Shown in pieces: positions 1 to 36,338 of a stretch of DNA of 36,338 nt. Made by a program: the position numbers and the translations under genes. How positions within the stretch are numbered: the stretch's first letter is position 1; each line of letters starts with the position of its first letter. Source of the DNA: Methanosphaera sp. (GTDB taxonomy: Archaea; Methanobacteriota; Methanobacteria; Methanobacteriales; Methanobacteriaceae); contig NZ_JAEELZ010000034.1 of the NCBI RefSeq assembly GCF_016282985.1, positions 1 through 36,338 of the forward strand. Reading direction: 5' to 3'. Below the pieces are notes generated by a model. It made no database searches. It was not told the origin of the DNA and was given only the letters and a program-made list of their open reading frames with translations.

Positions 1-124
1 TATTATCTAAGAAGATATTATTTAGATTTTTATCAATCATAATTCTGTTTTTCAATGAAAATTGATAAATGTAATGTTTTTTAACCTAATTATATTAAAA
101 GTTTAAATACTAAAATATACTAAT

Positions 125-168
125 ATACCCATAGGGGTATAGGTATACTACTTATACTATAGGGGTAT
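125..168 (+). promoter_or_regulatory. Repeated ATAGGGGTAT element, likely operator
   Basis: The decamer ATAGGGGTAT occurs twice, at 131-140 and 159-168. The first copy is also the right half of a dyad (ATACCC at 125-130, GGGTAT at 135-140). A TATA-like TTTAAATAC lies at 102-110, which predicts a start near 131, inside the first copy. The second copy supplies the AGGGGT ribosome-binding site of the 30-codon ORF at 173. The placement suggests a repressor site or an RNA-level control element. This is inference; no regulator is identified. Confidence 0.4.
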
Positions 169-172
169 TAAA

Positions 173-265
173 ATGAATGACATAATAACAAGCAACATGA
201 GTGTTTTCATAGTACTATTCATAATGATATACACATTATATTTAGCAGAACACGCATATAATTAA
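173..265 (+). CDS. 30-aa membrane micropeptide (hypothetical)
   Basis: This ATG-initiated ORF has 30 codons and a TAA stop. An AGGGGT Shine-Dalgarno sequence lies 6 nt before the ATG. The product has a polar start (MNDIITSN), one hydrophobic stretch at about residues 10-26 rich in Ile, Val, Phe, Leu and Met, and a short polar tail (AEHAYN). It looks like a single-pass membrane peptide. A TATA-like box and the repeated ATAGGGGTAT element precede it. The family is not recognised. The AbrB-like gene starts 149 bp downstream on the same strand. Because the ORF is short, it could still be spurious; the good ribosome-binding site and coherent membrane segment favour a real gene. Confidence 0.45.
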   Translation: MNDIITSNMSVFIVLFIMIYTLYLAEHAYN

Positions 266-414
266 CAGATAATCATTTACTTATTTTTTTAAATTTTTTA
301 TAAACCAAACACACATCTTTTTTTTTAATGTAAATTACTGGCTTTTAATATTTTTCATAATCAATTTAAAATAAAAAATAGAAAGAATAAAATAGTACAA
401 AGAAGTGATGCCAA

Positions 415-573
415 ATGAAAATAGAAACAAGGCTTGACCAAAATTATCGAACAATGATACCAACAAAATACGTTGAAGAATATAAATTAGAGGAAGGAGA
501 TATTGTTCAATGGAATGAAAATGAAAAAGGTGAACTAACCATTACCTTTAAGAAAAGTAATTTATTTTCATAA
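415..573 (+). CDS. AbrB/MazE-like DNA-binding protein, 52 aa
   Basis: The 52-aa product fits the SpoVT-AbrB swapped-hairpin fold. An N-terminal strand (MKIETRLD) is followed by 'RTMIPTKYVEEYKLEEGDIV', the usual 'r.tIP..v.e.l.l..GD.v.w' pattern at residues 12-30. A final strand (ELTITFKK) follows at about 40-47. Such proteins bind DNA as dimers, either as transcription regulators or as antitoxins of toxin-antitoxin pairs. The start at 415 is the ATG that gives the full first strand; a GTGATG just upstream is out of frame or closes early. The gene lies 57 bp before the helicase gene and may share its transcript. No toxin-like gene follows it. Confidence 0.75.
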   Translation: MKIETRLDQNYRTMIPTKYVEEYKLEEGDIVQWNENEKGELTITFKKSNLFS

Positions 574-630
574 ACAACTATTATTTTTAATAAATTATAA
601 TTAAATGACTACATTATATCGGGTTTTAAT

Positions 631-2526
631 ATGAAAAAATACATTGAAAAATTAGTCGAATTAATTAACTATGAAAGAGAAGAAGAAATTAATTTAATGA
701 TTAACGAAATAAAAAAAATGTCTTCCATCGAAAGAGAAAGAGTTGGCAGAGCAATCGATGGTATGAAAGGTAAAAAACTAGGCAAAGAATTGGGAGAAAC
801 AATTGTACAATACGGTAGGTCCAAAGCAATAAATACGGAAATAAATATCGGGGATGTAGTTCTGGTTAGCAATGGAAATCCACTTAGTAGTCAATTAACT
901 GGTACTGTCACAGAAAAAGGAAACAAATACATAAAACTTGCATTCGATTCAAAAATTCCTCGTTGGGCGTTGAAAAAGAAAGTTAGATTAGATTTATATG
1001 TTAATGATATAACTTTTAGAAGAATGGAAGATAACTTAAAAAATCTATCAAACAAAGGTCAGAATGCACTGGAATATCATTTGAATTTAAAAAATCCTAA
1101 AAAAAATAATAATGTGTACCTGGAATACATTGATGAATCAATAAATGATTCACAAAAAATAGCTGTAAAAGAAAGTTTATCAACTCCCGATTTCTTCCTA
1201 ATTCATGGACCGTTTGGTACAGGCAAAACAAGAACACTTGTAGAACTGATATTTCAGGAAATCAGACAAAACCATAAAGTATTGGCAACAGCCGAAAGTA
1301 ATGCTGCTGTCGATAATTTACTTGAAAGGATTACTAATAATAAGAAAATTAAAGTAACAAGATTAGGCCATCCACAAAGAGTTTCAAAGGAAAACATAAC
1401 TTATACACTTGCATATAAAGTTCAAAACCATAACTTAGGTGCAAATCTTGAAAGTTACTATAATGTTATAGACGAATATGTGGAAGAAAGAAAATATTTT
1501 ACGAAACCTAGCCAAAACTATAGGAGAGGCATGACAGATAACCAGATTAAACAATATGCTTCACGAAATAAAAGTAGCAGAGGCGTTGATGCAAAAACAA
1601 TACAGTCAATGGCAAGATGGCTTGATTATAACAGCAAAATCAATGAATACTATGATAAAGTTAAAAAGCTTGAAAATAAAATCATTAATGAAATAATTGA
1701 AGAAAGTGATGTTATCATCTCTACAAATTCCTCTGCAGCATTAGATAGTATTGCAAACACCAAGTTTGATGTTGCAATAATTGATGAAGCATCCCAAACA
1801 ACAATACCTAGTGTTTTAATACCAATTGCAAAAGCCCATAGATTTATTCTGGCCGGAGACCATAAACAACTTCCTCCAACAATACTTAGTGATAAAGCTT
1901 ATGAATTGGAAGAAACATTATTTGAATCATTGATAGAAAAGTATCCACATAAATCTCAACTACTTAATGTTCAGTATCGTATGAATGAAAAACTAATGCA
2001 ATTCCCCAATGCTGCGTTTTATGGAAATATGCTCGAAAGTGATGAAGCAATTAAAAACATCACATTAAACGATATCATAGATGATGACGATAAGGTCATG
2101 AATTTTATTGATACCTCCATGATGGATAATAACGCTGAGGAACATCTAAATGATTCCAAATCATTTGTCAATAAACTTGAAGCAAGAATATGTCTTGAAC
2201 TTACAGAAGATTATATTAAAAAAGGTGTTAAAGAAAACCAAATAGGAATTATCAGTCCTTATGCAGATCAGGTTAAATTAATATCAGAAAAAACATCCAT
2301 TGAAGTTAAAAGTGTTGACGGTTTTCAGGGAAGAGAAAAGGAAATAATTATAATTTCTACTGTTAGAAGCAATAATAATGGAGAAATAGGATTTTTAAAT
2401 GATTTAAGGAGATTAAATGTCGCTATAACCAGAGCAAAAAGAAAACTTATTATAGTTGGCAACAAAAATACATTAAGCTACAATACAACTTATAAAAATC
2501 TGATAAAAAACTTGTTATATAATTAA
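631..2526 (+). CDS. SF1 DNA2/UPF1-like (IGHMBP2-type) helicase
   Basis: This 631-aa protein carries the full set of superfamily 1B helicase motifs: Walker A GPFGTGKT (193-200), motif Ia around TAESNAAVDNL (220-230), Walker B IIDEAS (383-388), motif III AGDHKQLPPT (408-417), motif IV QYRM (448-451), motif V SVDGFQGREKEI (561-572) and motif VI NVAITRAKRKL (596-606). The N-terminal ~170 residues contain a small beta-barrel (about 70-125) like the stalk/1B domain of IGHMBP2 and Dna2. It should be a 5'-3' ATP-dependent DNA or RNA helicase; there is no nuclease domain. The ORF appears complete, with ATG at 631 and TAA at 2524-2526. It converges on alaS across a 35-bp gap. The physiological substrate cannot be told from sequence. 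Confidence 0.93.
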   Translation: MKKYIEKLVELINYEREEEINLMINEIKKMSSIERERVGRAIDGMKGKKLGKELGETIVQYGRSKAINTEINIGDVVLVSNGNPLSSQLTGTVTEKGNKYIKLAFDSKIPRWALKKKVRLDLYVNDITFRRMEDNLKNLSNKGQNALEYHLNLKNPKKNNNVYLEYIDESINDSQKIAVKESLSTPDFFLIHGPFGTGKTRTLVELIFQEIRQNHKVLATAESNAAVDNLLERITNNKKIKVTRLGHPQRVSKENITYTLAYKVQNHNLGANLESYYNVIDEYVEERKYFTKPSQNYRRGMTDNQIKQYASRNKSSRGVDAKTIQSMARWLDYNSKINEYYDKVKKLENKIINEIIEESDVIISTNSSAALDSIANTKFDVAIIDEASQTTIPSVLIPIAKAHRFILAGDHKQLPPTILSDKAYELEETLFESLIEKYPHKSQLLNVQYRMNEKLMQFPNAAFYGNMLESDEAIKNITLNDIIDDDDKVMNFIDTSMMDNNAEEHLNDSKSFVNKLEARICLELTEDYIKKGVKENQIGIISPYADQVKLISEKTSIEVKSVDGFQGREKEIIIISTVRSNNNGEIGFLNDLRRLNVAITRAKRKLIIVGNKNTLSYNTTYKNLIKNLLYN

Positions 2527-2543
2527 AAATAATAAAAAAAAAG

Positions 2544-2562
2544 AATAATTAGTAAAATTATT
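2544..2562. terminator. Hairpin between convergent helicase gene and alaS
   Basis: AATAATT (2544-2550) pairs with AATTATT (2556-2562) across a 5-nt loop, a perfect 7-bp stem. The stem touches the last base of the alaS stop codon. On the minus strand it is followed by a run of nine Ts (plus-strand A run at 2534-2542), so it resembles an intrinsic terminator for alaS. It could act for both convergent genes. Confidence 0.5.
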
Positions 2563-5270
2563 TACCAACCATTAATTATATCCTTAATTGCTTGGAATGC
2601 TTCATCTTGTTTATCCAGTTGAGTCATTCCGGCACCTTGTGCGAGGTTTGGTTTTCCTCCACCACGACCACCAAGGAATTCTCCAATGGTTTTTATAGCA
2701 TCCCCCATTTTAAGACCTTGACCAACAACAGCATCATTTGCACATGCTACAATATTACCATCACTGTTAATTACTATAGCAATATCAGCTACCTGATCTT
2801 TTTCAACCAAGTTTGTTGCAATACCTCTTAATTGTCCGGCATCAGCATCCAATATCTGTGTTAATAATCTGTAACCGTTTACTTCTTCAACATTATCTTG
2901 TAATGAGGCTATTTTTGCTTCAGCTAACTGTTTTTCAAGTGCTTTAATTGTTTTCTGCTGTTCTTTCCATTCATTAAAGAATCTGTTACATGTTTTTGGT
3001 AATTGATCTGCATCTACTCCAAACACTTCACTACTTTCTCTTAAGATATCATCAATTTCTTGGATTTTATTGATTGCTGAATCTGCAACTGCATATTCTA
3101 TACGTTCAACACCATCCTGCACTCTTTCTGTTCTGAGTACTTTGATGATTCCAACATCCCCTGTAGTCTGTACGTGTGTACCTGCACATGCTTCCACATC
3201 TACTCCAGGTATTTCAACTACTCTTATATCTTTACCAGGCACTATACCCCCCTGGTATAATTTGAATCCATATTTTACTTCTGCATCTGTTCTGTCATAC
3301 CATTGTATGTTTACTGGGAGGTTTTGTTTTACGTATTCATTTGCTAGTTTTTCAATTTCCTTAAGGTCATCGACTGTGATACGTTTGTAGTGTGAAAGGT
3401 CGATTCTTGTTTTTTCTATTCCGTTTTGTGAACCTGCTTGCCAAATGTGTTTTCCCAATACTTTTCTTGCTGAAGCAATGATTAAGTGAGTTGCTGAATG
3501 GTTACTTGTTAATAAATCTCTTCTTAAAGCATCTATTGCTCCACTAACTTCTTCACCAACAATTCCATCAAGTTTTTCAATATCTTCTTTAGCTACGTGG
3601 TGTAAGACTACTCCATCAACTTTTTCAGCATATTCAATGTTGAGTATAGTTCCATCAGCTCTTGTTAATGTACCTTCATCTGATGGTTGACCTCCACCTT
3701 CAGGATAGTATATTGTTTGATCCAAGATTATTTTGTTTGAATCTTCAACTCCTAAAACTTTTGCTGTGAATTCTCTTTGAGTTAAATCATCATAGAACGC
3801 TAAGTATGTTTGAGGATAATCAAGTTCTAATGGTTCTACTTCTTCTTCATCTTCTTCTTCATGTGCTGCTGCTATTTGAGTGTAGAAGTTATCAGGTATA
3901 TTTGCATCAAAGTCATAGTCTTTACATATGCTTTCTACTGTTTCAGGAGGTATTCCATTGGAATCATAGAAGTTAATAAGCATATCTGTTGGGAATGAAT
4001 TGATATTGTCTTTTTTGAGTTTGTCTATGGAACGTTTAACGAGATTTTTACCTTTGGTTAATGTTGTATGATACCTTTCTTCTTCTAAATCAGTAATGTT
4101 TAGAATATGTGCTGCATTATCTTTGATTTCCGGATATGTTTGGCTAAGGAAATCCAATTGTATTTTCATAATGTCAGATAATGATTCTTTTAGTCCTAAT
4201 TCATTCATGTATTTAACTGTTCTTCTTAGAACTAATCTTGCAAGGTATCCTTCTTTAACATTTGATGGTATTATTCCATCTGCTAACATGAAGCTTAAAC
4301 ATCGTGTATGATCTGCTACAATATATATTGCTTCCATTGGAGCTGTTGCTTCTTTTAATACTTCAGGATCTAATGATAATTTTTCTGCTACTTTTTTACG
4401 TAAAAGTTTTAAGTCTGAAATATCTTCTAAATCCATCATTCCAGCAATTCTTGCATTTTCTGATAGAATTTCTGTGTCCAGTTCCACTCCACTAAGGTCT
4501 GTGAGTTTGTCTATTACTGGTCCAAATGTTGCATCATATGCAGTTGGTGTTCCCTGGCTTACCCATGCAATACGTTCCAAACCATATCCTGTATCTACAA
4601 TTCTTAATGGAATTTCCTTTAGTCCCTCTTTTGTTGTTGCATATTGGATAAATACCAATGTTGCTAGTTCTACCCCATGAGCACATATTTCATAGGAGGG
4701 TCCTTCATTTCCTCCACCTTTCCACCAAGATTCAATGTATGATATTTCTTCAGGGTTTATTCCTATGCTTACTAAGAATTCAAAACAGTACCTTAAGGTT
4801 TGGTCTTTCCAGTATACCGGATTGTCATCTGAGTTGAATGCATGGTGTGCTCCCATAGTAAAACAGGTCATGTGTCTTCCTGATCTTCCAACATTGTCAA
4901 CATCGTTTAATCTAATTGATGGTTGTGCAATTGTAAGAGGATTTGCTGGAGGTCTTACCATTCCACTGGTTACCCATGGTTGGAAATCATAAATTGATGC
5001 ACCTACTAAAAATACATCATTTCTCCATCTTTTTGCTAGAACTGGGTATCTATCTATAGGGGTGTGATTGTTATTTTTGAAAAATTCCCTAAATTGTTTT
5101 TGAATACCCATTAAATCAAATTGTTTGTTTGTAACCGGATTACCTATGAATTCGTATTCATCACATGGAGCATCTCCACAAGTTGATCTTTCTTTAATAG
5201 ACCAAAAGGTTTGTCCACATTTACTACAAACTTGCTTTTTAAAACCTAAGTCTTCTAATTCAAAAGTCAT
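2562..5270 (-). CDS. alaS: Alanyl-tRNA synthetase
   Basis: This 902-aa class II synthetase charges tRNA-Ala with alanine. The archaeal N-terminal Cys cluster is present (C15, C18, C31, C36), probably a zinc site. Class II motif 2 lies around IRLNDVDNVGRSGRH (119-133) and motif 3 around GYLARLVLRR (341-350). The editing domain that clears Ser-tRNA and Gly-tRNA has HSATH at 591-595 and CAGTH at 695-699. A C-terminal C-Ala domain ends in a glycine-rich GGRGGGKP segment. An acidic insertion (EEEDEEEVEP) lies at about 471-480. The gene closes the ribosomal stalk cluster but starts 205 bp after rpl12, behind a terminator hairpin, so it probably has its own promoter. The ribosome-binding site is weak (GTGAGT). 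Confidence 0.98.
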   Translation of the reverse strand: MTFELEDLGFKKQVCSKCGQTFWSIKERSTCGDAPCDEYEFIGNPVTNKQFDLMGIQKQFREFFKNNNHTPIDRYPVLAKRWRNDVFLVGASIYDFQPWVTSGMVRPPANPLTIAQPSIRLNDVDNVGRSGRHMTCFTMGAHHAFNSDDNPVYWKDQTLRYCFEFLVSIGINPEEISYIESWWKGGGNEGPSYEICAHGVELATLVFIQYATTKEGLKEIPLRIVDTGYGLERIAWVSQGTPTAYDATFGPVIDKLTDLSGVELDTEILSENARIAGMMDLEDISDLKLLRKKVAEKLSLDPEVLKEATAPMEAIYIVADHTRCLSFMLADGIIPSNVKEGYLARLVLRRTVKYMNELGLKESLSDIMKIQLDFLSQTYPEIKDNAAHILNITDLEEERYHTTLTKGKNLVKRSIDKLKKDNINSFPTDMLINFYDSNGIPPETVESICKDYDFDANIPDNFYTQIAAAHEEEDEEEVEPLELDYPQTYLAFYDDLTQREFTAKVLGVEDSNKIILDQTIYYPEGGGQPSDEGTLTRADGTILNIEYAEKVDGVVLHHVAKEDIEKLDGIVGEEVSGAIDALRRDLLTSNHSATHLIIASARKVLGKHIWQAGSQNGIEKTRIDLSHYKRITVDDLKEIEKLANEYVKQNLPVNIQWYDRTDAEVKYGFKLYQGGIVPGKDIRVVEIPGVDVEACAGTHVQTTGDVGIIKVLRTERVQDGVERIEYAVADSAINKIQEIDDILRESSEVFGVDADQLPKTCNRFFNEWKEQQKTIKALEKQLAEAKIASLQDNVEEVNGYRLLTQILDADAGQLRGIATNLVEKDQVADIAIVINSDGNIVACANDAVVGQGLKMGDAIKTIGEFLGGRGGGKPNLAQGAGMTQLDKQDEAFQAIKDIINGW

Positions 5271-5440
5271 AAATTACTCACTGTAAAATGTTTATATTAA
5301 TAATTAATGATTAAGTTATAAATTAATAATTCATTATGATTAAATTTATGTTTAAAATAGTATAAAAAAGTATTCAGTTAGATAAGAAGTAAATAAAAAT
5401 CATTGAAAAATATTTTTAGAAATAGCTTTTTTTGGAGTTT

Positions 5441-5481
5441 AATAAAAGATAAAAAAGAAAGGTTGGATAAGTTACTTATCC
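5441..5481 (-). terminator. Intrinsic-type terminator of rpl12, containing its stop codon
   Basis: On the minus strand GGATAAG-TAA-CTTATCC forms a perfect 7-bp stem with a 3-nt loop (5465-5481). It is followed by AACC and a T-rich tract (complement of 5441-5460). The TAA stop of the stalk protein gene (5476-5478) lies in the left arm of the stem. Confidence 0.65.
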
Positions 5482-5784
5482 GAATAAAGCACCTAAACCA
5501 GCTGCTGCTGCTTCTTCTTCTGCTTCTTCTTCTTCCTCTTCTTCTTCAGGTTCTTCTTCTGCTGCTTCTGCTGCTGCAGGTGCTGCTGCTCCTGCTGCAG
5601 GTGCTGCTACAGCTGCTGTTGCGATTGCTTCTTCAATATCTACATCTTCTAATGATGCAATTAAAGCTTTTACTCTTGCATCGTCTGCGTCAATTCCAGC
5701 TGCTGATAAGATAGCTGCTACGTTTTCTTCGTTAATTTCTTTTTCTGCTGCGTTTAATAATAATGCTGCGTATACGTATTCCAT
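5476..5784 (-). CDS. rpl12: Ribosomal protein P1 (aL12), stalk protein
   Basis: This 102-aa archaeal/eukaryotic-type P1 stalk protein is unrelated to bacterial L7/L12. Its N-terminal helical dimerisation domain (about 1-55, starting [17 protein letters not shown]) binds the P0 C-terminal spine. An Ala/Pro hinge and a Glu-rich stretch follow, and the protein ends in [10 protein letters not shown], the tail that recruits translation GTPases. The same ten-residue ending is found on the P0 homologue next door. It follows rpl10 after 141 bp with its own TATA-like box and a palindrome near the predicted start, fitting separate or boosted expression since P1 is multicopy per ribosome. The ribosome-binding site is AAAGGTGT. 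Confidence 0.97.
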
Positions 5785-5819
5785 GTTAATACACCTTTTA
5801 ATTTTAATATATATTTTTT

Positions 5820-5867
5820 ATTGTAAATAATTACAATCGATTTTTTTCTTTTTAAATCTTTATAAAG
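5820..5867 (-). promoter_or_regulatory. rpl12 promoter with palindrome at predicted start
   Basis: Read on the minus strand, a TATA box CTTTATAAA (5859-5867) is followed about 25 nt later by ATTGTAA-TTAT-TTACAAT (5837-5820), a perfect 7-bp inverted repeat with a 4-nt spacer. The predicted transcription start falls at the outer edge of the palindrome. The transcript could therefore begin with a hairpin, or a dimeric regulator could bind here. Confidence 0.45.
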
Positions 5868-5925
5868 TAAATCTCAATTTGCTATTAAGATTTGTAATTT
5901 TCCTTAGTTTACTAGTACCTTGAGT

Positions 5926-6921
5926 CTATCCGAATAAAGCTCCGAGTCCTGCTGCTGCAGATTCTTCTTCGTCTTCTTCTTCTTCGACTTCTTCTTCTTC
6001 AGGTTCTTCTGTATTATCTGCAGGTGCTTCTGTTGCTGCAGGTACGGAGTTAAGTTTTTCACTTAATTCATCGTCTAATGCATCAGAACTTAATAATGAT
6101 GCTACAGCTAACATTTGAGCATATGCTTTAGATAATATTTTATCAGTTGTTTCAGAAGTTAATATATTAGCATTGATTGCTAAGTTCATAGCTTCAGTGG
6201 CTGCTTTCTGTATGAGTATAGGAGCAGATTCACTGTTTACTATACCTGCATTAACTGATAAGTTAATTGCATTTTGATATGCAGTTGCAATTGTTTGAAG
6301 AGTTTCTTCTTCATCAATTTTAAGAACATCTGCAGTATATATTGTATCTCCTTCACAAACTGCTAGTAAGTCCATTCCCACTTCCATTGGGTAGATTTCA
6401 AGTTTGGTTAAAACATCTGCAACGTTTTTAGGAACTGGTTCCCCTTCTTTTACAACAGTTGCATCTTCTTGAACTACAATTGATCCTTTGTCAATTTTTG
6501 CAGGAATTCCTGCTTGTTGTAATTCACCAAGGATAGGTCCTGGTGGGAAAGATGTATCTCCTGCTGGAACTACAATATCAGCTGGAGCAATAGCACCAGC
6601 TTTTGCTGGAGCTTCCGTTTTACTATCTTCTAAGATTTTAAATAGTTTGAAAGGATTCATTTCTGTGAAGACCATTGCTGGTTGACCTTCAAGGTAGTCT
6701 GCTAAACCTTCAACATCTTTGTTGGAGTTTGCTAAAGCAATTTTAATGAAGTTTTTACGTGACATTTTGAGTATTGCTTTGTCACCTAAAGTTCTTCTCA
6801 TGGTTTGTAATTGTGGTGCTGGGATATCAGCTAAGTTTACAATACCTATGATTTCATTATTATTGGTTAACTCTTCAAGTTCAGCTACTTTTTCTTTTTT
6901 CCAATCTGCAACATGTGGCAT
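5926..6921 (-). CDS. rpl10: Ribosomal protein uL10 (P0)
   Basis: The 331-aa archaeal P0 has an N-terminal rRNA-binding domain (about 1-100), the archaeal/eukaryotic insertion domain (about 105-180), helical spine segments that bind P1 dimers (about 215-290), and an acidic tail ending [10 protein letters not shown], identical to the end of P1. It anchors the stalk to the GTPase-associated centre with uL11. The ATG (6921-6919) directly follows the rpl1 TAG stop with no gap. Its AGGGTGAT ribosome-binding site lies in the last codons of rpl1, so the two genes are translationally linked. Confidence 0.98.
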
Positions 6922-7560
6922 CTAGATCACCCTCGTTACAGGTCCCATTGTTGTTTTAATATACAAAGCCTTGATTTGTTTTTGACCTTTTTCAAGGTTT
7001 CTATCAAGAACATCTAATACAGCATCCACATTTTCAGCAATTTGTGCTTCAGTCATATCTTCGGATCCTACAATAGATTGTATAATAGGTTGGTCTTTCA
7101 CTCTTACTTTAACTGTGCTTCTTAATCTTCCTAATATTACTTCTGGATTTGCACTTGCTGGAATTGGTTTAGGCATTTTTTTCCTTGGTCCTAAAACAGG
7201 TCCTAAGAATCTACCTACTGTTGGCATTAAGTCAGATTGAGCAACAAAGAAATCATAGGAATTTGCTATTTTTTTAGCTTCTGCTCTGTTTTTTCCATAA
7301 GCTTCTAATTGTTCTTTGTCAATTACTAAATCTGCACCAGCTTTTTCAGCTTGGTATGCTAATTCACCTTCAGCAATAAATGCAATTTTAACATCTTTTC
7401 CACGTCCATTAGGGAGAAGCACTTCTTCATCTAAACGGTTTTCTGGTTTGTTTACGTCTAAATCGTTGATGGTTATGACCACATCAATAGACTGTGTGAA
7501 GTTTCTCGGTTTTGATTCTTCTAAAACCTTCTTCACTGCTTCTTCAATAACTTGTGTCAT
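6922..7560 (-). CDS. rpl1: Ribosomal protein uL1
   Basis: This 212-aa product has the usual archaeal L1 length. It carries the L1 signature region '[19 protein letters not shown]' and the C-terminal GPV motif ([10 protein letters not shown]). It binds the L1 stalk of 23S rRNA. In methanococci L1 is known to repress its own operon by binding its mRNA. Here the gene has its own TATA box 152 bp downstream of rpl11, a palindrome at the predicted start and a leader hairpin just before a strong ribosome-binding site (TTGGAGGAAAT). The start is the ATG 3' of that site. It forms an operon with rpl10. Confidence 0.98.
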
Positions 7561-7575
7561 TCAATTTCCTCCAAA

Positions 7576-7600
7576 GAACTAGATTAAAAAATCATAGTTC
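7576..7600 (-). promoter_or_regulatory. Leader hairpin before the rpl1 ribosome-binding site
   Basis: On the minus strand GAACTA-T-GATT-TTTT-AATC-TAGTTC folds into a 10-bp stem with a single bulged T and a TTTT loop. It ends a few nucleotides before the GGAGG of rpl1. A bulged stem in the leader of an L1 operon is a candidate site for L1 autoregulation; that role is inference. Confidence 0.4.
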
Positions 7601-7614
7601 AACGTGTAATAATT

Positions 7615-7653
7615 AATGTAAATTGTACATTGTATAAAATTTTTATATTTAAA
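7615..7653 (-). promoter_or_regulatory. rpl1-rpl10 promoter with dyad at predicted start
   Basis: On the minus strand a TATA box TTTAAATATA (7653-7644) is followed about 25 nt later by the inverted repeat AATGTA-CAATT-TACATT (7631-7615). The TTTACA/TGTAA character and the position match the palindrome in front of rpl12. Confidence 0.45.
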
Positions 7654-7712
7654 GCCTAATCGTAATTGATTAATATCATTAAATAATTAATACGTTACAG
7701 AATAGATTATGA

Positions 7713-8198
7713 TTAGTAATTATCAAATACTGCGTCATAATCACCATTATCGATGTCTTTTTGGGTGTCACGGCCATCTTTACCTTCGACATTGATTCCC
7801 ATACTTACACATGTACCGATTACTTCTTTGGTTGCATGTTTGTAATCATTTGCAAGTAAGTCATCGAATTTCATTCTTGCAACTTTAAATGCTTGTTCAA
7901 CTGTGAAATCAGCTGCAACTTCTGTACCTGGTTCATGTGAACCACTACCAATACCTAGTTCTTCAAGAACTAATGCAGTAGTTGGTGGAGTACCTACAGA
8001 TATTTCAAAGTCTTTTGTATCCATATCTGCTGTGATTTTTACTGGTACTTTCATTCCGCTGAAATCAGCAGTTTTTTTGTTGATTTCTTCAACAACTTGC
8101 ATCATATTAATACCTAATGGACCTATAGCTGGACCTAATGGTGGTCCCGGTGTGGCTTTTCCACCTTCCACTAGGATTTCAATAGTTTGACTAGCCAC
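7713..8198 (-). CDS. rpl11: Ribosomal protein uL11
   Basis: The 161-aa uL11 binds the GTPase-associated region of 23S rRNA at the stalk base. The N-terminal domain shows the Pro/Gly-rich signature '[20 protein letters not shown]' (12-31), and the C-terminal RNA-binding domain runs to about residue 145 ([17 protein letters not shown]). The start is GTG (8198-8196), fused to the spt5 stop as TAGTG (1-nt overlap) and preceded by AAAGGAGG. The two genes are clearly co-transcribed and translationally coupled. Confidence 0.98.
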
Positions 8199-8641
8199 TA
8201 TTCAGCCTCCTTTTGTATTAATCTGATTTGGTCACCCTTCACGGTAACAGGGATAGGAACTGCTGCTTCTATTAATTCAAGAACAACATCCTCTTTTGTT
8301 TCATCAATTCTGACTACTTTAGCTTTTTCATCCTTGAATGGTCCACTTGTTAATACAACAATACTACCTTTAGCAATGTTGGACATTGCAGGTTCTGGAT
8401 TCAAGAATTTTTTAAGTTCTTCAAAAGCCATGTCACCTTCGACTAAACCCCTCAAATTAGGAACTTTGAGTGCAGGATGCCTCATATCTAATGCTTGTTC
8501 GGATTCGACAAAAATGTAACCTTGCATTTCTTCAGGAGATAAAATAGCTTTTATTCCAAGATCTTCATGCTTGACACTTTGTGCTAATAAACTAGCTACA
8601 TTTTTCTCTTGTCCCATAGCTGCTCTCATTGCATAAAACAT
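8198..8641 (-). CDS. spt5: Transcription elongation factor Spt5 (NusG-like)
   Basis: The 147-aa archaeal Spt5 has an N-terminal NGN domain (about 1-85, [20 protein letters not shown]) that contacts RNA polymerase and a C-terminal KOW domain (about 90-145, [20 protein letters not shown]) that can bind the ribosome. It acts with Spt4 as a processivity factor; spt4 is not in this window. The neighbours secE and rpl11 keep the order known from bacteria (secE-nusG-rplK). The start is the ATG at 8641 with GAAAGTGA upstream. Confidence 0.96.
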
Positions 8642-8751
8642 ATTTTCACTTTCTTGATTGATTTAAGATTTTTTTATCTTATTTTACTAATATTAATTAA
8701 TAATATTTTTTCTTGTTTATATTGATTCTTAATGGTTTAAAAACTTTAGAT

Positions 8752-8937
8752 CTAAGAGTAAAATAACACTTGTGATAATAAAGCAATTATGAATCCAATT
8801 ACACCAATAATGATAATACCAATACCTGTAACTTTAGCTACAGTTTTATATTCGTCAGTATCAGGTTTTTTTGCGACTCTTAAAACTCTTTCACATTGTT
8901 TTAAAAAACCATAGATTGATTCTTTATTTATATTCAT
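8752..8937 (-). CDS. secE: Protein translocase subunit SecE (Sec61-gamma)
   Basis: This 61-aa protein has an amphipathic N-terminal helix (about 5-35, with LKQCERVLRVAKKPDTDEY, typical of SecE/Sec61-gamma) and one C-terminal transmembrane helix (about 36-58, IGIIIIGVIGFIIALLSQVL). It clamps SecY in the Sec translocon. It lies 110 bp upstream of spt5. On the minus strand a TATA-like AATATATATATTT lies at about 8996-9008, and a small dyad CCTA-TCT-TAGG (8980-8990) lies near the predicted start. Confidence 0.93.
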   Translation of the reverse strand: MNINKESIYGFLKQCERVLRVAKKPDTDEYKTVAKVTGIGIIIIGVIGFIIALLSQVLFYS

Positions 8938-9088
8938 ATTACTACCTGCATTAAAAATTCAAAATGAGAAAATTTAAAACCTAAGATAGGGATCAAATAT
9001 ATATATTTATTTTAGTATTAATAAAGCTTTGGTTTTTAGATATATAAAAATTAAAATTAGTTTGAAAATTATTAAAAAAAGGTACTTG

Positions 9089-9134
9089 AAAAAAAGAAAA
9101 TTAGTGAAATTCTAAATGTTGATACACTTAGAAT
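9089..9134 (-). terminator. Intrinsic-type terminator of ftsZ, containing its stop codon
   Basis: On the minus strand ATTCTAAGTGT-ATCA-ACATTTAGAAT (9134-9109) is an 11-bp stem with one G-T pair and a 4-nt loop. A T-rich tract follows (complement of 9089-9100). The ftsZ TAA stop (9130-9128) sits in the left arm. Confidence 0.65.
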
Positions 9135-10282
9135 ACATCATCTATAAATCCTTCTAAATCAGTTTCAGGAGAAGCTCCAGTTGATTCTTCCCCACCTCTA
9201 CGTTCTGATTTATATGAATCATCAGATCCAAGCATGTTTGGTGAAGTTACACCAGCAACAACAATGGTTGTTCTGACGGTACTTGCAAGATCATCTTGGA
9301 TTTGTGTACCCCAAATAATGTTTGCATCTGGGTCAAGTTCATCTGCAACAATTTGTACAATTTTTTCAGCTTCATTTAATGTTAAGTCACTGCTACCTGA
9401 TATGTTAACAAGTGCACTTTTTGCTGTAGATATATCTAAATCTAATAATGGGCTGTTTAATGCTTCATTTACGGATTCAATTGCACGGTCACCAGTATCA
9501 GATTCACCCATACCAATCATTGCCATTCCACTGTTTTCCATTACACTCTTAATATCTGCAAAGTCTAAACTAATTAATCCTGGTTTTGTAATTAATTCGG
9601 TTATACCTTTTACAGCTCTTCCAAGTAATTCATCAGAAACCATGAATGCTTTGTTAATTGGTAAACTTGGTGCAACTTCCAATAATTTATCATTAGGTAT
9701 TACTAAAACTGTATCTGCTGCTTCCTGTAATTTTTCAAGACCTCTTTCAGCATTTTCTCTTCTTTTAATTCCTTCTGCACTAAATGGCATTGTTACGACA
9801 GCAATTGTTAATGCCCCTGCTTTTTGTGCAATTCTACTTACAACTGGTGCAGAACCAGTACCAGTTCCTCCACCAAGTCCGCAAGTAACAAATACCATAT
9901 CTGCTCCTTCAATTTTTCTTTTAATTTGTTCTTCACTTTCTTCAGCACTAGCTTCTCCAACTTCTGGAACTCCACCAGCACCTAATCCTTTACAAGTTTC
10001 TTTTCCGATTAAAATTTTATCGTTGGATTTACAGAAGAATAAATCTTGTGCATCTGTGTTGATGGATATTGTTTCTGCTCCTTCAATTCCAATTTCACCT
10101 AATCTTGAAATTGTATTGTTTCCTGCTCCACCAGCACCTATTACGAAAATTTTTGTCCTACTTTGGTTTATAAGATCCACTAATTCACTGTTTATATCAT
10201 CTAAACTAGCACTAGAAAGATCTGGTACTTCTGGCTCATTAGCTTTTGAATCTTTTAAGCTATCGTTTATTAGAGATTTCAC
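9128..10282 (-). CDS. ftsZ: Cell division GTPase FtsZ
   Basis: This 384-aa tubulin/FtsZ GTPase forms the division ring. The N-terminal glycine loop IGAGGAGNN spans 48-56, the tubulin signature [10 protein letters not shown] is at 137-146, and the T7 loop SLDFADIK (238-245) supplies catalytic D240 and D243; the usual Asn two residues before the first Asp is Ser here. A polar N-terminal extension (1-43) precedes the GTPase domain. The tail ends in an acidic peptide ([12 protein letters not shown]) that may serve as a partner-binding tail. The start is GTG (10282-10280) after GAGGGTG. The ftsZ-secE-spt5-rpl11 order is typical of Methanobacteriales. Confidence 0.97.
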
Positions 10283-10724
10283 TTAACACCCTCACTATAG
10301 TTAATAACAGTTTTTATAATTTAATTATTATTAAATTAATTAATATGTTCATTATCAGTTTATATCAAACTTAATTAACAATAAGTTATTATTGAGTAAT
10401 TATTCTTTTAAATATTCATTGTTAATTAGTAGTTTTACTAATAAGCAACATATCAATCAATAATAGCTTATATGATTAATAATTTTTTTAATCTTTAGAA
10501 CATTATTTTATTTATAAAATAATTAACTTTATATTATTATATTTCTATGTAGTACAAAATATATAAACTTGCTTTTTTTTAGAAATTTTTCAATAATATA
10601 ATTTACTTTTAATATATTAATATAATTAAATAATATACACTATTTCTTATAATTAATTTAAATATTTAAGAATTAAAAACCATACTATAACTATACCGTT
10701 AAAAAAAAAATAGGGACGATAAAT
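10283..10724. other. Divergent ftsZ/comA intergenic region
   Basis: No gene was found in this 442-bp, extremely AT-rich gap. It must carry the promoters of ftsZ and comA. An 11-bp perfect inverted repeat, TAATTAACAAT (10372-10382) and ATTGTTAATTA (10418-10428), is separated by 35 nt. A TATA-like TTTAAATATTTAA lies at about 10658-10671 before comA. Given the base composition, the repeat may be chance. Confidence 0.4.
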
Positions 10725-11483
10725 ATGAGAGCATTTGAATTTTTAGATAAATTTGATACTTTAGACGCTAAGACAATGGTAATAGACAAAGGACTTGGAG
10801 TAACACATGTAGCAGATATGTTAAAAGTTAATGGAGATTATTTTAACTTTATCAAATATGGTTGGGGTACTTCAATATTGTGCAATGATCAGATTGTAAA
10901 AGAAAAAAACGAAATATATGCTTCTTATGACATAAAATCATATACTGGCGGAACATTGTTTGAATTAGCCAATAAACAAAATAAAATTGATGAATATTTT
11001 GATGAAATCGATAGATTAGGTTTTACTGCTATAGAAATTTCTGATGGTTCCACAGTCATCCCTGAAGAAGACAGAGATGAGATTATTAAAGAGGCTAAAA
11101 ATTTAGGTTATTATACATTAAGTGAAATTGGAAAGAAAAATCCTGAAAAAGATCATGAATATTCAATTGATAAAAGAATTGAACTGATTGAAAAAGATAT
11201 TAATTCAGGTTCTGATATGGTTATCATTGAAGGAAGGGAAAGTGGTAAAAATATTGGTATATACGATGAAAAAGGTAATGTTAAAAGTGATGACTTAAAT
11301 AAAATCTCTGCGAATATTGATCAAAGTAAAATTATGTGGGAAGCACCTAATAAAAATCAACAAATAGAATTAATTTTAAGTATTGGAAATGATGTTAACA
11401 TTGGAAATGTTAGTCCTGAAGAAATCATTTCCCTAGAAACATTAAGAAGAGGATTAAGAGGAGATACTTTAGGAAAAGTATAA
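10725..11483 (+). CDS. comA: Phosphosulfolactate synthase ComA
   Basis: The 252-aa TIM-barrel enzyme adds sulfite to phosphoenolpyruvate to give (2R)-phosphosulfolactate, the first step of coenzyme M biosynthesis. Family-typical segments are 'TMVIDKGLGVTHVADML' near the N-terminus, 'DYFNFIKYGWGTS', 'GFTAIEISDGS', the acidic 'MVIIEGRESGKNIG' and 'IMWEAPNKNQQ'. Length fits the family. It implies de novo coenzyme M synthesis. The ATG at 10725 follows AGGGACGAT. The CofE-like gene starts 30 bp downstream, so the two may share a transcript. A short stem TATAA-CTCC-TTATA includes the TAA stop and is followed by seven Ts. Confidence 0.95.
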   Translation: MRAFEFLDKFDTLDAKTMVIDKGLGVTHVADMLKVNGDYFNFIKYGWGTSILCNDQIVKEKNEIYASYDIKSYTGGTLFELANKQNKIDEYFDEIDRLGFTAIEISDGSTVIPEEDRDEIIKEAKNLGYYTLSEIGKKNPEKDHEYSIDKRIELIEKDINSGSDMVIIEGRESGKNIGIYDEKGNVKSDDLNKISANIDQSKIMWEAPNKNQQIELILSIGNDVNIGNVSPEEIISLETLRRGLRGDTLGKV

Positions 11484-11513
11484 CTCCTTATAAAAACTAT
11501 TTTTTTGATAAAT

Positions 11514-12344
11514 ATGACCTATTACTGTAAGCCCATTGAAAGTAATTATTTTAAAGCAAATGAAGGCTATTCCAGATTAATTGACAGCATAATAAATAAC
11601 TGCCAAAATGGGGATTTTATTTTTATTAGTGAAACACCTATTTCAACAATAGAAGGAAATCTTGTTGATGAAAGTGAGTACGACAGTAATATTATCAGCA
11701 TTTTAATTACAGAAATTTGGTGTAGATATCTATGGGGATACATACTTGGTCCTTTATTTGGATATAGTCAACGTACAATTAAAAATCTAAGACAAATGCC
11801 AAAAGAGGCATATAAACATAAGACATTTATTTTAAAAAGATATGGATTAAAACACGCACTTCAACCTACGGCTGAAGCAGGAGTTGATTTAAGTAATGTT
11901 CCTGGAAATTATGTTTCATTACTTCCAAATAATCCTAAGAAAAGTGCCAATAAAATTAAAGAATTAATTTACAAAAAATCAGATAAAAATGTTGAAATTA
12001 TCATAATAGATACAGACCCAACATATAAATTCAGAAATATGTATTTTACCACATTACCACAATCTATTGAGGGAATAAAAAATAATACAGGCATTTATGG
12101 TTATATTTTACGAGCATTCACAAAAAAGATAGGAGCCACACCCCTTGCAACAACAGTAGAAATAGGTGTTGAAGAATTAATTCATATGGCTAATCTTGCA
12201 GAGGAATGTCAGAAGAATAATTCAACTAATTTTTTTGAAACAATATACAATATGCAAGAAACATTTAACACCAATTATGATGAAATTACTGTGGAAATGT
12301 TAGATAGTGTTAAACATATACCTGCTGTAATAATCCATAAGTAA
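11514..12344 (+). CDS. CofE-like (F420-0:glutamate ligase family) protein
   Basis: This 276-aa protein resembles the F420-0:gamma-glutamyl ligase (CofE) fold. The segment 'NYVSLLPNNPKKSANKI' followed by 'VEIIIIDTDPTYKFRN' parallels the CofE stretch 'valLP.dpd.sA..i...vi..DT.gr.wR'. The metal-binding residues are only partly kept, so it is probably a paralogue rather than CofE itself. The reaction is unknown. The start is taken as the ATG at 11514 (MTYYCKP); an upstream in-frame TTG at 11505 has no ribosome-binding site. The gene lies 30 bp after comA, suggesting a cofactor-related role. The stop lies in a long-armed inverted repeat. Confidence 0.65.
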   Translation: MTYYCKPIESNYFKANEGYSRLIDSIINNCQNGDFIFISETPISTIEGNLVDESEYDSNIISILITEIWCRYLWGYILGPLFGYSQRTIKNLRQMPKEAYKHKTFILKRYGLKHALQPTAEAGVDLSNVPGNYVSLLPNNPKKSANKIKELIYKKSDKNVEIIIIDTDPTYKFRNMYFTTLPQSIEGIKNNTGIYGYILRAFTKKIGATPLATTVEIGVEELIHMANLAEECQKNNSTNFFETIYNMQETFNTNYDEITVEMLDSVKHIPAVIIHK

Positions 12345-12383
12345 CTATTTATAATATTAGAAACATAAATATATGTTACTTAT
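12337..12383 (+). repeat. 9-bp inverted repeat spanning the CofE-like gene stop codon
   Basis: ATAAGTAAC (12337-12345) and GTTACTTAT (12375-12383) are perfectly complementary, with a 29-nt loop. TATTTA and TAAATA inside could extend the stem after a small bulge. The TAA stop (12342-12344) lies in the left arm. No T tract follows, so this is more likely an mRNA 3'-end stabiliser than a terminator. Confidence 0.45.
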
Positions 12384-12553
12384 CTACTAATATAAAACAA
12401 TTTAATAAAAAATTAAATGTTTTTTCAATATAATATGTACTTAAATTATAATCAAACAGATTTTCATGAATAGAACAGTAATTTAACATATAATACAATT
12501 TAAGTAGAAATAAACTCGTATAGTTATTGTAGAAATAAAATAAGAGAGATATA

Positions 12554-13093
12554 ATGGCTAGAAAAAAAGTTAAATATACATTTGATTATGATTCTAAATT
12601 TTTGAATGAACAAAATGTTAAAAAACTAGCAGCAGATGTAACACATGATGCTGACACTAGTGAAAAAATATTAGATTGCTTATTTACTGCCGAAGTAACT
12701 GATGAACAAATTGCAGAAGCTACTGGTATTAAACTAAACTTTGTCAGAAAAATATTATACAAAATGTATGATGTTGGAATGGCAAACTATACTAGAAAAA
12801 AAGATCCCGAAACACAATGGTTTACCTATTACTGGAGATTTGATTCTAGAAAAGCAGCACAAATTCTTGAAGACCAATACACTCGTCACAATCAGGAAAT
12901 AAAAGATTCATTAGAATTTGAAGAAAATAATATGTTCTTCGTATGTCCTAATGGTTGCAGATATCCTTTTGATGAAGCAACAGATTTCCAATTCATTTGT
13001 CCAAGATGTAATGAAAAATTAGAATTTAAAGACAACAGTGATATTATTGATGATTTAAAGAATTTAGAATCTTACTATACTGTTAATAAATAA
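12554..13093 (+). CDS. tfe: Transcription initiation factor TFE (alpha subunit)
   Basis: The 179-aa homologue of the TFIIE alpha N-terminal half has an extended winged helix at about 35-100 (ILDCLFTAEVTDEQIAEATG and then VRKILYKMYDVGMANYTRKK) and a C-terminal zinc ribbon with C131, C135, C149 and C152 (CPNGC ... CPRC). It helps RNA polymerase open promoters together with TBP and TFB. The start is ATG with AGAGAGAT upstream. It stands 209 bp after the CofE-like gene and has its own terminator, so it is probably monocistronic. Confidence 0.95.
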   Translation: MARKKVKYTFDYDSKFLNEQNVKKLAADVTHDADTSEKILDCLFTAEVTDEQIAEATGIKLNFVRKILYKMYDVGMANYTRKKDPETQWFTYYWRFDSRKAAQILEDQYTRHNQEIKDSLEFEENNMFFVCPNGCRYPFDEATDFQFICPRCNEKLEFKDNSDIIDDLKNLESYYTVNK

Positions 13094-13116
13094 TCCCCTT
13101 TTTATTTACTATTTTT
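13087..13116 (+). terminator. Intrinsic-type terminator of tfe, containing its stop codon
   Basis: TAAATAA (13087-13093) pairs with TTATTTA (13102-13108) across an 8-nt loop beginning TCCCC. CTA and five Ts follow (13112-13116). The last three bases of the left arm are the tfe stop codon. Arm and loop start match the polB2 terminator. Confidence 0.6.
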
Positions 13117-13140
13117 AACTGATTTAATGGAGAGTATTCT

Positions 13141-13638
13141 ATGAGCAATATAGATACTTTAATAGATGAAGTATATCTTAAACTAAAATGTTCCGATTAT
13201 ATTATCGATCATTGTAAAGTAGTTTACGAAAGATCCAAGGACATTACTAAATTTTATGACAACGTAGATCTCGATTTAATTAAGGCGGGTTGTATGTTAC
13301 ATGATGTTGGACGTACAATAACCAATGGAATAGAACATGCTTATTTAGGTGCGGATTTACTTAGAGATTTAGAAGTTGATGAAAAAATATGTTTAATCAC
13401 AGAACGTCACATAGGTGCAGGTATAACCTCTGCTGAAGCAAAAGAATTAGGTTTACCAGATCGGAATTATATTCCCGAAACAATTGAAGAAAAAATAGTT
13501 GCCCATTCAGATAATCTTGTACATGGTGTAACAAAAGTAGATTTGGATTTTGTTATTGAAAAATGGAATAACAAGAACATGAAGCAAGAATCAATAGATA
13601 TGTTGATAAAGTTACATGAAGAATTATTAGGTGATTGA
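13141..13638 (+). CDS. HD-domain phosphohydrolase
   Basis: This 165-aa protein is a compact HD domain. The metal ligands are visible as H24, the H54-D55 pair (CMLHDVGR), H66, H90 and an Asp in 'VAHSDNLVHG' near 123. It matches the archaeal HDIG-type family of small predicted metal-dependent phosphohydrolases; the substrate is unknown. The stop (TGA, 13636-13638) abuts the tfuA ATG with no gap, so the pair is one operon. The ribosome-binding site is TGGAGAGT. Confidence 0.85.
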   Translation: MSNIDTLIDEVYLKLKCSDYIIDHCKVVYERSKDITKFYDNVDLDLIKAGCMLHDVGRTITNGIEHAYLGADLLRDLEVDEKICLITERHIGAGITSAEAKELGLPDRNYIPETIEEKIVAHSDNLVHGVTKVDLDFVIEKWNNKNMKQESIDMLIKLHEELLGD

Positions 13639-14286
13639 ATGAGTGTTGTAATTTATACTGGTTTGTCCTTATCTTTTGAAGATGCTAAGAAAATGCTTGA
13701 TGCAGAATATTTACCTCCAGTTAAACGAGGAGACATTTATGATTTACTTGAAAAAAGAGATGACATCGAAATAATTGGAATCATTGATGGCGTCTTTCAT
13801 CAAAGCCCTGCAGTAGCACATAAAGAAATTCTTGAAGCATTGAAACAGAATATTACAGTTGTTGGTGGTTCCAGTATGGGTGCATTACGTGCATGTGAAT
13901 TATATCCCTTCGGTATGATTGGAGTAGGCAATATATTTGAAGATTATAAAAATGGAGTCATAGACTCTGATGATGATGTTGCCGTAAGTCTTAATCCAGA
14001 AACATATGAACAAATGTCAGAATCTTGGATAAATATGAAATATAACTTTGAGTTTGCAGTTGAAGATAATATCATTTCACAGTCACAATGTAATGAATTG
14101 TTGAAGATTGCTAAGGACACCTATTATCCTAAACGTTCTTTTAATTACGTGATTAAAAAATCTTCATTGAATGATAATGAAAAAACAGAACTAATTAATT
14201 ATATCCATTCAAAACAATTTGATATTAAAAATCAAGATGCTAAAAAAGTTATTGAATATATAAAAAATTTAATAATAAATGATTAG
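13639..14286 (+). CDS. tfuA: TfuA-related McrA-glycine thioamidation protein
   Basis: The 215-aa TfuA family protein shows the conserved N-terminal core: 'VIYTGLSLSFEDAKKML', 'PPVKRGDIYDLL', 'IIGIIDGVFHQSPAVAHKEI' and the 'GGSSMGALRACELYPFGMIGVG' region (about 75-96). In methanogens TfuA works with YcaO to convert a glycine of the McrA subunit of methyl-coenzyme M reductase into thioglycine, probably supplying sulfur. YcaO is not in this window. The gene is coupled to the HD hydrolase (zero spacing), so its ribosome-binding site (TTAGGTGAT) lies in that gene's end. Confidence 0.9.
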   Translation: MSVVIYTGLSLSFEDAKKMLDAEYLPPVKRGDIYDLLEKRDDIEIIGIIDGVFHQSPAVAHKEILEALKQNITVVGGSSMGALRACELYPFGMIGVGNIFEDYKNGVIDSDDDVAVSLNPETYEQMSESWINMKYNFEFAVEDNIISQSQCNELLKIAKDTYYPKRSFNYVIKKSSLNDNEKTELINYIHSKQFDIKNQDAKKVIEYIKNLIIND

Positions 14287-14323
14287 AATTTGTATAAATT
14301 CCAAAATAGAAAATTTTTAAATC

Positions 14324-14348
14324 TAAGTACTGATTCATATAGTACTTA
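14324..14348 (+). terminator. Hairpin downstream of tfuA
   Basis: TAAGTACT (14324-14331) and AGTACTTA (14341-14348) form a perfect 8-bp stem with a 9-nt loop, followed by AATTATATTTTTATTT. A smaller stem, GAATTT-GTAT-AAATTC (14286-14301), lies immediately at the tfuA stop. Either could shape the 3' end. The rest of the 14287-14557 gap is AT-rich with no gene seen. Confidence 0.5.
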
Positions 14349-14525
14349 AATTATATTTTTATTTCAAAAGAAAGTCAAAATTCTTTATTATAAATATTAA
14401 TAACAACACTCTTTTTAAGAAAAAAAACTCTGAACAACCTAAAAATAAGTAGTATTCAGAAAAAAGTAAAAAGTATGCTTCATAAGAAGATTTTGTAAAT
14501 AAATTAATAATATTTTTTATTAATT

Positions 14526-14561
14526 AAAAAAAAAAGAAAAATAAGTGAAATTCCCACTTAT
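14526..14561 (-). terminator. Intrinsic-type terminator of the CBS gene, containing its stop codon
   Basis: On the minus strand ATAAGTG (14561-14555) pairs with CACTTAT (14547-14541) across a 7-nt loop, with a G-T pair extending the base. A nearly pure T tract follows (complement of 14526-14540). The TAA stop (14560-14558) lies in the left arm. Confidence 0.65.
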
Positions 14562-15394
14562 CCAATCATAGCTTTCATTAAATCACTTGCTCTGATTAAA
14601 CCAATTGGTTCATCAGACATGTTTAATACTGGAACTTGTTCTATATTATTCTTTTTCAAAATGTTTGCACATTCTTTAACTGATGTTTTACGTGTTACTG
14701 AAATAAGTTTATCACCAGATACATCTTTTACTAATTTATCTGAGAATTTAAGTTTATTTTTTAAGATGTACATTACACTTTGACTATTCCAAGTCCATTT
14801 ATCTCCTTCAGTACTTACTGAACTATTATGAACTTCCTGTTCTTCAACAATTCTACTTTCATTAATGAAATCAGTTTCTGTAAGAATACCTGAAGCTTTA
14901 CTTTCATCGTTTAATGAAATAACTGATTTAAAATCAAAATTGTGTGAAATTGAATATGCAACTGCCAATGGAGTCTTATCCCATACAGTAGGAATGTTAC
15001 GAACCATATATTTTTCTACTGGTTCAGTATTATTTATTTGCCATAATGCTTTGTTGATTACATCTGAAGAGGTAACAATTCCCACTAATCTATTATCTTC
15101 TGTAATTGGAATTCTTCTAATGTTATTGTTAATCATTTTATGTACTACAGATTCTACATCTTCATCAGGAGATGCTGTAATAGGATTTCTTGTCATTACC
15201 ATTGCTATTTGGTCTTCATCTGGATTTTTAATTAAATCTGATCTAGTAAGAACACCCACTAATTCACCAGTCTGTTTTTTTACGATAGGTATTCCAGAAA
15301 CTTTTTTATCCCGAAATATTTCATAAACTGTCTGAACTGCTCCTGGCACTGACCCTGCTTGTACTTCTTCAGTCATGATCTCTCTTACTTTCAT
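14558..15394 (-). CDS. Four-CBS-domain protein
   Basis: The 278-aa product consists of two Bateman modules, four CBS repeats in tandem: about 1-55 (VREIMTEEVQ...), 62-117 (MTRNPITASPDEDVESVVHKM), 125-180 (YMVRNIPTVWDKTPLAVAY) and 215-275 (VKDVSGDKLISVTRKTSVKEC). CBS pairs bind adenine nucleotides or S-adenosylmethionine and act as energy or cofactor sensors. No catalytic domain is attached. The ATG at 15394 is chosen because an AAGGTGATC ribosome-binding site sits just before it; the in-frame GTG at 15403 lies within that site. The gene starts 203 bp after serS and is probably monocistronic. Confidence 0.9.
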   Translation of the reverse strand: MKVREIMTEEVQAGSVPGAVQTVYEIFRDKKVSGIPIVKKQTGELVGVLTRSDLIKNPDEDQIAMVMTRNPITASPDEDVESVVHKMINNNIRRIPITEDNRLVGIVTSSDVINKALWQINNTEPVEKYMVRNIPTVWDKTPLAVAYSISHNFDFKSVISLNDESKASGILTETDFINESRIVEEQEVHNSSVSTEGDKWTWNSQSVMYILKNKLKFSDKLVKDVSGDKLISVTRKTSVKECANILKKNNIEQVPVLNMSDEPIGLIRASDLMKAMIG

Positions 15395-15576
15395 ATTGAT
15401 CACCTTGTTAATTACTAGAATAATGAATAATTGATACTTTGAAAAATTATGAGTATGAATTATTATATTATATTATATTATGTTATATGTTTGTAGTTTA
15501 TATTATTAAAAGTTATTTAAACACATAGGTAAGGTATAAAAAGTAATGAATAAACTGTAAAAAAAAAAATAATTAT

Positions 15577-15613
15577 AAAAAAAAGAAAAAAATGAAGCTA
15601 TTTTTTAGCTTCA
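15577..15613 (-). terminator. Intrinsic-type terminator of serS, containing its stop codon
   Basis: On the minus strand TGAAGCTA-AAAAA-TAGCTTCA (15613-15593) is a perfect 8-bp stem with a 5-nt loop. A T tract with a single C follows (complement of 15577-15592). The serS TAG stop (15600-15598) straddles the loop-side end of the stem. Confidence 0.7.
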
Positions 15614-16875
15614 ATAATTGTTTTACCATTCATATACGGCACTAATACTTCAGGAATTTTAATACTTCCATCTTCTTGTTGGTAGTTTTCAAGTATACAA
15701 CACATAGTTCTTTCAGTAGCTATTGCAGTACTGTTTAATGTGTGTAACATTTTTGAATCTCCTGATCCTGCTTTACCCACTCTTGTTTTAATTTTTCTAG
15801 CTTGATAATCTTTACAATTTGTACATGATACTAATTCACGGTAAGTTTCAGAACCAGGGAACCATGCTTCAAGGTCATATTTTATAGCAGCATTATCATT
15901 TAAAGCAGAAGATACAATTGACACTACACGATATGGTAATCCTAATTTTTTATATATATCTTCTGTTACTTCCAATAATTTTTTATGCTCATTTGAAGAT
16001 TCTTCTGGTGTAGCATATATGAATTGTTCTACTTTTTCAAATTGGTGAACTCTGAATATACCTAAAGTATCTTTACCATGTGATCCTGCTTCTTTCCTAA
16101 AACATGTAGATAATGCGCAGTATCTTAATGGTAAATCTTCGGAATCTATAATTTCATCCCTGTGAAGTGCTGCTAATGTTTGTTCTGCAGTAGCAATCAA
16201 ATATAAATCCTCATTTTCAACTTTGTATAAAGTTTCTTGGAATTCACCTAATTCTGATGTTTCCTCAGCTACTTGACTTTTGATGAAAAATGGTGTTTGA
16301 AGTGGTGTGTATCCTTTGTCCACTAACTCATTTAATGCAAACTGTATTAATGCTAGATTCATAAACAATATATCTTGTTTTAAGTAGTAAAATCTAGAAC
16401 CTGCAATACTTCCAGCAGTCTCTGTATCTGCACCATCAATTTTTTCTATTAAATCAACATGGTTTAGAGGTGTAAAATCAAAGGAAGGTAAAATACCTTC
16501 TTTTTTAATTATTACATTATCATCTTCTGTATCAGAAACTGGAACTTCCTCATCAATTATGTTTCCAACTTTATAACGATATTCATCACGAATTTGTTGG
16601 TATTCATCAATTTTTGGTTCGAGTTCTTTTATTTCATTTGAAACTTCTTTAGATTTTGCTAAAACTTCTTCGAAAGTTCCATCTTTTTTTGCTTGTTTGA
16701 ATGATTTTGATAATTTATTTTTTTCAGAACGTAAATCATTTAATCTTTTTAATCCATCTCTCCATAAATTATCATATTCTACTACTTTTTCAGCATTTGT
16801 TGTTTCTCTGAACCTTTTTCTTTCAGATTCAAATATTGTTTCTGGTTCTTCCCTAAATAGTTTTATATCTAACAA
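15598..16875 (-). CDS. serS: Seryl-tRNA synthetase (bacterial/standard type)
   Basis: This 425-aa class II synthetase charges tRNA-Ser. The N-terminal antiparallel coiled coil that grips the tRNA long arm spans about 30-110. The catalytic core has motif 2 at 'STCFRKEAGSHGKDTLGIFRVHQFEK' (fragment 'FRKEAGSHGKDTLGIFR') and motif 3 near 'LNSTAIATERTMCCILENYQ'. This is the common SerRS, not the rare methanogen type. The start is taken as TTG at 16875 (giving MLDIKLF, the standard family start), preceded by GAGGGGT; the longer ORF from 16896 overlaps the RDD gene. It is third in the hypE-RDD-serS operon with 10-bp gaps. Confidence 0.96.
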   Translation of the reverse strand: MLDIKLFREEPETIFESERKRFRETTNAEKVVEYDNLWRDGLKRLNDLRSEKNKLSKSFKQAKKDGTFEEVLAKSKEVSNEIKELEPKIDEYQQIRDEYRYKVGNIIDEEVPVSDTEDDNVIIKKEGILPSFDFTPLNHVDLIEKIDGADTETAGSIAGSRFYYLKQDILFMNLALIQFALNELVDKGYTPLQTPFFIKSQVAEETSELGEFQETLYKVENEDLYLIATAEQTLAALHRDEIIDSEDLPLRYCALSTCFRKEAGSHGKDTLGIFRVHQFEKVEQFIYATPEESSNEHKKLLEVTEDIYKKLGLPYRVVSIVSSALNDNAAIKYDLEAWFPGSETYRELVSCTNCKDYQARKIKTRVGKAGSGDSKMLHTLNSTAIATERTMCCILENYQQEDGSIKIPEVLVPYMNGKTIIEAKK

Positions 16876-16885
16876 AATTACCCCT

Positions 16886-17311
16886 CTATTCCTCAAATTC
16901 TACTTCTTCTAATTCAATGTCTGAGTAAACATCAGTTCCGGCCAATTTATCAAATAATCTTGACGGATAGTTTAATACTTTACCAATGATTATATCGAAG
17001 ATTAATGGTATCCAATATATTTTAGTCAAGTTCCTGACAAATGCTTTTTTATATGACATATATCCCTCTTCATCAGAGACATACAAATGTGTCATTTTTT
17101 TACCTAATGTTTTATTAGTTTTTGCTTCAAAAATTGTGAAATAAAGCATTGTTACAACTATTAATACTGCTGTAGGATACCATGCCAAAAGCGTTTGATT
17201 ATTAATAAAAGACAATATTATATAGAGTATATTGTCAATTAACATAGAAAATAATGTTACTATTACTGCATCAATAATCAATGCTTTAGTTCTTAATACA
17301 AAATGTTCCAT
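16886..17311 (-). CDS. RDD-family membrane protein
   Basis: This 141-aa membrane protein has about three hydrophobic helices: near 8-40 (ALIIDAVIVTLFSMLIDNIL), 45-65 (LLAWYPTAVLIVVTMLYF) and a weaker one near 100-115. The RDD hallmarks are an Arg and Asp in the first helix (LRTKALIIDAV), then 'TLGKKMTHLYV' and 'RNLTKIYWIP'. Function is unknown; some RDD proteins are proposed transporters or cation/proton antiporters. The start at 17311 is preferred because AGAGGTG precedes it by 4 nt; the ORF extends further upstream only by overlapping hypE. It sits between hypE and serS in a tight operon. The C-terminus is strongly acidic. Confidence 0.8.
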   Translation of the reverse strand: MEHFVLRTKALIIDAVIVTLFSMLIDNILYIILSFINNQTLLAWYPTAVLIVVTMLYFTIFEAKTNKTLGKKMTHLYVSDEEGYMSYKKAFVRNLTKIYWIPLIFDIIIGKVLNYPSRLFDKLAGTDVYSDIELEEVEFEE

Positions 17312-17321
17312 ACTACACCTC

Positions 17322-18350
17322 TTAACAAACTCTTGGTACTGGATCTGCAATTGGAGGTTCTATTAATCTTTCTCCACCAATTAAGGTTTCCATAATTACT
17401 CTTTTACCTTCAGTAACTTCACCTATAATTTCTGCATCTTTACCATATTTAGTTTTCTTTATAGCTTGTAAGATATCTTCAGCATCATCTGCTTTTACAC
17501 CCATAACAATTTTTCCTTCATTTGCAACTTCAAATGGGTCAATACCCAACATATCAGATACTGCTTCTACTTCAGGTTTAACAGGAATTCTTTCTTCATC
17601 CAAATACATACCAACTGAAGCTTTTGTAGCCATTTCATTAAGTGCATTTGCAATTCCACCACGGGTTGGATCTTTCATTGCTGTGATTGTACCTACTTCT
17701 TTAGCAGCTTCAACCATTCCCCATACTGGTGCTACATCGGATTTTAATTCAGTTTCATATCCGAATCCTTCTCGTTTTGACATGATTGCCATTCCATGAT
17801 CTCCAACACTTCCAGTGATTATGATTTTGTCTCCTACTTCAAGTCCGGAATCACGTACTATGTCTTCTTTTTTACCAATTCCTATACCTGCTGTAGTGAT
17901 AATCATACTGTCAAGTTTATCACTGTCTATTACTTTGGTATCTCCTGTGATAATTGCTGCTCCTACTTCTTCACATGTAGCATTCATTGATTTGATAATC
18001 TGTTCTAAATCTGAACGTTCAAATCCTTCACTTATTACCATTGCATTGCTTAATGATACTGGTTTGACTCCCATTACTGAAATGTCATTCAATGTACCTG
18101 CTGCAGATATTCTTCCTATATCTCCCCCAGGGAAGAATAATGGTTGAACTGTGTGTGCATCTATTGTTGTTACAACAACATGATCATCATCCAAAGGTAT
18201 TGTTGCACTGTCATCCAATGCATCTAAGCCTATTCCGCCATTAACACTGGTTTTTGTAAGATTTCCCAATATAATATCAGAAATCATACTCTGCATCACT
18301 TCTCCACCTGCACCATGAACCATATTTATCTTGTCATCACTATATGCCAT
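17322..18350 (-). CDS. hypE: Hydrogenase maturation protein HypE
   Basis: The 342-aa PurM/AIR synthase-like ATPase dehydrates its own C-terminal S-carbamoyl cysteine to a thiocyanate, donating CN to the Fe of [NiFe]-hydrogenases. Visible features are the N-terminal 'VHGAGGEVMQSMI', nucleotide-binding segments 'GDTKV' and 'MKDPTRGGIANALNEMA', and the essential C-terminal Cys in PVPRVC (C342). It works with HypF, HypC and HypD; hypD lies about 7 kb away on the same strand. It heads the hypE-RDD-serS operon. The ribosome-binding site is GAGGGATG. Confidence 0.97.
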   Translation of the reverse strand: MAYSDDKINMVHGAGGEVMQSMISDIILGNLTKTSVNGGIGLDALDDSATIPLDDDHVVVTTIDAHTVQPLFFPGGDIGRISAAGTLNDISVMGVKPVSLSNAMVISEGFERSDLEQIIKSMNATCEEVGAAIITGDTKVIDSDKLDSMIITTAGIGIGKKEDIVRDSGLEVGDKIIITGSVGDHGMAIMSKREGFGYETELKSDVAPVWGMVEAAKEVGTITAMKDPTRGGIANALNEMATKASVGMYLDEERIPVKPEVEAVSDMLGIDPFEVANEGKIVMGVKADDAEDILQAIKKTKYGKDAEIIGEVTEGKRVIMETLIGGERLIEPPIADPVPRVC

Positions 18351-18497
18351 CTAATACATCCCTCTATTTTCTTAATTTCTATTAGTATAATATATATTAT
18401 TCATAATATTTAAAATTCTATTTTTAACTATAACCAAAAATATAAATATTAAAGAAAGAATATATTATAATATTATTGTAAAATAGTGTATACTATA

Positions 18498-18551
18498 ATA
18501 ATACTTCAAAAGTAATCATACTATTAAAAACATAGTTTTAAGAAGTATTAT
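18498..18551. repeat. 10-bp inverted repeat between hypE and eS8
   Basis: ATAATACTTC (18498-18507) and GAAGTATTAT (18542-18551) are perfectly complementary across a 34-nt loop that itself contains TTAAAA-ACATAG-TTTTAA. A smaller dyad ATAGT-GTAT-ACTAT lies just before it (about 18483-18496). Five Ts follow the right arm. It lies upstream of the eS8 TATA box, so it may be a shared regulatory site or a small RNA. Confidence 0.4.
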
Positions 18552-18574
18552 CGGATTTTTATATCAATTATCAA

Positions 18575-18583
18575 TTATTTAAA
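18575..18583 (+). promoter_or_regulatory. TATA-like box of eS8-polB2
   Basis: TTATTTAAA lies 36 bp before the eS8 ATG. A start about 25 nt downstream of its centre would give a short leader that just holds the AGAGGTGA ribosome-binding site. Confidence 0.4.
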
Positions 18584-18618
18584 CATGTAACACATGGAAC
18601 AAAATTAGAGGTGAAAAT

Positions 18619-18999
18619 ATGGCTATTTGGCAAGGAAGTTCATTAAGAAAACCATCTGGAGCTAGATCCAGAAGAAACAGAAATAAAAGAAGCTTTGAAT
18701 TTGGTAGAACACCAGCAGAAACCAGAATCGGAGACGAAGTTAAAAAAGAAATTGTTGTAAGAGGAAATGGTACTAAAACCAGAGCAACAGTTGCAAACAG
18801 AATCAATGTTATTGATCCTAAAGACAACTCTAGTAAAAACGTTGAAATTCTTACAGTACTCGAAAACTCAGCTAACACTCACTTTGTAAGAAGGAACATT
18901 GTTACAAAAGGTGCAGTTGTAGAAACTGAAATCGGTAAAGTAAAAATCACTTCAAGACCAGGTCAAAAAGGAATCGTAAACGGTGTATTAATCGAATGA
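18619..18999 (+). CDS. rps8e: Ribosomal protein eS8
   Basis: The 126-aa product has the length and sequence of archaeal S8e. It has the basic start 'WQGSSLRKPSGARSRRNRNK', then the conserved 'VRGNGTKTRATVANRINV', and the C-terminal 'ITSRPGQKGIVNGVLIE'. It is a small-subunit protein shared by archaea and eukaryotes. It overlaps polB2 by four bases (ATGA at 18996-18999), so translation of the polymerase subunit is probably coupled to that of an abundant ribosomal protein. Confidence 0.98.
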   Translation: MAIWQGSSLRKPSGARSRRNRNKRSFEFGRTPAETRIGDEVKKEIVVRGNGTKTRATVANRINVIDPKDNSSKNVEILTVLENSANTHFVRRNIVTKGAVVETEIGKVKITSRPGQKGIVNGVLIE

Positions 19000-19646
19000 G
19001 CATTCCAAAAATAATTGAAGAACGGGTAACGGAGCTATTAAGCTCCATAAACCATGATCTTCCAGATGATATGGAATTAGAACTGGAAGGTTACTACGAC
19101 AGAGGTTTTTTTGTATCTAAAAAAAGATATGCTGTCATATGTGATGATGAAATTACAGTTAAAGGTTTAGAACTCGTTCGTAGAGACTGGGCACCAGTAG
19201 CTAAAAACACACAACACGATGTGTTGGAAGCTATCCTAAAAGATGCTTCACCAAAAAAAGCTAAAAAAATAGTGAAAAACGTTATTAAACGTTTGAATAG
19301 TGGTGAAGTAGAAAATGAAGATTTAGTTATCCATACTAAATTAACTAAAAAACCAGAACATTATAAACAGATCGCACCACATGTTATAGCTGCTGAAAAA
19401 CTAAGATTAAGTGGTCAAAAAGTAACAAGTGGTTCAATAATTCGTTATATAATTACTAAAGGCAATCAACCAATTAGTAAGCGAGCTGAACCAATAGAAC
19501 TTATTGGTAATAAAGAATATGATCCAGAATATTATATTCAAAACCAAGTATTACCAGCAACACTACGTATTTTAGAATCTATTGGATATTCTGAAGAACA
19601 AATTATGAATAATGAGAAACAAACCAGTCTTGATAGTTTCTTTTAA
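18996..19646 (+). CDS. polB2: DNA polymerase B small subunit (split PolB, C-terminal part)
   Basis: The 216-aa protein corresponds to the thumb domain and C-terminus of family B polymerases. It contains the KKRYA motif (42-46, the conserved KKxY that contacts primer-template DNA) and 'RDWAPVAKNTQHDVLEAILK' (63-82). It ends in a PCNA-interacting peptide QTSLDSFF (209-216). The exonuclease domain and polymerase motifs A, B and C (including YxDTDS) are absent and must be on a separate PolB1, as in Methanothermobacter, where PolB is known to be split. This is therefore a natural split rather than a truncation: it has its own start, overlaps eS8 and ends in a proper terminator. Confidence 0.92.
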   Translation: MSIPKIIEERVTELLSSINHDLPDDMELELEGYYDRGFFVSKKRYAVICDDEITVKGLELVRRDWAPVAKNTQHDVLEAILKDASPKKAKKIVKNVIKRLNSGEVENEDLVIHTKLTKKPEHYKQIAPHVIAAEKLRLSGQKVTSGSIIRYIITKGNQPISKRAEPIELIGNKEYDPEYYIQNQVLPATLRILESIGYSEEQIMNNEKQTSLDSFF

Positions 19647-19674
19647 ATAATCCCCAATTATTTATCTATTTTTT
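19644..19674 (+). terminator. Intrinsic-type terminator of polB2, containing its stop codon
   Basis: TAAATAAT (19644-19651) pairs perfectly with ATTATTTA (19657-19664) across a CCCCA loop. TCTA and six Ts (19669-19674) follow. The first three bases are the polB2 stop. The left arm and loop start (TAAATAATCCCC) match the tfe terminator. Confidence 0.7.
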
Positions 19675-19689
19675 AAAAAAAAGTTATAT

Positions 19690-21348
19690 TTAGTAGTTTC
19701 CACCACGTATAATCATAACAATCAACACAATACCTATTATTGCACTGAATGTAAAACCTATGAACCCCAATATAGGATAACCCAATACATGTATTCCTGA
19801 ATCAATACCCATAATTAATGACGAACCTACTAACAATGCTGCAGTAATAATTGCTAAAACTATTTCATTAACTATACGAGAAGTTATGGCATTTATTCTA
19901 TCAACTTCTTCCATATCTAATGCTATATTTAAATGTCCATCTTCAACAACACTGAAAAAGTTTAATAAAGATGCAGGCAATTTCTTACTTAGATGTTCAA
20001 CATCCATTATTGTTGATGCTGTTTTAGACATCAATCGTTTAGGTTTAGCAGTATTTAATAACAATTTTAATGCATATGGTTTGACTATTTCCGTAGTATT
20101 AAAATCTGGTTTTAATGATCTTCCAACATCATCAATCATAGATAATGTTCTAATAACCATCATCAAATCCCTTGGTAAAATTACACCATATTCATTTAAT
20201 AAATCATCTTCTATTAATCCACGTAGAACTCCAGATATATCATTAAATTGAATTCCATAATACCTATCCAATAATTGTAGAATTTCATATTCTATTTCTT
20301 TATAATCATTAGAATCATCGACTATTCCCATATACATTAATTGTTTAGTTAATAATTTAGCATCCCCTTCAGAAATAAATATGAATAGTTTTGCTAAATC
20401 TTCTCTTAAGTCATCATCTAAATGACCCATCATTCCAAAATCTACAAAGGCAACGTTGTTATTTTCTAAAACAAAAATATTTCCTGGATGAGGATCTGCA
20501 TGATAAAAACCATATTCTAAAATTTGTTTTATAAATGAATCAGCACCTTGCAATGCTATGTGTTCTTTATCATATTTATCATCCTTAGATTTTAGTACTG
20601 TGTTTAAACTAACACCATCAACATATTCCATTGTTAAAACTTTACTTGTGGTGTACTCTCTATAAACTTTCGGAACGTAAATATCATCATTTTTTAATAA
20701 ATCATACAAATGAATAGCATTCATTGCTTCAAATTTGTAATCCAGCTCTTTTTTAATATCACGTTCAAATACATCAACTAATCCCGGTAAATTATATGAT
20801 TTTGCAATATCCAACCGATTATCCAGCCTATTTGCAATGATATTCATAATTCTTATATCACTTTTAATTGTTTTTTTAATACCAGGATGTTGAACTTTAA
20901 CAGCAACATATTTGTTATTTAAAAATGCAGTATGTACTTGACCAATACTTGCGGACGCTATAGGTTCTTCACTAAATTCATCGAATATTTCATCCAGTGG
21001 TCGGGAAAATTCGCTTTCAATAATTTCCTTAACTACTTCAAAGTCATCTACTGGTGCAGATTCTTGTAATAAAGATAATTCATGAGCTAAATCAAAACCT
21101 ATTAACTCAGGATATGTACTTAATGTTTGACCAAGTTTGATAAAAGTAGTTCCTAATTCCTGTAAAACAAAACGCAGTCTTACATTAGCATCACTTGGCA
21201 TATCTTCTGAGATATTTCTGTTTATAAATGGAATTCTAGCATTTTTATTAGAAATATAAAGAGCAAATGATTCAAAACCATGTTTTATAAGAACATGAAC
21301 AATATCATTTATACGTGACAAATCTCGACGTCTATCATTAAGTACCAT
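19690..21348 (-). CDS. ABC1/UbiB (AarF)-family atypical kinase
   Basis: The 552-aa protein has all UbiB/ADCK signatures: the KxGQ motif (KLGQ, 71-74), the Ala-rich loop ASASIGQ (131-137) that replaces the P-loop, a catalytic Lys in VAVKVQHPG (151), HADPHPGN (283-290) and DFG (303-305). Two hydrophobic helices at about 495-550 anchor it in the membrane. Bacterial and mitochondrial relatives support ubiquinone synthesis through ATPase activity. Methanogens of this group lack ubiquinone, so the substrate here is unknown, perhaps isoprenoid lipids. The start has no clear Shine-Dalgarno sequence. It converges on polB2 across a 43-bp gap. Confidence 0.92.
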   Translation of the reverse strand: MVLNDRRRDLSRINDIVHVLIKHGFESFALYISNKNARIPFINRNISEDMPSDANVRLRFVLQELGTTFIKLGQTLSTYPELIGFDLAHELSLLQESAPVDDFEVVKEIIESEFSRPLDEIFDEFSEEPIASASIGQVHTAFLNNKYVAVKVQHPGIKKTIKSDIRIMNIIANRLDNRLDIAKSYNLPGLVDVFERDIKKELDYKFEAMNAIHLYDLLKNDDIYVPKVYREYTTSKVLTMEYVDGVSLNTVLKSKDDKYDKEHIALQGADSFIKQILEYGFYHADPHPGNIFVLENNNVAFVDFGMMGHLDDDLREDLAKLFIFISEGDAKLLTKQLMYMGIVDDSNDYKEIEYEILQLLDRYYGIQFNDISGVLRGLIEDDLLNEYGVILPRDLMMVIRTLSMIDDVGRSLKPDFNTTEIVKPYALKLLLNTAKPKRLMSKTASTIMDVEHLSKKLPASLLNFFSVVEDGHLNIALDMEEVDRINAITSRIVNEIVLAIITAALLVGSSLIMGIDSGIHVLGYPILGFIGFTFSAIIGIVLIVMIIRGGNY

Positions 21349-21415
21349 AGTATATATTATTTATCAAAATATTATAAATATTTTAAAAGTAATAAAAAAG
21401 AGAAAGGTGGTTAAA

Positions 21416-22933
21416 TTATAATCCAATTTGTTGTAACAAAAATGTTGCTACAACTATTGCAATTATTAAAACTAATAAGATAATTAAAACTGTTGTTATT
21501 TTACTAGTTAAACTATTAATATTTTCATCAACAGCACCTTCTTCATAATCTTCATCATCAAAATAGGTATTAAATTTAGATTTTATAGCTAAATCCCTGT
21601 CATCGTCAACAGTTTTTAAGTTTTCTTTATCAAGTGTAGTCTCATCAATTGATTTTATTATAGTATCATCAACTGTTTTTTCACTTTCATAAGTTGTAGC
21701 TTGTTTTGCTCTAGCTGCAGCACCTGCAACTGCGGCACCTGCAACTGCAACTCCTGATGCCAATTCTGTTTTATCAGCAGTATCTTTTTCAATGATTGTT
21801 TCTTCAGTTGATTCTAATTTTTCCTCAGTTTTTGCAATTTCTTCAAGCTTTGTTTGTACTTCTTCCATTATTGGAGTTTCAATAGGTTCAATTATTGGTT
21901 CATCAATATCACTTTCTTCTTCAAAGAAATTTTCTTCGAAAAGTGCTTCTTCAGGAGTAATTTCATTATCAACTATGGATTCTTTAACAACATCATCCAC
22001 AATCATTGCTTCTTCAACAACTTCTTCTTGAACAACAGGAACTTCTTCAACAACAGTTTCCTTAGGAACTTCCACTTCAGGAACTTGGGTTGTTTCTTCA
22101 ACTTCAGGAACTTCTTCAACAACAGTTTCCTTAGGAACTTCCACTTCAGGAACTTGGGTTGTTTCTTCAACTTCTGGAACTTCTTCAATTATTTCAGGAG
22201 TTTCATCAAGAATAACAATTGAATCATCAACGACAAAGTCATCAAAAATATCTATTACTTCATCATCATTTACTGATGAATTGTTTAAATCATCGGTTAC
22301 AACAACTTCTTCCTCAACAACGTCAACTACAGGTACTTCTTCCTCAACAACGGTTTCCTTAGGAACTTCCACTTCTTCAACAACAGTTTCTTCTATTATA
22401 TTTGTCTCCATAGTATCTGATACAGGTATTGTTTCTTCCATTTGAGGTACTTCTTCAACAATTGATTCAACGCTTTCCGAATGTTCTATGTTGGTTTCTT
22501 CAACAGGAGCTTCAATAACTTGGGAATTTTCTGGTTTTGAAGGTTCACTTTTAGGTTTAATTCTTTTTCTTGGCTTGATTGGATGTGCTATTGTAGATTT
22601 TGCAGCCCGTAACCCTTGAGCCACACTTCCTTTATAATTATTTTCTTCGTTTTCAATTTTTTCAACTGATTCTTCAACAAAAGATCCATCCACATTTGAT
22701 TCTTTAATAAGTGGTTCTGAAGATTTTTCCACATTTTCAGCATTTAATATTATTGCATCATCACCTAAAGGTGCTTCTTGCCAAATTACATTATCTTCTA
22801 CGTTTTCTACTTTATCTAAAGCTAATAAAGGATCGTATTCTTCTGTAGCAAATTTATCATTTAGAAATGTACCACATTTAGGACAAGTTTCATTACTTTC
22901 ACTTATTTCTGACCCACATTTTTTACAAAACAT
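21416..22933 (-). CDS. Zinc-ribbon, Glu/Val-rich single-pass membrane protein
   Basis: The 505-aa protein has three parts. Residues 1-25 are a zinc ribbon (C3, C6, C17, C20, pattern CxxC-x10-CxxC). The centre (about 30-450) is a low-complexity, strongly acidic region built on VEE/VPE/TIVE motifs, with two perfect 23-residue repeats. The last ~25 residues are a transmembrane helix (TVLIILLVLIIAIVVATFLL). A short Ala-rich patch precedes the helix region. The domain order suggests a tail-anchored protein displaying a long flexible stalk, with the ribbon on the cytoplasmic side. Function unknown. The ribosome-binding site is GAAGGAG. It lies 67 bp upstream of the UbiB-like gene. Confidence 0.8.
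   Translation of the reverse strand: MFCKKCGSEISESNETCPKCGTFLNDKFATEEYDPLLALDKVENVEDNVIWQEAPLGDDAIILNAENVEKSSEPLIKESNVDGSFVEESVEKIENEENNYKGSVAQGLRAAKSTIAHPIKPRKRIKPKSEPSKPENSQVIEAPVEETNIEHSESVESIVEEVPQMEETIPVSDTMETNIIEETVVEEVEVPKETVVEEEVPVVDVVEEEVVVTDDLNNSSVNDDEVIDIFDDFVVDDSIVILDETPEIIEEVPEVEETTQVPEVEVPKETVVEEVPEVEETTQVPEVEVPKETVVEEVPVVQEEVVEEAMIVDDVVKESIVDNEITPEEALFEENFFEEESDIDEPIIEPIETPIMEEVQTKLEEIAKTEEKLESTEETIIEKDTADKTELASGVAVAGAAVAGAAARAKQATTYESEKTVDDTIIKSIDETTLDKENLKTVDDDRDLAIKSKFNTYFDDEDYEEGAVDENINSLTSKITTVLIILLVLIIAIVVATFLLQQIGL
22036..22174. repeat. Perfect 69-bp tandem duplication inside the zinc-ribbon gene
   Basis: Bases 22036-22104 are repeated exactly at 22105-22173, with the identity running one base further and near-identity to 22188. 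Each unit encodes 23 residues built as VPEVEVPKETVVEE + VPEVEETTQ. No silent differences separate the copies, so the duplication is recent, probably by slippage. It keeps the reading frame. Confidence 0.95.
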
Positions 22934-23190
22934 TTACTTTACTCCTTCATTTTTTTTAAATAATTACTAAAATAGTATGAATAAAATTTAATTAAATTAT
23001 AATACCCTGAATTTAGAATATTCTATTAGATTGCAAATTAGAATTTTATATTAAATAATTATATATTCATTATAATATTTAAATCCTAAGATTAATAATA
23101 AAAAAATGTATAAAATATAAAAAAATAGATTATTAATAAAAAAAAGAAAAATTTAAAGAATATCATAAAATTAAGCATTTTAAAGATAGT

Positions 23191-24501
23191 TTAACCTATC
23201 ACCCTTAAATTTTTTACAAGCACCTTAGGAGTTATTAAAGATCCTACTTGCCTGATTTCTTCTGTCGCTGCAGTAGCGTTTTTCATAATTTCAAAAATAT
23301 TTCCTGAAATCATTGCTTTCTTAATAGGATTAGTAATTACACCATTTTTGATTTCAAAAGCATTTCTCGCTTCAACAGAAAAATCACCAGTTATTGGATT
23401 AGCAGTATGTGCTCCCATCACACTATGTACTGTTATACCATCCATTATGTCAGATACTTGTGTTAATTCCTTAAATTCTGTATTAATATTTGTAAAACCA
23501 ACAGAAGGTACTGAACTATATCCTGCCCTAGTTGCATTAGCTGTTGTTTCAACATCACGTTCATCCTTATTAGCATGATAAGTATCATATATGAAATTTT
23601 TTAATTCCCCGTCCTTAATTAATTCAGTTTTTTGTGAGGGCGTACCTTCATCATCAAATTTGGATGAAGCTCTAGCGCCAGGAATTGTACTATCATCATA
23701 TAAAGAGAAAGTTTCTGAAGTTACAATTTCATTTAACTTATCTTGGAAATAAGATCTTCCCCTTTGAATATTTTCACTACTCAATGCAGATAAAAAAGTA
23801 CTTAATAATGAAGAAATTGCAAAATAATCCAACACAACATTTGTGGTTCTAGTTTCTGTAGGTTGACCATTTCTAGAATCTTTAGCCAAATCTGTTGATT
23901 CCTGAACAATTCTTTCTATTTCTAATTCTTTACCATGACTTAAATCATATGCATAAGCACTTGAAAATCCGTCACCATCCTCAACATTTACAGAAACAGA
24001 GATTCCACTACCAGTTTGTTCTTCACTAGCAAAAACACCATTTGAATTGGCTATAGTTGTTTTCCCCACGCTTACTTCATATTCTGCAGAAGTTGGTTGA
24101 CAATCTTTTTGTTTAACCATTTCGATTAAATCATTACAAGTTTCAATCGCTTCTTGTAATGTAACATTTTCAATTCTCTTATCATATAATCCAGATACCT
24201 CTTTGTATCCTTTTGGTTTTTCAATAATTGCTACATTTTCATCAGGATTATTTAGTTTGGAATTTTTTATTGCTTGTTCTATTACTTCATCAATTCTATT
24301 GATATTGGTTGTATAAGAAAATCCTTGTTGTTGGTTATTAATTACTCTTATACCTATACCTGTAACATCTTCTTCTTTAGCATAATTTATAGCATCATTT
24401 AACACGGATATTTCAGTTACTTTTTCAGTATCTAAATATACTTCAGAGTAATCTACTTTATCCGAAAGTTTTGTTATAATATCATCAACTACATAATCCA
24501 T
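23191..24501 (-). CDS. PmbA/TldE-family protein
   Basis: The 436-aa protein matches the TldD/TldE (PmbA) family along its length: 'GIGIRVINNQQQGFSYT' near residue 50, 'GRSYFQDKLNEIV' in the middle, 'PGARASSKFDDEGTPSQKTELI', then 'SSVPSVGFTNI' and 'ITGDFSVEARNAFEIKNG' near the C-terminus. It lacks the HExxxH zinc motif of TldD, so it is the TldE/PmbA-type partner, which in bacteria forms a heterodimeric protease with TldD acting on unfolded or modified peptides. TldD is not in the window. It follows hypD by 15 bp in the same operon. Confidence 0.9.
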   Translation of the reverse strand: MDYVVDDIITKLSDKVDYSEVYLDTEKVTEISVLNDAINYAKEEDVTGIGIRVINNQQQGFSYTTNINRIDEVIEQAIKNSKLNNPDENVAIIEKPKGYKEVSGLYDKRIENVTLQEAIETCNDLIEMVKQKDCQPTSAEYEVSVGKTTIANSNGVFASEEQTGSGISVSVNVEDGDGFSSAYAYDLSHGKELEIERIVQESTDLAKDSRNGQPTETRTTNVVLDYFAISSLLSTFLSALSSENIQRGRSYFQDKLNEIVTSETFSLYDDSTIPGARASSKFDDEGTPSQKTELIKDGELKNFIYDTYHANKDERDVETTANATRAGYSSVPSVGFTNINTEFKELTQVSDIMDGITVHSVMGAHTANPITGDFSVEARNAFEIKNGVITNPIKKAMISGNIFEIMKNATAATEEIRQVGSLITPKVLVKNLRVIG

Positions 24502-24516
24502 TTTATCAACTCTAAA

Positions 24517-25566
24517 TTAATCATCCATTTTAGAATATCTGTAAGCAATATTACATGTACCTTCTTTACTTACCATACAAGCTCCGATAGGATGTAATGG
24601 ATTACATTCACCACGGAATAATTTACAATCTTCTGGTCTTGCCATTCCTCTTAAAATAGGTCCACAAATACATCCTGTTGGTACATTTTGAGTATCAGGC
24701 AACTCCATATCAAATTTTTTCCTTGCATTATGGTCATCAAATTCTGGTTTAAGTTCATATATTGAATTTGGTATTTCTGGGAAACCTCTCCATTCTTTAG
24801 TAGTTACTTCAAACACTTCTTCCATAGCTTCTATTGCTTTAACATTTCCTTCTTCACGTACTGCTCTTTTATATTCATTTTGAATTCTCGGATTATCTTC
24901 TTTTTTCTGTTTTAATATGAGATAAATTGAATATAATATATCTAATGGATTAAATCCAGCTACTGCTTGAGGTATTCCATATTTTTCAGATAAAAATTCA
25001 AATGGTTTTGTTCCAATAATAGTACATACGTGTCCTGGTTCTATTAAAGCATCTAATTTAACCTCGTCATGTACTAAGAAATCAAGAGTAGGTGGTACTA
25101 ATCTGTGTCCACTTAATACAGAAAAGTTTTCAGGAGGATTATTTAACATTTCACTTGCAGTTGTTGGTGCTGTTGTTTCAAATCCAGCAGACATGAATAC
25201 TACTTCATTATCTATTTCGTTTGCTAAATCTACAGCATTCCCAATACCATAAACAATCCTTACATCAGCACCTTCTGCTTTTGCATCTGCCAATGATTTT
25301 TCAGTACCCGGTACTCTTAACATATCACCAAAAATAGTGACCGTAACTCCCTGTTCTGCTAATGCAACACATTCATCTATCTCCCTTGCCGGAACCACAC
25401 AAACAGGACATCCCGGACCAGCTACAACTTGTACTTCCTCAGGTAACATTGAACGAATACCATTATACATAATTGTATGTTCGTGTGAACCACATACGTG
25501 CATAATTTTAATTGGCTGTTTAATATCATTTATTTTTTTAACTATTTCTTTTGTTAAGTTTTTCAT
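24517..25566 (-). CDS. hypD: Hydrogenase maturation protein HypD
   Basis: This 349-aa iron-sulfur protein carries the Fe(CN)2CO intermediate with HypC during [NiFe]-hydrogenase assembly. The motifs are HVCGSHEH (23-30), GPGCPVCV (50-57) and 'FMSAGFETTAPT' (124-135). C-terminal cysteines (C299, C301, C314, C321, C330, C338) include the ligands of the 4Fe-4S cluster. Length is typical. It starts with ATG after AGGGAG. A 15-bp Fur-box-like palindrome lies about 80 bp upstream, which could link its expression to iron. The downstream pmbA gene is co-transcribed. Confidence 0.97.
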   Translation of the reverse strand: MKNLTKEIVKKINDIKQPIKIMHVCGSHEHTIMYNGIRSMLPEEVQVVAGPGCPVCVVPAREIDECVALAEQGVTVTIFGDMLRVPGTEKSLADAKAEGADVRIVYGIGNAVDLANEIDNEVVFMSAGFETTAPTTASEMLNNPPENFSVLSGHRLVPPTLDFLVHDEVKLDALIEPGHVCTIIGTKPFEFLSEKYGIPQAVAGFNPLDILYSIYLILKQKKEDNPRIQNEYKRAVREEGNVKAIEAMEEVFEVTTKEWRGFPEIPNSIYELKPEFDDHNARKKFDMELPDTQNVPTGCICGPILRGMARPEDCKLFRGECNPLHPIGACMVSKEGTCNIAYRYSKMDD

Positions 25567-25638
25567 TTAAAAACTCCCTAAACTGAATTATCATATTTTT
25601 TAAATAATTATTATAAAATATTTTAATCTAAATTATTT

Positions 25639-25672
25639 TATATCAATGATAATTATTATCAATATTGATATA
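25639..25672. promoter_or_regulatory. Fur-box-like palindrome between hypD and Mur ligase gene
   Basis: TGATAATTATTATCA (25647-25661) is a perfect 7-1-7 palindrome identical in form to the Fur consensus TGATAATNATTATCA. It sits inside a second inverted repeat, TATATCAAT (25639-25647) and ATTGATATA (25664-25672). It lies 81 bp before hypD and 113 bp before the Mur ligase gene, so it could control either divergent unit. The match to Fur is seen; regulation by a metal sensor is inference. Confidence 0.5.
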
Positions 25673-25773
25673 TTTAAATGTGGCTTCTTTTTTTAAAATC
25701 ATTATTTTTTTAAATAAAACTAAATATTAAAAATTTTAAAAGTAATTATATATGGAAAAAAGGAGTTCATAAA

Positions 25774-26994
25774 ATGAATATTAGTGTTGTGGGTTTAGGC
25801 GTGGAAGGACAACAGGCGACAATTGCCCTGTTAAAACGAGAACATAGAGTTTATGCTTCAGACATTAATCGAAAAATAGATTTAAGCATATTAAACCAAA
25901 AGAAGATTAATACTGAACTATTAGACTTAGAAATTGGAAGTCATAATTTAGACAAAATTTTTAAATCCGAAGCCGTTTCTGTCAGTCCCAGTTTATTTGA
26001 TAAGGATATCTGCAAAAAAATTATTGAAAAAAATATATTCCTTTCCGATGTAATGACTAAACATAAAAATATTAAAACAATAGCCGTAACAGGAACTAAT
26101 GGAAAGACCACAACAAGCCATATGATTTACCATATTTTAAGTAATGCCGGATTTAAAGTTGTTCTTGGAGGAAATGGTGGAGGGGGTTTTTCAGGATATA
26201 CCGAATTAGTCCTTAAGGCAAATGAAGAGGAATATGATTTTATGGTCATTGAAGTCTGTGATATGACTTTAGCATTCTGTGATTATGTGTTTGATATTGA
26301 TTTGGTTGTTGCAACGAATATTGGTTATGATCATATGGATGTTCATGGTTCCATAGAACATTATACTGAAGAAATAGGAGAGTTTATACAAAATAAAACT
26401 GCCATCCTAAATAAAAATGATCAAAACCTTTTAAAAATAACTGACAAAAGCAATAAAACATTATTATTTGACAAATATCAGGAAAAATTAAATTTATTTG
26501 GTTCATTTAATCTTCAAAATGCTGAAGCAGCAAGAATTGCTTGTTTAGAATTAGGAATTAGAGAAAACACAATACACAACTATTTAAAATCATTCAAATC
26601 GGTTGCAGGAAGAACTATTAAAATTAATTATAATGGTAATGAAATTGTATCCGGTAAAACAGATAATGTAGATGCACTTAAAGCAGTTCTTGAAGAAGAT
26701 AAATTTGATATAGTTATAATAGGAACTCCAAGAAAACACGAAACTTGCAGATTTAATATTTTAGATTTTGTTAAAGAATACAATCCCGATACACTAATAA
26801 TATTCCCAGGTTTGGATGATATTACCTATGATTATGTACAATACATGAACAAATTAGGTTACAACAAAGATTTAATGGTTATTAAAGAAATTAAAAATAT
26901 AATTAAATTCATAGACACGGCTAAAAATAAAAAAATCTTTATTGGCGGTAATGGACAATCCAAAATTACCGAAATCACCTCCAAACTATTTTAA
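25774..26994 (+). CDS. Mur ligase family protein (MurD-like)
   Basis: The 406-aa ATP-dependent ligase has an N-terminal Rossmann-like domain (VVGLGVEGQQA, 5-15), a central ATPase domain with P-loop TGTNGKTTTS (106-115) and the family motif 'ATNIGYDHMDVHGS' (180-193), and a C-terminal domain from about 275. Mur ligases add an amino acid or amide to a carboxylate through an acyl phosphate. In this order, candidates are pseudomurein peptide synthesis or another cofactor amide ligation. It lacks the N-terminal signature I associate with the F430 enzyme CfbE. The ribosome-binding site is AAAGGAG. It diverges from hypD and is followed by a surface-protein gene. Confidence 0.85.
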   Translation: MNISVVGLGVEGQQATIALLKREHRVYASDINRKIDLSILNQKKINTELLDLEIGSHNLDKIFKSEAVSVSPSLFDKDICKKIIEKNIFLSDVMTKHKNIKTIAVTGTNGKTTTSHMIYHILSNAGFKVVLGGNGGGGFSGYTELVLKANEEEYDFMVIEVCDMTLAFCDYVFDIDLVVATNIGYDHMDVHGSIEHYTEEIGEFIQNKTAILNKNDQNLLKITDKSNKTLLFDKYQEKLNLFGSFNLQNAEAARIACLELGIRENTIHNYLKSFKSVAGRTIKINYNGNEIVSGKTDNVDALKAVLEEDKFDIVIIGTPRKHETCRFNILDFVKEYNPDTLIIFPGLDDITYDYVQYMNKLGYNKDLMVIKEIKNIIKFIDTAKNKKIFIGGNGQSKITEITSKLF

Positions 26995-27152
26995 TCTATT
27001 TTCAATTACTTTTTTTATTAGATGAAAATATTTATAGAAAAATAATATTAATCATCAAAAATAAAATATAGTATTATATAATAAATCATTTTAAATCTTT
27101 TTATTATAATTCATTAAATTAATTTAATAAAATTAGAGAGGTTAATACTTAA

Positions 27153-28376
27153 ATGGCTAAACTAACCAATCCGTATTTATTAATTGGAATTTTATTTCTA
27201 ACTGTAGTCGCTTCAGGAATTATGTGTAACGAATTTACAGGTGCAGCTAATGCTACCAACAGTATTAATGCAGTAAATGGTAGTACAGTAATTCCGGGTG
27301 ATTTATTGATTGATGGTTCTACTATTCGTAAAGAACCAATAGCATCAAATCCATTGAATATTGCAAGACCATTAATTCATGGAAACTTAGTTAGTGTGTT
27401 TTCATCAATAGCTTCTGGTGCAGCACCAAAAGACGTGATTAATAATAATTCATATATCACAGCAGATGGTCACATTTCAAGTAAAATGGATGGAATAGGT
27501 AAAGTTGTAATGGACGAAAAGGGAAAAATTAAAGTTGAAAAAACTGATGAAGTCGTTTGGGCTTATAAAAAAGCAGATACATACGCATTTAAATCAGGAG
27601 ATTCAATAAACTTTGTTCGTCAAAATAAAACTATCAAAACCATTAAAGGTAGTGACATTAATAATGATTCTGTTCCAACCGACTTTGTTACAGCAGCTGA
27701 ACTAAAATCATGGTTTGATGATGCAGATGATGGTGACAACATTACAGTAGATTACTATCTTGGTAACTTTAGTGATAACAGAGCCAATGTATATGGAAAA
27801 GACAACATTACTCATTTATTTGGTGAAGGTGTTTACGGTTATATGCGTAACTATACACCAGGATGTCCAGTATTAGTATATGATAATAATGCTTCTGAAG
27901 TTGAAGTAAGTAGTGGATTAAGTTATGTTGAATATTTAGCAGGTTATCCTACAGCAGTTCGTGCAGCCAATGCAAAAGAATTTGCAGCAGGTTGGAACAA
28001 CACATTCATACCACCGCATGGTAGTGCTCATGGAAAACAAAATGTTACTTTTACATCAATTGCTGAATCAGAAGCTCCTTCAGGTAGTGCTGCTCACGGA
28101 GTTTGTCCTCCAGGAAGATCTCTTAGATCCGCAGTTTTAGCATTAGGTAATCCATTACCTGTAGGTATGTCTGGTGCTGATGAAGCAATTTTATACGAAT
28201 ATAAACCAACTATTGATGTATTAGTATCAAATGAGGGAGATTATCCAATTAAAATAGTTATGTGGACTGAAGGAGATAGTGGAGATACTGCAATATATAC
28301 CAAAATATATGAAATTAGAGATAATTCAACTCTAAATTCAACCTCCAATTCCACCAACAATACTACATCAAACTAA
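27153..28376 (+). CDS. Secreted or membrane-anchored surface protein, N-glycosylation-rich
   Basis: This 407-aa protein of unknown family starts with a signal-anchor-like helix (about 7-24, PYLLIGILFLTVVASGIM), followed by a small-residue stretch that could be cleaved. The rest is hydrophilic, rich in Asn, Ser, Thr and Asp, and has well over ten N-x-S/T sequons. They cluster in the tail (NSTSNSTNNTTSN), as in archaeal cell-surface glycoproteins. The segment 'IPPHGSAHGKQ' and a later 'AHGVCPPGRSLRSA' are His/Gly-rich and may mark a conserved core. An AGAGAGGT ribosome-binding site supports the ATG. Its place after a Mur ligase suggests the cell envelope. Confidence 0.65.
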   Translation: MAKLTNPYLLIGILFLTVVASGIMCNEFTGAANATNSINAVNGSTVIPGDLLIDGSTIRKEPIASNPLNIARPLIHGNLVSVFSSIASGAAPKDVINNNSYITADGHISSKMDGIGKVVMDEKGKIKVEKTDEVVWAYKKADTYAFKSGDSINFVRQNKTIKTIKGSDINNDSVPTDFVTAAELKSWFDDADDGDNITVDYYLGNFSDNRANVYGKDNITHLFGEGVYGYMRNYTPGCPVLVYDNNASEVEVSSGLSYVEYLAGYPTAVRAANAKEFAAGWNNTFIPPHGSAHGKQNVTFTSIAESEAPSGSAAHGVCPPGRSLRSAVLALGNPLPVGMSGADEAILYEYKPTIDVLVSNEGDYPIKIVMWTEGDSGDTAIYTKIYEIRDNSTLNSTSNSTNNTTSN

Positions 28377-28423
28377 ACCCCACCCACTTTTTTTTAATAT
28401 TACTTTTTTTAGAGATGATTAAA

Positions 28424-29089
28424 ATGGATGCAATAATAACCGCTGCAGGTAAGAATTCTAGAATGATTAAAGACTTTGAAAATATGGGTAAAAAACCAAT
28501 TCATAAATTGAAACTAGAAATAAATAACAAACCATTATTGATTCATACCATTGAACAAATTCTTAATTCAGATATTGAGAAAATTAATATTTGTTTGGGT
28601 CACTTTAAAGATGAAATTTATAAGGTACTTGAAGAATATAATTTAGAAGATAAAGTAAATATCATTATTAACGAAAATCCAGAAGTAGGTTTATCCCAAA
28701 CGATAGAAAATGCTTTAAAATATAATAAAAATAATTTTTATCTATTTGCAGCTGCCGATCAGCCAACACTTAGTTCATACACCATTAATCGTATGATAAA
28801 TACATTGAAAAATAGTCCTAACCCAAAAAACACTATTACTATCCTAAGACGTAGAGCAATTGGAAAATTAGATAGTGCTGAAGGTTTAGGCATGCCTTTT
28901 TGTTGTTATGGTAATTTAATGTATTCTTATGTCCAAGGAGAGGATGATAATCTTAACCCTATATTAAGAAAAATGATTAAAAATGGTGTTGAATTCTATG
29001 CATTAAAAGAATCCGATGAGTCAGAGTTATTGAATATTAACCATTATGAAGATTACTTAAAAATAAAAGAAATAATGGAGAAAAAATAA
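28424..29089 (+). CDS. MobA/MocA-like nucleotidyltransferase
   Basis: The 221-aa protein has the GT-A nucleotidyltransferase pattern: 'AIITAAGKNSRM' (nucleotide-binding LxxGxSxRM-type loop), a Lys in 'NNKPLLIHTIEQIL', and 'LFAAADQPTLSS' where the Asp of the DQP motif binds metal. The closest recognisable relatives are MobA/MocA-type enzymes that transfer NMP to a molybdopterin or a sugar-like substrate. The substrate is unknown. ATG at 28424 is chosen because GAGATGAT precedes it; the ATG at 28415 lies inside that ribosome-binding site. It follows the surface-protein gene by 47 bp, but a T8 tract lies between them. Confidence 0.75.
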   Translation: MDAIITAAGKNSRMIKDFENMGKKPIHKLKLEINNKPLLIHTIEQILNSDIEKINICLGHFKDEIYKVLEEYNLEDKVNIIINENPEVGLSQTIENALKYNKNNFYLFAAADQPTLSSYTINRMINTLKNSPNPKNTITILRRRAIGKLDSAEGLGMPFCCYGNLMYSYVQGEDDNLNPILRKMIKNGVEFYALKESDESELLNINHYEDYLKIKEIMEKK

Positions 29090-29192
29090 CAATTTTCCAT
29101 TAATCTATAAAATAAATCATTTACCCTGTCTCAAAATTTTTATAAAAAAAGTTTTTTTAAAAGAAAAAAATAAAAAGAATAATTTAAAACAA

Positions 29193-29924
29193 TTAATGTA
29201 TCGCATCAGTTAATTCTTTAATTTTTTCATAAGCATCTTCTGTTTCTTCCACAACTGTTCCTGTAATAACTATGTCTGCTCCTGCTTGACTAACTTCTTT
29301 TGCATCTTGGGCTGTTCTAATTCCACCACCAACAATTAAAATAAGATTTGTTAATTTTTTAACTTTCATTATGAAGTCAAGTGGGATGTGTGAATCTGCA
29401 CCAGAACCTGCTTCCAAGTATATTACTTTCATTCCTAAAAATTCTGCTGCCATTGAATAAGCTAATGCTAAATCTGATTTTTTACGAGGAATTGGTTTTG
29501 CATCACCAACCCAACCAACAGTTCCTCCCGGTTCTATTATTAAGTATCCCATAGGAATTGTTTCAATCCCCATTTTTTTAATAGAAGGAGCAGATAATGC
29601 TTGTGCACCGGTTATCCAATAAGGATTTGTTGAATTTAATAAACTCATAAATAAAATTGCATCAGCAAATTTACTAACTCCACTAATATTTCCAGGGAAC
29701 AACACAACAGGTAACTCTGTGTTTTCTTTTATTGCTTTAACTGTAAGATTTAAATCATCTTGATCTGTTATAGAACCGCCAACAAGAATACCATCAGAAT
29801 TAGCTTTTTCAGCAGCTTGTGCCATTTTAGCTGCTTCTTCAGGAGACTGTTCATCAGGATCTATTAAAGTAAAATGCATTTTGTGATCTTTTAATGTTTC
29901 ATTAATATAATTCTCAACGTTCAT
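29193..29924 (-). CDS. Geranylgeranylglyceryl phosphate synthase
   Basis: The 243-aa TIM-barrel prenyltransferase makes the first ether bond of archaeal membrane lipids, joining geranylgeranyl diphosphate to sn-glycerol-1-phosphate. Family features are 'HFTLIDPDEQS' near the N-terminus, 'ILVGGSITDQDDL', 'VVLFPGNISGVS', 'YLIIEPGGTVGWVGDAKPIP', 'VIYLEAGSGA', and the phosphate-binding 'ILIVGGGIRT' and 'AGADIVITGT' loops. Length fits the family. It stands alone, with a GAGAGTAG ribosome-binding site. A short stem TAATT-GTTTTA-AATTA includes the stop codon and is followed by a T-rich tract. Confidence 0.96.
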   Translation of the reverse strand: MNVENYINETLKDHKMHFTLIDPDEQSPEEAAKMAQAAEKANSDGILVGGSITDQDDLNLTVKAIKENTELPVVLFPGNISGVSKFADAILFMSLLNSTNPYWITGAQALSAPSIKKMGIETIPMGYLIIEPGGTVGWVGDAKPIPRKKSDLALAYSMAAEFLGMKVIYLEAGSGADSHIPLDFIMKVKKLTNLILIVGGGIRTAQDAKEVSQAGADIVITGTVVEETEDAYEKIKELTDAIH

Positions 29925-30302
29925 TATTATCTACTCTCTATTAAATGAATGAAAATTTATCTTTGATAAATACTTTATTTTAAAAAGTATTAGTATTTAA
30001 TCCATCAATAACAAATAGTTAATAATTTAGTTTCATTTTTTAAAAAATACTTAGAACAATATGAAAAATAATATTTTAAAAAATAAGGACATAACATCAG
30101 ACATTCCATCAAATAATTATTTTTTTAATGATTTTCATAATATTCCCTTAAATTAGGATTTAAAATGGATATACACATTAATTAATTTTTAAAATAAAAA
30201 TCTATGAAAATAGTTATATTTTTTAAATTTTTTTAAAAATAGACTTTTTGGAGATTAAAATAAAGAAAAAATTAAAAGTACTAATGTAAAAGTACGATTA
30301 AT
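29925..30302. other. AT-rich gap between GGGP synthase gene and eL40 gene
   Basis: This 378-bp gap holds the GGGP synthase promoter region and, at its right end, the eL40 terminator (30278-30295). Apart from a 31-codon ORF without a ribosome-binding site (30061-30156, not annotated), nothing else is recognisable. Confidence 0.5.
30278..30295 (-). terminator. Terminator of tsr3-rpl40e
   Basis: On the minus strand GTACT (30295-30291) pairs with AGTAC (30282-30278) across an 8-nt loop. TTTTAATTTTTTCTTT follows. The stem is short, so the T tract may be the real signal. Confidence 0.45.
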
Positions 30303-30449
30303 CTATCCTCTTGGTTCTTTTGCTTTGAATCTTAAACCAGTGTAACCACATTTCCTACAGGATTTTGCAGTAGCTGGGTTTCTTGCGTTACATTTTAAAC
30401 AAATTTTAATGTTGAACATTCTGTTTTCAGCTTCTTCAAATTTTGCCAT
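30303..30449 (-). CDS. rpl40e: Ribosomal protein eL40
   Basis: This 48-aa zinc-ribbon ribosomal protein has a CxxC pair at '[11 protein letters not shown]' and a second pair at '[11 protein letters not shown]', and ends KAKEPRG. It is the archaeal form of the protein that in eukaryotes is fused to ubiquitin. The start ATG (30449-30447) lies one base after the tsr3 stop. Its ribosome-binding site GGAGGAAAC is formed by the last three codons of tsr3, so the two genes are tightly coupled. Confidence 0.95.
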
Positions 30450-30450
30450 G

Positions 30451-30966
30451 TTAGTTTCCTCCTAAGAATTCATTTTGTACTTTTACAATTTCAGTACTAT
30501 TACTTGCCTCACTATAGGCTTCTAATAAATTTTCATTAAGTGAAATGAAGTGTGGACCCCATTTGAAGGAATTCATTAAATCCCTAGCTTCATTTTTGTA
30601 ACCTACAATATATAAAGCAGCACTTAATGCTTCAGCAGTTGATAATATACATGGTTTTCCATAGTTAACTGGATTTGCTGCCACCAGAAATGGAAGTAAC
30701 CTGTGATTTTTCTTAGATTTAAAATTAAAAGAAGAATTTTTCAATTTCTTCCAAGAACAATCCAATGCTGACAATCCATATTTTGTAATTTTATCTTTAT
30801 CCTCAACAGAGACTGCTTTACTAGCTTCTGCATCCAATACTATAGCATTATAAGGTATTTTACGCATATTATGCGTGATAAAAACCTTATTTTGTTTATG
30901 TAGCTTCACAGAAGTACATCTCTTAGGATCACATTCCTTTGAATGGTAAATTACAATTTTAGTCAT
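30451..30966 (-). CDS. tsr3: Tsr3-like 18S/16S rRNA aminocarboxypropyltransferase
   Basis: The 171-aa protein fits the Tsr3 (DUF367) family. The N-terminal '[15 protein letters not shown]' matches the family's D/H-x-CDPKKCTG-x-KL signature. '[11 protein letters not shown]' (about 66-76) and '[17 protein letters not shown]' (89-105) form the S-adenosylmethionine pocket. The enzyme transfers the aminocarboxypropyl group of SAM to a hypermodified rRNA base near the decoding centre, a late step of small-subunit maturation. Coupling to eL40 places it in a ribosome-production operon. On the minus strand a TATA-like AATATATTATAATAG lies at about 31005-31019. Confidence 0.93.
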
Positions 30967-31162
30967 ATTAAACTTTAATAAAATTTTTAATGAATAAATA
31001 ATTCTATTATAATATATTACTCTAAATGAAACAAAGAATAATATGAATTATTAGAATAGTATTTATTATATATCTATTCCAAATAATAAAAAGATTTCTA
31101 TTTAAAAAAAATATATGATTAAATACAAATGAAGTAGAAATATATAATTAAAGGTTATTCAT

Positions 31163-31831
31163 ATGGATTTAAACTTATTTACATTACTTGGCGAAATAGT
31201 AGTTATACTCCTAATACTTTTACTCATACTCATCGCCATTACCCTAATTCTTGGAGTATACCTCATTAAAAATAAAAAACTTATTTTTCCAGGATTATTA
31301 CTCTTTGCTCTTAATTTAACATATCCTGTCATTAAAAAAATACTCAAATGGTTCCAATTAAATGAATTATTAATTGATGAAATTAGTATTGACCTTATAA
31401 ATAGAATTAACAGAGATAAATTTCGTACATTAAATGCGAAAGATGTTATAATGGTTTTACCCCATTGTCTTAGAGCCCCCAATTGTCCTGCAAAACTTGG
31501 AGAATCAGGACTTGAATGTGTTAACTGCGGAAATTGTTCCATAGGGATTATCAAAACAGTTAGTGATAAAAAAGGTATAGACATGTACATCGTTCCGGGT
31601 TCAACATTTATCAAAAATGTTATTAAAAAGAGACCATTCAAAGGAGTTATCGGTGTGGCTTGTCCCCTTGACCTAAATCTCGCCATGATGTCACTTGAGA
31701 ATTATTGTCCACAAGGAGTTTATCTATTAAGAGATGGATGCATTAATACAATAGTTAATGTGGATGAAGTTATCGATTTAATAAATGCTACACAACCAGT
31801 AACAGAATATAAAGCAGAAGATTTTAACTAG
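31163..31831 (+). CDS. DUF116 membrane-anchored cysteine-rich protein
   Basis: The 222-aa DUF116 protein has a long N-terminal hydrophobic region (about 8-52, probably two helices). It is followed by a soluble domain with eight cysteines: C102, C108 (PHCLRAPNCPA), C119, C122, C125 (ECVNCGNC), C167 (VACPLDL), C182 and C193. The CxxCxxC arrangement suggests an iron-sulfur or other metal centre at the membrane. The reaction is unknown. The ATG follows AAAGGTTAT. Its 3' end overlaps the convergent flavodoxin-fold gene by 8 bp. Confidence 0.88.
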   Translation: MDLNLFTLLGEIVVILLILLLILIAITLILGVYLIKNKKLIFPGLLLFALNLTYPVIKKILKWFQLNELLIDEISIDLINRINRDKFRTLNAKDVIMVLPHCLRAPNCPAKLGESGLECVNCGNCSIGIIKTVSDKKGIDMYIVPGSTFIKNVIKKRPFKGVIGVACPLDLNLAMMSLENYCPQGVYLLRDGCINTIVNVDEVIDLINATQPVTEYKAEDFN

Positions 31832-32435
31832 TCTCTTTTCCAATTTTTTCTGCTCTTTTTATATGTTTTTCTTCATTATTCAATTCTTTTTCTTTTACAT
31901 AGGCTGTTTCTGTAAAAAAATACATATTTGTTCTTTCTGTTTTTCCGGCCATCCTATCATTTATAAAAATTGTTTCCAATGCTTTTATTTTACCATCCTC
32001 TTTTAAAGTTTCATAACTGCTACCTGCACTTATTAAAAAATTTGTTTCATCCATGGTTTTCATTGTAGTATTTATCCCATCATCATAATCATATTTGAAT
32101 CCTTTCGTAAATACTCTTGAAAAATAGCCTACTAGTTTTGATGGAGCATCCATCCAAAATAATGGGAAAATAAAGGTTAATATATTAGCATTATTTATTT
32201 TTTTCTGTTCTGTAATGATTTCATCAGATAAAGGACATTCTATGTTATTATTTTCTCTTAAATATTCCTCTTCTGAAATATCAGTATTAAAATTTGATTC
32301 GTATAATTCAGTTATAGTATACTCAATATTATTTTGACTTAATCCTTTAATGTAAGATTCCTTGATTTTATAAGTTATTGATTTTTTACTTGGATGACAA
32401 TATATTATATGTACTTTACATTTTTTTGAATTCAT
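31824..32435 (-). CDS. Flavodoxin-fold NAD(P)H oxidoreductase (NQO1/KefF-like)
   Basis: The 203-aa protein resembles the NQO1/KefF/MdaB family of FMN or FAD-dependent quinone reductases. The N-terminal 'VHIIYCHPSKKSITYKIKES' is the flavin phosphate loop, and 'ANILTFIFPLFWMDAPSKL' (about 85-103) is the family's 'fP.yw...pa.lK' signature. It would use NAD(P)H to reduce quinones or other electrophiles. No clear Shine-Dalgarno sequence precedes the ATG, so it may be leaderless. It is divergent from the NifX-like gene (76 bp apart) and convergent with DUF116. Confidence 0.85.
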   Translation of the reverse strand: MNSKKCKVHIIYCHPSKKSITYKIKESYIKGLSQNNIEYTITELYESNFNTDISEEEYLRENNNIECPLSDEIITEQKKINNANILTFIFPLFWMDAPSKLVGYFSRVFTKGFKYDYDDGINTTMKTMDETNFLISAGSSYETLKEDGKIKALETIFINDRMAGKTERTNMYFFTETAYVKEKELNNEEKHIKRAEKIGKETS

Positions 32436-32438
32436 ATA

Positions 32439-32448
32439 CTTATATAAG
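32439..32448 (+). promoter_or_regulatory. Palindromic TATA box of the NifX-like gene
   Basis: CTTATATAAG is a perfect palindrome 63 bp upstream of the NifX-like ATG, a fitting TATA position. It lies only 3 bp from the flavodoxin-fold gene's ATG, so rightward transcription from it would interfere with the leftward gene. Confidence 0.45.
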
Positions 32449-32511
32449 GACTTAATTAATAATAATAACTTACAACAAATAATATTAGTAGAGTTTAAGG
32501 GGGCACGTCGA

Positions 32512-32856
32512 ATGAAAAAAATTGGTGTGGCTGTTAAAGAAAACGGAAAACATTTGGAACATTTTGGTATTTGTGAATATTTTATTGTTTATAAATATGA
32601 TGAAAATAGCCATAATATTGAATATGAGAATATATTATTCTCCTCAAAAGACCATAGACCTGAAGGAGAAGAATGGGAAAAATCAGCAGATACTATAAAA
32701 GGGTGCGATATTGTTATCTGTGAAAAAATAGGTCTGGTTGCAAGAGCAGAAGTTGAAAGAATGGGTATTAAAATTATAGAATCAGAGGGCCTTGTAGAAA
32801 ATGCTCTTGATAATTTTATTAATAGGGAAATTAAAAAATCAAGTATTAAATTGTAA
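32512..32856 (+). CDS. NifX/NafY-like (FeMo-cofactor family) protein
   Basis: The 114-aa protein belongs to the dinitrogenase iron-molybdenum cofactor family, which also includes many small archaeal proteins outside nitrogen fixation. The pattern 'KIGVAVKENGKHLEHFG' at the start, 'DHRPEGEEWE', 'DTIKGCDIVICEKIG' and 'RMGIKIIESEG' is typical. Relatives bind metal clusters. No nif genes are in this window, so a role in nitrogenase is unlikely to be testable here. A strong AAGGGGGCA ribosome-binding site precedes the ATG. Confidence 0.88.
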   Translation: MKKIGVAVKENGKHLEHFGICEYFIVYKYDENSHNIEYENILFSSKDHRPEGEEWEKSADTIKGCDIVICEKIGLVARAEVERMGIKIIESEGLVENALDNFINREIKKSSIKL

Positions 32857-33070
32857 CATAACCTCCATAACTAACACTTTTTTAAAACTTAATATTGTCT
32901 ATCATTTAAAGTTAAAATTAATGGATTAAAAGTAAATCTAATTTTAACAAATATAGCTTAAAGATTATTTATAATAACATAAATAATATTTAATTAACCA
33001 TAAAATAATGATTTTAAAGCTTTAAAAAATCAGTTATTAATAACAACCATTCTTGAAAGGAGTGTCAATA

Positions 33071-33913
33071 ATGCAAATAGATGAAAGTTGGTACAAACTA
33101 TATGAAAACTTGTACGGAACTGAATTCAATAGGTTTTTAACCATAGGCAATACGAAAATCGGATACACCAATTACAATATTCGATCCCTCAACGAAATCA
33201 AAGAACTTATTGAAGAAAATTATCCGCAAAATGAGTTTTATATAAGTTTGTACAATTACAATACTGAAGAAAATATTCTTCGATGGGGCCTGAACGAAAT
33301 GGACAAATACGAAGAATATGCTGAAAAAAATGGAATATTAATCCGTTTTAAACAAAATACGGACATAATAATGGAAGAAATAACCAATTTAACCGATATT
33401 CAAAAATTTATGTTCATACGAAGATCAATTAACCTTGGATTTAACAAAGATATTGTGGAAGAATGTAGCAAAATATATAATTTCTTTAAAACCCATTTCA
33501 ACATCAAAGGATACCCCATGTTTAATGGATATGATGAATGTTTAATATACTATAGAACTAATGAACTAAAATTAAGCTATCCTAGTCTTACATGTCATAA
33601 TCTTTATAAATTATTAAAAGAAAAGTTAGAACTTAAAACATTACTCTATGAAAATATTGAACCCTATGCACAAATAGTACCATTACCAGGTACACAAAAC
33701 AGTAATTCAAGATTGTATACTCAGTTATATTTCCCTGAATATTCCTATGAAGAAATTATGTTAAAAGGTCAAGAAAAATTCCTAGATGAAGAACATTTAC
33801 AAGAATTTGATACATCAAACGATTTTGAACAATTCATGAAAGACATAGATAATGAAATTAAGAATTCTGAGAACAGTAGATACAATTTCGATGACATTTG
33901 GGATAAACTTTAA
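33071..33913 (+). CDS. Unknown protein, possibly degenerate primase-like (AEP)
   Basis: This 280-aa soluble protein is of no family I can name with certainty. Its arrangement recalls the small primase subunit: 'NEFYISLYNYNTEENI' early, then 'ILIRFKQNTDII' where primases have an acidic strand. A helix leads to 'KGYPMFNGYDECLIYYRTN' (compare 'y..fSGnkGfHiyi') and 'IVPLPGTQNSNSRLY' (compare 'R.P.siN.k...'). The catalytic Asp pair and the His are missing, so if related it should not polymerise. The tail (225-280) is acidic. The ATG at 33071 is chosen because AAAGGAGTG precedes it; an upstream TTG at 33053 is unlikely. It stands alone between two T-tract regions. Confidence 0.5.
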   Translation: MQIDESWYKLYENLYGTEFNRFLTIGNTKIGYTNYNIRSLNEIKELIEENYPQNEFYISLYNYNTEENILRWGLNEMDKYEEYAEKNGILIRFKQNTDIIMEEITNLTDIQKFMFIRRSINLGFNKDIVEECSKIYNFFKTHFNIKGYPMFNGYDECLIYYRTNELKLSYPSLTCHNLYKLLKEKLELKTLLYENIEPYAQIVPLPGTQNSNSRLYTQLYFPEYSYEEIMLKGQEKFLDEEHLQEFDTSNDFEQFMKDIDNEIKNSENSRYNFDDIWDKL

Positions 33914-34010
33914 TTTATAAAAACCTTTCAAGAACTACTCTTTTTTCACTTTTTTTAAAATAAAAATTAATTTAAATAAAAAAAATTTTCTCCCAATAGA
34001 CAAGTATTTA

Positions 34011-34137
34011 TTATATAAAAAATATAATATTAAAATAAGATATAGACTAGGTCTATGGTAATTTATGATTCTACAAAGATAAGAATTATTATAAAAGAAT
34101 ATGACTTAAAAATGGTCATGAGTATCTAAATTTTTTT
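34011..34137 (+). ncRNA. Candidate small transcription unit (sRNA or 24-codon ORF)
   Basis: A TATA box TTATATAA (34011-34018) is followed about 25 nt later by the hairpin ATAGAC-TAG-GTCTAT (34042-34056). About 45 nt further on is a second small stem (ATGAC/GTCAT, about 34101-34119), and the unit ends in seven Ts (34131-34137). This gives a self-contained ~100-nt unit with promoter, 5' hairpin and terminator. It also contains a 24-codon ORF (34055-34129) whose ATG overlaps the first stem and follows AGGT. Either reading is possible; no RNA family is recognised. Confidence 0.35.
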
Positions 34138-34223
34138 ATAAAAAACAAATCTTGTTTTATTTACCATGTAGTGGCCTGACGGATTCTTTTCAAATTTAAT
34201 AGATTTCAATAATTTTAACTAAT

Positions 34224-34243
34224 AATTAGTAGGGGTACTAATT
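34224..34243. promoter_or_regulatory. 8-bp inverted repeat with GGGG loop upstream of eS1
   Basis: AATTAGTA-GGGG-TACTAATT is a perfect inverted repeat 103 bp before the eS1 ATG. It contains TAGGGGTA, the octamer found twice in the element at 125-168. It is a candidate operator. Confidence 0.4.
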
Positions 34244-34263
34244 TAATCTTAAACCCAACATTA

Positions 34264-34294
34264 TTACAGCATAAAAAGAGATGATTTGCTGTAA
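34264..34294 (+). promoter_or_regulatory. Stem-loop in the eS1 upstream region
   Basis: TTACAGCA (34264-34271) pairs perfectly with TGCTGTAA (34287-34294). The 15-nt loop contains GAGATGAT, which resembles a Shine-Dalgarno sequence. It lies 52 bp before the eS1 start and may be part of its mRNA leader. The rest of the 33914-34346 gap is AT-rich with no other gene seen. Confidence 0.4.
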
Positions 34295-34346
34295 ATTTAA
34301 TTAAACTAATAATAATTCATAAAAAATAAAAGGAGATAGTGATATA

Positions 34347-34925
34347 ATGGCAAAAGCAAGAAGACGAGTACGTGACACCTGGAAAGAAAAAGTATGGTAT
34401 GAAATTTTAGCACCAGCAGATTTTGAAGAAGCAAGTTTAGGAACAAGCCCAGCTAGAGAACCTGAAATGTTAGTTGGACGTAAAATCGAAACTTCAATGC
34501 GTGAAATTACTGGAGACTTCAGTAGACAATACGTTAAATTATTCTTCGAAGTAGATCATGTAAGTGGTGAAAAAGCATACACCAAATTCACAGGTCACAA
34601 AGTAACTACAGATTACACACGTAGTATGATTAGAAGAGGAACAAGCCGTATCGATTCAATTACCGATGCAACAACAAAAGACGGTGTAAAACTCAATGTA
34701 CACATGTTAGCAATCACCGTAAAAAGAGCAAAATCATCACAACAAAAACTTATCAGAGAAACAATGACCAGAATGATTGTTGAAAATGCAGCTGAAAAGA
34801 ATTTAGATGAACTTGTAAAAGAAATCATCACAGGTAAATTTGCTTCAAACATATACCACGAAGCTAAAAAAATCTACCCACTCAAAAAAGTTGAAACTAT
34901 AAAAACAAAAGTATTAAACAAATAA
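34347..34925 (+). CDS. rps3ae: Ribosomal protein eS1 (S3Ae)
   Basis: The 192-aa eS1 is a small-subunit protein near the mRNA exit and platform in archaea and eukaryotes. It begins with a basic 'AKARRRVRDTWKEKVWYEI', then 'LVGRKIETSMREITGDFSRQ' (about 42-61), 'GHKVTTDYTRSMIRRGTSRI' and a helical basic C-terminus. Length fits the archaeal family. The ATG follows AAAGGAGATAG. It is preceded by a 433-bp gap with several inverted repeats and ends in a T-rich tract, so it appears monocistronic. Confidence 0.98.
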   Translation: MAKARRRVRDTWKEKVWYEILAPADFEEASLGTSPAREPEMLVGRKIETSMREITGDFSRQYVKLFFEVDHVSGEKAYTKFTGHKVTTDYTRSMIRRGTSRIDSITDATTKDGVKLNVHMLAITVKRAKSSQQKLIRETMTRMIVENAAEKNLDELVKEIITGKFASNIYHEAKKIYPLKKVETIKTKVLNK

Positions 34926-34993
34926 GTTCAACAGGGAAACATATTAAAAAATTCTTGACCTCCTTCCACTTTTCTTTATTTTTTATCAAAACA

Positions 34994-35003
34994 TATTATA
35001 TTA
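34994..35003 (+). promoter_or_regulatory. TATA box of DUF92-apgM
   Basis: TATTATATTA ends 21 bp before the DUF92 ATG. This places the predicted start at or next to the ATG, and no Shine-Dalgarno sequence is present. The mRNA is probably leaderless. Confidence 0.45.
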
Positions 35004-35024
35004 ATAAACCACAAAAATTACTAT

Positions 35025-35702
35025 ATGATACAATTAATATTCCTCATGATTTGTGTAATATTTGGAATCATAGTATACCTTTCCGGTGCACTTGATTTAC
35101 TAGGCTCATCTTTTGTTACAATTATTGGGATGTTTATAGTCATAACAAGAGGATTTAATTGGTTAGCAATATTATTACTATTTCTATTTTTAGGATCTAT
35201 ATTTACTAAATTTAAGTCAGATTATAAAAGACGTATAGGCCTAAAACATGAACAACGAACAGTGAAAAATGTTGTTTCAAATGGAATAGTACCTGTAGTA
35301 ATGGCATTATTTGGAAACTATGCTGGATTTATAGGAGCTATAGCTACTGCTACTGCTGATACAATGGCAAGTGAAATAGGAGTACTTAGTAAGCCTATAT
35401 TAATTACTAGCAGAGAACATGTAAAACCAGGTACTGATGGTGGTATATCAGCACTTGGAACTGCGGCAGGTTTAATTGGAGCTTTAATAATAGGATTAAC
35501 TGCTTATTTAGTAAATGTATCTCCAGAACTTACCCACAGTTTATTAATAGCACTTTTTGCAGGAATGATTGGCTGTTTTGCCGATAGTCTTTTGGGTGCA
35601 ACATTAGAACGTAGTGGGCTTTTTAATAATGAGCATGTTAATTTATCTGCCACAATAATTGGAGCATTAGTTGGTATCATTATAATAACTATTGGAGCAT
35701 GA
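35025..35702 (+). CDS. DUF92 family integral membrane protein
   Basis: This 225-aa polytopic membrane protein has about six helices. The DUF92 signature 'SNGIVPVVMALFGNYAGFIGAIATATADTMASEIG' region is at about 85-120 (core 'ATATADTMASEIG'), followed by 'TDGGISALGTAAGLIGAL' and 'GCFADSLLGATLERSG'. Plant relatives include a phytyl-phosphate kinase (VTE6), so an isoprenoid phosphate kinase or CTP-dependent role is conceivable. The ATG has no ribosome-binding site and the TATA box is at leaderless distance. It overlaps apgM by 4 nt (ATGA). Confidence 0.9.
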   Translation: MIQLIFLMICVIFGIIVYLSGALDLLGSSFVTIIGMFIVITRGFNWLAILLLFLFLGSIFTKFKSDYKRRIGLKHEQRTVKNVVSNGIVPVVMALFGNYAGFIGAIATATADTMASEIGVLSKPILITSREHVKPGTDGGISALGTAAGLIGALIIGLTAYLVNVSPELTHSLLIALFAGMIGCFADSLLGATLERSGLFNNEHVNLSATIIGALVGIIIITIGA

Positions 35703-36338
35703 AAAAAATGAAAGGAATTATATTTGTAATTGATGGAATGGGTGATCGCCCAGTTAAAGAATTAGATGATAAAACCCCTTTAGAAGCTGCAAATACACCA
35801 TACATGAATAAAATGGTTGAAGAAGGAATAACAGGAATTATGGATACTATTAGACCTGGAGTAAGACCAGGTAGTGATACAGCACACCTTACCTTATTAG
35901 GTTATGACCCATATGAAGTATATACCGGACGTGGACCATTTGAAGCAGCAGGAGTTCATGTAGAAGTAAAACCGGGTGATATAGCATTCAGATGTAACTT
36001 TGCAACAGCAGAAGATGATTTAACAGTTATAGATAGACGTGCAGGAAGAATTAGTAGTGGAACTGATGAAATTGCAGATACCATTAACCAAATGAAACTT
36101 GATGATAATGTCGAAATAATATTTAAAGAATCAGATGCACACAGAGCAGTACTTGTACTTAGAGGAGAAGGTTTATCTGATAAAATTACAGATGCAGATC
36201 CAAAACATGAAGGGAACAAACCTAAAACTGTTAAAGCACTAGATGATTCTGAAGAAGCAAAATATACTGCAGATCTTGTTAACAAATTCGTTGAACAATC
36301 ATATGACATGTTAAAAGAACATCCAGTAAATCTCAAAA
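35699..36338 (+). CDS. apgM: 2,3-bisphosphoglycerate-independent phosphoglycerate mutase (partial, 5' part)
   Basis: The first 213 codons are present and the gene runs off the window end. It is the archaeal ApgM type, interconverting 3- and 2-phosphoglycerate. 'IFVIDGMGDRP' near the start holds metal ligands, 'RPGSDTAHLTLLGYDP' holds the Ser that becomes phosphorylated (within GSDTAH), and 'YTGRGPFEAAG' and 'IAFRCNFAT' follow in family order. Two starts are possible: ATG 35699 overlapping the DUF92 stop, or ATG 35708, which is 10 nt from a GGAG and gives the common family start MKGI. It is translationally coupled to DUF92. Confidence 0.95.
   Translation, partial: MKKMKGIIFVIDGMGDRPVKELDDKTPLEAANTPYMNKMVEEGITGIMDTIRPGVRPGSDTAHLTLLGYDPYEVYTGRGPFEAAGVHVEVKPGDIAFRCNFATAEDDLTVIDRRAGRISSGTDEIADTINQMKLDDNVEIIFKESDAHRAVLVLRGEGLSDKITDADPKHEGNKPKTVKALDDSEEAKYTADLVNKFVEQSYDMLKEHPVNLK

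Follow-up and report, generated by a model that had tools for sequence, protein, structure and literature searches.

Inactivated polymerases are already known in archaea. PolB2 (PMC4104785) is a family B DNA polymerase of this kind: the catalytic residues of a replication polymerase have been replaced and the protein has been retained, its genes are scattered in archaea and linked to inactivated RadA genes, and a repair or regulatory role has been suggested for it. Among archaeo-eukaryotic primases (AEPs), the PrimPol-PV1 supergroup is linked to mobile elements, some of its families have a relaxed motif II His, and it is defined by an Arg in motif IV, while the acidic residues of motifs I and III are nearly universal (PMC5862659). 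The importance of these positions is illustrated by PolpTN2, in which the DID-to-LIL mutant of motif I and the R231A mutant of motif IV lose both activities (PMC5862659). Among the literature matches listed, we recognised from titles and abstract openings no dead AEP primase that stands alone and has become fixed in one lineage of hosts, which is a weak negative, and papers on the Methanosphaera core genome were not found.

Here we describe a gene of Methanosphaera, called dAEP (dead archaeo-eukaryotic primase) below, that resembles PolB2 in the replacement of catalytic residues and in its retention in archaea, and differs from it in being an AEP and in being one syntenic gene of one genus. 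With PrimPol-PV1 it shares the linkage to mobile elements and the relaxed motif II His; unlike that supergroup, it has the defining motif IV Arg in only 1/20 members (Lys in 1/20), and its motif I and III acids are replaced. It seems that Methanosphaera captured a mobile-element primase, which was then silenced and has been retained for what may be a new job.

The window, meaning the whole stretch of DNA analysed, comprises 36,338 nucleotides of a Methanosphaera sp. contig (NZ_JAEELZ010000034.1). The following features have been used in this analysis:

32512..32856, + strand: Nitro_FeMo-Co (NifX-like) domain protein, upstream neighbour, context only (Pfam)
33056..33062, + strand: Shine-Dalgarno-like AAAGGAG, 8 bases 5' of the dAEP ATG (read from the sequence)
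33071..33913, + strand: dAEP gene, 280 aa (open reading frame, genus-wide copies, predicted AEP fold)
33236..33262, + strand: 'FYISLYNYN', residues 56-64, predicted strand (E55-63) upstream of motif I (alignment and model)
33335..33355, + strand: degenerate motif I 'ILIRFKQ', residues 89-95, DxD changed to R92-F93-K94 (alignments; model strand E88-94)
33521..33544, + strand: degenerate motif II 'FNGYDECL', residues 151-158, replacing SGSKGFH, with L158 at the His position (alignment)
33644..33646, + strand: motif III position, Asp in relatives and L192 in dAEP (alignment; adjoins a poorly predicted stretch)
33680..33700, + strand: degenerate motif IV 'PLPGTQN', residues 204-210, with P204 at the Arg position and N210 at the His position (alignment)
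33881..33901, + strand: acidic-aromatic tail 'YNFDDIW', residues 271-277, possible partner-binding motif suggested by its pattern
34347..34925, + strand: ribosomal protein S3Ae gene, downstream neighbour, context only (Pfam)

The reading frame starts with ATG at 33071 and its stop codon is at 33911-33913; an alternative listing gives 286 aa from TTG at 33053. A GGAG or GGGG starting 12-17 bases 5' of the start codon is present in 19/20 dAEP members, the exception being L020. The surroundings consist of ordinary chromosomal genes identified by Pfam (Nitro_FeMo-Co, S3Ae, DUF116, Flavodoxin_2 and Ribo_biogen_C), and beyond these neighbours lie DUF92 and then a phosphoglycerate-mutase family protein. 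Between dAEP and the S3Ae gene there is an intergenic stretch of 433 bases (33914-34346) without an Rfam match. The Rfam search over 32400-34700 gave no family at gathering score, its two matches having E 0.62 and 0.77, and a tRNA or other known RNA feature at the locus was rejected. A promoter scan found 8 sites as against 11.7 in shuffled sequences, using a bacterial model that is unsuited to archaea.

The initial annotation had regarded the protein as an orphan, which proved incorrect. With the window protein as query, one full-length copy per genome was found in 20/20 Methanosphaera genomes (E 3.6e-30 or better), and the same search over 138 genomes of the family gave four weak matches outside the genus. 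A profile of the 20 dAEP sequences (A1; 29-82% identity to the window protein) recovers full-length dAEP in 20/20 Methanosphaera genomes. Outside the genus it gives partial matches only, in 9 genomes at the family scale (138 genomes, E up to 0.01) and in 8 genomes at the phylum scale (151 genomes, E up to 1e-4); weak single-sequence matches in the genomes G059 and G063 have no counterpart in the profile search. No full-length dAEP was found in the 131 other genomes of the phylum.

The gene order NifX-like, dAEP, S3Ae, DUF92 and mutase is conserved as far as the contigs extend. The NifX-like gene is the next upstream match in 19/19 other dAEP regions, and S3Ae lies 3' of dAEP in 18/19, the remaining contig stopping before it. 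dAEP is a genus-wide Methanosphaera family at a fixed chromosomal place. The gap between dAEP and S3Ae is about 2.1 kb in two regions (L084 and L085) and about 0.4-0.9 kb in the others.

S3Ae was found in 20/21 genomes of other genera. No dAEP-like match to the window protein was detected around S3Ae in these 20 loci, for which the DNA examined 5' of S3Ae was usually 1.5 kb (1.25 kb in L096; less than 0.5 kb in L103, L104 and L105). A NifX-like gene was detected by tblastn near S3Ae in 8/20 loci, and the other 12 either gave no match or did not have the region covered. In five of the eight, the NifX-like match ends 464-522 bases before S3Ae, and in three an ORF of about 155 aa lies between the two genes. 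Judging from 27-33% identity, these NifX-like genes are likely to be orthologous to that of the window. Gain of dAEP on the Methanosphaera stem, rather than loss elsewhere, is the simplest reading.

AlphaFold models from five sequences were obtained for the window protein (pLDDT 65.1, pTM 0.67) and for the L028 member (39% identical; pLDDT 71.0, pTM 0.75), with pLDDT <50 around residues 98-123 and 193-204, beside motifs I, III and IV; residues 98-123 and 194-202 are poorly predicted in both models. The structural search with these models had been set beforehand as the refutation test of the proposal that the protein resembles a primase, and no different fold appeared. When Foldseek candidates were aligned by VIA-align, 49/50 listed matches of the window model were AEP primases, primase-polymerases or primase-containing complexes (Z 8.3-10.9), the fiftieth being a herpesvirus helicase-primase complex (Z 5.3), and 50/50 listed matches of the L028 model were of the AEP or primase-complex kind (Z 9.8-12.9); for complexes, chain identity was inferred from title and length. 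Foldseek alone gave seven matches with E <0.001, all of them CRISPR-associated Prim-Pol and RepB', with the best E of 9e-5 (probability 1.00) to CRISPR-associated Prim-Pol. The TM-scores were low (0.29-0.43 query-normalised; 0.43 with rmsd 8.7 for the top match), and unrelated proteins appeared from rank 23 on, at E >0.05. The predicted fold is alike to the solved structures of CAPP (Marinitoga), RepB', the LigD polymerase domain and PriS/Pri1 (Z 8.3-12.9), with 4-15% sequence identity in the listed structural alignments; these proteins are known as active enzymes. On these moderate-confidence models, dAEP consists of one domain, for which an AEP fold is predicted.

Family databases were little informative for the window protein: Pfam gave only DnaI_N (E 0.088, below cut-off), and NCBIfam and PHROGs gave 0 matches each, while for the member L018 a PHROG named 'DNA primase' was matched weakly (E 0.01). 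PDB sequence searches gave one match each (E 0.24 and 0.12) with unrelated names. Relatives were, in turn, found by profile A1 in eight genomes of other genera (E 1e-13 to 3.4e-6; one stop-broken), and a ninth match (L053) has E 0.009 and one stop. ORFs were read for 7 of these 9 loci, leaving out L053 and L046, the latter having the same place and score in its own genome as L045. The matched ORFs in other Methanobacteriaceae genera have 378-416 aa or about 1060 aa.

The relation was recovered in the reverse direction, as a single-sequence search with L045 detected dAEP in 5/20 Methanosphaera genomes (E 2e-8 to 4e-5), a sixth Methanosphaera match being a separate zinc-finger match. Four Methanobacteriaceae loci (L060, L061, L063 and the Methanosphaera locus L069) match L045 only in its C-terminal zinc-finger part. 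The profile-profile check by hhalign, which the initial annotation had proposed, gave 98.3% between dAEP and the intact relatives (E 1.5e-14) and 98.2% with the four shorter relatives (E 6e-14), each E being that for one comparison, and at most 2.4% for 11/11 neighbouring families used as negative controls. The homology of dAEP to AEP primases is significant by profile, reciprocal single-sequence and profile-profile searches.

Six intact relatives were compiled in alignment A3, which does not include L051, almost identical to L050, the truncated L049 or L056 with its one stop. In 6/6 the FxDFD-type motif I, SGxKGxH, the Asp of motif III and RxP are retained. In most intact relatives DNA_primase_S and LigD_Prim-Pol are matched weakly, under the Pfam cut-off, and there are matches to PHROG DNA primases as well. 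The shorter ones (378-416 aa) have a C-terminal CHC2-type zinc finger in 4/4 scanned, one of them over the Pfam cut-off, and the longer ones have a C-terminal part with DUF5906 matches, which we take to be helicase-like. The AEP domain of these Methanobacteriaceae primases (L045, L047, L048, L057 and L050-L052) is homologous to dAEP and collinear with it from before motif I to past motif IV, whereas dAEP is a bare domain with a short tail whose catalytic residues are gone.

The intact relatives probably reside on mobile elements. The long relative L050, the sole one of its kind scanned, matches phage DNA primases with E 6.6e-24, and the L045 primase occurs at 100% identity in two genomes. The respective contigs, of 22,247 bases (G077:C28, with L116/L121) and 22,242 bases (G073:C70), belong to two species and look like an element that has spread recently; the one contig examined showed no terminal repeat. 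An ORF near L057/L119 weakly matches a phage-integrase N-terminal domain (E 0.0017, short of the Pfam cut-off), although an implausible peptidase match ranks first for it (E 0.0005). In tblastn searches of phages, L045 found 13 records, mostly annotated as primase and each covering 12-19% of L045, and L018 found none. Plasmid tblastn found none for the window protein or for L048, and neither the A1 profile nor L045 detected a relative in scans of viral contigs.

Since the host primase subunits PriS (PF01896) and PriL (PF04104) are both present over curated cut-offs in 20/20 Methanosphaera genomes, dAEP is not their replacement, and the idea that it replaces a lost PriL was rejected. The window dAEP has no PF01896 match at E up to 1, and hhalign to a three-row PriS set, of which one row (L074) begins late, gave 0.2% for dAEP and 0.3% for the intact relatives. 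An origin from host PriS is therefore not supported with this set, and a PriS paralogue was likewise rejected, given the separate PriS in 20/20 genomes and the 0.2% in hhalign. By sequence comparison, the nearest detectable relatives of dAEP are the intact primases, which probably belong to mobile elements, rather than host PriS. Outside the window, the same genome carries a PriS match without stops (G000:C137) and a second PriS-like stretch with two in-frame stops (G000:C118:5971-6492). Extra PriS matches, with PriL close by in some cases, occur in other Methanosphaera genomes (G115:C151, G115:C177, G116:C2 and G120:C47), perhaps on plasmids or integrated elements.

The motif residues were counted in a joint alignment of dAEP and the intact relatives, in which L010 and L011 are two rows with identical proteins. 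This alignment, made with MAFFT, misplaces motif I of the relatives L050 and L052 (about 1060 aa), and their motif I was taken from A3. The strings noticed in the initial annotation follow the order of primase blocks in part: 'FNGYDECLIYY' aligns with AEP motif II (FSGSKGFHLYIFF in the intact relative L048), and 'PLPGTQNSN' aligns with the RIPYSKH block, the region named motif IV in PMC5862659, whereas 'FYISLYNYN' is a strand upstream of motif I, which is in fact 'ILIRFKQ'. On this corrected alignment, the replacement of the Asp pair and of the catalytic His, as stated in the initial annotation, is borne out. The FFDFD of the relatives reads LIRFK in dAEP, with MAFFT and hhalign agreeing on its placement, and the first Asp is Arg in 20/20 members and the second is Lys or Arg in 18/20 (Ile in one and His in one); the metal-binding hhhDhD/E of active AEP primases is thus lost, at a position placed by two alignments and a predicted strand. 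In motif II, the nucleotide-binding sxH signature is lost in 19/20 members, the His being replaced by Leu, Tyr, Ser or Cys and kept in L018; this His is also absent from some AEP families (PMC5862659). No Asp or Glu is present at the metal-binding hD/E of motif III in 20/20. The Arg of motif IV has given way to Pro, Thr, Ser, Val or Ala in 18/20, whereas L018 has Lys there and L020 has Arg. At the position of the next His, 16 members have Asn, two have Asp, one has Leu and one has His. Retention of the Arg in L020, the most divergent member, would fit stepwise decay.

By predicted fold and homology, dAEP is a member of the AEP superfamily that lacks the motifs of an active primase. Because these motif residues are replaced, and in view of the PolpTN2 mutants in PMC5862659, dAEP very probably lacks primase activity. 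The resemblance to a catalytically dead primase, proposed in the initial annotation, is thus supported by fold, homology and the replaced residues of motifs I-IV. Invariant residues are present in 20/20 members (R92, E103, R117, Gly153, E156 and D260), with K86 and R118 near-invariant. Through some of these, such as E103, E156 and D260, dAEP might still be an enzyme that performs a different reaction or weak nucleotidyl transfer, in line with the RepE/RepS family, in which the motif III Asp is Gln (PMC5862659), and with PolB2, where one protein of the 'inactivated' group is reported to show very weak activities (PMC4104785). We regard this as very unlikely, since both motif I positions are basic in most members and the residues of motifs II, III and IV are replaced and variable, unlike what a rebuilt metal site would show. 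A sensor of nucleotides or primer ends, whose pocket binds a nucleotide or an RNA/DNA 5' triphosphate without turnover and signals via the tail, is quite unlikely. The retention of the AEP fold by prediction, the invariant R92 and R117 with near-invariant K86 and R118, and the tail pattern in 14/20 members (written after the sequences had been seen) would suit it; against it, and against the nucleotide sensing that the initial annotation had suggested as an alternative to nucleic-acid binding, residues implicated in nucleotide and metal binding are lost, among them the His and the Arg that PMC5862659 connects with NTP binding, each gone in 19/20.

The dAEP ORF is a real gene under purifying selection. 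For 13 pairs chosen out of 190, NG86 dN/dS is 0.07-0.28 in 10, and the remaining values are 0.49, 0.91 (a near-identical pair, dS 0.013) and undefined (an identical pair); dS exceeds 1 in several of the 13 pairs, and YN00 gave 0.06-0.12 in 4 of the 13. Pairwise identities of dAEP track those of S3Ae, DUF92 and the NifX-like protein (r 0.80, 0.73 and 0.81; 171 non-independent pairs each, from 19 genomes), with median identities of 41% for dAEP, 87% for S3Ae, 82% for DUF92 and 65% for the NifX-like protein. Because of the dN/dS values, this tracking and the lower level of identity, we infer that dAEP is vertically inherited, constrained and fast-evolving. The loss of catalytic residues and the mobile-element-like relatives might also be expected of a functionless, decaying remnant of a mobile-element primase. 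This explanation is close to untenable, as 0 of the 20 reading frames has an internal stop despite 29-82% identity to the window copy, dN/dS is 0.07-0.49 in 11/13 pairs, and new invariant residues (R92 and E156) stand at old motif positions.

Our preferred reading, with a rough probability of 0.45, is that dAEP is a captured mobile-element primase acting as a non-catalytic accessory or regulator at the primer-template or single-stranded DNA in host replication or repair. In the stem lineage of Methanosphaera, the primase would have become part of the chromosome 5' of the S3Ae gene, and would then have lost catalysis and been retained for a binding role. Since the two metal-coordinating Asp are replaced by a basic pair (Arg92 and Lys/Arg94), the site should no longer hold Mg or Mn, and this pair in the old active site could directly grip the nucleic-acid phosphate. 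The window dAEP has a pI of 4.69, and pI is below 6 in 17/20 members; the first 300-330 aa of the six intact relatives have pI 9.1-9.6 (three), 7.6 (one) and 4.8-5.3 (two). The acidity, as calculated from sequence, argues against loose DNA binding, and because dAEP is acidic overall, partner binding may be at least as likely as DNA binding, with the acidic-aromatic C-terminal tail as a possible partner hook. The fast evolution of dAEP is unusual for a core part of the replisome.

The main rival is that dAEP serves as a decoy, binding the origin, template or helicase partners of invaders with related active primases and blocking their replication as a dominant-negative immunity, which we consider somewhat unlikely. 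It would suit the fast evolution of dAEP, the nearest detectable relatives being primases on probable mobile elements, and the count of the L045-type intact AEP domain, present in 0/20 Methanosphaera and in 6/130 other genomes of the order with L045 as query (one of the six stop-broken, three further short matches not counted); this co-occurrence, however, does not reach significance (Fisher p 1.0 two-sided, 0.42 one-sided). PADLOC gave 0 families for 3/3 dAEP proteins submitted, of 20 known members. Defence genes are usually patchy and shuffled, contrary to dAEP, which is single-copy, syntenic and universal in the genus; its occurrence in every genome of the genus and its fixed synteny are more in keeping with a housekeeping role than with a decoy. 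Also unlikely is the related proposal that a captured primase, whose metal site turned from acidic to basic, blocks invaders' replication at the primer-template or replication proteins for immunity or replication control.

If confirmed, dAEP would be a clear example of an enzyme that was captured and lost its catalysis, for which intact relatives, a genus-wide set of members and dAEP-free loci of related genera are all available.
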